Under the pieces are notes generated by a model that was given only the letters and a program-made list of their open reading frames with translations, was not told where the DNA came from and ran no database searches. From positions 1 to 42,791 of the forward strand of contig JAIRTW010000061.1 of the NCBI GenBank assembly GCA_031254875.1: a DNA stretch of 42,791 bases. Reading direction: 5' to 3'. Of the stretch, positions 1 through 42,791 are shown piece by piece; position 1 is the first letter of the stretch, and each line of letters begins with the position of its first letter. The DNA is from Candidatus Bathycorpusculum termitum (GTDB lineage: Archaea > Thermoproteota > Bathyarchaeia > Bathyarchaeales > Bathycorpusculaceae). The position numbers were made by a program, and so were the translations under genes.

Positions 1-120
1 CACAACAACAGAACCCACAACAACAGAACCCACAACAACAGAACCCACAACAACAGAACCCACAACAACAGAACCCACAACAACAGAACCCACAACAACA
101 GAACCCACAACAACAGAAAA
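1..120 (+). repeat. 15-bp tandem repeat, eight copies
   Basis: The unit cacaacaacagaacc is repeated eight times without interruption; only the last copy differs, at its 3' end. The array begins at or before the window edge, so the true copy number is unknown. The unit is five codons long and encodes TTTEP in the open frame. There are no spacers, so it is not a CRISPR array. Confidence 0.95.
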
Positions 121-277
121 ATCAAGAAGGACCTACAAAACCAAAAAGACAAAAATAGCTATAGAGGCAACTATGGCTCTGCCAGCAACAGAACCGGAAC
201 CTCAGAAGCCTAAACCTGTACGTCGAACCCGAAGGGTCCCGACAGAAAAAGAAAGCGAGGAAACAAAAAAGGAATAG
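2..277 (+). CDS. C-terminal end of a protein with Thr-Thr-Thr-Glu-Pro repeats (5' end outside window)
   Basis: A reading frame open from base 2 ends at a TAG at 275-277 and gives 91 residues. It starts with seven TTTEP pentapeptides and a TTTEK variant, then runs into a basic, proline-containing tail ending in EETKKE. No domain is visible in this part, so the function of the whole protein is unknown. Thr/Pro/Glu repeats of this kind are typical of extended, often cell-surface linkers; the GH5 enzyme at 4159 has a similar linker. The tail has no hydrophobic segment, so it is not a C-terminal membrane anchor. The gene converges on the tubulin-like gene, with 17 bases between the stop codons. 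The frame choice rests on the repeat being an exact multiple of three and on the absence of stops. Confidence 0.6.
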   Translation, partial: TTTEPTTTEPTTTEPTTTEPTTTEPTTTEPTTTEPTTTEKSRRTYKTKKTKIAIEATMALPATEPEPQKPKPVRRTRRVPTEKESEETKKE

Positions 278-294
278 AATAGTTGTCGTTCAGC

Positions 295-3021
295 TTATTT
301 TTTAGACTTTTCAGGGTTGTTACCGTTGTTAACGTTGCCTGATGGCGGCACATAACCGTTGTTTTGGTTGATTTCTTTGATGATACCTGTTGCGTACACA
401 CTGTGTTCCAGTAGGAACGAACGTGAAAGGTAACGTTCGAAGTCATTGGATTTGCTATAGAGATTCTGCATTTCGTCGAAGGCTTCCATGTCTTCGGGTT
501 TGCCGCGTCCTCCAACCACCAGAACTCGGGTTATCCACGGATCTCTTGATTCAACAACGCGCACGGTTATAGTTCTGGAAACTTCGCTTGTTACATAGCC
601 GGCCAATGCAGTGTAGACTTCCTGGGACATGTCCTCTGTCCACATCTTAGGCGGGGTGGTGATGGTCACCCAAATATAGTCGGTTTTGTATGTGGGTTTG
701 AAGCCCATAACGCTGGGCGTTTTGAAGCTACGGACAACACTTTTTATGTAATCCTTAAAGTGAGCCATATCGAGGATGTCTTTAAAGATGACTTCGCGGG
801 TTAACCCTTCTTCCTGTTCAGTTAAGATTTTAAAGATTATTTTGAGCTGTTCACTCTCAGTGAGATCAGCTGATTTTTCATAGTAACGTTTAGGTGCAGC
901 TATCTCGGCGATTTTGGATTGGTATTCACGGTGAGCATCAACAATTTTGTTGAGACGCTTGCGGTAAGGCGAAGTCAACTCGAAACGTTTAGCCAGTCGC
1001 TCGTAGAGTTTGATAGTAGCGTCAACTTGATCGAGGTTTTCCAGTGCGATGGCTTCTTCTTCGTTAACGCGTCTTAGATCCCGTTCCAATGCACGAAGCT
1101 GTTCGCGTGCGTAGCGTTTTGAGCTTAAAAATTTACGTATCTGCCGCTCCATTTTGGTTTTGTCAAATTCTTTGCGTTTCTTTATCTCCGCAATCCGCAG
1201 GGCTTCATTGTCAAAGTTGCCTCGTTTCCGCATACGTTTAGACAAGATTTCATTGATGTATGTGAGGTGTTCATCTATCATCTTGGCTTCATCTGCGGGT
1301 GTCCGCAACATAAGCTGGATGACGAGATATATTATGTCGAGTTCCTCACGGATGTCATAGAGTTCTTCGAGTTCCAGTTGACATTCGGTAAGCACCTCGT
1401 AATACCGTATGAGGGCTTCGGTTATGTAGCGTGTTTCATCGTAGAATCTAAGAATGCGGAGGGAATGCTCTGCGAGTTCTGAGATATTGACTAGGTCTTC
1501 GAGCACTTTCTTTTGGCGCAGAGTAAATATTTGGGAGCTGGGGATTAACTGGTTTAGTCGTTCGATGATATCGGCTTTGCGTTCAGAGAATTCAAGGTAG
1601 TTTTTGGTCAGTGTTGTCAGCAGGATTTCGAGGTTGTCGAGTTTTCTTGAGCCGTCTTTTTTGAGTGTGAGGTTGATGATGGCTTCTTCTATTGGGCCGG
1701 TTTTTCCCATTAGTTTGATGGTTAGGAGGTATTTCATGATGTCGTCGAGCCAGTTTTTAGTCTGAAGTTCGACACCTTTAACATGCAGGGCAAGGTCGTC
1801 TTCGAGACGGGGGTTACTGTTGATAATGGTTTTTAGTTTATCGTCGAATTGTTCTTCGTTGTAGGTGCCGGTTTTTATGAGGTAGTTTTTGAAGAGATCT
1901 TTTGCAGTGTCACTGTCGACTTTGATGACGTTTTTGATTTCGTTTAGGATGCCGAGTTTTTCTTTTCTTGATTCCTGAAGCATCGACATGCTCTCAAAAC
2001 TCAGTTTGTAGGCGGTGAGGTAGTCTTCGACGGGATACATCACTTTAACCATACTCAAGGTGTGTGCGGAATTGTTTGTTAACCCGACTTCGGTGCCTAT
2101 ACCGCCTAGGAGGTCTGCTAAGTCAAAATCCATAAGCACATAGAGCAAATCAACGACCATGTCATCCATTTCTTTTCGTGCAGATACGATGTTACCGACC
2201 TTAGAGAAGGCTGGAAGCAACGGCAGATAAACCAGTGCGTTGAGGGGGTTGCGGTATATTTCGCCGTATTCTTTGACTATGTGTTCGTTGTAGTTTTTGT
2301 TTAGTAGAAGCGAGAGTTCGTTCATGGCAACGAAAGCTGAGCAACCTTTTGCGGGTGGGTCGTCTCCGCCGCAGGGGGTGATAACAAAGGCGATCATGGG
2401 AACGCCTGAACCCATAACTTTGCGGAGGTGACGGGCGAAGTCGAAGAATATGCCGCTTCCTGTGCCGCCGCCCATGCCGTAAACCAAGACGACGGTTGGG
2501 GTGACGATGGAGGAGAGTGCCTGCTCTTTGAACGTATTGATGCAGTTTCGGATGATACCCAGCTGATAGTAGTTGAGGGCATAAATGGCTTTGGCGAGTG
2601 CGCGTCTTCGTCCGGCTCCGCCGGCCATAGGGGGAACTGCCATTGTTGACTGTAACCATGGACTGTAATCGTCGAGTTTGGAGCCTTCGCCTATTACGTA
2701 TTCGCCGTATTTTTGGTTGATGAAGTCAAACATGGCTTCGGCTGTGGGGAACTTGACGGATTCGGCGATGAGACGCCATCGTTCCCGGGGAACACCGGCT
2801 TTAATCAGTGAACGGGAGATTTGCTCGTGTGCTTCTTGGAGACTTCTAATTTCGGGGTCAGCGATGTCTATGGCTAAAAGAGAGAGACGAGTCAGGTCAT
2901 TTTCGATCAGTTCGCGGGTTTTCTTGTTGGTTAGGAAGGATTCTACGATATTGGTGCCTGCTGAGCCTAACCCGATAAGTTGAACACTATTCTGGTAGAT
3001 TCTCGTGGTATCACATCCCAA
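295..3021 (-). CDS. Tubulin/FtsZ-superfamily GTPase with long coiled-coil extension
   Basis: This 908-residue protein has the N-terminal glycine loop GLGSAGTNIV (about 17-26) and the tubulin signature GGGTGSG (184-190). A T7-like stretch DFDLAD (298-303) keeps both acidic residues of the FtsZ catalytic loop, although the first Asn is Asp. It is therefore very likely a GTP-binding, filament-forming protein. It is more than twice the length of FtsZ. Residues from about 340 to 740 are charged and helical, with a strong coiled coil near 620-720. A folded segment near 755-860 may be the displaced second tubulin domain (inference). It does not look like standard FtsZ or CetZ; the Tubulin_2-like families are the nearest idea. 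The ATG at 3021 lies 11 bases inside the upstream gene, so the two are probably translationally coupled. Confidence 0.85.
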   Translation of the reverse strand: MGCDTTRIYQNSVQLIGLGSAGTNIVESFLTNKKTRELIENDLTRLSLLAIDIADPEIRSLQEAHEQISRSLIKAGVPRERWRLIAESVKFPTAEAMFDFINQKYGEYVIGEGSKLDDYSPWLQSTMAVPPMAGGAGRRRALAKAIYALNYYQLGIIRNCINTFKEQALSSIVTPTVVLVYGMGGGTGSGIFFDFARHLRKVMGSGVPMIAFVITPCGGDDPPAKGCSAFVAMNELSLLLNKNYNEHIVKEYGEIYRNPLNALVYLPLLPAFSKVGNIVSARKEMDDMVVDLLYVLMDFDLADLLGGIGTEVGLTNNSAHTLSMVKVMYPVEDYLTAYKLSFESMSMLQESRKEKLGILNEIKNVIKVDSDTAKDLFKNYLIKTGTYNEEQFDDKLKTIINSNPRLEDDLALHVKGVELQTKNWLDDIMKYLLTIKLMGKTGPIEEAIINLTLKKDGSRKLDNLEILLTTLTKNYLEFSERKADIIERLNQLIPSSQIFTLRQKKVLEDLVNISELAEHSLRILRFYDETRYITEALIRYYEVLTECQLELEELYDIREELDIIYLVIQLMLRTPADEAKMIDEHLTYINEILSKRMRKRGNFDNEALRIAEIKKRKEFDKTKMERQIRKFLSSKRYAREQLRALERDLRRVNEEEAIALENLDQVDATIKLYERLAKRFELTSPYRKRLNKIVDAHREYQSKIAEIAAPKRYYEKSADLTESEQLKIIFKILTEQEEGLTREVIFKDILDMAHFKDYIKSVVRSFKTPSVMGFKPTYKTDYIWVTITTPPKMWTEDMSQEVYTALAGYVTSEVSRTITVRVVESRDPWITRVLVVGGRGKPEDMEAFDEMQNLYSKSNDFERYLSRSFLLEHSVYATGIIKEINQNNGYVPPSGNVNNGNNPEKSKK

Positions 3022-3961
3022 TTAAGTTTTTAAGTCGATCTTTGACTGAATCGAGGTTTGCAGACATCGCACGATCGATTTTAGATGCTCTAAGGGTTAG
3101 ACCCTCTAAATCTTTGATTTGATCTTCCACAACAAGGGTCATGTAGCTGACTTTACCGCGGATCCGCAGGAACAAAAACGCAAACAATGCAGCTACAACA
3201 GCCGCAACTATGATGAGGGGCAAAAACAGCATCTGCATCGTGGAGCCTGCGGGCTCATTAGCGACGTCTAAGCCGCGTAACAGAGCAATCGCATTTGTGA
3301 CATCTCCGCTGTCGGCTACAGCTTGAGAAGTTCTGAGGACATTTTGATAGATTTGGATAAATCCAGAGTCTACGCCGCTGGCTTTTAGCGATTCCAGCTT
3401 GGCCTCTTTTTGGGCCAAAAGAGTCAGATAATTGTTCATGTCAGCACTGGTTGCAGTAATTATGATTGTATCAAGGGGTGTGCCACCTGAGGGACCAAAG
3501 AGACTGACAGCGGTGACTACTTTTGAGGCACTACTGGTTGTGGGAACTTTGCCGTATAGTATCAACTCAAAAGTTCCTGTCACCCAATTAAACGGGGTAG
3601 ATTGCGAGTTCGGACTGAAACTAGAACCTAAATCATAGTTGCTTGTGCTGGGAACTCCCCAGTATGGACCAGATGCCGGCTTATTTAGTCCAGATGTTAA
3701 TCGGAGGTTTCCTTCGCCTGAAGCGATGACATTTACTGTGAAGGTGATTTTAACTTCGGCTCCAGGTAGAACAGCGCCTGACCCAGTGAGCTGATTGGTC
3801 GCAGCAGTGTATTGTATTAAAATCTGTCCTGTTGATATATCTTCAATTTTATAGTCTGTTATCCATTGCCCTTCTCCGGCGGCTTGGGCAAACGACATGG
3901 ATGATAAAGTTAGGGTAGTTAATAACAGAACCACGCTTAAGACTAAAACAGTTTTCTTCAT
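3011..3961 (-). CDS. Signal-peptide membrane protein coupled to the tubulin-like GTPase
   Basis: Starting at ATG 3961 gives 316 residues. This start has a GAGGAT ribosome site just upstream; in-frame ATGs at 3973 and 3997 would add 4 or 12 residues. A signal peptide ends near ...SFAQA. An outer domain of about 190 residues, rich in Thr, Ser and Gly and probably beta, is followed by a short helical stretch. One transmembrane helix (about 248-268, rich in Val, Ala and Phe) precedes a 45-residue cytoplasmic tail that looks helical and amphipathic. The last codons overlap the start of the tubulin-like gene. A single-pass protein with a helical inner tail, made from the same operon, is a good candidate for the membrane anchor of the GTPase filament (inference). 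No known family was recognised. Confidence 0.8.
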   Translation of the reverse strand: MKKTVLVLSVVLLLTTLTLSSMSFAQAAGEGQWITDYKIEDISTGQILIQYTAATNQLTGSGAVLPGAEVKITFTVNVIASGEGNLRLTSGLNKPASGPYWGVPSTSNYDLGSSFSPNSQSTPFNWVTGTFELILYGKVPTTSSASKVVTAVSLFGPSGGTPLDTIIITATSADMNNYLTLLAQKEAKLESLKASGVDSGFIQIYQNVLRTSQAVADSGDVTNAIALLRGLDVANEPAGSTMQMLFLPLIIVAAVVAALFAFLFLRIRGKVSYMTLVVEDQIKDLEGLTLRASKIDRAMSANLDSVKDRLKNLIGM

Positions 3962-4158
3962 CGAGATCCTCATGAATTTTTCTATTAACTGATGCATATA
4001 ACACTTACGCTATTTCGTCGGCGGGAGTAAAATTTTGCCGCTACAACAGTGAATCAACTAAACCGCCTACTCTTTACTATGCTTGTTAACTATGCTTCGC
4101 ATGGTAGACGTGCAAGTTGACAAATATAGCATAATTCATTTTTCAAAAAGCCATAAAA

Positions 4159-5886
4159 TTGATCCAAGCGATAAGGAGACAAAAATTCAGGAAGAGAGAA
4201 AAAACTTTGAAAACAAACATTTCAGGAAAAAGTTTGCATACACCACGCTTTAAGCGAGTCTCTAGACCCATTGCAATCTGTATCAGTGCATTGTTTATCA
4301 TCAGCATGGTTTCGCCGCTGGCAATACAACCAGTTCAGGCTGCAACACCAGCACTCCACACCTCAGGCACGCAAATAATTGATGGCGACGGCAATGTTAT
4401 CTATCTCCGCGGCGTTGGAGTTGCAGGCTTTGTACCTAACTTGATCCTTTGGGGTCAAGGTCAAAGCGATTCATGGGGTAACCAATGGAACTACAACCCC
4501 ACACCGGCCATGGAACAAACCTTCACGGCTATGAGGGATCAATGGCACATCAACTACATCCGTGTCTTTATCTATCCTAGCTGGTATTACCGCGACAACA
4601 TTGCGCCCTCCCAGGAGGATATCAACTATGCTTCGCAGACAACCCTAATCAGCACCAAAGCATATCTGCAAACTCTCTGTGCAGAAGCAGCCAAATATGG
4701 AATCTATGTTAACATAGTGCCCTACATGCTTACGCCCTCAGCAAGCTCTTCGGGAAGAGATCCTTATGTCACACCAAATTCTGCTGGCGGTCAAGGCTTA
4801 CCGCTGTTGGGTTGGGACAGTGCAGCTCAAAAATTCCTCTCAGACGCAGGCTATACCAACAATGAACTAGGCTTCTGGCGATGGTTCTGGGCAGACATGG
4901 CAAATAACCTCAAAGACTATCCAAATGCAATCTTTGAAGCCTGGAACGAACCACAATCCGGCGCAGACAACACCCCCATACCCGCGGCATATATCCAATA
5001 TCTCCAAACAATGTATAGCGCCATCAGAGGAACCGGCTCAAACCACTTAATCATGATGCAGTGGCGCGTTGGATGGTTCCCCAACGGCTATGGCAACACC
5101 CTAAGCTGGACAAAACAAATCAGTGATGCCATCCCCGGAGCAACCAACCTAGTCTACACAACACACCTCTACTACTATGCACCAACCGACTTAACCTCAT
5201 ATTGGGCAACCGACTACAACACACTCAAAACGCAACTCCAAACCGGTATCGACAGCATGGGCGTCAACGCACCCTTAGTTATTAACGAACAAGGCTCATG
5301 TTTGACCAGCTCAAGAAACAGACAAAACGACTACACCTGGTGGCAGAATCTACTCTTAGCACAACGTGACTTAGGCATAGGTGCAGGAGCATATTATTGG
5401 CTAAGCGACGCAGGATTAGGTCCCGCTTACTCAGGAGAAACAATGCTTAGCAACAACTACTCACCCAACATAATGGGACAACACTTCATCAACGCCCACA
5501 AGACACCGAACAACCCAACATCAACAACAACTCGGTCCGCTACAACTCCATTAATACCAAACACAACTCCATCAACAATACCAAACACAATAACACAAAC
5601 AACCCAAACAGAAACACCTGATACAACAACAAACACCGACACAACAACAAACACCGATCCAGTACCGCCTAAATCACAGTCATGTTCAACTAAACACAAA
5701 AAAACCCATACACCGACAAAAACAACACAGCCAACCCAAGAACCGACAAAAACAACACAGCCAACCCAAGAACCGACAACCCTAGAAGTTAAACACCATC
5801 ATCACCATCATCACCGGTGTTCCTATGAGTCGCATTGGCAAGGACATCACGGGTCTGGGTCACGACACAGTGCCCATTCCAGGTAA
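4159..5886 (+). CDS. Secreted glycoside hydrolase family 5 (cellulase-like) with Thr/Pro linker and His-rich tail
   Basis: The catalytic domain (about 65-445) has the GH5 hallmarks: an LRGVGVAG start, IRVFIYP, the acid/base Glu264 in AWNEP, His336 in TTHLYYY and the nucleophile Glu377 in VINEQGS. It should hydrolyse beta-1,4-linked polysaccharide outside the cell; the exact substrate cannot be read. A signal peptide ends near PVQA (about 61). Residues after 450 are a Thr/Pro/Asn linker with short repeats, then a run of seven His and a His/Ser-rich end. The 5' end is uncertain: TTG 4159 has no ribosome site, while TTG 4207 follows GGAAGAGAG and still leaves a full signal peptide. The last 30 residues may come from a frameshift, because a neighbouring frame at 5797-5880 reads like a more ordinary protein tail. 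Confidence 0.85.
   Translation: MIQAIRRQKFRKREKTLKTNISGKSLHTPRFKRVSRPIAICISALFIISMVSPLAIQPVQAATPALHTSGTQIIDGDGNVIYLRGVGVAGFVPNLILWGQGQSDSWGNQWNYNPTPAMEQTFTAMRDQWHINYIRVFIYPSWYYRDNIAPSQEDINYASQTTLISTKAYLQTLCAEAAKYGIYVNIVPYMLTPSASSSGRDPYVTPNSAGGQGLPLLGWDSAAQKFLSDAGYTNNELGFWRWFWADMANNLKDYPNAIFEAWNEPQSGADNTPIPAAYIQYLQTMYSAIRGTGSNHLIMMQWRVGWFPNGYGNTLSWTKQISDAIPGATNLVYTTHLYYYAPTDLTSYWATDYNTLKTQLQTGIDSMGVNAPLVINEQGSCLTSSRNRQNDYTWWQNLLLAQRDLGIGAGAYYWLSDAGLGPAYSGETMLSNNYSPNIMGQHFINAHKTPNNPTSTTTRSATTPLIPNTTPSTIPNTITQTTQTETPDTTTNTDTTTNTDPVPPKSQSCSTKHKKTHTPTKTTQPTQEPTKTTQPTQEPTTLEVKHHHHHHHRCSYESHWQGHHGSGSRHSAHSR
5623..5780 (+). repeat. Short tandem repeats inside the GH5 linker
   Basis: An 18-bp unit encoding TTTNTD occurs twice at 5623-5658. 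A 30-bp unit encoding PTKTTQPTQE occurs twice at 5712-5771, with the start of a third copy. Both units are multiples of three, so linker length can change without breaking the frame. Confidence 0.85.
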
Positions 5887-6107
5887 ACCAACCCCTTCTC
5901 CTTTTTTGTTTTTTAAGTTAACGTTTAGATATCATCTGCATCCCAAACACATGATTATATGCAATACGATAAGCGAATTATTCTGCTTATGTGGCTCCAT
6001 TTTTGAGAGGTTACATTAACATAAAATATAGTCCCATGTAACGGGACTGGCAGGACCAGTTTAGTTAGGCAAAAGCATAAAGCCCTCAGAAACTACGAAA
6101 GTGCACG

Positions 6108-7046
6108 TTGATAGTCTTGGAAATTATAAACGTGCGGTTACCCCCCAAGATGCTCTCAGACCTCAACGGACTCGCCGAAAAACATAGCTTAACACGCTCT
6201 GAAGTCCTACGTCAAGCTCTCACAATATATATGCATTTAACCGAAAATGTTGGTACCATGTTGCGTCCCATCACCTTTCAAGTTAAACCCGCCCAAATCA
6301 GCTACACTCGAAGAGGCGACGTATCCATCCTAAAAATGCCCACAGGACATGCCATTGTGGCAGGCTCCACCTCCTCGGGTGCTGTGGGACCAAAAGAACT
6401 CGATAAAGTTAAGGTGGACGGACAGGTGCTGGGTAAGTTTTTGGCACGGGTGGCATTGATGGATGTGACTGCGACGGGTGCTTTTCCGCTACTTTTGTCG
6501 TTAACACTGGGTGTGGAAAAGGATCACACCGGCACAACGATAGCAGAGGGTGTCAGCCGCGAAGCCAAAAGTATCGGACTTGACCCCAACCAGGTGCTTT
6601 TAGAAAATACCGAAGACAACTTTCAAACAGTGCAAACTGGCGCGGGCTTAACAGTTGTGGGTTTGGCAAACGAAAACGAGCTACGACTGGGAAAAACCCT
6701 TCCGGGCGATTTAATCGTGGCCGTGGGCAGACCCAAAATAGGCGATGAAGTTATCACTGCCGAAGCCAGAGGTGAAATAGCTGACCTCAAAAACGTAGCT
6801 CAGCTTTCCCAGCGCAAATATGTCCATGATATCACGGCTGTAGGTGGCTTTGGGATTGCCAGCGAAGCCAAAATGATGGCATACGGAGTGGGCAGACAAC
6901 TGAAACTTATTGAGAATCCTGGGTTAGACCTCAACAAATCGGCAGGTCCAGCCACGGTAATCTTAGCCACCATCGATAAAAAACGACTAGAAGATTTAAC
7001 GGCACTGATTCCTAAACCTATCAATGTAGTAGGAGAGATACTCTAA
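6108..7046 (+). CDS. Ribbon-helix-helix domain fused to a PurM/AIR-synthase-like domain
   Basis: Residues about 8-45 read as a CopG/NikR-type ribbon-helix-helix: NVRLPPKMLSDL, then a TRSEVLRQAL helix. From about 70 on the protein resembles PurM-superfamily ATP-binding enzymes (AIR synthase, SelD, HypE, ThiL and alpha-ribazole-kinase-like proteins). Landmarks are AGSTSSGAVGPKELDKV, RVALMDVTATGAFP and the GLTVVG strand. This could be an enzyme that binds its own operator, or a regulator that senses a metabolite through a former enzyme domain; neither can be decided here. The start is uncertain: TTG 6108 has no ribosome site, and TTG 6117 or GTG 6132 would still keep most of the DNA-binding strand. 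It precedes the thiamin block but is not under a riboswitch. Confidence 0.7.
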   Translation: MIVLEIINVRLPPKMLSDLNGLAEKHSLTRSEVLRQALTIYMHLTENVGTMLRPITFQVKPAQISYTRRGDVSILKMPTGHAIVAGSTSSGAVGPKELDKVKVDGQVLGKFLARVALMDVTATGAFPLLLSLTLGVEKDHTGTTIAEGVSREAKSIGLDPNQVLLENTEDNFQTVQTGAGLTVVGLANENELRLGKTLPGDLIVAVGRPKIGDEVITAEARGEIADLKNVAQLSQRKYVHDITAVGGFGIASEAKMMAYGVGRQLKLIENPGLDLNKSAGPATVILATIDKKRLEDLTALIPKPINVVGEIL

Positions 7047-7090
7047 AAATAGAACCTCAAATGAAATGCCCCTTTAACAGATAATCAATC

Positions 7091-7747
7091 ATGAAAACTA
7101 ATGTCGGAATGGCGACAATCTTGCTTTGTTTGGGTGGCAAAGAGCATATGCAGTTCATGCTTGAGCGAGATACAAACTGAACAATAGAAGTGCAGGGACA
7201 TTTTTCTCAAAGCAACTCAGACATGAGTCAAACAACGTATTACAATTTTTATGCTTACTCTTTTAACGGATATAATCAACCTTGGGGTCCGGGAAATAAG
7301 CTTCAAGCGACCAATTCCGAATACACAACAGCCTCTATCAAAGGGAATCAGCCCTCCCACACCCAAATCGATGTAACCGTAAATGCAATGTTAATGTATG
7401 AAGGTGAATTCACTGGTATATACGGCATGTTTTTCGAATATACAGCTTCAGGTGTTGTTCCAGGTGAAAAGAATCAGAGTGTACAAACATTCACCATACC
7501 CGAACACCAAACTTCAGCAGATTCACCAGATCCTACAATCATAAACACTCAACCGCCTGCTTCTATCACCCAAAATATTGAAAAAGACGACATAATTTCA
7601 ATGTCCACAGCAACCTTTGCCGTCATTATTGCATTTTTTTTATCAATCATAACACTACTATTAGCATTAATACTTTTCAAAATACGCAAAACCCCAACAA
7701 CAATAATTAAAAATCTGCAACTATGCATATTTAGCGGTTTGATGTAA
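7091..7747 (+). pseudogene. Anchored extracellular protein with a disrupted signal peptide
   Basis: The main open part (GTG 7190 to 7747, 185 residues) has an extracellular-type N-terminal domain rich in Tyr, Ser and Thr, a C-terminal transmembrane helix (about 145-166) and a short basic tail, but no signal peptide. Upstream in the same frame, ATG 7091 opens a peptide starting MKTNVGMATILLCLG that stops at TGA 7178. In the +1 frame the same stretch ends WQRAYAVHA, which looks like a signal peptide cleavage region. The simplest reading is a secreted type I membrane protein whose leader carries a frameshift and stop. A sequencing error would explain it equally well. No family recognised. Confidence 0.45.
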
Positions 7748-7893
7748 AGGTTCAGTGAATTAGCCGTTTAGCCGCTACAATAAAAACTAGGCAACCATCT
7801 TTCAGGGTAAGAAAAATTTCAAACCACTCTGAGCGCTGTAGTGTTAGGTGAGAACATTTTTTAAAGTTGAAGCGGTAAAGATCAAGATCGATA

Positions 7894-8310
7894 TTGTCGG
7901 ACTCTGTCTCGTCTCAAGTGGATGCTGTTATAGAGAGAAAAACGTCGTTTCCTGAGAAGATTATGTTTTTAGTCTTAGTAGTGTTGGCGGTTGGACTTTT
8001 GGTGTGGCAAGCCCCGGCGATATCATCTTTCTTTGAGGGCTTAAGTGGTTCTGATTCAGAGTACTCTACGTTGAGTTTGGTTTCTGGCATATCTCAAACA
8101 TATCAACATAACAATGACACTTTTGTTTTTAGCTACAAACTATCAAGTGCTGATAGTTCAAACTTGTTATATGTAACCCAAAACGTTGAACAGTCACGTT
8201 CGTTTCCTGCTGTTGCAGGCGCAACCTATTCGGATTTAGGGTTAGAAATGAAGGTGTCATCAGCGACCCAAGAGTTGCTGGTGCTGTTAGTTAAGCCCCT
8301 GCCAGATTAA
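7894..8310 (+). CDS. Small membrane-anchored protein of unknown function
   Basis: 138 residues from a TTG start. A short charged N-terminus (to about 22) is followed by one transmembrane helix, MFLVLVVLAVGLLVW (about 24-38). An outer domain of about 95 residues follows, with alternating hydrophobic residues suggesting beta structure (VFSYKLSS, LLYVTQNVE, ELLVLLVKP). It is probably a type II-oriented surface protein. No motif or family was recognised, and the ribosome site is weak. It ends about 70 bases before the first TPP riboswitch and shows no functional link to it. Confidence 0.55.
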   Translation: MSDSVSSQVDAVIERKTSFPEKIMFLVLVVLAVGLLVWQAPAISSFFEGLSGSDSEYSTLSLVSGISQTYQHNNDTFVFSYKLSSADSSNLLYVTQNVEQSRSFPAVAGATYSDLGLEMKVSSATQELLVLLVKPLPD

Positions 8311-8378
8311 CCCCCTACAATAATGTAAATAGATTATCACAACCCTAATATTCTCCACATCTCATTATCCAGCTTAGT

Positions 8379-8467
8379 TCTTGGGGAGCTGGGAAATGAC
8401 CGGCTGAGAGGACAGTGTCTTCTGTCGACCCTGTGAACCTGAACCAGGTAATACTGGCGGAGGGAAA
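8379..8467 (+). promoter_or_regulatory. TPP riboswitch (THI element) 1
   Basis: The conserved THI blocks are all present in order: ggggagct, ggctgagag, gaccc, tgaacctgaaccaggtaata, then ctggcggaggga. The GGAGG that serves as ribosome site for the next gene is itself part of the last aptamer block. Binding of thiamin pyrophosphate should therefore hide the site and shut off translation. The element precedes an ECF S-component and a methyltransferase. Confidence 0.95.
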
Positions 8468-8471
8468 AACT

Positions 8472-9011
8472 ATAAACAAACAAAACAGGGTATATGCTAA
8501 TCAATTCTCTAAAACTCAAAAAACCGCTCTAACAGCAGTTATGTCCGCGCTAATAGCGATCACAACCATGATTGCAATACCTCTACCACCCCCACTTTCA
8601 ACAATCAACATAGCTCCGGTCATCATATTTACGGTGAGCATACTTTTAGGGTTCAAAATAGGCATGGCCGCAACAGCCATCGGATGTGCCGTGGGCTACT
8701 TGGCTGGAGTGAGCACAGGAGCAATCGTTATTCCACCAGGCTTTCTATACATCTACTTAGTAGGATTAATTGCTGCTAGAACACCAATGGCTTTCATAGC
8801 AGGAGCTTTAAGACAAAAAAGTGAACACGTAGGCATGACTTTAGGCGTCATTGTGGAGGTGATGATTTTCTTCGCTATCGATTTTGCACTGTTTGGAATA
8901 GCCTTTGCAGTTTTTGACTTCGCAGTCTTTATCGATTTAGTATTCATTCCAGTGACCTTCATAGTTATCATAGGGCTTAGGAGGGTTTTTGCCGCCGATT
9001 ACCTTGCATAG
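8472..9011 (+). CDS. ECF transporter S-component under TPP riboswitch control
   Basis: A hydrophobic protein of about 179 residues with five or six transmembrane segments, of ECF S-component type. It should bind a vitamin or precursor and pass it to a shared energising module not encoded here. The riboswitch points to thiamin or one of its precursors such as HMP; the exact ligand cannot be read. The start is odd. The frame is open back through a GTG at 8415, but that lies inside the aptamer. The GGAGGG site is followed seven bases later by ATA 8472, where the paralogous ThiT leader has ATG. The first in-frame ATG is 8541, which would cut into the first helix. I therefore use ATA as the likely start. 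The next gene's SD overlaps this stop codon. Confidence 0.75.
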   Translation: MNKQNRVYANQFSKTQKTALTAVMSALIAITTMIAIPLPPPLSTINIAPVIIFTVSILLGFKIGMAATAIGCAVGYLAGVSTGAIVIPPGFLYIYLVGLIAARTPMAFIAGALRQKSEHVGMTLGVIVEVMIFFAIDFALFGIAFAVFDFAVFIDLVFIPVTFIVIIGLRRVFAADYLA

Positions 9012-9019
9012 GTGAAAAT

Positions 9020-9685
9020 ATGAGTAACACATTGAACTTCTGGGAACAAGCCGCCAAAAACTATGAAACATACTATGACACCCAATATAAACGAGCAGAC
9101 ATACTTGAAAAACAACTAATAACAAAACTTTTAGGACAAATCCCAGAGGCGCAATCAATCCTTGAGGTAGGTTGTGGAACGGCCCATTTTACGAAATGGT
9201 TGCAAACAAAAGGCTACGAGTGTTACGGAATCGACTGTTCAGGGGCAATGCTTAGAGAAGCAAAGAAACTATGGTCTCGCAGTAGTCTATTTGGCGGTGA
9301 AGGGTGCAACCTGCCATTTCAAAACAAATCCATAGATATAGTGATATTTATCACAAGTCTAGAGTTCATATCAGAACCAGATTTGGCGTTAGATGAGGCG
9401 ATTCGAGTCGCTAGAAAGGGGCTTATTGTTGGATTGCTCAATAAGCACAGTAGCGCACATTTGAAGGTCTTGTTTAAAATTACAAAAGGCTCGCCTCTCT
9501 GCTTTGGGACTTTTTATTCGTTTTCGGATTTTAAAAAGACTCTTCCAGAAACGCACAAAGTTGTTTTTTGGAGCACAACTGTTTTTCCTAAAATATTTGG
9601 CAACTTAGAATCAAGAGTTTTTCCCTTCGGGGATTTTCTTGGGATAGCGATAAAAAATCATGAGAACCAGGGGCAGGTTCATTGA
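9020..9685 (+). CDS. Class I SAM-dependent methyltransferase in a TPP-riboswitch operon
   Basis: 221 residues with a Methyltransf_11-type fold: motif I ILEVGCGTA (47-55), the acidic end of strand two in YGIDCSGAML, and a motif IV region VIFITSLEFI. It binds S-adenosylmethionine; the substrate is unknown. ATG 9020 follows an AGGTGA site that overlaps the stop of the S-component gene (8 bases between genes), so both are expressed together under the first TPP riboswitch. This context suggests a role in thiamin or precursor metabolism, but that is inference only. Confidence 0.8.
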   Translation: MSNTLNFWEQAAKNYETYYDTQYKRADILEKQLITKLLGQIPEAQSILEVGCGTAHFTKWLQTKGYECYGIDCSGAMLREAKKLWSRSSLFGGEGCNLPFQNKSIDIVIFITSLEFISEPDLALDEAIRVARKGLIVGLLNKHSSAHLKVLFKITKGSPLCFGTFYSFSDFKKTLPETHKVVFWSTTVFPKIFGNLESRVFPFGDFLGIAIKNHENQGQVH

Positions 9686-9738
9686 TTGTGTTCAATTCGG
9701 ATAAATTAAAATATCGAAATTCATGTTAGATGTTTAGT

Positions 9739-9830
9739 TCAAGGGGAGCTGAGATTGACTCGGCTGAGAAAATAGCTGTATTGCTGTTGACCCAATGAAC
9801 CTGAACCAGGTAATACTGGCGGAGGGAAAC
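9739..9830 (+). promoter_or_regulatory. TPP riboswitch (THI element) 2
   Basis: A second complete THI aptamer with aggggagct, ggctgaga, gaccc, tgaacctgaaccaggtaata and ctggcggaggga. The 3' half is identical to riboswitch 1 and the variable arm differs. GGAGGG sits six bases before the ATG of thiT, so control should again be by hiding the ribosome site. The two elements share the short lead-in ttagttc and look like duplicates. Confidence 0.95.
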
Positions 9831-9832
9831 GA

Positions 9833-10384
9833 ATGGAAACTAGAAAAGAGAATACTTTAAACTTTAAACCTAAAAATAGAATTAGAACGCAAATTCTTGC
9901 AGAAATAGCGATTTTTACTGCCTTAGGTGTTGCTTTGAGTATAATCACTTTTATAGTTTTTCCGCAAGGCGGCTCGATCACAGCGGGCACCAGGGTGCCT
10001 ATGCTTTGGTTGGCTCTACGGCGGGGACCAAAAATCGGCCTCTTTGCGGGAGTTGTTTATGGTTTTGTTCAGCTGGCAGTTTTTCCACAAGTGTACTATC
10101 CAACACAGGTACTACTGGATTATCCTTTAGCATATGGTTGTTTAGGATTAGCGGGTTTTTTTAAAAATCACCCAATTACAGGTGTTACAGTTGCAGTTAG
10201 CGGCGGTCTTGTTATGCATTTTATTTCAGGGGTCATCTTTTTTGCCCACTTGGCCCCTGCGGGAATGAATCCATGGGTTTACTCAGGCATATACAATGGA
10301 AGCTACATGCTACCGGAATTGGTGATAAGCATCGTTTTTATCTATATACTACAGAAAAGTAAGGTGTTACGGGTGTACATGTAA
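9833..10384 (+). CDS. thiT: ThiT, thiamin-specific ECF S-component
   Basis: 183 residues with about six membrane helices and the ThiT (YuaJ) landmarks: RVPMLWLALRRGPKIGL (54-70), a YPTQVLLDYPLAY stretch, His129, NPW with Trp148, and Tyr154-Asn155 in GIYNGSYMLPEL. These correspond to the thiamin pocket of the bacterial protein; Asp96 replaces the usual Glu. It binds thiamin outside the cell and works with an ECF ATPase module encoded elsewhere. ATG 9833 sits directly after the second TPP riboswitch, so uptake is shut off when TPP is plentiful. Its TAA overlaps the ATG of the next gene. Confidence 0.9.
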   Translation: METRKENTLNFKPKNRIRTQILAEIAIFTALGVALSIITFIVFPQGGSITAGTRVPMLWLALRRGPKIGLFAGVVYGFVQLAVFPQVYYPTQVLLDYPLAYGCLGLAGFFKNHPITGVTVAVSGGLVMHFISGVIFFAHLAPAGMNPWVYSGIYNGSYMLPELVISIVFIYILQKSKVLRVYM

Positions 10385-11382
10385 TGGGAAAGCTTGCTGC
10401 TAAAGAACTCCAAGAAATGCTCAAATGCATCAAACACGATAAGCGGGTACTGGTACCCCCCCAGATAGGGTTTGATGCAGGCGTCCATCGCTTGGGCGAT
10501 AAACTTGTGGCGGTGGCAACTGATCCCTGTACAGGTGTCCCCGAAGAATGGTTTGGCTGGCTACTGATAAACTATGCCGCCTCAGACATAGCCCTCTTTG
10601 GCGCAAAACCAGAGTTCTGCACAATCACCCTGCTTGGTCCACAACCCACCAGCCCCAGCCGATTCCAAAAAATCATGAAACAAACCTGCAAAGCCGCCAG
10701 CGAACTAGACATCGCCATCGTGCGCGGTCACACCGCAATGTATGATAGCCTAAAGGATCTCTTAGGCGTCTGCACCGTCTATGGCACAGTAGAGCCCACG
10801 CGGCTCATTACCTCAGGCGGCGCAAAACCCGATGACCTTATTTTATGCACCAAACCGCTTGGGATAGAAACCATCACCAACTATGCACTGATCCACAAAG
10901 AAACCGCCCGGCAACTTTTCGGCAACCAAAAACAAACAGAATATGCGGGGCTTGTGCCCATGCAGAGCTGCATCAAAGAAGCCCTGGCACTCTCAGATGT
11001 GGAGGGGGTGCATGCGATGCATGACGCAACAGAGGGCGGGTTTGTGGCGGCACTAAACGAGTTGGCCGAATCATCTAAAACCGGGTTTAGAGTGGAACAA
11101 AAAAAGATTATAGTTCCAAAAGAAGCACGTATATTACAAAAACACCTAAACCTAAGTGATGAGCAACTACTGGCGTTTTCTTCAACCGGAACCATACTAG
11201 CAGCTGTCTCGCCCAAAGCACAACAAAAAACTACAGAAACACTTCAGAAACTAGGACTCACCGCCTCTTTTATTGGAAGATTCACCCACGCCAAAGAAAG
11301 AATCATTGTGCAAGACAAGACCGAAACAGCATTTCCAAGTCAAGCCGCCGATCCCTACACAACCATAATGACAACCACTTGA
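10384..11382 (+). CDS. HypE/ThiL-like PurM-superfamily ATP-binding enzyme coupled to thiT
   Basis: 332 residues of AIR-synthase-related type. Landmarks are DAGVHRLGDKLVAVATDPCTG (metal/ATP site), an ASDIALFGAKP segment, IVRGHTAMYD, and the HypE-style HDATEGGFVAALNELAES. HypE works in hydrogenase maturation and ThiL phosphorylates thiamin phosphate; both belong to this superfamily. The start ATG overlaps the thiT stop (TAATG), so its translation depends on the TPP riboswitch. That favours a thiamin salvage role, such as a kinase acting on imported thiamin or its phosphate. The HypE C-terminal Cys used for carbamoyl transfer is absent, since the protein ends TTIMTTT, which argues against hydrogenase maturation. 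Specificity remains inferred. Confidence 0.75.
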   Translation: MGKLAAKELQEMLKCIKHDKRVLVPPQIGFDAGVHRLGDKLVAVATDPCTGVPEEWFGWLLINYAASDIALFGAKPEFCTITLLGPQPTSPSRFQKIMKQTCKAASELDIAIVRGHTAMYDSLKDLLGVCTVYGTVEPTRLITSGGAKPDDLILCTKPLGIETITNYALIHKETARQLFGNQKQTEYAGLVPMQSCIKEALALSDVEGVHAMHDATEGGFVAALNELAESSKTGFRVEQKKIIVPKEARILQKHLNLSDEQLLAFSSTGTILAAVSPKAQQKTTETLQKLGLTASFIGRFTHAKERIIVQDKTETAFPSQAADPYTTIMTTT

Positions 11383-11484
11383 AAAGTTGACTGCGGGTAA
11401 CCTGCCGATCAAAGAAGAGCGGGAATAAGTCGCTTTTAGCTCTTGTAGCTCTAGCGTATAAGTTCAATCAAGGGGATGTGCTTG

Positions 11485-12363
11485 CTATTTTTTGATTTCA
11501 TCGAGTACAAATTTAACGATTTCATCTGCGATGTTGATTTTTGCAACCATCTGTAGACCTTTCCAACCGGGCTGGCTGTTCACATCCACAATTCTTGGGC
11601 CTTCGGGTCCTTCTAGTATGTCGACACCGGCGACTTTGCAACCGACTGCTTTTGAAGCTTTCACGGCCATTTCTTTGTATTCTTCGCTGATTTCGGCGGG
11701 GGCAGGCCTGGCGCCTTTGCTGTAGTTAGTTTTCCATCCGTCTGCGAGCCGGCACATCGAGGCGATAACCTGGTCACCTAGCACAAATGCGCGGATATCG
11801 CTGTGTCCATGTTCGACGAATTCCTGCATATAGATGACGCCATGGTGGAAGGTGATTGCTTTGAAGATAGTGTCGGCAATGTCTATGTCGTTGACGCGTG
11901 TGGCGCCTTGTCCACGGCTTCCAAAGATTGGTTTGATGACTACGTCTCTGCCGAGTTCACTAAAGGCGCTAAGTGCCTCGTTTACACTTTCGGTGGCAAG
12001 AGTGCGGGGAACGGGGACGTTGACGTCTTCGAGCATCGCGAGGATGTCATATTTATCAACACAGTGCTCAATCGCCGTTGGGGGATTGATCATGTAAAAA
12101 CCTTGGCGCTCGAGTTTATAGAGCATATCCATGCGGAAAACCAGCTCCTCAAGACTGCCGCGCCCGATGGGACGGATGATGAGTGCATCTAAATCGTCGA
12201 GTATGCTTGTGGTGTTGACTTTGAAGTAGGGCTTGTAGGCAATCCGGGCGACTAAGCGGGGGAACGTGAAGCATTCATGGGGTATGCCGCGTTTGTTTAG
12301 TGCTTCGCGGACTTGCGTGCTGCTCCACGCCTCTGGATTGCGGGTCATTATACCAAATTTCAT
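11485..12363 (-). CDS. RimK-family ATP-grasp ligase (MptN/CofF-like)
   Basis: 292 residues with the RimK layout: a small N-terminal domain (MKFGIMTRN...), then ATP-grasp with VIKPIFGSRGQGATRV as the nucleotide-binding glycine loop, YMQEFVEHGHSDIRAFV, and the metal-binding end VDILEGPEGPRIVDVNSQPGWKGLQ. Such enzymes join glutamate or similar amino acids to a carboxyl group. Archaeal members include MptN and CofF, which add glutamate to tetrahydromethanopterin or coenzyme F420; LysX- or ribosomal-type activity is also possible. An AAGGA site lies about ten bases before ATG 12363. It is a single gene facing the HypE-like gene. Confidence 0.8.
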   Translation of the reverse strand: MKFGIMTRNPEAWSSTQVREALNKRGIPHECFTFPRLVARIAYKPYFKVNTTSILDDLDALIIRPIGRGSLEELVFRMDMLYKLERQGFYMINPPTAIEHCVDKYDILAMLEDVNVPVPRTLATESVNEALSAFSELGRDVVIKPIFGSRGQGATRVNDIDIADTIFKAITFHHGVIYMQEFVEHGHSDIRAFVLGDQVIASMCRLADGWKTNYSKGARPAPAEISEEYKEMAVKASKAVGCKVAGVDILEGPEGPRIVDVNSQPGWKGLQMVAKINIADEIVKFVLDEIKK

Positions 12364-12746
12364 GGGGGTTCGTCCTTGAAGATGTCGTTTAAGATGCTTG
12401 AGGGTTTTAGCTCTTAAAGTTTCTGGGGCGTTTGAAGAGTTTTAAAAAAAGGTTGTCTCACGTAATGGTGTGAAAAAAGGAATCTTTCAGTCCGTTGCTT
12501 TAGAGTTTATGTTGAAGCAATCGCTACTTTTTTATGCAGAGAAAAACTGCCATAAAACGCCAATCATTAGAGATGACAATTAAGCACGGCGGTAACTCTA
12601 CGAATTGTCCGTGTTTTGTCCACTATAGAAAAACTAGAACTAAATCGCAGGACAACTCGGTGCTGTGTTCTGAATACATCTCGCTTTGGCGGCCTACAGA
12701 GTCTTTAATCTCTGGAGTAGGATTTGGTTGTCACTATTTGATTTTG
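12364..12746. other. Intergenic stretch without recognised gene
   Basis: 383 bases between the RimK-like gene start and the end of the NikR-like gene. Short open frames here have no ribosome site and one runs antisense into the NikR-like gene. It probably holds the promoter of the RimK-like gene. No RNA gene or repeat was seen. Confidence 0.5.
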
Positions 12747-13145
12747 TTAGAGTATCATAAACATGGATTTTACTTGTTGGATTCCATGCATGCCTCGTAG
12801 CCGGTTGATTAGAGTGAGGATTCTGCTGTTATTTCCCTGTGTTATGAAAATTTCGAGACAGTACTTTTCGCCGATGTGTCGGTGGACGTTTTCAATGACT
12901 ACATCGTCGAATTCGTGGCGTAGCTCGGTTATTTTTAGGTCGACATCTTTGCGTTCGTAGTCGCAGGTAACCATAATGGTGGCGGCTACGTTTTCGGTCT
13001 GCGCTGTGGCTATTTCGGATTCAGAGATTAGGTTGCGTATTGCGTCGCGGAAGGCTTCGGAACGGCTGTAGTAGCCTTTGCTTTCCATGAAGGTTTCGAA
13101 TTTGTGGAGAAGTTCCGGTGGCAGAGTTATGCTAATTACGGTAAT
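12747..13145 (-). CDS. NikR-like metal-responsive regulator
   Basis: The C-terminal part (about 50-133) has NikR ACT-domain features: an ATIMVTCDYERKD strand, then HEFDDVVIENVHRHIGEKYCLEIFITQG, which contains the metal-site His and Cys pattern. The N-terminal ribbon-helix-helix (ITVISITLPPELLHKF...SRSEAFRDAIRNLI) is only complete if reading begins upstream of the first ATG (13088). In that frame there is no ATG, GTG or TTG. An ATT at 13145 lies seven bases after a GGTGA site and is used here as the start. A one-base deletion after an ATG at 13159 is the alternative. It is divergent from the metal P-type ATPase, so it probably represses that gene in response to nickel or a related metal. Confidence 0.75.
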   Translation of the reverse strand: MTVISITLPPELLHKFETFMESKGYYSRSEAFRDAIRNLISESEIATAQTENVAATIMVTCDYERKDVDLKITELRHEFDDVVIENVHRHIGEKYCLEIFITQGNNSRILTLINRLRGMHGIQQVKSMFMIL

Positions 13146-13168
13146 GGGATTGTCACCATTAAGTTTTT

Positions 13169-13232
13169 ATTAACATTCAGGTTTACTGTTAATAGTTAAT
13201 TAATATTTGTGTATATCGGGTTAGCATTAACC
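13169..13232. promoter_or_regulatory. Putative operators between the NikR-like gene and the metal ATPase gene
   Basis: Two inverted repeats stand in the divergent promoter region: ATTAAC (13169-13174) with GTTAAT (13188-13193) across 13 bases, and GGTTA-GCAT-TAACC (13219-13232). NikR proteins bind well-separated half-sites, which fits the first dyad best. The assignment to this regulator is inference from position. Confidence 0.45.
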
Positions 13233-13267
13233 TAATATTTGCTGATTGACGATTTATTTTGAATTGA

Positions 13268-15259
13268 GTGTTGAAGGTTCAAAGGATGGGAGCTTGTGAA
13301 GAAAAACCAATACCCCCACGGGAAACAGCCGTAATCGGGGAAGAGGAAGAAAACAAGAAGGTTCTAGTTTCCTTTGCAGTCTGGCTGGGCATAACCATTC
13401 TCGTTGCGGGACTGCTTGATTTGTTTTTCAGAGGCATACCGCTGGGTTTCACGTTCCCGCTCATTAACATCGAGGCAACCGTTTCCATGATACTCTACTA
13501 TGTTGCCATTATAGTTGCTGCTGTCTACATCGGCGTTGTGGGACTAAGAGAGTTAGTTATTGAACGCCACTTCAGCGTAGAATTCCTCATGGCAATTGCC
13601 GGCTTAGGTGCCTTGTTGCTTGATTACCGTTTTGAAGCGGCCACCGTGCTGTTTCTTTACTGCATAGCTGAATACTTTGAAGGTTTCATTCAAAACCGGG
13701 CGCGGCGTACTGTAGAGAAAATTTCACAGGTTCTTCCTGAGAAAGCTCGGGTTATGGTGGATGACAAAGAAGTTAACATTGATGTTAGCCATGTCCAGCC
13801 AGGCGCCGTCATCATGGTTAAGCCGGGTGAACGGATCCCGCTTGATGGTGATGTCACTGAGGGGTTTAGTCATGTTGATCAGGCATTGGTTACCGGCGAG
13901 TCGGTACCGGTGCCCAAAAAAGCTAAGGATTTCGTCTACGCTGGAACACACAACACAAGCGGCATTCTCAGGATTGTTGTAACCAAAAAATCCAGCGAAA
14001 CTTTGGTGTCTCGCATCATTCAGTTGGTTATTGAATCACAGAAACGTAAAGCCACCATCGAGCGGTTAGTTGATCGGTTTGCCCGATTCTATGTTCCCAT
14101 CATTATCGGTTTGGCGGTTTTCACTACTGTTGTATTGCCGTTTGTTTTTGGTGGAGGGTTTCAAACGTGGTTTTATAGGTCACTAATCCTTATCGTAGTA
14201 TCTTGTCCCAGTGCGTTTATCATCTCTGTGCCTGCAACGGTCTTTATAGCCATAACCATTGCGGCAAAACGAGGTGTCATCATAAAAGGCGGCATTTTTA
14301 TCGAAAAACTTGCGCGGGTTAAACATGTGGTATTTGATAAAACCGGCACATTAACGCTTGGGCGACAGGCAGTACATAAAGTCCGGTCTGTGGATATTTC
14401 CCAAGCTGAGGATGATGCGGTCAGGTATGCCGCGGCACTTGATCAGTACTCCAATCATCCCATTGCGCAGGCGATTGTACGCCGAGCAATTGATCGCGGC
14501 ATCGATTTGAGCAAGATCAAAGTCAGTGAGGTTATGGAGATACCCGGAAAAGGCATTGCGGGTATAGTTGAGGGCAAACACGTTGCCATCGGCAACCTAG
14601 AGTTCATGGAAGAGCTGGGCTGTAACTGCACGGCGGCCTTTGAAGTAACAACTGGTGACACACATACTTCTGTTTGCATTTCGGTGGGTAAGACGGGTTT
14701 GGCAACGGTCTGTGTCACCGATGAAGTCCGCGAAGACGCCCTTAGATCCGTCAGTTTGCTCAAGCAACAAGGTATCCGTACGACTATGCTTAGCGGTGAC
14801 AAAGAAGCTATTGCCAAAGACACCGCAAAAGCCTTAGGCATCGATGAGTTCCACGCTGAACTACTACCACAGGACAAGCTGGCCTGCATCGAGAAGATGA
14901 AGAACAAAGAGGGATTAGTGACGATGGTGGGAGACGGCATCAACGACGCACCAGCATTGGCAACATCAGATGTCGGCATTGCTATGGGAACGCGGGGTGT
15001 TGATGTGGCATTGGAGTCAGCAGATGTCGTACTTGTGAACGATGAACTTGCCCAAATTCCCTACCTGATCAAGTTGAGCCAAAAAACTATGGTCATAGCA
15101 AAGCAAAACATCGCCGGAGCACTGGCGATAAAATTCCTTCTTGGCGCTTTAGGTCTTCTGGGATTGATACCATTATGGTTTACAGTGGCAGCAGGCGACG
15201 ACGGCTTAACCATGCTGTTGCTACTAAACACTCTGCGACTGGAACGGATAAAAATCTAA
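13268..15259 (+). CDS. Heavy-metal P1B-type ATPase with a Cys-Pro-Ser membrane motif
   Basis: 663 residues with the complete P-type core: TGES actuator loop (209-212), phosphorylated Asp357 in DKTGTLT, a nucleotide-domain HP motif in SNHPIAQAI, and GDGINDAPA near 558. The membrane metal motif is CPS (313-315) instead of the common CPC, so the ion specificity is uncertain. No N-terminal Cys-x-x-Cys metal-binding domain is present. It should export a transition metal from the cytoplasm using ATP. The divergent NikR-like gene and the dyads between them suggest metal-dependent control and point to nickel, cobalt or zinc. The start is uncertain: GTG 13268 or ATG 13286, neither with a strong ribosome site. 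Confidence 0.9.
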   Translation: MLKVQRMGACEEKPIPPRETAVIGEEEENKKVLVSFAVWLGITILVAGLLDLFFRGIPLGFTFPLINIEATVSMILYYVAIIVAAVYIGVVGLRELVIERHFSVEFLMAIAGLGALLLDYRFEAATVLFLYCIAEYFEGFIQNRARRTVEKISQVLPEKARVMVDDKEVNIDVSHVQPGAVIMVKPGERIPLDGDVTEGFSHVDQALVTGESVPVPKKAKDFVYAGTHNTSGILRIVVTKKSSETLVSRIIQLVIESQKRKATIERLVDRFARFYVPIIIGLAVFTTVVLPFVFGGGFQTWFYRSLILIVVSCPSAFIISVPATVFIAITIAAKRGVIIKGGIFIEKLARVKHVVFDKTGTLTLGRQAVHKVRSVDISQAEDDAVRYAAALDQYSNHPIAQAIVRRAIDRGIDLSKIKVSEVMEIPGKGIAGIVEGKHVAIGNLEFMEELGCNCTAAFEVTTGDTHTSVCISVGKTGLATVCVTDEVREDALRSVSLLKQQGIRTTMLSGDKEAIAKDTAKALGIDEFHAELLPQDKLACIEKMKNKEGLVTMVGDGINDAPALATSDVGIAMGTRGVDVALESADVVLVNDELAQIPYLIKLSQKTMVIAKQNIAGALAIKFLLGALGLLGLIPLWFTVAAGDDGLTMLLLLNTLRLERIKI

Positions 15260-15331
15260 AACATAAAACCCAATTGGGCGGATTAAGCCTCTAATACCCC
15301 CAGAAAAAAGCCCCGTTGTACAAAACAAAGT

Positions 15332-15562
15332 TTAATCTTTTCTCAAATCTTTGCTGTAAACTATGGCTATACCCCAAACAACAAAACCAACAAACACACT
15401 CAAAAAGACCATAAAACCCATACCTATGGGTGAAAGCCATTCAGTTAATGTTTGAAATGAACCTATGTACACCAACAATCCGCTGATAACAGCCCCAATA
15501 CAAGCAAATATTAAAACATGCCCTATGAGCTTGACCCATCTCACGGCTTTCAAAGTTTCCAT
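15332..15562 (-). CDS. Small two-helix membrane protein
   Basis: 76 residues with two transmembrane segments (about 10-32 and 45-68) separated by a short loop, and a basic C-terminus (YSKDLRKD). A strong GAAGGA site lies a few bases before ATG 15562, which supports a real gene despite its size. It stands alone between the metal ATPase and valS, facing the former. No family recognised. Confidence 0.65.
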   Translation of the reverse strand: METLKAVRWVKLIGHVLIFACIGAVISGLLVYIGSFQTLTEWLSPIGMGFMVFLSVFVGFVVWGIAIVYSKDLRKD

Positions 15563-15757
15563 GTCTATCCTTCTTTGCTTGATATTTTGGGCTTTGTTAA
15601 TATAAGAACTTTATCTTGCCACTGACATATACCCACTTCACACACCCAACACACAAAACCAAGCCAAAACTCCCTTCTATGACAATTTAATTTCGTAATG
15701 TTTTTAGGTGCTACCTTAGTCTTGCTAAAAGCAAACACTAACATTAGGATGATTTGC

Positions 15758-18214
15758 ATGCAACCTTTGCCTAAAGAGTACAACTTTACCGAAATCGAGC
15801 AGAAATGGCAAGCGAAATGGGAAGAAATGGGCATCTACCGTTATGACTGGAACGACAAAATCCGTCCAGCCTACAGCATCGACACCCCCCCGCCTTATCC
15901 GTCCGGTGAGCTCCATATGGGTAACGTCCTCAACTGGACCTATTTTGACATGGTTGCCCGCTTCAAGCGTATGCAGGGCTTCAATGTGCTCTTCCCGCAG
16001 GGCTGGGACTGCCACGGGTTAGGCATAGAAATACAAGTAGAGAAAGCCAACGATATCCGTAAGCGTGATTTGCCCTCTGATCAGTTCCGCGGCATGTGTA
16101 TGGCGCTGGTTGAAAAATACATTTCCATGATGAAGGAAGGTATCCTAAAACTCGGTGCATCCATCGACTGGACTACTGAGTATCGTACCATGGATTCCGA
16201 CTACTGGCGCAGAACACAGCTAAGCTTTATTCTGCTTCACCAAAAAGGCTACATGTATCAGGGTACGCATCCCGTTAACTGGTGTCCGCGGGATGAGACA
16301 GCCATAGCTGACGCCGAAGTTGATCACATCAAAAAAGAGGGCAATCTGCACTACATCAAATTTTACTTGTCAGGTAGCGATGAATTCATCTTAATTGCCA
16401 CTTCCCGCCCAGAGTTTATTCCTGCCTGTGTTGCTGTCGAAGTTAATCCCAACGACGATCGCTATGCCAAATATGTCGGCAGAAAAATCAATGTACCGCT
16501 TATGAACCGTGAAGTTATCATCATAACCGATGAAGACGTTGATCCCCAATTTGGCACCGGAGCGATGCAGATCTGCACCTATGGTGACAAAGAAGACGTA
16601 AAAACTGTCATAAAACACAAACTGCCCGTTATCCGTCTAATTCAAGAGAATGGCCAAATCAGCGAGGCAGGTTGCAAGTATGCGGGTCTCTATGTTAACC
16701 AAGCACGAACAGCCATAGTTGAGGATCTTAAAGCGGCTGGATTGCTTGAGAAAAGCGAGAAAATTCAGCAGGAAGTAGGCGTATGTGACCGTTGTAAAAC
16801 CCTTGTCGAAATCCTCGAAGTTAAACAATGGTTCATGAAAACCATGGAGTTAACCAGCAAAGTTGAAGAAAACGCTAACGCTATCCCTTGGTACCCCGAC
16901 TACATGAAGAACCGCCTCATTGATTGGGCAAAGGCTCTGGACTGGGACTGGGTCATCAGCCGTCAGCGCCTCTTTGCCACTCCGATTCCAGTGTGGTACT
17001 GCAAGAGTTGCAACGAACTTATCATCGCCAAACCCGAGTGGGTACCCATCGACCCCAAACTGGAGGGACCAAAAATTGAGGCATGTCCCAGATGCGGCGG
17101 AAAAGATTTCAGAGGGGAACAAGACGTCATGGATACTTGGATGGATAGCTCAATCACCTGCGCCGTCCACGCCGGATGGCCTGATCGCCCCGACTGGAAA
17201 CAACTCTTCCCCGCAAGCATCCATCCCTCAGGCACAGATATCATCCGCACCTGGGCATACTACCTCATGGTCCGCCACCTCGCACTCTTTGACGACCGCG
17301 CCTTTAACAGCGTCCTCATAAACGGCATGGTACTTGGCGCAGATGGCAGAAAAATGAGCAAATCGTTAAAAAATTATGCCGCGGCACCAGAAGTCCTCAA
17401 CAAACACGGCGCCGATGCAACACGACAATGGGCAGCAGGAGGAGGAGCAACAGGCTCAGACATACCCTATCGCACACAAGACGTCGAATACGGCAGGCGC
17501 TTTCTTGTTAAACTATGGAACGCCTCGGGATTCGCAAGTAGCCTTCTCGCCACCTATAACCCCAGAGCACCATCAGAGTTGGACCTGCAACTCCTTGATA
17601 AATGGATAATAAGCAAAACTGAGAACCTAACCAAAAAAGTTACAGAAGCCTTTGAGCGGTGTCAGTTCAACATAGCCGTGGAAGACATTCGCAACTTTAC
17701 CTGGCATGTCTTCTGTGACTTTTATTTAGAAGCTATAAAAGATCGTCTATATCGTCCCGACCTCTATGGCAAAACAAACACAGCCGCAGCCCAGCATACG
17801 CTCTATGAGATCCTCTACCGCCTGTTGCAGCTCTTTGCCCCTATCGCACCGCATTTAACCGAGGAAATCTACCAGCACATGTATCAAGACGGCAAAGGAT
17901 ACTCAAGCATACAGGTTTCTCCTTGGCCCAAATTCAACCCCACATTGACCGATGAAGTCGCAGAGCAGAACGGGGATTTAATCACTGCCATAATGAGTGA
18001 AATCCGACGTGACAAAGCCGAAAAAAAACTGCCACTAAATGCCCCCATCAAAAATCTGATTATCTACGCCAAAGACGACACGGCCACAGCAATTAAGCAG
18101 GGAACCAGCGATATAGCGGCTACACTAAAAATCGAAAATGTCACTGTGCAAACAGAGAAGGGTGAAGGCAGACAAGTCGCCCAATATGAAGTTTTTATTA
18201 AACCCCAATATTGA
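15758..18214 (+). CDS. valS: Valyl-tRNA synthetase
   Basis: Class I synthetase of 818 residues. The ATP-binding HIGH-type motif appears as HMGN in TPPPYPSGELHMGNVLNW, and KMSKS is intact in GRKMSKSLKN. Zinc-ribbon Cys pairs (CDRC; CKSC and CPRC) are visible, as is the ValRS-typical GSDIPYRTQDVEYGRRFLVKLWNA. It charges tRNA-Val in the cytoplasm and edits mischarged threonine through the CP1 insert. I start at ATG 15758 (MQPLPKEYNF), seven bases after AGGATGAT; ATG 15749 would add three residues. The anticodon-binding domain is complete. The SD of the next gene overlaps the stop, so the two form an operon. Confidence 0.95.
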   Translation: MQPLPKEYNFTEIEQKWQAKWEEMGIYRYDWNDKIRPAYSIDTPPPYPSGELHMGNVLNWTYFDMVARFKRMQGFNVLFPQGWDCHGLGIEIQVEKANDIRKRDLPSDQFRGMCMALVEKYISMMKEGILKLGASIDWTTEYRTMDSDYWRRTQLSFILLHQKGYMYQGTHPVNWCPRDETAIADAEVDHIKKEGNLHYIKFYLSGSDEFILIATSRPEFIPACVAVEVNPNDDRYAKYVGRKINVPLMNREVIIITDEDVDPQFGTGAMQICTYGDKEDVKTVIKHKLPVIRLIQENGQISEAGCKYAGLYVNQARTAIVEDLKAAGLLEKSEKIQQEVGVCDRCKTLVEILEVKQWFMKTMELTSKVEENANAIPWYPDYMKNRLIDWAKALDWDWVISRQRLFATPIPVWYCKSCNELIIAKPEWVPIDPKLEGPKIEACPRCGGKDFRGEQDVMDTWMDSSITCAVHAGWPDRPDWKQLFPASIHPSGTDIIRTWAYYLMVRHLALFDDRAFNSVLINGMVLGADGRKMSKSLKNYAAAPEVLNKHGADATRQWAAGGGATGSDIPYRTQDVEYGRRFLVKLWNASGFASSLLATYNPRAPSELDLQLLDKWIISKTENLTKKVTEAFERCQFNIAVEDIRNFTWHVFCDFYLEAIKDRLYRPDLYGKTNTAAAQHTLYEILYRLLQLFAPIAPHLTEEIYQHMYQDGKGYSSIQVSPWPKFNPTLTDEVAEQNGDLITAIMSEIRRDKAEKKLPLNAPIKNLIIYAKDDTATAIKQGTSDIAATLKIENVTVQTEKGEGRQVAQYEVFIKPQY

Positions 18215-18224
18215 GGTAACATGT

Positions 18225-18980
18225 ATGACTAAGAAGAAGGTTGGGTTGATTGGGGCTGGTGCCATCGGCACAGTGCTCGCAGAAGCTATCACGCGTAAAT
18301 TGGTGATCTGTGATGAGCTGGTGGTTTTTGATGTTGAGGGCTCTAAAGCAGAGAAATTACGAGACTCATTTAAATTCCCAATTAAAACAGTATCAGACAT
18401 AGACGAACTGCTTGCGACTAAACCTACAGTTATTGTGGAAGCGGCGGGGCAGGGAGCAGTCCGTGAATACTACCCCAAACTCACAGCTTCCGGAGCCGAA
18501 GTGATTATCATGAGCACAGGCGCCCTCTTGGATCTCCAGCTGACACCAAAAGTGCATTTTCCAGCAGGAGCCATCGGCGGACTCGACGCACTATCAGCAG
18601 CCACCAACGCAGGTATAAATGAGGTTACACTAACCAGCCGCAAAAACCCCAAGGCACTTGGCAAAACCAACACCCAAGAAGCACTCATCTACGAGGGCCC
18701 CGCAGAGGAAGCCGCAAAACTATTTCCCAGAGAAATGAACGTTGCAGCCACACTGGCATTAACAGCTAAACCCGCAAAAATCCAAGTCCGCGTCATCTCC
18801 GATCCCCAAGTTATACGCAACACCCATGAAATCATGGTCAAATGGCGCTACGGCGAAATGCAACTAAAATTCGCAAACCAACCACACCCAGACAACCCAC
18901 ATACAAGTGCACTTGCCGCATGGGCAACAATACGACTACTACAAAATCTACTTAACCCAGCTTCCACCACCATTATTTGA
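18225..18980 (+). CDS. nadX: L-aspartate dehydrogenase
   Basis: 251 residues from ATG 18225, seven bases after a GAGGT site that overlaps the valS stop. The N-terminal Rossmann motif is VGLIGAGAIGTVLAEAI. The family landmarks VEAAGQGAVREYYPKL and FPAGAIGGLDALSAA follow, with a C-terminal dimer domain that includes a basic NTHEIMVKWRYGEM segment. The enzyme oxidises L-aspartate to iminoaspartate with NAD(P), the first step of NAD synthesis in many archaea. Co-transcription with valS shows no obvious metabolic logic. Length and motifs fit the archaeal family. Confidence 0.9.
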   Translation: MTKKKVGLIGAGAIGTVLAEAITRKLVICDELVVFDVEGSKAEKLRDSFKFPIKTVSDIDELLATKPTVIVEAAGQGAVREYYPKLTASGAEVIIMSTGALLDLQLTPKVHFPAGAIGGLDALSAATNAGINEVTLTSRKNPKALGKTNTQEALIYEGPAEEAAKLFPREMNVAATLALTAKPAKIQVRVISDPQVIRNTHEIMVKWRYGEMQLKFANQPHPDNPHTSALAAWATIRLLQNLLNPASTTII

Positions 18981-19477
18981 TGCTGTGTTACCAGAACGCT
19001 TGATGTTAGCATGGTTTTCTTTCCGAATATGGGATGATGTTTCCCTTTATTCTCTTTGGTTATTTTCTCCAAACCACAAGAGACAAGGCAGAGCTAACGT
19101 TTTTTACCAATATAGTTGTGAGCGGGGAGTGTTTCTTGGTCTTCCTCATTTTGGTTCTCTCTTCCTTGCTGTATTTCTGTCTCCCCCTCTCACAAACATA
19201 AACAAGCAAAGTGCCTTCAGCTGAGCCAGCCAAGGTACTTTCTGAGTAGAAAACTAAAAAAACCGCCAAAACAGCAGTTGCTTTAAACAGGGAACTCTGC
19301 AAAGAGAGCTAAACGGCAACTAACATAACATTTTGAGTTAAGCAGAGGAAAGAGAAGCATAGCTTGTTTGGGTTGTGGAGCTTGGAGATAGTTTGAGGGA
19401 GAGAAGGGAGAGCGTGCTAAAATTATCGTTCTCCAAACCTTTCCACCCAACCCTGCTGGCCGTTTTTTGCCCTCACG
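18981..19477. other. Intergenic region, no convincing gene
   Basis: 497 bases downstream of both converging operons. A TTG-started minus-strand frame (19060-19302) begins with a hydrophobic segment but ends in a basic low-complexity run and lacks a ribosome site, so I do not call it. T-rich runs near 19100 could end the valS transcript. No RNA gene recognised. Confidence 0.5.
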
Positions 19478-20662
19478 CTATAGTGCTTTGAACGCGTCAA
19501 ACCAGCGGTTGTAGCTTGTGAGCATATCCAGCGAAACAGACGGCTTACGTTCTTCAAGGATCTGGCGGAAATCAGCCATCGTTAAAGCACGGGGTTTAGC
19601 TTCTTTATCGGTGGCTTTACCAGACTCAAAGAATTCCCCAATCAGCTTCAGCTGAGCAGATTGGCAGACGTCACGTATGTCGCTACCGCTGAAACCCTCA
19701 GATAGCCGAGCCAGTTCCGGCAGATCAACATCAGAGGCAATAGTGAGTGTCTCGGTATAGTGTTTGAGCATATTGAAGCGCGTGGCACTGTCTGCAAGGG
19801 GAACTAGGATACGCTTTTGGAATCTGCGGATAAAAGCCCAATCTAAATCCCAAGGTTTGTTGGTGGCGCCTATAATGTAGACGTGTAGTGCTTTGCCTTT
19901 GTCGACAATACCATCCATTTCTTTTAGGAACTGGTTTTTAACACGGATTTCGCCGCCGACTTCGTTGCTGTGGGTACCCATCAGTGAGTCTAATTCGTCG
20001 ACAAATACGATAGCGGGTTTGCCTTCAGTTGCTGATTTGCGGGCTGACCCAAAGAGTTTAGCCACGTTCTGCTCAGCCTCGCCCAGCCACTTTGACATAA
20101 TTGAAGCCGCATCGATTGAGTAAAAGTTAGCTTCTATCTCGGTTGCAACTGCTGCGGCCAGAAGCGTTTTGCCACATCCAGGCGGACCAAACAGCAGAAT
20201 ACCCCGCGGCCAACCAAGCGGGAACAAATCAGGACGCTGCACAGGATAAACAATAGCTTCCTTAACAGCTTTTTTGGCAACATCTAAACCGACAACCTCG
20301 GCCCAGCTGACCTTAGGCTTCTCAGTGATTACAAGTTCTTCATTGGGTTTTGATAAACCCCCACCTCCGTTCCCGTCCATGGTTGCTCCACCGCCTTCTC
20401 CGTTTTCGCTTGCCGCTTCATTCATCTCCATCGGCGAAACTGCTCCCTGAAGCACTTTAATGCGTTCTTGATAGGCGATTGCCCGCTGAACGTAAACCTT
20501 GTTTAAACCATACTCAGGGTAAAGCTGAACCAGTTGCAACAGAGTCTCTATGGCTTTCTGGTAGAGGGTTATGGCTCTGCCTCTCTGCCCCTGTTTATCT
20601 AGCCGCACCGCATCTAAAGCATAGGCTGTTGCTGTTTTTTCTAATTCGTTTGACGCACTCAT
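19478..20662 (-). CDS. cdvC: CdvC / Vps4-type AAA ATPase
   Basis: 394 residues. An N-terminal MIT three-helix domain (about 4-75) is followed by a Gly/Asn-rich linker (85-105) and a Vps4-type AAA domain. Walker A is GPPGCGKT (159-166), Walker B is IVFVDELDSL with Asp222-Glu223, the arginine-finger region is near WAFIRRFQKR, and SEGFSGSDIRDV marks the small domain. In Cdv division this ATPase pulls apart ESCRT-III filaments at the division neck; its MIT domain binds Pro-rich motifs in CdvB proteins. It is last in the cdv operon, 24 bases after CdvB, with an AAAGGAG site. Confidence 0.95.
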   Translation of the reverse strand: MSASNELEKTATAYALDAVRLDKQGQRGRAITLYQKAIETLLQLVQLYPEYGLNKVYVQRAIAYQERIKVLQGAVSPMEMNEAASENGEGGGATMDGNGGGGLSKPNEELVITEKPKVSWAEVVGLDVAKKAVKEAIVYPVQRPDLFPLGWPRGILLFGPPGCGKTLLAAAVATEIEANFYSIDAASIMSKWLGEAEQNVAKLFGSARKSATEGKPAIVFVDELDSLMGTHSNEVGGEIRVKNQFLKEMDGIVDKGKALHVYIIGATNKPWDLDWAFIRRFQKRILVPLADSATRFNMLKHYTETLTIASDVDLPELARLSEGFSGSDIRDVCQSAQLKLIGEFFESGKATDKEAKPRALTMADFRQILEERKPSVSLDMLTSYNRWFDAFKAL

Positions 20663-20686
20663 CTTGTGTTTGCTTCTCCTTTCCCA

Positions 20687-21613
20687 CTATTCAGGTGAAC
20701 GTAATTCTATCTTGATTTTACCCTTAGACCCCAAATTTTCCAAGGCCCGCTCGATTTCCTCGTTGGAGGTTTGCAATTCCGATGAGCATCGGCCTAAATC
20801 GATTTCCCCGTTAGTTTTGCGAACATACTCCAAGAGTATTTCTTCGAGGTCGGGTAAGGTTTTTTCAACTTTAACGGAGAATTCCTTAATCTCTGATTTT
20901 TTGTATGAGAACAGCGTTTTTTCAGGATCAAAACCGGACTGCTCTATAGTTTTCTGCCCAAACACCTGTGAAGAACTCGCAGTTAATGCAACCATCTCGC
21001 GTATGGGTGCCTGGGGAATTTTTTGTACCTGAGGAGCTTTTTCTTTAAGTGGAGCAACCACCGGCGGTTCAGGAAGTGATTCAGAGAGCGTTTGCTCCAT
21101 GAAGCAGGAAACTTCTTTTAGAATTTCTTCGCCGGCTTCGGTTTTTCTGCCTACAGGGACCAGATTCTCATCAGCGTTCAGTTTGGTCTGCTGGAGGGTA
21201 TCCTGTATGGCTGAGTTAACGTTATTTAATTCTGTGCTGACATCAGGCAGCACTTGGAATAATTCTTGGGAAACATTTTGAAGTAACCGCAATGCGGGTT
21301 TGAGGTCGGCAACTATGTCACCGAGTTCTTTGATGGTTTCAAGGCGTAGGATGACACGTTCAATGGCTAATTGGACGTTGTAGAGAAATTTTACGAGTTT
21401 GCGGACTTCTGCAATTTCAGTAGCGCACATCGCCGCTTTTTCTTTGTTATTTTTCTTGAGGGCGCCCATGCAGGTTTCAAAAAGAATACGGTCCCGCTCT
21501 TTTAGGCGGAAACTGGCCTGCTCCAGCTTGTTCTGCTGGGTTTTTAATGTATAAATAGATTTGTTAGCGACTTCACGTACGGGGGGAGGGGCTTGGTTTG
21601 TAAAGCTTTTCAT
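20687..21613 (-). CDS. cdvB: CdvB: ESCRT-III protein with C-terminal winged helix
   Basis: 308 residues. The ESCRT-III (Snf7-like) helical core covers about 15-170. A Pro-rich stretch contains LPEPPVVAP (180-188) and is a likely MIT-interacting motif for CdvC. A C-terminal winged helix (about 255-308, LEEILLEYVRKTNGEIDL...) is the part that recruits CdvB to CdvA in studied species. It should polymerise at the membrane during division. ATG 21613 follows GAGGGA. The spacer is 39 bases from cdvA and 24 bases to cdvC. The linker between core and winged helix is long and rich in Pro, Ala and Ser. Confidence 0.9.
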   Translation of the reverse strand: MKSFTNQAPPPVREVANKSIYTLKTQQNKLEQASFRLKERDRILFETCMGALKKNNKEKAAMCATEIAEVRKLVKFLYNVQLAIERVILRLETIKELGDIVADLKPALRLLQNVSQELFQVLPDVSTELNNVNSAIQDTLQQTKLNADENLVPVGRKTEAGEEILKEVSCFMEQTLSESLPEPPVVAPLKEKAPQVQKIPQAPIREMVALTASSSQVFGQKTIEQSGFDPEKTLFSYKKSEIKEFSVKVEKTLPDLEEILLEYVRKTNGEIDLGRCSSELQTSNEEIERALENLGSKGKIKIELRSPE

Positions 21614-21652
21614 GTTTGTCCCTCGCGCTCCGACGTTTCGCCGCGTTTATTC

Positions 21653-22399
21653 TTAGATGCCTGTTTTGCCGATTTCTTTCACGTAGACAACAACTGGAGG
21701 TTCAGGCAACTTAGTGGCAGTGTTTGTAACTGTTTCAGCATAGACTTTGTTGTTGATGGGCTGCTTGGGTGGAGGAGGGGGCATTTGAGGAGTTTGAGAT
21801 TGATCGCCTAAGAGTACGCTGGAGAGTTTGCTCTTGGTGAGTTCATAGTCGGTTTTCTCTGAAGTTGCACGACGCAGGGTTTCCTGCAACAGATTGAAAG
21901 CAGTTTTATAGCTTTCCTCGTCGACTTGGCCGATTTCATGCTCGATTTCGAGGCTGGCTATCGCATAACCGAGCGAGGTGATTTCTTCGTGGCACCGCTC
22001 AATTTCTATAGCGGATTCATCGATAATAACTTGGGCTTCTTTTTTAAGTTGAGTCAGTACATTTTCGAAGCTAGCGTGAAGTTCCTGGTAAATGTCGGGA
22101 GCGATTTTCTTTTTATCTACCAAATCTTTTAGAGCTTCATCTTTGCGCCATATCAACGGAATTTGATCGCAGAGCGTACCTGCCTGTGATTTGACTTTTG
22201 AGACAAAAGTGATTTCGGCACCGTTGAATCGTAAGCTTTCCATGGGCTGCTTTTGGAATTGTCCATCACTAAACTCGATATATACAGCCTCAAATTTACC
22301 GTTGGGCGTTAATGCAAAAGAGGCAACTTTGCCGATTGTGCGTCCGTATTCGTTCTTGATGGGTTTACCGATAGAAAGAAAAAGATTGGAGTTAGACAT
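21653..22399 (-). CDS. cdvA: CdvA: PRC-barrel/coiled-coil division protein
   Basis: 248 residues. A PRC-barrel-like beta domain (about 5-70, LFLSIGKPIKNEYGRTIGKV) is followed by a long coiled coil (about 85-195), a polyproline stretch (207-211) and a C-terminal peptide. CdvA binds DNA and membrane and starts the division ring by recruiting CdvB. The last 18 residues begin LPEPPVVVYVK, the same core as in CdvB next door. This is unusual because CdvA normally contacts the CdvB winged helix through its tail. An AGGAGGAG site precedes ATG 22399. The gene lies between the two ESCRT-III genes. Confidence 0.85.
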   Translation of the reverse strand: MSNSNLFLSIGKPIKNEYGRTIGKVASFALTPNGKFEAVYIEFSDGQFQKQPMESLRFNGAEITFVSKVKSQAGTLCDQIPLIWRKDEALKDLVDKKKIAPDIYQELHASFENVLTQLKKEAQVIIDESAIEIERCHEEITSLGYAIASLEIEHEIGQVDEESYKTAFNLLQETLRRATSEKTDYELTKSKLSSVLLGDQSQTPQMPPPPPKQPINNKVYAETVTNTATKLPEPPVVVYVKEIGKTGI

Positions 22400-22418
22400 T
22401 TGTTTTTTCTCCTCCTAT

Positions 22419-23075
22419 TTAGAATGTTTTATCTGCTTGTGAAACTGGGGAAGTTGGCATTCCTGGTGGCAGATCGGGGAATTTGTCCTTTATCTTTTGT
22501 TCGGCAACAGTCGCTGCTTCAACTAAGATCTTTGATGCATCTTCGTTGACTGCATCGAAATTAAGTGTCATACCGCTACCTTGGCCTGCTTCAATCATGA
22601 TTCCACTGAGCATATTACCGATTTCGCCAAGTTCGTTTTCTGCTTCTGGAAATACACTGCCTAATCCGGAACGAACTGAGCGCAGTACCCCAACGGCTGG
22701 ACCGAGTGTGGAAACTACGTCGCCTAATTCGGATACTGTCCTTAAGCGTAATGTGATTTGTTCAAGTGCAAGTTTTGCATTCATAATTAATTTAGACATT
22801 TTTCTAACTTCGGCAAGTTCATTGGCAAAGACGTTGGCGCGTGCACTATCATGTTTGGTGTACGCATCGACGATTTTAGAAAAAATAGCTTTGTCTCTTT
22901 GACTGAACCGGTCGGTTGCTTGATCGAGTTTTTGAACTTGAAGTTCAATACGCCTGACGGCAAAGTCAAGACGTGGTTTGAGCGGTCCCGGCGGTTTAAC
23001 AGCGTCTTTGATGCGATTTGTGAAGGGTTCATCGTCCCGTTTACTTTCCCACTTTTTAGCGAATCTTTCTGACAA
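22419..23075 (-). CDS. ESCRT-III paralogue without winged helix (CdvB1/B2-like)
   Basis: 218 residues from a TTG start that follows a GAGGT site. The ESCRT-III core (about 30-165) closely matches CdvB in the LAEVRKM...LITLRLRTVSELGDVV region. The winged helix is missing and the protein ends soon after FPDLPPGMP (199-207), a possible MIT-interacting motif for CdvC. Such short paralogues drive the constriction stage in Sulfolobales. It is the first gene of the operon; TATA-like sequences on this strand lie near 23113-23122 and 23146-23170. It ends 19 bases before cdvA. Confidence 0.85.
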   Translation of the reverse strand: MSERFAKKWESKRDDEPFTNRIKDAVKPPGPLKPRLDFAVRRIELQVQKLDQATDRFSQRDKAIFSKIVDAYTKHDSARANVFANELAEVRKMSKLIMNAKLALEQITLRLRTVSELGDVVSTLGPAVGVLRSVRSGLGSVFPEAENELGEIGNMLSGIMIEAGQGSGMTLNFDAVNEDASKILVEAATVAEQKIKDKFPDLPPGMPTSPVSQADKTF

Positions 23076-23300
23076 TTTAACTACCTCTTAAACCGTAGAA
23101 TGCTGAAAACATGAATTATACATTGCTAATATGGCAACAATATGCACATATATACGTAGAGATATATATGGCGCTAAATTGACCATCAAGCTATAAACGA
23201 ACACGTTAAACACAGTCTATGCACCAACGGTTTTATACAGGAACATGTAAGTTAGCCTAAAAAGAACCGCTAACTAATCACCTAACAACAGGTGAAGTAA

Positions 23301-23525
23301 ATGACTAGCAGACTAAAAACGTTCGGCTTAATCGCCCTCATAGGCTTCATAGCGGGTATTCTAGTGCAAGTAACAGCAACATACATCATCCCTTGGTTGG
23401 CAGACGTTTTGCCATCCCTGGCAGCGATATCGAGCTTCCTCATCGCCGGCCTCGCAGGTGCAATCCTCACTGTCGCAGGAGTCTGCATCTGGGCATACGC
23501 AACCGGAAAAAGAAACTCCTACTAA
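23301..23525 (+). CDS. Small two-helix membrane protein
   Basis: 74 residues with two transmembrane helices (about 7-32 and 41-65), a short loop and a basic end (GKRNSY). The sequence AGGTGA stands five bases before ATG 23301, a strong reason to call it. It is divergent from the cdv operon with about 225 bases between them. A link to cell division is only positional. No family recognised; helices rich in Gly and Ala are common in small archaeal membrane proteins. Confidence 0.7.
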   Translation: MTSRLKTFGLIALIGFIAGILVQVTATYIIPWLADVLPSLAAISSFLIAGLAGAILTVAGVCIWAYATGKRNSY

Positions 23526-24120
23526 ATAAAAACCCGCCCCTTTCTTTATCCAAAGACCTCCAAGCGAGGTCACTCTTCACATTTCACACACATAAAACAC
23601 ATACAAAGCAATACGGCCCCATTCAATCGGATATAAAAACAGAATAATGAAGCAACCGCCTTATACCTCATTTACGTATATAGACTTGCAAACCTAAAAA
23701 CCAACAAACAACAAGACAACAACAAAACCACTCCAATTACCCTGCCAAACTAAGCTGAACAGAAATCCAAAAGATTTGCAACAAACACACCGAGACAATT
23801 ATATCTAAACGTCATCAGCAACACTAAAATTACTGTAAACCAGGGTTGCTAAACAAGACTACCGCCAAGCGCCAACAAAAGAGATTCAAATATATTACCG
23901 GCTTGGCAGTTAACGCCATAGGTTGAAGGTTGGGGCTGTTTTTGGTTCTTTTTTGGCTTTTAAACGTAAATTTCAAAGAACAGTTACGCCATAGTTACGC
24001 CATATACAACGGTTTCTCAACTAACACGAAATGCCTTCAAAACCTAAAAACTCAACAAAACCACTTAAGCACCAAATTTTACTGAAGGCATCCGTTAAAT
24101 CCATCAGAATATTTCTCTTA
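23526..24120. other. AT-rich intergenic region with a short tandem duplication
   Basis: 595 bases with no gene I can support; open frames are short and A/C-biased. The 11-mer agttacgccat is present twice head to tail at 23982-24003, and a near copy (agttaacgccat) lies near 23908. The role is unknown. Confidence 0.5.
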
Positions 24121-24663
24121 TTATTTATCGTGTTTTTTTAGAAGCATTTTTGCCCGCTCAGTGTAGTGGTTAATGAATGCTTCATTTTCCAGTTTATTAC
24201 CCTCGTTAAAAAAGTCGTCTATACCCTTGCCCAACGCTTTGCCCCTAGCCGTATGCTTATCAAGCGCAAACTCGGGAATAGCAATAAACTTTCCCTCAGC
24301 TTCCCGCTCCATATAAACCACAGTCTGGAGATCATCTGTAATTCTGCTTTTCTGGCTAAAACATAAACACACCACAGCATCAACAAGAAACAGCCGGGAG
24401 GAATTTTCTCCGAGTTTTGATTTCTCAGCTAAATAATTCTTCTGCAAAACATCCACCAAAAGCGGCATTATAGGATTTACGGGACCAACATCTTCACAGG
24501 CAATCACCCTTAATCTGTTCCACAGCATTGTAGGGTTAAATTCTTCAAGTTCAACCGCAAAATGAACAGCCTCATATTCCATACCCCTGCGGATACTTTT
24601 TTGGAGGGCACTTAATAGTTCATAGTGATCGTAACCATGCTTAGTGGTAACCAAAGGAATCAC
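24121..24663 (-). CDS. Stand-alone MgsA/RarA C-terminal domain protein
   Basis: 180 residues matching the C-terminal part of MgsA/RarA-type AAA proteins: HYELLSALQKSIRRGMEYEAVHFAVEL, then LWNRLRVIACEDVG. The AAA ATPase part is absent. In full-length proteins this region supports tetramer formation and contact with replication factors; as a separate protein its role is unclear. GTG 24663 has no ribosome site, but a TATA box (24684-24693) lies about 25 bases upstream, so the mRNA is probably leaderless. The gene stands alone among AT-rich sequence. Confidence 0.75.
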   Translation of the reverse strand: MIPLVTTKHGYDHYELLSALQKSIRRGMEYEAVHFAVELEEFNPTMLWNRLRVIACEDVGPVNPIMPLLVDVLQKNYLAEKSKLGENSSRLFLVDAVVCLCFSQKSRITDDLQTVVYMEREAEGKFIAIPEFALDKHTARGKALGKGIDDFFNEGNKLENEAFINHYTERAKMLLKKHDK

Positions 24664-24996
24664 AATGGATAAAAATTGATTATTATATAAAAAAGCTTTA
24701 GCACCATCTGCCTAAAAGACCATTTAACGTTGCACACAAAACCAACAAACAGACAGACAAACAAACAAGATTGTATGCACTCAGCGTTTCTGAATGTTCT
24801 TGGGTGCTTCGAGCTTGTTTGTGTTTTTGTCGATAAGAATGCTGGACAATCAGCAGTATAAAATAAAAACTGCTTGAATTTGGAGTTTCAGAAGCACCCA
24901 GTCGCCGGCTACTTTGACTACTGTTCGCCATCAATTACAACCGCATGGCACAGGGCGCTGGTTATAACGCCATTAAAGCCCTTTTATGCGTTTTAC
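24664..24996. other. Intergenic region without recognised gene
   Basis: 333 bases containing the promoter of the MgsA-C-like gene and otherwise low-complexity sequence (aaacagacagacaaacaaacaa near 24750). A minus-strand frame here has no ribosome site and unlikely composition. Nothing else seen. Confidence 0.45.
24684..24693 (-). promoter_or_regulatory. TATA box of the MgsA-C-like gene
   Basis: TTTTATATAA on the minus strand, centred about 25 bases before GTG 24663. With the usual archaeal spacing, transcription would begin at or very near the start codon. Confidence 0.5.
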
Positions 24997-25450
24997 CTAT
25001 TCTGCCTGTAAATCCATTTTGAAATAAACCTTATCTTTTAATTGAACACCCGCTTCGAAAATAGGCGCGTCATAATGCTCTAAAAAATAGTTTGTAAGGC
25101 GGTGTGAAAAAATAAATCCGCAACTCTTGTAAAAAGACACTATCCAAGGAATATCCCCCGTTCCGACAAGCACTGTAGCACCTTTGCCTTTATAATAATC
25201 AAAAACATAGTTTAACAAACGTCTACCGTAGCCATTTCGTTGAAATTGTTCGTAGGTAGCCAAATTTTTGTATTTCAAAGTTGCCGCTTCCTTCATCAGT
25301 TACAACGCAAATACTTTTTAAACCATCATCATATAATACAAAAAGTGCACCCCTATCTAAATATGTATCAATCATGTTTTCTTGCTCATCCGCTAATAAC
25401 AATAAATCAAGATAGTTTTTTTTATCATTATCAACGATTTTAATTTCCAT
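24997..25450 (-). pseudogene. GNAT acetyltransferase split by a frameshift
   Basis: Two overlapping frames together make one protein of about 150 residues. The first (25450 downwards) gives MEIKIVDNDKK... up to EGSGNFEIQ. The second continues NLATYEQFQRNGYGRRLLNYV, which is the acetyl-CoA-binding motif of GNAT enzymes, through FYKSCGFIFSHRL to the end. The frames join cleanly if one base is dropped from the run of five T at 25265-25269. A start with a GAGAGGAAG site is present. It is either a recent pseudogene or a homopolymer sequencing error. The substrate is unknown. Confidence 0.75.
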
Positions 25451-25668
25451 ATAGGCTTCCTCTCTTCGCGCTCATCTTTTGCTATTTTGCCCAAAGGCGT
25501 ATATAACGATCTCATCAATTAGGCCATTTTTTGTAAAAGTTGAACCAAAAATTTTTCACCGTCCGTTCCGACTAACCAGACGAGCAAAAGGAACGGGCAG
25601 TATTTTTCGCAAAGAACACCAAGCACAAAAAAATCGCCACCCTTAAACTACCCCGACCCTAGGTTTGT
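25451..25668. other. AT-rich spacer upstream of the GNAT gene
   Basis: About 220 bases with no coding signal. It probably carries the GNAT promoter. Pyrimidine-rich runs near 25540 could end the transcript coming from the tRNA side. Confidence 0.4.
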
Positions 25669-25767
25669 TCAATTTTTCGACTGATTTTTTCTCTTTCGAA
25701 AACAAAACAAAAATGCCGCAACAACAACCATTACTAAAACTACGGCCAGCACTATAAATAAATTTAT
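25669..25767 (-). pseudogene. Remnant of a membrane-anchored protein (C-terminal end only)
   Basis: A 32-codon fragment ends with a perfect membrane helix (LFIVLAVVLVMVVVAAFLF) and a basic tail RKRKNQSKN before TGA, like the anchors of the secreted proteins at 7190 and 33480. An in-frame stop cuts it off upstream and no start codon fits. It begins only 12 bases after the 3' end of tRNA-Lys and looks like the tail of a gene lost by rearrangement at the tRNA. Confidence 0.45.
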
Positions 25768-25779
25768 TTAAGAATAAAG

Positions 25780-25857
25780 TGGCGGGCCCGACGGGAATTG
25801 AACCCGCGACCTAAGGATTAAGAGTCCTCCGCTCTAGCCTGACTGAGCCACGGGCCC
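25780..25857 (-). tRNA. tRNA-Lys (anticodon CTT)
   Basis: A full cloverleaf on the minus strand. The acceptor stem GGGCCCG/CGGGCCC is closed, the D arm is GGCTCAGTC...GAGC, and the anticodon stem GAGGA/TCCTT holds the loop CTCTTAA, giving anticodon CTT (Lys). The T loop is TTCAATT. The discriminator base is G and CCA is encoded in the genome (25780-25782). No intron is present. Confidence 0.95.
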
Positions 25858-25869
25858 ATTTGGAGGTTT

Positions 25870-26110
25870 TCCATATTCCACGGTACTGACATACTCCCGC
25901 CGCTTACGCCTTAGAGCGCTTGAAACAGGCGCTTCTTGGGAACTCCCGCCATCGGCAGAATATTTACCAAGCTAACCCCGTGTGCCCCACGGTTCAATAT
26001 CGGCTACGCCAACAAGCGTACCCGTCGCTTCTGAAGAAGATTGGGCAATATATATGTTTATGGTTTAACGTTTGACAGCCTCTTACAAACGATAGAGGAT
26101 GGCACCAAGC
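25870..26110 (-). mobile_element. Probable IS200/IS605-type right end (degenerate)
   Basis: Read on the minus strand, this stretch ends with AAGCGGCGGGAGTATGTCA, which resembles the conserved right end and omega-RNA 3' region next to tnpB genes in archaeal IS605 elements. Upstream are a hairpin AGCGC/GCGCT and a second copy of GGCGGGAGT about 49 bases away. No intact transposase or TnpB frame is found; minus-strand open frames up to 26203 may be debris. The tRNA-Lys 5' end lies just beyond. The assignment rests on my recognition of the end motif. Confidence 0.35.
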
Positions 26111-26427
26111 ATTGTTTGGAAATTCATCCCCGGCTAAAGAAGCAAAGGTTGGCGAATTAACTAAATCCTTTGCAAACCAAATCACGTGGCTACGCCACAA
26201 CAACTTGTTTCAATACATACAGAAACAGATGAAGTCTATACAGCAACAACGTCTAGCTACCCATAAAAAAACAAGCAATCTGCCACAACAACGCCAGCGC
26301 AACCGAGTAAATAAAAAACGATATACCTACCTCAGAAACCAAATACACCAGTCCTAAAAAGGTGAACAAGAAAATGCTAAAAAATAAAAAAGAAAATTTA
26401 ACTGTTGAAAGATGCTAAAGCTTGCGC
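26111..26427. other. Region without supported gene next to the IS-like end
   Basis: About 315 bases. Open frames exist on both strands (plus from TTG 26112, minus to 26203), but neither has a ribosome site or a recognisable family. It may be decayed element sequence. Confidence 0.35.
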
Positions 26428-26571
26428 TTAGTATCTTCTTGGTGGTCTGCGTTTAGAGTAGCATTCCCGGCAGTAAACTGGCCTTGTACCGTCTGGCTTG
26501 AAAGGAACTTCACATTCTTTTCCGCAGTCAGCGCAAGTTGCCTTGTGCATCTCTCGGTTACCATATGACAT
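26428..26571 (-). CDS. CxxC zinc-ribbon miniprotein
   Basis: 47 residues, starting MSYGNREMHK. The core is CADC (13-16), a spacer of 17 residues, then CREC (34-37), followed by a very basic tail KRRPPRRY. This is the CxxC-x17-CxxC zinc-ribbon type common in archaea, which presumably binds one zinc ion and nucleic acid. A GGAAGTGA site precedes ATG 26571. The exact role is unknown. It stands alone between the IS-like debris and the OB-fold gene. Confidence 0.85.
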   Translation of the reverse strand: MSYGNREMHKATCADCGKECEVPFKPDGTRPVYCRECYSKRRPPRRY

Positions 26572-26867
26572 TTCGCTATTTCACTTCCTACTATATTGCT
26601 GTGCAAAACTGTTTTTGCACATTACCACCACATAGACCAACTCCATCCTTATAAATCGCATGCTTTCCCACCACAAATACAACCTGCAAAAACATGCCAA
26701 CCATTACCAAGCTGGGCAAAAACGACTTAACAATGAATAGTCAGACTAATATAGGTAAAACCCCCATATACGAGAATAATATAGGATTAAAAACCGGGCA
26801 AGAGAAAAAGCAGAAAATCAACAATAGAACTTGCTTTTTCTCAGAAGTCAAAACATGAGAGGGTCAA
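26572..26867. other. Divergent promoter region
   Basis: About 296 AT-rich bases between the zinc-ribbon gene and the OB-fold gene. It presumably holds both promoters. No RNA gene seen. Confidence 0.4.
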
Positions 26868-27515
26868 TTGAGACAGAAAAAATCAACTTTAGGCGAACAT
26901 CTCGCACTACTTTCAGTTAAGTATAGTGTGTACCCAAATGAAGTTTTCCAAGCACTTGTATTAGCTAAACAAACTGAAAAAGCAACCGCCTGCGGTAGCC
27001 TCAACGTAGAATACCGCGGCAAAACCAAGGGCGAAACCATCTTCCTCATAACCAAAGATAACGATGTTGTAGCACAATTCCGAGTGGAAGAAGAATTCCT
27101 TCATCGAAAAGACAACCCATTTGAAAGCTGGATGAACACCGATAAAATCAAGAAAAAAATCGCCAAACAGAACACAGAATCCGTCTACACCCAAATCAAA
27201 GACCTCCGGGCAGGCATGAAACGCATCAATCTAAAAGCTGAAGTTCTCGAAATCCCCAAACCTACACAAGTTCACACTCAATTCGGCAACACTATTTTAG
27301 TCGTAAACGCCATAGTCGGTGACGATACAGACAAAATCAATCTTTGCCTCTGGGACGGACAAATCAACCAAATCAACACCGGCGACTGCATTGAACTTAG
27401 AAACGGGCAGGTTTGTGTTTTCCGAGGCGAAAAACAACTACGACTGGGCAAAAACGGCTCACTTTCTGTGCTAAAAAACACACAGATTAAGTCACAGCTT
27501 GCCACCATACGCTAA
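26868..27515 (+). CDS. OB-fold nucleic-acid-binding protein (SSB/RPA-like)
   Basis: 215 residues from TTG 26868, a few bases after GAGGG. The second half (about 110-200) is an OB-fold of archaeal RPA/SSB type: the strand VYTQIKDLRAGMKRINLKAEVLEI, then INLCLWDGQINQINTGDCIELRNG and QLRLGKNGSL. The first half is basic and helical with an HLALLSVKY...VFQALVLAK region. It probably binds single-stranded DNA or RNA. It could be a replication factor A-like protein or a specialised regulator; there is no zinc finger. The next gene follows at once on the same strand. Confidence 0.75.
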   Translation: MRQKKSTLGEHLALLSVKYSVYPNEVFQALVLAKQTEKATACGSLNVEYRGKTKGETIFLITKDNDVVAQFRVEEEFLHRKDNPFESWMNTDKIKKKIAKQNTESVYTQIKDLRAGMKRINLKAEVLEIPKPTQVHTQFGNTILVVNAIVGDDTDKINLCLWDGQINQINTGDCIELRNGQVCVFRGEKQLRLGKNGSLSVLKNTQIKSQLATIR

Positions 27516-27629
27516 ACTAAGAAGCAAACCTTAAGAGTAAGAGCCAAAGGACTGCTACTGGCTAATTGGGACAAACTCTCTCAGGCAACCAAGCAGACGT
27601 TAGGTTTTCAGCATGGTTCCTCTAAAATA

Positions 27630-28694
27630 GTGAACCTTAAAACTGCAGGAACAAACTACATAGCTAAATATGACGCTACCGCCTCTGTTTCTTTAGACGA
27701 TATCTTGTCAATCAGGGATTTAGCCGCACAAATCAGGGTTTCGTTAGGCACCGCCATCGTCTTTGGACTTACGGAAGGCAAGTTAGATGTTGCACCCACC
27801 ACTGCTTATCTGATGACTTACCGTGAGGGTAAATGTATGGCAAACTGTAGCTTTTGTCCTCAAGCCCGGGAAAGCAAAAGCAACAATCAACTCCTCTCCC
27901 GCGTTACATGGCCCATCTATCCAACCCGCGACATTTTAGAGGCACTTGCAACTTCATCAGAACAGAAAAGAATAATTCATGTCTGCATTCAGGCCCTAAA
28001 CTACCCAGGAGTCTTCAGCCAACTCGAAGTGCTTATCAAAGAAATCAAAACCCGAGCCGCGGTGACAGTTTCGGTTTCCTGCCAGCCACAAAACAGAGAA
28101 AACATACAGCACCTAAAAGAGGCCGGTGCAGATCGCTTAGGTATCGCTTTGGACGGCGTAACCCCAGCAGTGTTTAGCAACGTAAAAGGTAACTATTACA
28201 GCTGGGAAAACCAGTTCCGCCTCTTTGGAAAGGCACTATCAATTTTTGGCAAGGGAAAAGTCAGCACACACCTGATTGTCGGGTTAGGCGAAACAGAACA
28301 GGAAACAGCAAAAACCATTCAGCAATGCGTGGATCTGGGTATTTTACCGGCATTGTTTGCGTTTACACCTGTGCGGGGCACCGCTTTGGAGAAGGTACTT
28401 CCGCCGAAGCTGGTATCGTACCGAAGAGTGCAACTTGCCCGGCACCTTATTGTTCATGGAGAAACAAAAGCATCCAGCTTTACCTATAGTACAGATGGTA
28501 AAATCATCGATTTCGGATTAAAAAACAAAGCCTTAGAGCCAATAATCGCCTCCGGCTTGCCCTTCCAAACATCAGGATGTCCCGGCTGCAACCGCCCATA
28601 CTACAACGAAAAACCCAGCGGACCCATATACAACTACCCAAAGACGCCAAATAAAGAAGAAATAGCGGAAATAAAAGAGAGTTTAGCTGATTAG
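27630..28694 (+). CDS. Radical SAM enzyme, biotin-synthase-like (possibly LipS-type)
   Basis: The radical SAM cluster motif is CMANCSFC (Cys69, 73 and 76). The core contains VSVSCQPQ, GADRLGIALDG and HLIVGLGETEQET. A second Cys pair sits in SGCPGCNRPYYNE near the C-terminus (Cys317 and Cys320). This layout fits the biotin-synthase-like group that includes archaeal LipS1/LipS2 lipoyl synthases, but I cannot decide the product. The start is uncertain. GTG 27630 is the first usual codon, yet the frame stays open back to 27516 and encodes a natural-looking N-terminus (KGLLLANWDKLSQATKQ), so about 30 more residues may belong. The 3' end overlaps the HMGL-type gene by 12 bases. Confidence 0.8.
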   Translation: MNLKTAGTNYIAKYDATASVSLDDILSIRDLAAQIRVSLGTAIVFGLTEGKLDVAPTTAYLMTYREGKCMANCSFCPQARESKSNNQLLSRVTWPIYPTRDILEALATSSEQKRIIHVCIQALNYPGVFSQLEVLIKEIKTRAAVTVSVSCQPQNRENIQHLKEAGADRLGIALDGVTPAVFSNVKGNYYSWENQFRLFGKALSIFGKGKVSTHLIVGLGETEQETAKTIQQCVDLGILPALFAFTPVRGTALEKVLPPKLVSYRRVQLARHLIVHGETKASSFTYSTDGKIIDFGLKNKALEPIIASGLPFQTSGCPGCNRPYYNEKPSGPIYNYPKTPNKEEIAEIKESLAD

Positions 28695-30014
28695 TTGATC
28701 AGCGGACTGCGGTTTTTTAGTATTTTTAGGCAGTTTAGGACGTTGGTGTGTTACTTGCTCGACGAGACGCCAGAATTCATCCATCGTATAGCCTTTGAGC
28801 AGATCTTTCATGAGCTTTTTGACTTGGTAATAGGTCATCTGAGATTCACCTTTGTCAAGGTTCTCCTGTGGGCCCTTGATACGACGGAACAACTCATCCA
28901 TCTGCCGCGGTGAAGCACGTATACCAGCTTTTTCGAGCAGTTTTTGGATAAGCGTCTGTCCCGTGTTTCGGCCGATGAAAATCAGGGTTTCCCGCCCGAC
29001 AATTTCTGGCGGAAACGGCTCGAACACCAGCGGTTGCGACATCATCTCTTCGGCTTCATGAGTGAAAATGTTTTCTCCAATGATGGGTTTATGGAACTGT
29101 ATAGGCATTGCGAAGGCTTTTTCTGTAGATTGGGCGATACGATAAATTTTGCCCAAGTCGATACCTGTATCGATATTGTAGAGTAATTCGGTGGCAGTGA
29201 CGACTTCCTCAAAGGGCGCGATACCTGCGCGTTCTCCAAAGCCGGCGATGCAAGTGTGGAGGTAGCTTACACCTTCTTCCATTGCGGCCAAGGTGTTAGC
29301 GGAAGCTAAACCAAAGTCGTTATGGCAGTGGATTGAGAGAGGGGCCTTCTTTTTAACTGATTCGGGCAGTCCATCGCGTATGTGGGAGATGAGGTAACGC
29401 ATGGAGAGCGGCCGTATAAAGCCTACACTGTCAGCTATACCGAGGCGGCTTGCGCCTGCTTCAACTGCGGCTTGGAAAACCTGAAGGATATCTTCAAGCG
29501 GAGTTCTTGTACCGTCCATGAGATTAAAGTTGATAGTTGTGCCGTGCTTTTTGGCGTATTCGATGCTTTCAACTATGCGCTGGAGACCCTGCGTCTTGGT
29601 TAATTTAAGTTTGTACTCGAGGTTTAATCCGTTGATGGGCGATTCTAGGGTGATTTCTTTTATGCCGCACTCCAAGCAAGCGTCTATGCTGTTTTTAGTG
29701 GGTTCGGCTGAAGCGGTGAGTTTTACGTGACTGAAGCTTTCGTTGACTATACGCTTGACAGTACGCTTTTCTTCTTCAGATATAGCGGGGAACCCCACGT
29801 TAATTATGGATACACCTGCTTCATCCATCAGTTTAGCGAGCCTAACCTGCTCGACGTAAGTTAAATATACAGTAGGAGCCTTGAGACCTTCCCGGAATGT
29901 TTCATCCCAGATAAATACACGGTCGGGTAGTTTAGGCGGCAGATTCTTACGTAAACGGTTGTAGTTGGCGATTAACCCTTGCGCTTCCAGCTTTTTGAAT
30001 ATGGTCTTCCGCAT
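28683..30014 (-). CDS. HMGL-family (isopropylmalate/homocitrate synthase-like) carboltransferase
   Basis: 443 residues with a DRE-TIM barrel: WDETFREG for the catalytic metal site, then ITLESPINGLNLE, SIHCHNDFGLASANTLAA with the metal-binding His pair, and AGFGERAGIAPFEEV. Family members condense a 2-oxo acid with acetyl-CoA or split the reverse product. The regulatory domain of LeuA is absent, and the C-terminal part (about 300-443) is helical and basic. Possible activities include homocitrate, citramalate or isopropylmalate synthase. A TATA box on this strand lies near 30071-30080. The gene runs convergently into the radical SAM gene. Confidence 0.75.
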   Translation of the reverse strand: MRKTIFKKLEAQGLIANYNRLRKNLPPKLPDRVFIWDETFREGLKAPTVYLTYVEQVRLAKLMDEAGVSIINVGFPAISEEEKRTVKRIVNESFSHVKLTASAEPTKNSIDACLECGIKEITLESPINGLNLEYKLKLTKTQGLQRIVESIEYAKKHGTTINFNLMDGTRTPLEDILQVFQAAVEAGASRLGIADSVGFIRPLSMRYLISHIRDGLPESVKKKAPLSIHCHNDFGLASANTLAAMEEGVSYLHTCIAGFGERAGIAPFEEVVTATELLYNIDTGIDLGKIYRIAQSTEKAFAMPIQFHKPIIGENIFTHEAEEMMSQPLVFEPFPPEIVGRETLIFIGRNTGQTLIQKLLEKAGIRASPRQMDELFRRIKGPQENLDKGESQMTYYQVKKLMKDLLKGYTMDEFWRLVEQVTHQRPKLPKNTKKPQSADQLIS

Positions 30015-30622
30015 TTAGTCACAATCCAACAATAACAGCCAGATTAGTTATGTTTAATTTGCTGTTTCCTATATAAAACTGCATCTATCCAGGCTTGATA
30101 TGTATTCAGTTTTTAAGCTGACGAATTTGCGTCTGTTGATTATTTTGGGTTTTGATGCAAAAGGCTAAAGTGCAGATACAACAGTTTACTATCCGCGGAG
30201 ACGCGCTAGTTTTAATTCGCCATTTAAAGGCTGCCCATATTAACACTACCGCGCCACTCGTAATCAAAATTTTAGGATAACTATCGAACGGACAGAATTT
30301 TAAGCGGAAATTTCAACCTGCAACTGCACAAATCTAACCGTTACATACCAAGCAACTAAAGAAAACCCACAACCCACACGGCCACCAGACCTAAATACAA
30401 TGCAGGTCAGAACAAATAAACCCCAAACAAAGCACATATTCCACCGCTTATTCCGCCGAATAAACTACCGATTATTCTACGGGCATCTTTGTTTTTTATT
30501 CGAAGTTTAGAGGAACATAGTGGATGTGTGATAGCGGTAAAGTTGGTGAGCATCAAAGTTTACTGGATTGAGAAGGCCAATACTACACCCGGATAAACAA
30601 CCATTTTTGACCCCATTGCCTG
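30015..30622. other. Intergenic region with a short membrane-like fragment
   Basis: 608 bases without a supported gene. On the minus strand near 30400-30500 a start-less frame reads NKDARRIIGSLFGG...YLF, like the tail of a small membrane protein, and may be a gene remnant. The promoter of the HMGL-type gene lies at its left edge. Confidence 0.4.
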
Positions 30623-31489
30623 CTACGTCTCAGCTGTTTTTTGCTGTACCGGTGGCACCCGTTTCATTAACTCGGTTATGGCTTCGGTTAAAGCATTGCA
30701 GGCTGTTTGTCGTGCAACCAGAGAGGTGTCAGTTTCAAGTTTCTCTAACTCTCGATACAACCGGTTTGATTCTTCGCTTAGGTCTTGTTTGTGTTTCTCA
30801 TAGTTATCATGGAGTTTCTCCTGTTCAGCTACAAAGTTCTGCAGAGTAATATCGGATTTGTTTTTGGTGTCCGTGAGATCTTTTGTGAGTTTAGCCAAAG
30901 TTTCTTGGGCACGTTTTTTTTCATTAAACTGGTAGAATTTGACTTTAACGCTCTGTTGTACGTCAAGTTCTTCTTCGAGCTGACGGATACTGTTTGATAA
31001 TCGGGTGATTTCACCGTTGCGGCGGTTGCTGAGTTCACGGGTTTTCTCCGCGTATTCTTTATCGACTTCAACTATGCGATGGTTGTTGTCGGCAAGGGCT
31101 TTGGCTTCTGCAGATAGGGTTGATTCAGCCAATCTGCTCTGGGCAAGAGCCGCTACGACATCAAGAAAAATCTGCGTCCGCGTATTTTGGAATTGCGCAT
31201 CAGTATTAATAACGGGGTTGGATTCAAAATCTTCGACAACCTGTCGCAAATTCACAAGCCAGTCATCAAAGTAATGACTAAACGGCGAGAGCGCAAAAAT
31301 CTGGTTTCCCAAACGTCCGATGCCGCTGAGGGCACGCTGAACTGTCTCTTGTGGGGAAACTGAGGCTGTTTCTTCTTGGAGATATCGAGCGTTCTCGCGT
31401 TGCTTTTTTGCTTTAGCCTTTTTATCAGGAGATGATTTGGAGAATTGTTTGCTGGCACCTCTGCGTCCAGTTTGCTGTCTGAAACTCAT
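30623..31489 (-). CDS. Coiled-coil protein with basic N-terminus, unknown function
   Basis: 288 residues. The first 35 are basic and disordered (RRGASKQFSKSSPDKKAKAKKQ). A helical domain (about 45-140) is followed by a long coiled coil (about 145-265) with heptad patterns, ending KRVPPVQQKTAET. There is no signal peptide or membrane helix, so it is cytoplasmic; the basic end may bind DNA, RNA or membrane. No family recognised. A TATA-like CTTTAAATAT (around 31510) lies about 25 bases before ATG 31489, so the transcript may have almost no leader. The C-terminal PPVQ is a weak hint of Pro-motif contacts but not proof of a Cdv link. Confidence 0.65.
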   Translation of the reverse strand: MSFRQQTGRRGASKQFSKSSPDKKAKAKKQRENARYLQEETASVSPQETVQRALSGIGRLGNQIFALSPFSHYFDDWLVNLRQVVEDFESNPVINTDAQFQNTRTQIFLDVVAALAQSRLAESTLSAEAKALADNNHRIVEVDKEYAEKTRELSNRRNGEITRLSNSIRQLEEELDVQQSVKVKFYQFNEKKRAQETLAKLTKDLTDTKNKSDITLQNFVAEQEKLHDNYEKHKQDLSEESNRLYRELEKLETDTSLVARQTACNALTEAITELMKRVPPVQQKTAET

Positions 31490-31814
31490 AGTTATTCCAG
31501 TGGTAAAAAGAATATTTAAAGACTAACACAATTCACACGCTGCCTAACCTGTCTTTTCCCAAAATAATCCCCTTTTTGCGATATATTATTATTCATGATT
31601 TCACCACCCAAACAACTGAACAACCAAAACTAACACACCTCAAATACCACTCCAAACTATTCCACAACACAACTAACTAACTAAGTTATGGTCAAAATCA
31701 CAAACAAAAAAGAGCTAAAATGGTCCTATAAAAACACGCCGCCGAGTGTGTATTTAGCTCATTGTAATTCCTGTCAGAAAAGTTTATAAGTATAAACAAT
31801 GTATATACTCATTT
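31490..31814. other. Spacer upstream of the IS66-type relic
   Basis: 325 bases with the coiled-coil gene's promoter on the left and a TATA-like tttataagtataa near 31780, which probably serves the DUF2080 gene. No terminal inverted repeat of the element was identified with confidence, although GTAA typical of IS66 ends occurs near 31765. Confidence 0.4.
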
Positions 31815-31988
31815 ATGTCTGCGAAACAAAAACCAACCCCCCAAACAACCCTAACCATCAACAACATAACCAGCTACTTCGAAGGCAAAGTCACCCCCAT
31901 AGGAAACGGAGCCAAAATAGGCTGCCCAAAAGAATACATCGGACACAAAGCCTACATCATAATCCTACCCAAAGAAAACAACCCATAA
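31815..31988 (+). CDS. DUF2080 transposon-encoded protein
   Basis: 57 residues. The conserved core FEGKVTPIGNGAKIGCPKEYIGHKAYIIIL is of the DUF2080 type, an AbrB/SpoVT-like short beta protein (FxGxVTPxGNGAxIxxPKEYIGxxxYVIIL pattern). It is usually encoded just upstream of a transposase and may regulate it or bind the element DNA. It is complete, while the transposase next to it is broken. Codons end mostly in A or C, unlike most genes in the window. Confidence 0.75.
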   Translation: MSAKQKPTPQTTLTINNITSYFEGKVTPIGNGAKIGCPKEYIGHKAYIIILPKENNP

Positions 31989-32041
31989 ACCAAACTAACC
32001 ACCATAACCTCCATAACCACCCAACAGTAGCAACAACAACA

Positions 32042-33331
32042 ATGCCAAACATGCAAAAAAATACAACACTCACACAAGAAAACAACCAACTCAAACAGAA
32101 ATAACCCGACTCACACACGCCCTCATAAAATACGAAACCCACCCACACCCTCAGCCATGCAATGCATCCCACACGCACCAAAAACCACAAAAAAGCCAAA
32201 AACACTTCCCAGGCAGACACAAAGACAACAAAAGCCAAACAAAACCCCAACCCAAAACATAGAACCACCCAAAAACACACCTGCGACCACTGCCACACAC
32301 CCCTAAACATACCAACCCACATCAAACACCACCTAAATTGAAGAAATCCCAAACAGACAACACAAACAAGTCATCGACTTTATAGAATACCAATACCAAA
32401 GCCCAAACTGTAACACAAAAACCCAAAGCAAACCCAACGACTGCCCACCCGAAAGCATCTTTGGAGTTAACGCCCTCTGCCAAACCACTCTGCTAAAGTT
32501 TGAACAACGACTCCCTTTGAGAAAACCACCGCCCAAATGGAACACGCATCCGATCTACCCATAACACCAACCACCGCCTTTGACATAACCCAAAGAGCAA
32601 ACCAATGACTAACACCAAAATACCAATCCTAAGAGCTCAAGTACGCAACAACCCAGTTGCAAATGTGGATGAAACCAGCATAAAAGTTGATGGGATAAAG
32701 TTTTGGCTTTGGACCTTTATCACAAAAACCAATACGCTCTATGTTATTTAAAAAAATCGCAGTAAACAAGTTTTAGTTGAAGTACTGGGGAAAAATTTTG
32801 GGAGTTATGTGGGTTGTGATGGGGCGTTCTTATCCTAATTTTACCCATAAACTGCAACGTTGCTGGACTCATTTGCTTAGGGAAACAGAGTGGTTGTCTG
32901 AGCGACGTTTAGAGGGCGGGGTTGTATGTTGGTTTGAAGGGGTTGTTTGATGATTTAACTGGGGCTTTGGCAGAGGATCCGCCTTTGGAGACGCGTATGC
33001 GGCTTACCGCGTTGGGTAGGCGTCGTCTTAGGTATTGGTTAAACAAATATTATGTGAATGAGGAGGCAGGGGGTTTATTGGGAAAACGCGTAATGGGTTT
33101 GATTACTGGTTCACGTTTGTATTTGTGGCAGGGCTTGAACTACGAATAATTTAGCAAAACGTGCACTAAAGGAACCTGTGGTTCAGCGTAAGATAATGGG
33201 TACGCTACTAAATGAGAAGGGAACTGCGAGCTATGAAACGATGATGTCACTACTTGCCACCTGAGCAAACAAGGCTTAGACACATTCAACCAAATGAGAA
33301 ACAGCCTCAGCCTTACCTGGACAAAGAGCTA
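32042..33331 (+). pseudogene. IS66-family transposase, frameshifted remnant
   Basis: Fragments in changing frames spell an IS66-type transposase from end to end. In order they are LTQENNQLKQK (coiled N-terminus), FPGRHKDN, a CDHCHTPL zinc finger, then NCNTKTQSKPNDCPPESIFG and LLKFEQRLPLRKPPP. The catalytic part follows: ANVDETSIKVDGIKFWLWTF, CDGAFL, THLLRETEWLSERRLEGG, RMRLTALGRRRLRYWLNKYY and ALKEPVVQRKIMGTLLNEKG. The end is LDTFNQMRNSLSLTW before TAA. At least five frame changes or stops interrupt it, so it cannot be active. Confidence 0.8.
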
Positions 33332-33479
33332 AATACACACACCGCCGACAAAATACCCATAAAATGGGGCGGTTGTAGTCGCTACGCAGTTTGGATGACG
33401 ATATCGTCATTAATAAGATAATCACCAAAATGGAAAATACAGCGCTGTCCTAACCAGACAGACTTTAACCATGCGGAGA

Positions 33480-34421
33480 TTATTTTTTGCGTTTCGCCTT
33501 CTGTATTGATGAGACATATTTAGTTTTAACGGATGAGTTAGCTGCGTTTTTTTTAATCAGAAACATTACAACTATAACAACGATAACAACTATAATGATC
33601 ACCGCTAGGTAGATGATAGTTGGGTCGATAGTTTGTGGATTTTTGGTGTCACCGGGAGCTTCTGTGATTATGGGTCCCGGAGGAGGGGTTTCAAAGATTA
33701 CCGGTGCCTCCCCTTGAAGCACAGGGTCGGTAACTTGGACCAGCAATGAATAGCTGACGATTTTTTGATCTGCTAAAGCATTTGTTTGGTTTATATCAAA
33801 TGCACCAACTTTGAAACTCATGATTTCTGAAGGCGCCAAACGGTTAGAGGCGTATATATCGGTGTGTCCTACGGCGGCAATCTGACCTTGATCGTTAAAG
33901 AAGGTAGCGAAAACTTGAACGTTTTTTGCTTCTTGGTTACCGTTATTTTTGAGGTTACCGTTAACCCAAAATGTGCCGTCTTTAGCGACAACACCTTGAT
34001 CGCTTATAACTGCAACATCGGGGTATAGGTAGTTTGAGGTAGCATCTGCCTGAAGGATTATGAAATCCGCTACTACAATTGTCCTATCAAGCCAGTAGCT
34101 GGTATCAGGCGAAGAAAACTCTAAGTAGAAGGGAGCCTTCTGCTGGGGAATCAAATTATCAACCCACACTCGGGCGGCAGCGTCTGTTTGGGTGCCATCG
34201 GATAAAGTTAGAACTGCACCAAGTATAACCATGGAAATTGTGTTTGGACCTGTGTTTTGGACTTCCCCAACTATGATTAAATAGCCATAGTTGTCACAGT
34301 AGCAACTGTAGTTGTCTAACACTTTGATACTTGATGGTTGACCTGCAATTTTTGGTATAGCAGTCAAACATAGAGACATAGTAAACATCAGAATTAGTAA
34401 ACAAGCGGCAGTTTTTTTCAT
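33480..34421 (-). CDS. Secreted, C-terminally anchored protein with FxLYD-like repeats
   Basis: 313 residues: a signal peptide (cleaved near IAGQ), then two beta domains. In the first, YLIIVGEVQNTGPNTISMVILGAVLT resembles FxLYD-type domains; the second, GTFWVNGNLKNNGNQEAKNVQVFATFFND, is related. A Pro-rich spacer leads to a membrane helix of Ile/Val only (about 267-292) and a Lys-rich tail. It should sit on the outer face of the membrane. GAGGT precedes ATG 34421. The CYCDNYG motif near 40 is a possible disulphide. The function is unknown; it is divergent from the winged-helix gene. Confidence 0.75.
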   Translation of the reverse strand: MKKTAACLLILMFTMSLCLTAIPKIAGQPSSIKVLDNYSCYCDNYGYLIIVGEVQNTGPNTISMVILGAVLTLSDGTQTDAAARVWVDNLIPQQKAPFYLEFSSPDTSYWLDRTIVVADFIILQADATSNYLYPDVAVISDQGVVAKDGTFWVNGNLKNNGNQEAKNVQVFATFFNDQGQIAAVGHTDIYASNRLAPSEIMSFKVGAFDINQTNALADQKIVSYSLLVQVTDPVLQGEAPVIFETPPPGPIITEAPGDTKNPQTIDPTIIYLAVIIIVVIVVIVVMFLIKKNAANSSVKTKYVSSIQKAKRKK

Positions 34422-34506
34422 CCAAATTACCTCTTGCTATTTGCACCACAACGGAGTATAAATCAGTTTTTCCAAATCGCCAATAGACAGATTGGAGTAG
34501 TCCTTC

Positions 34507-34540
34507 TTTTATATAGGATCTATAGGTTGCTTACGTAAGT
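34507..34540 (+). promoter_or_regulatory. TATA box and palindrome before the winged-helix gene
   Basis: TTTTATATA (34507-34515) is a good TATA box. The perfect palindrome CTTACGTAAG (34530-34539) lies about 20-25 bases downstream, where transcription should begin. It is a likely operator; self-control by the winged-helix protein is inferred from position. Confidence 0.5.
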
Positions 34541-34582
34541 CTTAAATGTAGAAGCCCTCCATAACATGTTAGAGCAGTACTT

Positions 34583-35065
34583 ATGATTGAAAAATTACAT
34601 CCCTATGTAGTATTTCTTCCTCAAGAGAAAAAGGACAAAATTCTAAGCGCCATTTTTGGCTCCAAAGCCGGCGTCGATGTTCTGCGGTTCTCCCTCAAAC
34701 AGGGCATAGCTAAAAACATTTACCAAAAAGACCTTGTCAAAAACCTCAACTACTCAAACAAAACCATCATCGAAAACCTAAAAACCTTAACCGCTTTGGG
34801 CGTCCTCAACGAAAGCATGGAGAAAAAAGATAAAGAAGATCGCATCATCTGGATAAAAGCCTACCAGCTCACCCATCTCGGAAGATGGTTCGCGCTACTC
34901 ATAGCCGAAGAAACCGAACTCTCTGCTGAAGAAAAAACCGAAATTCTTCAAAGCCTCTTTCGCACCTATGTCAAACAGGTTAAACGGCTCGCAGAAGAAA
35001 TCGGCATAAGCGATAAGGTGCTCGTGGAAACTTTCAAAGAAGAAATGAAACAGCCAAGCAATTAG
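34583..35065 (+). CDS. Winged-helix transcriptional regulator
   Basis: 160 residues. Residues about 25-105 form an ArsR/MarR-like winged helix: VDVLRFSLKQGIAKNIYQKDLV, the recognition helix YSNKTIIENLKTLTALGVL, then a wing with KEDRIIWIKAYQLTHLG. A helical C-terminus (about 115-155) probably dimerises. It should bind the palindrome in its own promoter. It is the first of three same-strand genes ending with the Vsr-like nuclease, and may control the whole group. The inducer is unknown. Confidence 0.75.
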   Translation: MIEKLHPYVVFLPQEKKDKILSAIFGSKAGVDVLRFSLKQGIAKNIYQKDLVKNLNYSNKTIIENLKTLTALGVLNESMEKKDKEDRIIWIKAYQLTHLGRWFALLIAEETELSAEEKTEILQSLFRTYVKQVKRLAEEIGISDKVLVETFKEEMKQPSN

Positions 35066-35105
35066 GCAAGCACTTAAAAAACTACATAGAGGGGAAAGGC
35101 TGTGG

Positions 35106-35384
35106 GTGGTGTTTAGGTTAGACGAATTGTTCTACGGGGCATGCTGGTTAGCGCTATCTGCAAAAATAGCCCAAGTCAATCACAAAACAGAAAAATTCAG
35201 CGTCACTCATACAGGGACAAACAAAGAGAGGGCACAGCAACAGCTCGGTATGGCTGTCCCACCCAAAGGTACACGTATAATCTTTGAGACAAATCTAAAG
35301 ACCTTCACAGACGCCCAATACAGTCATTTTGAACCAAACAGCACAGCGGTTTTTACAAGTAAACCTCTGGGGGACAGACAATAA
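35106..35384 (+). CDS. Small protein of unknown function before vsr
   Basis: 92 residues from GTG 35106, nine bases after an AGGGG site. The N-terminus is hydrophobic (LFYGACWLALSAKIA); the rest is mixed, with no motif recognised. It lies 40 bases after the winged-helix gene and 20 bases before vsr on the same strand, so it is probably in the same operon. I cannot assign a role; the ribosome site and spacing are the main reasons to call it. Confidence 0.5.
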   Translation: MVFRLDELFYGACWLALSAKIAQVNHKTEKFSVTHTGTNKERAQQQLGMAVPPKGTRIIFETNLKTFTDAQYSHFEPNSTAVFTSKPLGDRQ

Positions 35385-35404
35385 TAGCCTAACGAGGCAG
35401 ACAT

Positions 35405-35827
35405 ATGGATAACCTTACTCCTGAGCAACGCAGAAAAAACATGCAACACATACGTTCGACAGGAACCAAAGCGGAGAGGTTACTTATGGCTGAACTACGC
35501 CAGCGGGGCGTTGAATTCTCTCCCTACGACAAGACCGTTATGGGTAAACCCGACCTCGTCTTCGCTGAGCATAAGGTGGCGGTGTTTGTAGACTCTGACT
35601 TTTGGCACGGCAATCCCGTACGGTATGTGCGCCCCAAAACCAACGTAGAATACTGGGACAAAAAAATTACAGGAAACAAGAAACGCGACCGCAGAGTTAA
35701 CCGGGAACTCAAAAAACAGGGCTGGACAGTTGTGCGTTTATGGGAGTATGATATAAAACATGATTTGGTCGGCTGTATTACAAGAGTTTTAGGCAAACTC
35801 GGCATCGAAGCAACTGACTCTGCGTAA
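35405..35827 (+). CDS. vsr: Vsr-like (very short patch repair type) endonuclease
   Basis: 140 residues covering the whole Vsr fold: RRKNMQHIRSTGTKAE at the start, catalytic Asp50 in GKPDLVF, FVDSDFWHG (61-69), YWDKKITGNKKRDRRVNREL and a final strand VVRLWEYDI. Bacterial Vsr nicks T:G mismatches made by deamination of 5-methylcytosine. Here the three zinc-site Cys of the bacterial enzyme are replaced and no cytosine methylase gene is nearby, so mismatch repair after Dcm is not implied. Related Vsr-like nucleases are parts of helicase-based defence systems. It is the third gene of its operon and ends two bases before the convergent gene. Confidence 0.85.
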   Translation: MDNLTPEQRRKNMQHIRSTGTKAERLLMAELRQRGVEFSPYDKTVMGKPDLVFAEHKVAVFVDSDFWHGNPVRYVRPKTNVEYWDKKITGNKKRDRRVNRELKKQGWTVVRLWEYDIKHDLVGCITRVLGKLGIEATDSA

Positions 35828-35829
35828 TG

Positions 35830-36477
35830 TTAGGCTTCTTTTGTATCTTTTAGGCTAAAACTGCCGTCCTTGGGGTAGTATACTATGCCCGTAGAAATCT
35901 GCGCTTCAGTTGCCTCTTTACCTTTGTCCCTACAAGCTACTATAGTTTCTTCGATTTTCTGCTCCAGTTCCACCAGTTCTGACTCTGTTTTGCCCATCAG
36001 CTTCAGCTCTGCTATCAATACCTCTTTAGAGTGTGTTCCAATCAGTTTACGCCGAAGCGCCCCACCGGCCATCTTGCGGTAACTATAACCCTCATACAGA
36101 AAAGGCGCACCAGAAAAACCCATACCCCGCAAAGCCTCAGTAACCGCACTTGATAAAACACTCCAGTCGGAATAGGACAAAAACTCATAAGGCTCAGGTA
36201 CATCACCCTTCTTTTTGGGCTTGGGCGTCCGCCAGACCCAAGGTTTATGATCCTGGAACTCACCTGCGACTTCACCGTCCGATTCCGGTTCAGATGTGGA
36301 TTTAATCATACCCTGTTGCGGCTCAAAAAGATCCCCCTTGCGTAAAAGAAACCGTACAGCATGCTGATCGGGAATTCTATCGAATTCAACCATCCCTAAA
36401 CCGTTTGTCTTCTGTTCCTTCTGAATCCACTTCAACATTTCTACACCGCGCTCCGAGATAGATTTCTCCGTCATCAC
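35830..36477 (-). CDS. Winged-helix protein of unknown function in the Vsr/helicase block
   Basis: 215 residues. The N-terminus (about 10-65, RGVEMLKWIQKEQ...HAVRFLLRKGDLFEPQQGMIK) reads like the small winged helix found at the end of MCM and in other archaeal DNA proteins. A charged linker (65-95) follows, then a mixed domain (95-180) and a second segment ending YYPKDGSFSLKDTKEA. It has no signal peptide or membrane helix. It probably contacts DNA. No enzyme motif was found. It lies between vsr and the helicase-nuclease but on the opposite strand. Confidence 0.65.
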   Translation of the reverse strand: MMTEKSISERGVEMLKWIQKEQKTNGLGMVEFDRIPDQHAVRFLLRKGDLFEPQQGMIKSTSEPESDGEVAGEFQDHKPWVWRTPKPKKKGDVPEPYEFLSYSDWSVLSSAVTEALRGMGFSGAPFLYEGYSYRKMAGGALRRKLIGTHSKEVLIAELKLMGKTESELVELEQKIEETIVACRDKGKEATEAQISTGIVYYPKDGSFSLKDTKEA

Positions 36478-36776
36478 TCTTCGCCCAATAACTGTATGGA
36501 AATAGATTTCTTGTTGGTAAATAAATAGTGTACGACTTGAAACTAAAAATCCGCCGTCTTTTTAATCCATCAACATAAACACAACAACAAAAGATAACGA
36601 CATAATTATCTCAAACGCCATTACCGGCAGTGTAGACACTATGCAAATTTTGTCTCATCGACTGTAGTATAATTTGAATTATCTGTTTTCTGAGAAGCAC
36701 TTTTTGGGTTAGTCAGCGGTAAATACAATAAGCTCAGCTAAAATAAAGACATAATCATCCTCAGGCAGGCGGTAGA
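36478..36776. other. Divergent promoter region before the helicase-nuclease
   Basis: About 299 AT-rich bases between two divergent genes. The start GTG 36777 follows a purine-rich ggcaggcggtaga. No other feature seen. Confidence 0.4.
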
Positions 36777-39700
36777 GTGAGCGACGAATACTTTAGCATC
36801 GAGTTATCCGACGGCGATAACGAAGAAGAGACTGAGGGTACCCTAACCGCTTCAGGTATCGCTGAGTATATTCGCTTCAACTGCTGTCCACGCTTTTTCA
36901 AACTTAAATTTGAAGCCAAAGAAGTCAAAAAACGTGTCTGGCCCGAAGCTTTTAAACCCATAAGCCCTCTGCTCTATGGCGTTGGTAAGGCATTGGAGGA
37001 AAAAAAGGTGGCGGAACTCAAAGAGAAAGCCGCCGATTACCTCGACTTTACGGTTTATGATCCAAAACAGCATGGGAAGCGGGGTTGGGAAAAAGCCATA
37101 GATTCCATGGATAACCTCCGCTATGTCATTGAGCATAAACTCTCTGAAGACGAAAAAGCCAACCAAAAACCCCTGTTACTCTATCAGGTGCCCATGAAGG
37201 GTTTCATTGGTGTATGGGAAGTTAAAGGCATCGCCGACTTAATCGCCATTTGGCCGCTTAAAAACGGTAAATTGAAAGTACGCATTTTTGAGTTAAAGTC
37301 CTCTTGGAAAGAACAAACTGCTCACCGTATCCAAGTCGCCATATACAGCCTGCTACTTACACAGGAACTCGGCAACCTCCTCTCCAAGGTGGAACTGGAA
37401 GGCGGAGTCATCAACCGTGAAACCAGCCTTGAAAAACTCGATCCCGACAGCCTTCCAAAATTCAAACTAAACCCCCTTATCCAAGACATAAAGCGTTTGA
37501 TGTCCCAAAACGGCGAATTAAACCGCATCCACCAAACCCCAATTGATCAGGTGGAGTATCAGCTTTGCTGGCATTGTGATAACTGCGGCTTTAACGAGTG
37601 CTGCATCGTCTGCACCGTCGAAAACGAAAGTATTGCGCTTTTGAACTTGAGCCGGGGCGAACAGAAGACGCTTAGACACCACGGCATCACAAAACTGGAG
37701 GACTTGGCAAAGCTCAAGCCGGTAACGGATACGACTAATCTGCGTCCCTACAACTTCAAAACTATCCCACCTAAAGACGCACAAAAAGTGCAGGAATTAT
37801 CCACAAACCCCATCATCGGATCCAAACTGGACTGGTTAATCCAGCGGGCCCAGTACATGCTCGGCGGAATTCGTCCCAACAGTCCAAATGCGAGTCGAAG
37901 TCGTTGGATGCCCTGGCTGACCGGCACGGGATATGGCGGATTACCTGAAGACAGCCCAGCCGCAGGCATAGACTCAGCGATTGTGTATAAGCCCAACGGA
38001 ATGATACGGGTTTATCTCTTTGTCGAATGGGACTATATGCTCGATGTCGTCTCCATGCTCAGTGCTAAAGTCAGTTGTACCCTCTACAGAGGGGACCCAC
38101 AAACCGTCTCAAAGGTCATCACTTCTCTCCCCGATGATCGCATCCAATGTCTCGATGAAGAGAGAGTAATGATGGATAGTTTCTTTAAAGATCTAATACA
38201 TGCCATAACTAAAGTAGCCAACGCCATAGACAGCCCCAATGAAGCACCCATCCACCTCTACTTTTTCAGCCGTCAAGAACGCGATGGGCTCATGAAAGCC
38301 GTCTGCCGCCAGCCTTCAATCGTCGAAGCCCGTGCAGTCCGCGATCTGCTGGGATTACGTCAAGCCATCGACCAGCCGATGTTTAGTATCCTCCAAGATG
38401 AAATCCAGCGCCGCAAGGCACTCCGATTCCACAGCTCAGGGTTGTTACCGATTCTTGAGCAAGCCGGCTACTTCGATCGTAACCAATGGCGAGCTAAACG
38501 TAAAGATGGCACAATCGTTGATTTAGCCATGGTCTTCCGCGATGGTCTCTTCAACTACGCTCTGCCCTACAGCAGAAACACCGATGGTACAATCGTTTTT
38601 CTCAAAAAAGGAAATCCAGACGGTTACTACCCTGCGCGGGCCCGATTCAGCGGGCAATTACCCATCGAATATTTTTGGGGTGCCAAAGGACGCCTCGACC
38701 ATTTCGACCAAGTTAAGGGTCCAGCCAAAATTCTCTTAGACAAACGGAGATGGTGTGATTATACGCAGAAAACCCGACGCATAACCGATGAAGAACTCAA
38801 TCTCATGGGTATCAAAATCTGCCTCGCACTCGAGCAGATAGAACGGACACTTTCCATCCGTAATCGGAGACTGGGTAAAAAACCCATAGCTGTTCCAAAA
38901 ATCTCCGAGTTTTCGCTGGGCGAATCCACTTTGGAGCGTAGTTGCAGAGAATTTCTCGACTTAGAATACTTCTCCAAACGTCAAGAAATGTATCAGCATT
39001 ACGCAATGTTACCCTATCAGCGGGTGGCGTCTGGACGCTCGCTGATTTTCCAATGCACCAAAGTGGATGAGTTGGAACAGGAGTTTATCGTCGTTGGTAA
39101 ACTGATCTATGAGGGTATCGGCTTACCCAAAGCGGAATGCGTTGCCAACGCCTGCAGAGTCAAAGGCTCAGACGAGTCAAGTTCAGGCGACTGGATGGTC
39201 ATCACAGAATTGTGCCGCAACAGCGAGGGGCAGTTTGAGGAAACCGAGAAGCACTCACCCGCCGAAGTTGAGAAATCAGCCCGCGTCATCGTCGATAAGG
39301 TTAACGTGCCCAAACTTGAAATCGTTGTGAAGGTGGTCAACTGGCCAAGTGGCAAGAGTAGCAAATACAGCACTTGGCATAACTTGCCAACCACTGACCC
39401 TGAGAAGGCAAAGAAAAAATTTATGCAACTCTTCGAAGCGGGACGCTACTATATCCTCGACGAATTAGCAGATGACATCATCTCTGACCGCGCAACCAAA
39501 TGCCTCGATTATGCCGCCAACAACGCACTCTACTGTCTACTGGCGAATTATTTGGCAGGTAAAACTGACGGCTCCACCCATACGGCTCTGCCCAATGATA
39601 CGGCAACATCTTTTTTGCGCTGGATCGAGAACAGACGTATAGCACCCAAACCCGAACAGAAGCACCTTATAGACCACGTGTTTGGTAAAGACCCCGTCAT

Positions 39701-41129
39701 TATGCTACAGGGTCCACCAGGCACAGGCAAAACCGAAACCCTCCAGCTTGCGGTCCTTGCGCACATAGCCGCACATCAAACAAAGTCATCCTGCCGTGTT
39801 TTGATGGTTGCACCCACCCACAAAGCCATCCAAGAATTTGTCACTAAACTCGCCCGATGCTGGCAGGAATACACCGCGGAAGGCAACAGAGACTTAACAG
39901 ATCTAAACATCTATCGTGTCTTGAGTAGCAATGCCGGATCGACACAACCAATAGAGGGCGTCAAATATCTCAACTACAACGAGGACGCAAAAACCGTGAA
40001 AGAAGTTGCCGACTGCCTTATGAATCAATCCACCCTACCATCAAGCAAAGTCAACGCCCCTCTGGTGTTGTGTCTCACACCACCCAGCTTATATGGTTTG
40101 ATGAAAAAAATCGGCGACAAAGAACCACCGTGGGGTGAAGACTTTTTTGATTTGCTAGCCGTGGATGAAGCCAGTATGATGCGGCTACCTGAACTCATCC
40201 TCTCAGGTAGCTTCCTATCTAAAAACAGTCAAATCCTTGTCGCAGGCGACCACCGTCAACTACCCCCCATTGTCGCCCATAACTGGGAAAAAGAAGACCG
40301 ACGTACACTCGAGGAAATGGCATCTTTTCTATCTGCAATGGATTTTCTAAGGTTGTTGCGTAATGATGAGCTTGGGCTGGAGCGGATTAGATGCAGAAAC
40401 CCTGTCGACATACCCGCCGTACGCCTCTCTGAAAGCCACCGATGCCACTCAATCGTTGCCAATTTTCTGCGGGAATGGGTGTATGAGAAAGATAGCATTG
40501 ATTTTCACTCGAATCAGGCGCTGACATTGCCACAGGTGAAATCTGAAACGGATGGTTTAGAAGCCGCTTTGGCGGCACAAAACGTGTTTGTTCTGATTGT
40601 ACATGATGAAGCTGAGAGTTTTCAGTCTAATCTTATCGAAGCCGCCATCGTGCAGGCTCTTATTAAGACCACAGAGACCAAAAGCATCGGCATAATCACA
40701 CCCCATAATGCACAGAAGGGGTTACTCAAGAACCTTCTCCAAGATGACGGCCGCGGGGATGTACGGGTTGATACTGTAGAGCGTTATCAAGGCGGCGAAG
40801 CAGACTTTATAATAATCTCTTCTTGTGTCAGCGATCCCGACTATGTACGCACGGAAAGTGAGTTTCTGCTCAACCTAAACCGCATAAACGTCGCTATATC
40901 CCGCATGAAAAAGAAAATTATTATCATTGCCAGTCGATCTATCTTTGAATTCATGCCAACAGACGCCCGCGACTACGACAAAGCATTACTGTGGCGGGGG
41001 ATTTCTGAGACGATGAGCTATACAGCAGACTCTAAACCCTATTGGACAGGATCTCTGTCCCAATTTCTCGGAAAAGAAAAAATGCCCACAGTTAAGGTTG
41101 AGGTCTATGTTAGCTCAGCTGTTACTTAA
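36777..41129 (+). CDS. Fe-S RecB-type nuclease fused to SF1 (Dna2/Upf1-like) helicase
   Basis: 1450 residues. The N-terminal part is a Cas4/Dna2-like PD-(D/E)XK nuclease: Cys36-Cys37, then Asp154, Glu172-x-Lys174 and the QxxxY motif Gln186/Tyr190. A cluster CWHCDNCGFNECC (264-276) completes the cysteine set expected for a [4Fe-4S] site. A middle region (about 350-900) is like the TM0106 nuclease family. The C-terminal SF1 helicase has Walker A GPPGTGKTE near 979, Walker B VDEASMM near 1128, GDHRQLPP, ITPHNAQ, and the final VERYQGGEADFIIIS and NVAISRMKKKI motifs. It should unwind and cut DNA, using ATP. Possible roles are repair, primer processing or defence; the Vsr-like neighbour makes defence plausible. 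GTG start. Confidence 0.9.
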   Translation: MSDEYFSIELSDGDNEEETEGTLTASGIAEYIRFNCCPRFFKLKFEAKEVKKRVWPEAFKPISPLLYGVGKALEEKKVAELKEKAADYLDFTVYDPKQHGKRGWEKAIDSMDNLRYVIEHKLSEDEKANQKPLLLYQVPMKGFIGVWEVKGIADLIAIWPLKNGKLKVRIFELKSSWKEQTAHRIQVAIYSLLLTQELGNLLSKVELEGGVINRETSLEKLDPDSLPKFKLNPLIQDIKRLMSQNGELNRIHQTPIDQVEYQLCWHCDNCGFNECCIVCTVENESIALLNLSRGEQKTLRHHGITKLEDLAKLKPVTDTTNLRPYNFKTIPPKDAQKVQELSTNPIIGSKLDWLIQRAQYMLGGIRPNSPNASRSRWMPWLTGTGYGGLPEDSPAAGIDSAIVYKPNGMIRVYLFVEWDYMLDVVSMLSAKVSCTLYRGDPQTVSKVITSLPDDRIQCLDEERVMMDSFFKDLIHAITKVANAIDSPNEAPIHLYFFSRQERDGLMKAVCRQPSIVEARAVRDLLGLRQAIDQPMFSILQDEIQRRKALRFHSSGLLPILEQAGYFDRNQWRAKRKDGTIVDLAMVFRDGLFNYALPYSRNTDGTIVFLKKGNPDGYYPARARFSGQLPIEYFWGAKGRLDHFDQVKGPAKILLDKRRWCDYTQKTRRITDEELNLMGIKICLALEQIERTLSIRNRRLGKKPIAVPKISEFSLGESTLERSCREFLDLEYFSKRQEMYQHYAMLPYQRVASGRSLIFQCTKVDELEQEFIVVGKLIYEGIGLPKAECVANACRVKGSDESSSGDWMVITELCRNSEGQFEETEKHSPAEVEKSARVIVDKVNVPKLEIVVKVVNWPSGKSSKYSTWHNLPTTDPEKAKKKFMQLFEAGRYYILDELADDIISDRATKCLDYAANNALYCLLANYLAGKTDGSTHTALPNDTATSFLRWIENRRIAPKPEQKHLIDHVFGKDPVIMLQGPPGTGKTETLQLAVLAHIAAHQTKSSCRVLMVAPTHKAIQEFVTKLARCWQEYTAEGNRDLTDLNIYRVLSSNAGSTQPIEGVKYLNYNEDAKTVKEVADCLMNQSTLPSSKVNAPLVLCLTPPSLYGLMKKIGDKEPPWGEDFFDLLAVDEASMMRLPELILSGSFLSKNSQILVAGDHRQLPPIVAHNWEKEDRRTLEEMASFLSAMDFLRLLRNDELGLERIRCRNPVDIPAVRLSESHRCHSIVANFLREWVYEKDSIDFHSNQALTLPQVKSETDGLEAALAAQNVFVLIVHDEAESFQSNLIEAAIVQALIKTTETKSIGIITPHNAQKGLLKNLLQDDGRGDVRVDTVERYQGGEADFIIISSCVSDPDYVRTESEFLLNLNRINVAISRMKKKIIIIASRSIFEFMPTDARDYDKALLWRGISETMSYTADSKPYWTGSLSQFLGKEKMPTVKVEVYVSSAVT

Positions 41130-41522
41130 ACAAAATTTACCCAGATCCGGTTTAGGCAGACTGTTTTGTAGCTCACCCTTAGGGGCAAGATGTGTTTTTT
41201 ATCACCAGTATATTTGAGGAAACATGTCAATGATAACACATATTGTATAGTTTAGAGCCATTTTAGAAAGAGTTTTTTTGTGTACATATTTCAGTAAATA
41301 GAAAATATCTGAAATTATAGATAATCCGTAGTTCCGGCAGATTTTCTAACAACAAAATTCCAAATCTATTCGCGGGGATAAAAACTGGACACTACATACT
41401 GCTAAACAAACGGTAGCAGATATTGGCTTTTTAAATACCCTATGCACGATGATCCTATCAGCATACATTTTAGAGTGTTCATTTGTGCTGGAAAAAACCG
41501 TTATCATCAAAAAGGCATATCA
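41130..41522. other. AT-rich spacer with terminator-like run
   Basis: 393 bases between two converging genes. The sequence ctcacccttaggggcaagatgtgtttttta near 41175-41210, with its run of T, is a plausible transcript end for the helicase gene. No other gene was found. Confidence 0.45.
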
Positions 41523-42122
41523 TCAGAAAAGAAACCTCTTTTTCAAGACCATTTCTTTTGCCGCTATGATCCTCAGAACGGTCAGTTCACCCAGCACCGC
41601 CAGATCCTCCGTGGGCAAAAAGCTAGCGGCAGATTCGTCATAGAGTATATTGGCAGATGCCCCAAACTCGTCAGAGACATAGAGAATAAATGTCAAAGGA
41701 AGGTATCGCAACACCGAAATTTCTGCAGATACATCGCCTAAACTCATCCTTCGACCACCCAAAAGCTCTGCAGCGTCAGAAAGCAAAGCGGGACTGTCAC
41801 CAAAGACCCACTCAAGGGGTTTTACCGCACGATTGATAAACGCACCTTCATAGGCGTAACCACCGGGTAAATCTTTGAACTTGATAAGTCTACCAGTCAA
41901 AGGTGAAGGTTTGCCCATTGCGTAGTGACTAAGCAACGGCGCAATAAGTCTTACAGCCAGCACATCAGTTAAGTTTTGAGCGGAGGAATTGAAGTTGTCG
42001 ATTATGGCGCAGTCTTCTAAGTTAATGGTGAAGCCTAAAAATTGATAATGGACTGTACCTGTTAGATGCCGAAGTCTTGTTAGAGTTTGTTTATCAAGGT
42101 TGAGGGGAATCACATAAACCAA
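41523..42122 (-). CDS. DUF3786-family protein
   Basis: 199 residues from a TTG start. The C-terminal two thirds have the DUF3786 pattern: KDLPGGYAYEGAFINRAVKPL, FGDSPALLSDAAELLGGRRM, then a strand pair with YLPLTFILYVSDEFGASANILYDESAASFLPTEDLAVLG. The N-terminal part is a small domain. The family has no settled function; members often occur in anaerobes, near corrinoid or metal-related genes. There is no ribosome site, so start and leader are uncertain. It converges on the helicase gene. Confidence 0.75.
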   Translation of the reverse strand: MVYVIPLNLDKQTLTRLRHLTGTVHYQFLGFTINLEDCAIIDNFNSSAQNLTDVLAVRLIAPLLSHYAMGKPSPLTGRLIKFKDLPGGYAYEGAFINRAVKPLEWVFGDSPALLSDAAELLGGRRMSLGDVSAEISVLRYLPLTFILYVSDEFGASANILYDESAASFLPTEDLAVLGELTVLRIIAAKEMVLKKRFLF

Positions 42123-42791
42123 CGGGTATTACAATACAGCTGAATGGACTAATTTATCCTTAACTTCCAAATTTAGGAATAGCTTTTAGATATGGGCATT
42201 ATCACTAATATGGATCCGTCACAAAAATAGCTAAAAAACAAGTCGATTAGCAAAACACACTACTGCTGTGTAACATCTAAAAATTTATTTTACTGCGTAT
42301 CCTGGACACGGTAAATCTAGAACCACGCCATGGCAAACATGTAAACATTTAGATGTTACAACGTACTACTAAACTGTGCAAAAATAAACAGGTTACACAA
42401 AGTTGTAATTTTTTCAGATATTAACAGGTTAAAGAAAAATTATGAGAAATAAGCAGGTTTATGTTAAAAAAAATCATGTATCCATAAGTAACATACAGTG
42501 TTATTTTTAGGATTTTTCTATTGTTCAGAATAGAATGTTTTTGAATTCATAACCCTTTAAACAAGGGCTTGCTTGTCAAAATAAGCACCATAAGACACCA
42601 CAAAACACCCGCCAAAATAACTCACACTACAAAACGATCCAACACCTTTCACCACAGACTCAAAGAACCAACACCGCCCACACACACCCTAAAACAGAAA
42701 TCCACCCACAACCCCTAGACAAACACCACCACAAACTCAACCGCCCCCTAAACCCACAAATCTCACCAAACCCCCACCCGAAAAACATCAC
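42123..42791. other. Gene-free right end: AT-rich, then G-poor
   Basis: 669 bases without a supported gene. The left part is AT-rich and holds the inverted repeat. From about 42580 the plus strand is almost free of G, like the left part of the IS66-type relic. Frames there read as His/Pro/Thr-rich on plus or hydrophobic on minus, which follows from composition, so no gene is called. The window may cut a second relic here. Confidence 0.45.
42269..42360. repeat. 13-bp perfect inverted repeat pair
   Basis: TGTAACATCTAAA (42269-42281) and its exact complement (42348-42360) enclose 66 bases. A smaller hairpin TTACA/TGTAA followed by a T-run lies about 30 bases further right. It could be a miniature element or an RNA hairpin. 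No matching target duplication was seen. Confidence 0.6.

Follow-up and report, generated by a model that had tools for sequence, protein, structure and literature searches.

The stretch of DNA analysed here, referred to as the window, is a 42,791-nucleotide contig (C109) of the 2.3 Mb genome of Candidatus Bathycorpusculum termitum, and its left end carries two adjacent minus-strand genes facing the end of a third. The first, c0 (295..3006, minus strand), encodes a GTPase of the FtsZl1/Tubulin_2 family, and the second, c1 (3011..3961, minus strand), encodes a 316-residue single-pass membrane partner that lies directly upstream of c0 wherever the context is intact. On the plus strand, positions 2..277 encode the C-terminal tail of c2, a predicted second tubulin-fold protein; the remainder of c2 lies beyond the window on another contig of the same genome (G000:C64, 5145-6449), followed by c3 (G000:C64, 2681-5080), a divergent gene for a polytopic membrane protein. 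Among public genomes, the close relatives of this one are Bathyarchaeota, Candidatus Bathycorpusculum included. The label n10 is used for a gene that lies behind c3 at some loci and is discussed at the end.

The c0 frame has 908 open codons and ends at 295. Its initial assignment to the tubulin/FtsZ family as a protein with GGGTGSG was upheld by the recognition of three characteristic loops: T1 (GLGSAGTN, residues 12-19; 2950..2973, minus strand), T4 (GGGTGSG, residues 179-185; 2452..2472, minus strand) and a T7-type loop, DFDLAD (2113..2130, minus strand), up to which a profile alignment to FtsZ extends from T4. Across 22 aligned relatives, T1 always reads GLG[SG]AGTN, T4 is identical and T7 conforms to DFD[LM][AS]D, so that both catalytic-loop acids noted in the preliminary description are invariant. 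Against Pfam Tubulin_2, c0 scores 51.4 bits (curated cut-off 27) and its relatives 43-71 bits; against Pfam Tubulin it scores 32.8 bits (cut-off 33), and against the canonical FtsZ equivalog TIGR00065 only 11.8 bits of the 295 needed. By its sequence, c0 is a member of the known FtsZl1 (FtsZ-like 1) family, Pfam PF13809 Tubulin_2, described by Makarova and Koonin in 2010 (PMC2875224). Weak c0 matches in two further genomes, G040 and G053, turned out to be glycine-rich proteins of another family and were discarded as relatives. In one complete-looking genome, the c0 homologue is split between two overlapping frames (L239, 8514-11170), reflecting a pseudogene, an error or a frameshift.

The order of domains in c0, an N-terminal tubulin-like domain followed by a coiled coil and a mixed C-terminal region, matches the published architecture of FtsZl1, which comprises an FtsZ-like domain, a coiled coil and a mostly helical C-terminus (PMC2875224); the two share the GGGTGSG motif in the N-terminal domain, the extended coiled coil and the mostly helical character of the C-terminal region. 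The long coiled coil reported earlier was recovered as a helical stretch in the AlphaFold model (approximately residues 326-703; 898..2031, minus strand). Structure prediction of c0 alone, which the preliminary description had proposed as a check, succeeded for these helices (mostly pLDDT >85) but not for the GTPase domain, which is poorly modelled (mean pLDDT 66 for the whole protein); a structure search with the model placed TubZ and CetZ2 among the top matches with probability 1.00 but E values of 0.04-0.06, and the tubulin matches are accordingly weak.

Whether FtsZl1 proteins polymerise bears directly on how c0 should be read. In FtsZl1, Makarova and Koonin were unable to recognise the elements that follow H5 (T6-H7), and they allowed that it might form no filaments (PMC2875224), and profile comparison found no similarity between the C-terminal domain of c0 and that of FtsZ, leading us to reject the idea that the former is a displaced copy of the latter. 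Both points favour a reading in which c0 would be a membrane-bound GTP switch that forms no filaments, its coiled coil and C-terminal domain building a static scaffold or signalling complex with c1, c2 and c3. Against this reading, the T7 acids are recognisable in c0, unlike in FtsZl1 as published, and are invariant in the clade, and the alignment of the c0 and FtsZ profiles spans T4 to T7, as polymerisation-coupled hydrolysis needs. The recognisable T7 bears on the likely capacity of c0 for GTP hydrolysis upon assembly, and we consider a filament-free switch possible but rather doubtful.

The preliminary description had c0 and c1 overlapping by 11 bases. This overlap rests on a TTG start at 3021, whereas use of a conserved ACG leaves a gap of 4 bases instead. 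In most relatives, the conserved protein follows the last in-frame stop at a distance of just 1-4 codons, with no ATG, GTG or TTG among them. The codon preceding the conserved R/K-I-Y-Q-N-S is ACG in 20 of the 22 clade genomes, ATG in one and TTG in one, while sister lineages of the clade begin with ATG or TTG. ACG makes up only 8% of the Thr codons of c0 clade genes; around the start codon, spacing and flanking bases are variable and the third position is constant. Because the relatives lack ATG, GTG or TTG upstream, and because ACG is the common codon where two relatives have ATG or TTG, c0 most likely starts at ACG 3004..3006 (minus strand), yielding a protein of 903 residues. With this start, 4 bases separate the c1 stop codon from c0, and the overlap is probably an artefact of start choice. 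The c1 stop codon sits within a conserved GGGATGTGAT, which could serve as a ribosome-binding site. A literature search found no archaeal precedent for ACG initiation; this putative ACG initiation codon of a long protein is conserved across about 20 archaeal species.

The description of c1 as a single-pass protein with an outer domain and an inner tail proved accurate. A signal-peptide-like N-terminus precedes the outer domain, one transmembrane helix was identified by a hydropathy scan (3173..3229, minus strand), and the protein ends in a tail of some 52 cytosolic residues (VVEDQIKDLEGLTLRASKIDR...KDRLKNLIGM; 3014..3172, minus strand). Mean pairwise identity among 28 sequences rises from 36% in the outer domain to 46% in the helix and 60% in the tail, making the cytosolic tail the best-conserved part of the protein, as expected of a tail that would recruit or bind a partner, presumably c0. 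We regard c1 as probably the membrane anchor of c0, and c2 or c3 could equally be the ligand of its tail.

To define the extent of the module, the distribution of the four genes was determined in 61 genomes, where c0 was found in 18, c1 in 16, c2 in 18 and c3 in 19. All four belong to the same 19 genomes, every missing piece falling at a contig end; in the two genomes with c0 and without c1, c0 itself is cut at the contig end. Co-location of c0 and c1 homologues had been named beforehand as the test of their pairing, and all 16 genomes with c1 have an adjacent c0. Class-wide, c0-type Tubulin_2 proteins and c2 occur in the same two families (f1 and f27), and the four-gene co-occurrence extends to most carriers. 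Named Bathyarchaeota with c0 down to about 48% identity retain the order c1-c0 with convergent c2 and divergent c3 amid changing flanks. Throughout Bathyarchaeia, and at four distant Thermoproteota loci, c1 lies directly upstream of c0 where the contig allows. At the latter, the genes are read in one direction as a single operon, c1-c0-c3-c2, with homology established by hmmsearch for c1 (E 5e-23 or better) and by profile comparison for c2 (98%, E 1.8e-13) and c3 (99.6%, E 1.4e-23). In G251 (L246), c1 and c3 are present and c2, not found by sequence alone (E 77), is assigned by position and group profile only. A search for a defence or viral origin of the locus was negative: neither PADLOC nor PHROG gave a match, and viral contigs contained no relative.

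These results bear on the earlier proposal of a two-gene module, in which anchor and filament would form a strict pair and c2 and c3 would be chance neighbours. The c1-c0 pair is indeed the tightest and most constant, and c1, c2 and c3 are all missing from the surroundings of one close c0 homologue (G211, L244), showing that c0 can exist without them. However, c2 and c3 occur in the same genomes, keep their positions while other flanks change, and share one operon with c1-c0 at the distant loci. The module is therefore not a two-gene one, because the polytopic c3 and the degenerate tubulin paralogue c2 also belong to it; the strict pair is largely refuted already, and we give it hardly any credence.

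The window holds only the tail of c2, consisting of TTTEP repeats and a basic end, because the assembly broke in a tandem repeat that also ends contig C64. The 15-base unit encoding TTTEP occupies window positions 1-115 and recurs at the end of G000:C64, where the terminal repeat CACAACAACAGAACC is the repeat that opens the window. The assignment of c2 to the tubulins rests on hmmsearch, AlphaFold and Foldseek. A c2 profile built from 18 sequences and searched against the PDB returned tubulin/FtsZ chains as 38 of 40 matches (best E 1.8e-6). The AlphaFold model of c2 (pLDDT 87.9) has CetZ as its best solved match in Foldseek (E 3.8e-16, about 370 columns), with TubZ, FtsZ and tubulins next, the matches covering almost the full length of the chain. 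Pfam Tubulin falls below cut-off in nine of 12 c2 members and the Pfam CetZ_C domain has no match in c2; comparison of the c2 and c0 profiles from 13-16 close sequences returned nothing, and wider hhalign comparisons with FtsZ and c0 gave weak matches. We therefore assign c2, by predicted fold and profile matches, to the tubulin superfamily, as a second member that had gone unannotated and unrecognised.

The nucleotide-binding loops of c2 are degenerate. In all 25 members the T7 acids are missing and both the glycine-rich T1 and the GGGTGSG T4 are lost, T1 being replaced by GEYPIK or GQY and T4 by DGVGSA/EGVTAG. The natural reading is that c2 is a pseudo-GTPase, apparently dead as a GTPase. 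Although CetZ is its best structural match, c2 differs from CetZ in lacking both the nucleotide-binding motifs and CetZ_C.

The fourth protein, c3, is polytopic, with a helical domain of roughly 440 residues on the cytosolic side. With two of the four proteins embedded in the membrane and c1 bearing an outer domain, c3 and c1 might instead make up an export or sensing apparatus in the membrane that c0 energises or gates, and transport was proposed for FtsZl1 by a reviewer of the 2010 paper (PMC2875224). We think such a transport or secretion complex unlikely, given that c3 has no match to a transporter family and that no conserved substrate or enzyme gene adjoins the module outside the close genus. 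Within the genus, the pair is neighboured by a secreted GH5 cellulase-like protein whose Thr/Pro-rich tail ends in a run of His (4168-5886, plus strand) and by a ribbon-helix-helix protein fused to an AIR-synthase-like domain (6108-7046, plus strand), the latter strongly conserved beside the pair. Both genes were considered as module members and left out, since their conservation is confined to the close genus.

The scarcity of canonical FtsZ raised the question of whether the module replaces FtsZ in cell division. A canonical FtsZ match is missing from the genome studied here and from most of the genus, in module carriers and non-carriers alike. Such a replacement would account for the many genus carriers without FtsZ, but about 12 relatives have neither FtsZ nor the module, eight of them more than 90% complete, and four genomes have both; FtsZ is present in 4 of 18 carriers and 2 of 14 non-carriers within the genus, revealing no association. 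Moreover, Snf7/CdvB-like genes occur in 59 of 61 genomes, and the window itself contains a Cdv-type cluster (19478-23075, minus strand) encoding a Vps4/CdvC-like AAA ATPase, a CdvB-like, a CdvA-like and a second CdvB-like protein, named by Snf7 matches and, for the CdvA-like and Vps4-like proteins, by sequence inspection. Because FtsZ is missing with or without the module, Snf7 is nearly universal and a Cdv cluster is present in the window, the module appears to be accessory; the best explanation is that the core division machine here is of the Cdv/ESCRT-III type and separate from the module. On the distribution of the module, FtsZ and Snf7, we rejected replacement of FtsZ as very improbable. 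A separate SepF match is also present in the genome studied here, and nearly the whole genus retains SepF, though most of its genomes are without a canonical FtsZ match.

Several known systems offer points of comparison. FtsZl1 was already predicted in 2010 to act at membranes, and membrane or cell-shape remodelling was proposed (PMC2875224); like c0, its members have membrane-protein neighbours and a patchy distribution. The published neighbours of FtsZl1 are vWA proteins, protein kinases, a P-loop GTPase and OmpA proteins, whereas those of c0 are a single-pass anchor, a polytopic protein and a second tubulin-fold protein, a comparison made with the named contexts of the paper, which also lists unnamed associated families (A1-A2, B1-B9). 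No vWA protein, protein kinase or P-loop GTPase, which are frequent but not universal around FtsZl1, was found among the conserved neighbours of the module. Like FtsZ with SepF or FtsA, the module would have a tubulin-family GTPase served by a membrane adaptor; the difference is that c1, which is unrelated to SepF, is integral to the membrane and its gene accompanies that of the GTPase. Two tubulin-superfamily proteins also occur together in Asgard AtubA/AtubB and bacterial BtubA/B, and in AtubAB the interface joining the two subunits is GTPase-defective (PMC13394414). In those pairs, each subunit binds GTP and is closely akin to eukaryotic tubulin, whereas here one is a coiled-coil FtsZl1 protein and the other lacks the nucleotide loops, so the parallel is drawn by analogy only.

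Taken with about even confidence, our favoured reading is that the locus encodes a variant of the archaeal FtsZl1 system, a tubulin-family GTPase scaffold, tethered to the membrane and built from at least four proteins, that would serve envelope or cell-shape remodelling and not core division. In this model, the motifs of c0 suggest GTP binding and hydrolysis, with assembly by way of its tubulin-like domain and the coiled coil acting as a spacer or cross-linker. Strict adjacency and tail conservation point to c1, spanning the membrane once, as the protein whose conserved inner helix would recruit c0. Without nucleotide loops and T7 acids, c2, whose fold is predicted, most likely caps c0 or co-assembles as an inert partner, and hydrolysis would be excluded at the c0-c2 interface; c3 would provide a second membrane attachment or an output. 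The cell may thus build a two-tubulin membrane cytoskeleton apart from its division machinery. A bolder proposal, which we advance only tentatively, is a two-tubulin heteropolymer, ancient in TACK archaea and evolved independently of alpha/beta tubulin, in which an active FtsZl1 would alternate with, or be capped by, an obligate nucleotide-free tubulin subunit, with two dedicated membrane proteins holding the polymer to the membrane.

In the open-access literature, we found no biochemistry for any FtsZl1 protein, no functional work on the family after 2010, no role or fixed set of partners assigned to it since then, and no work on the four-gene set. Polymerisation of FtsZl1 is an open published question, and c0 with its conserved partners makes up a defined group of four proteins for reconstitution. 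If c2 is indeed a nucleotide-dead tubulin next to an active one, the pair would offer a prokaryotic counterpart to the hydrolysis-defective interfaces found in alpha/beta tubulin and Asgard AtubAB. The suggestion that the fifth operon gene of the distant loci corresponds to the PH-like n10 was dropped, homology being unsupported. At about 10 loci, exemplified by L148 (16170-17087), a fifth gene lies behind c3 and encodes a protein with a PH-like N-terminal region and a helical C-terminus.
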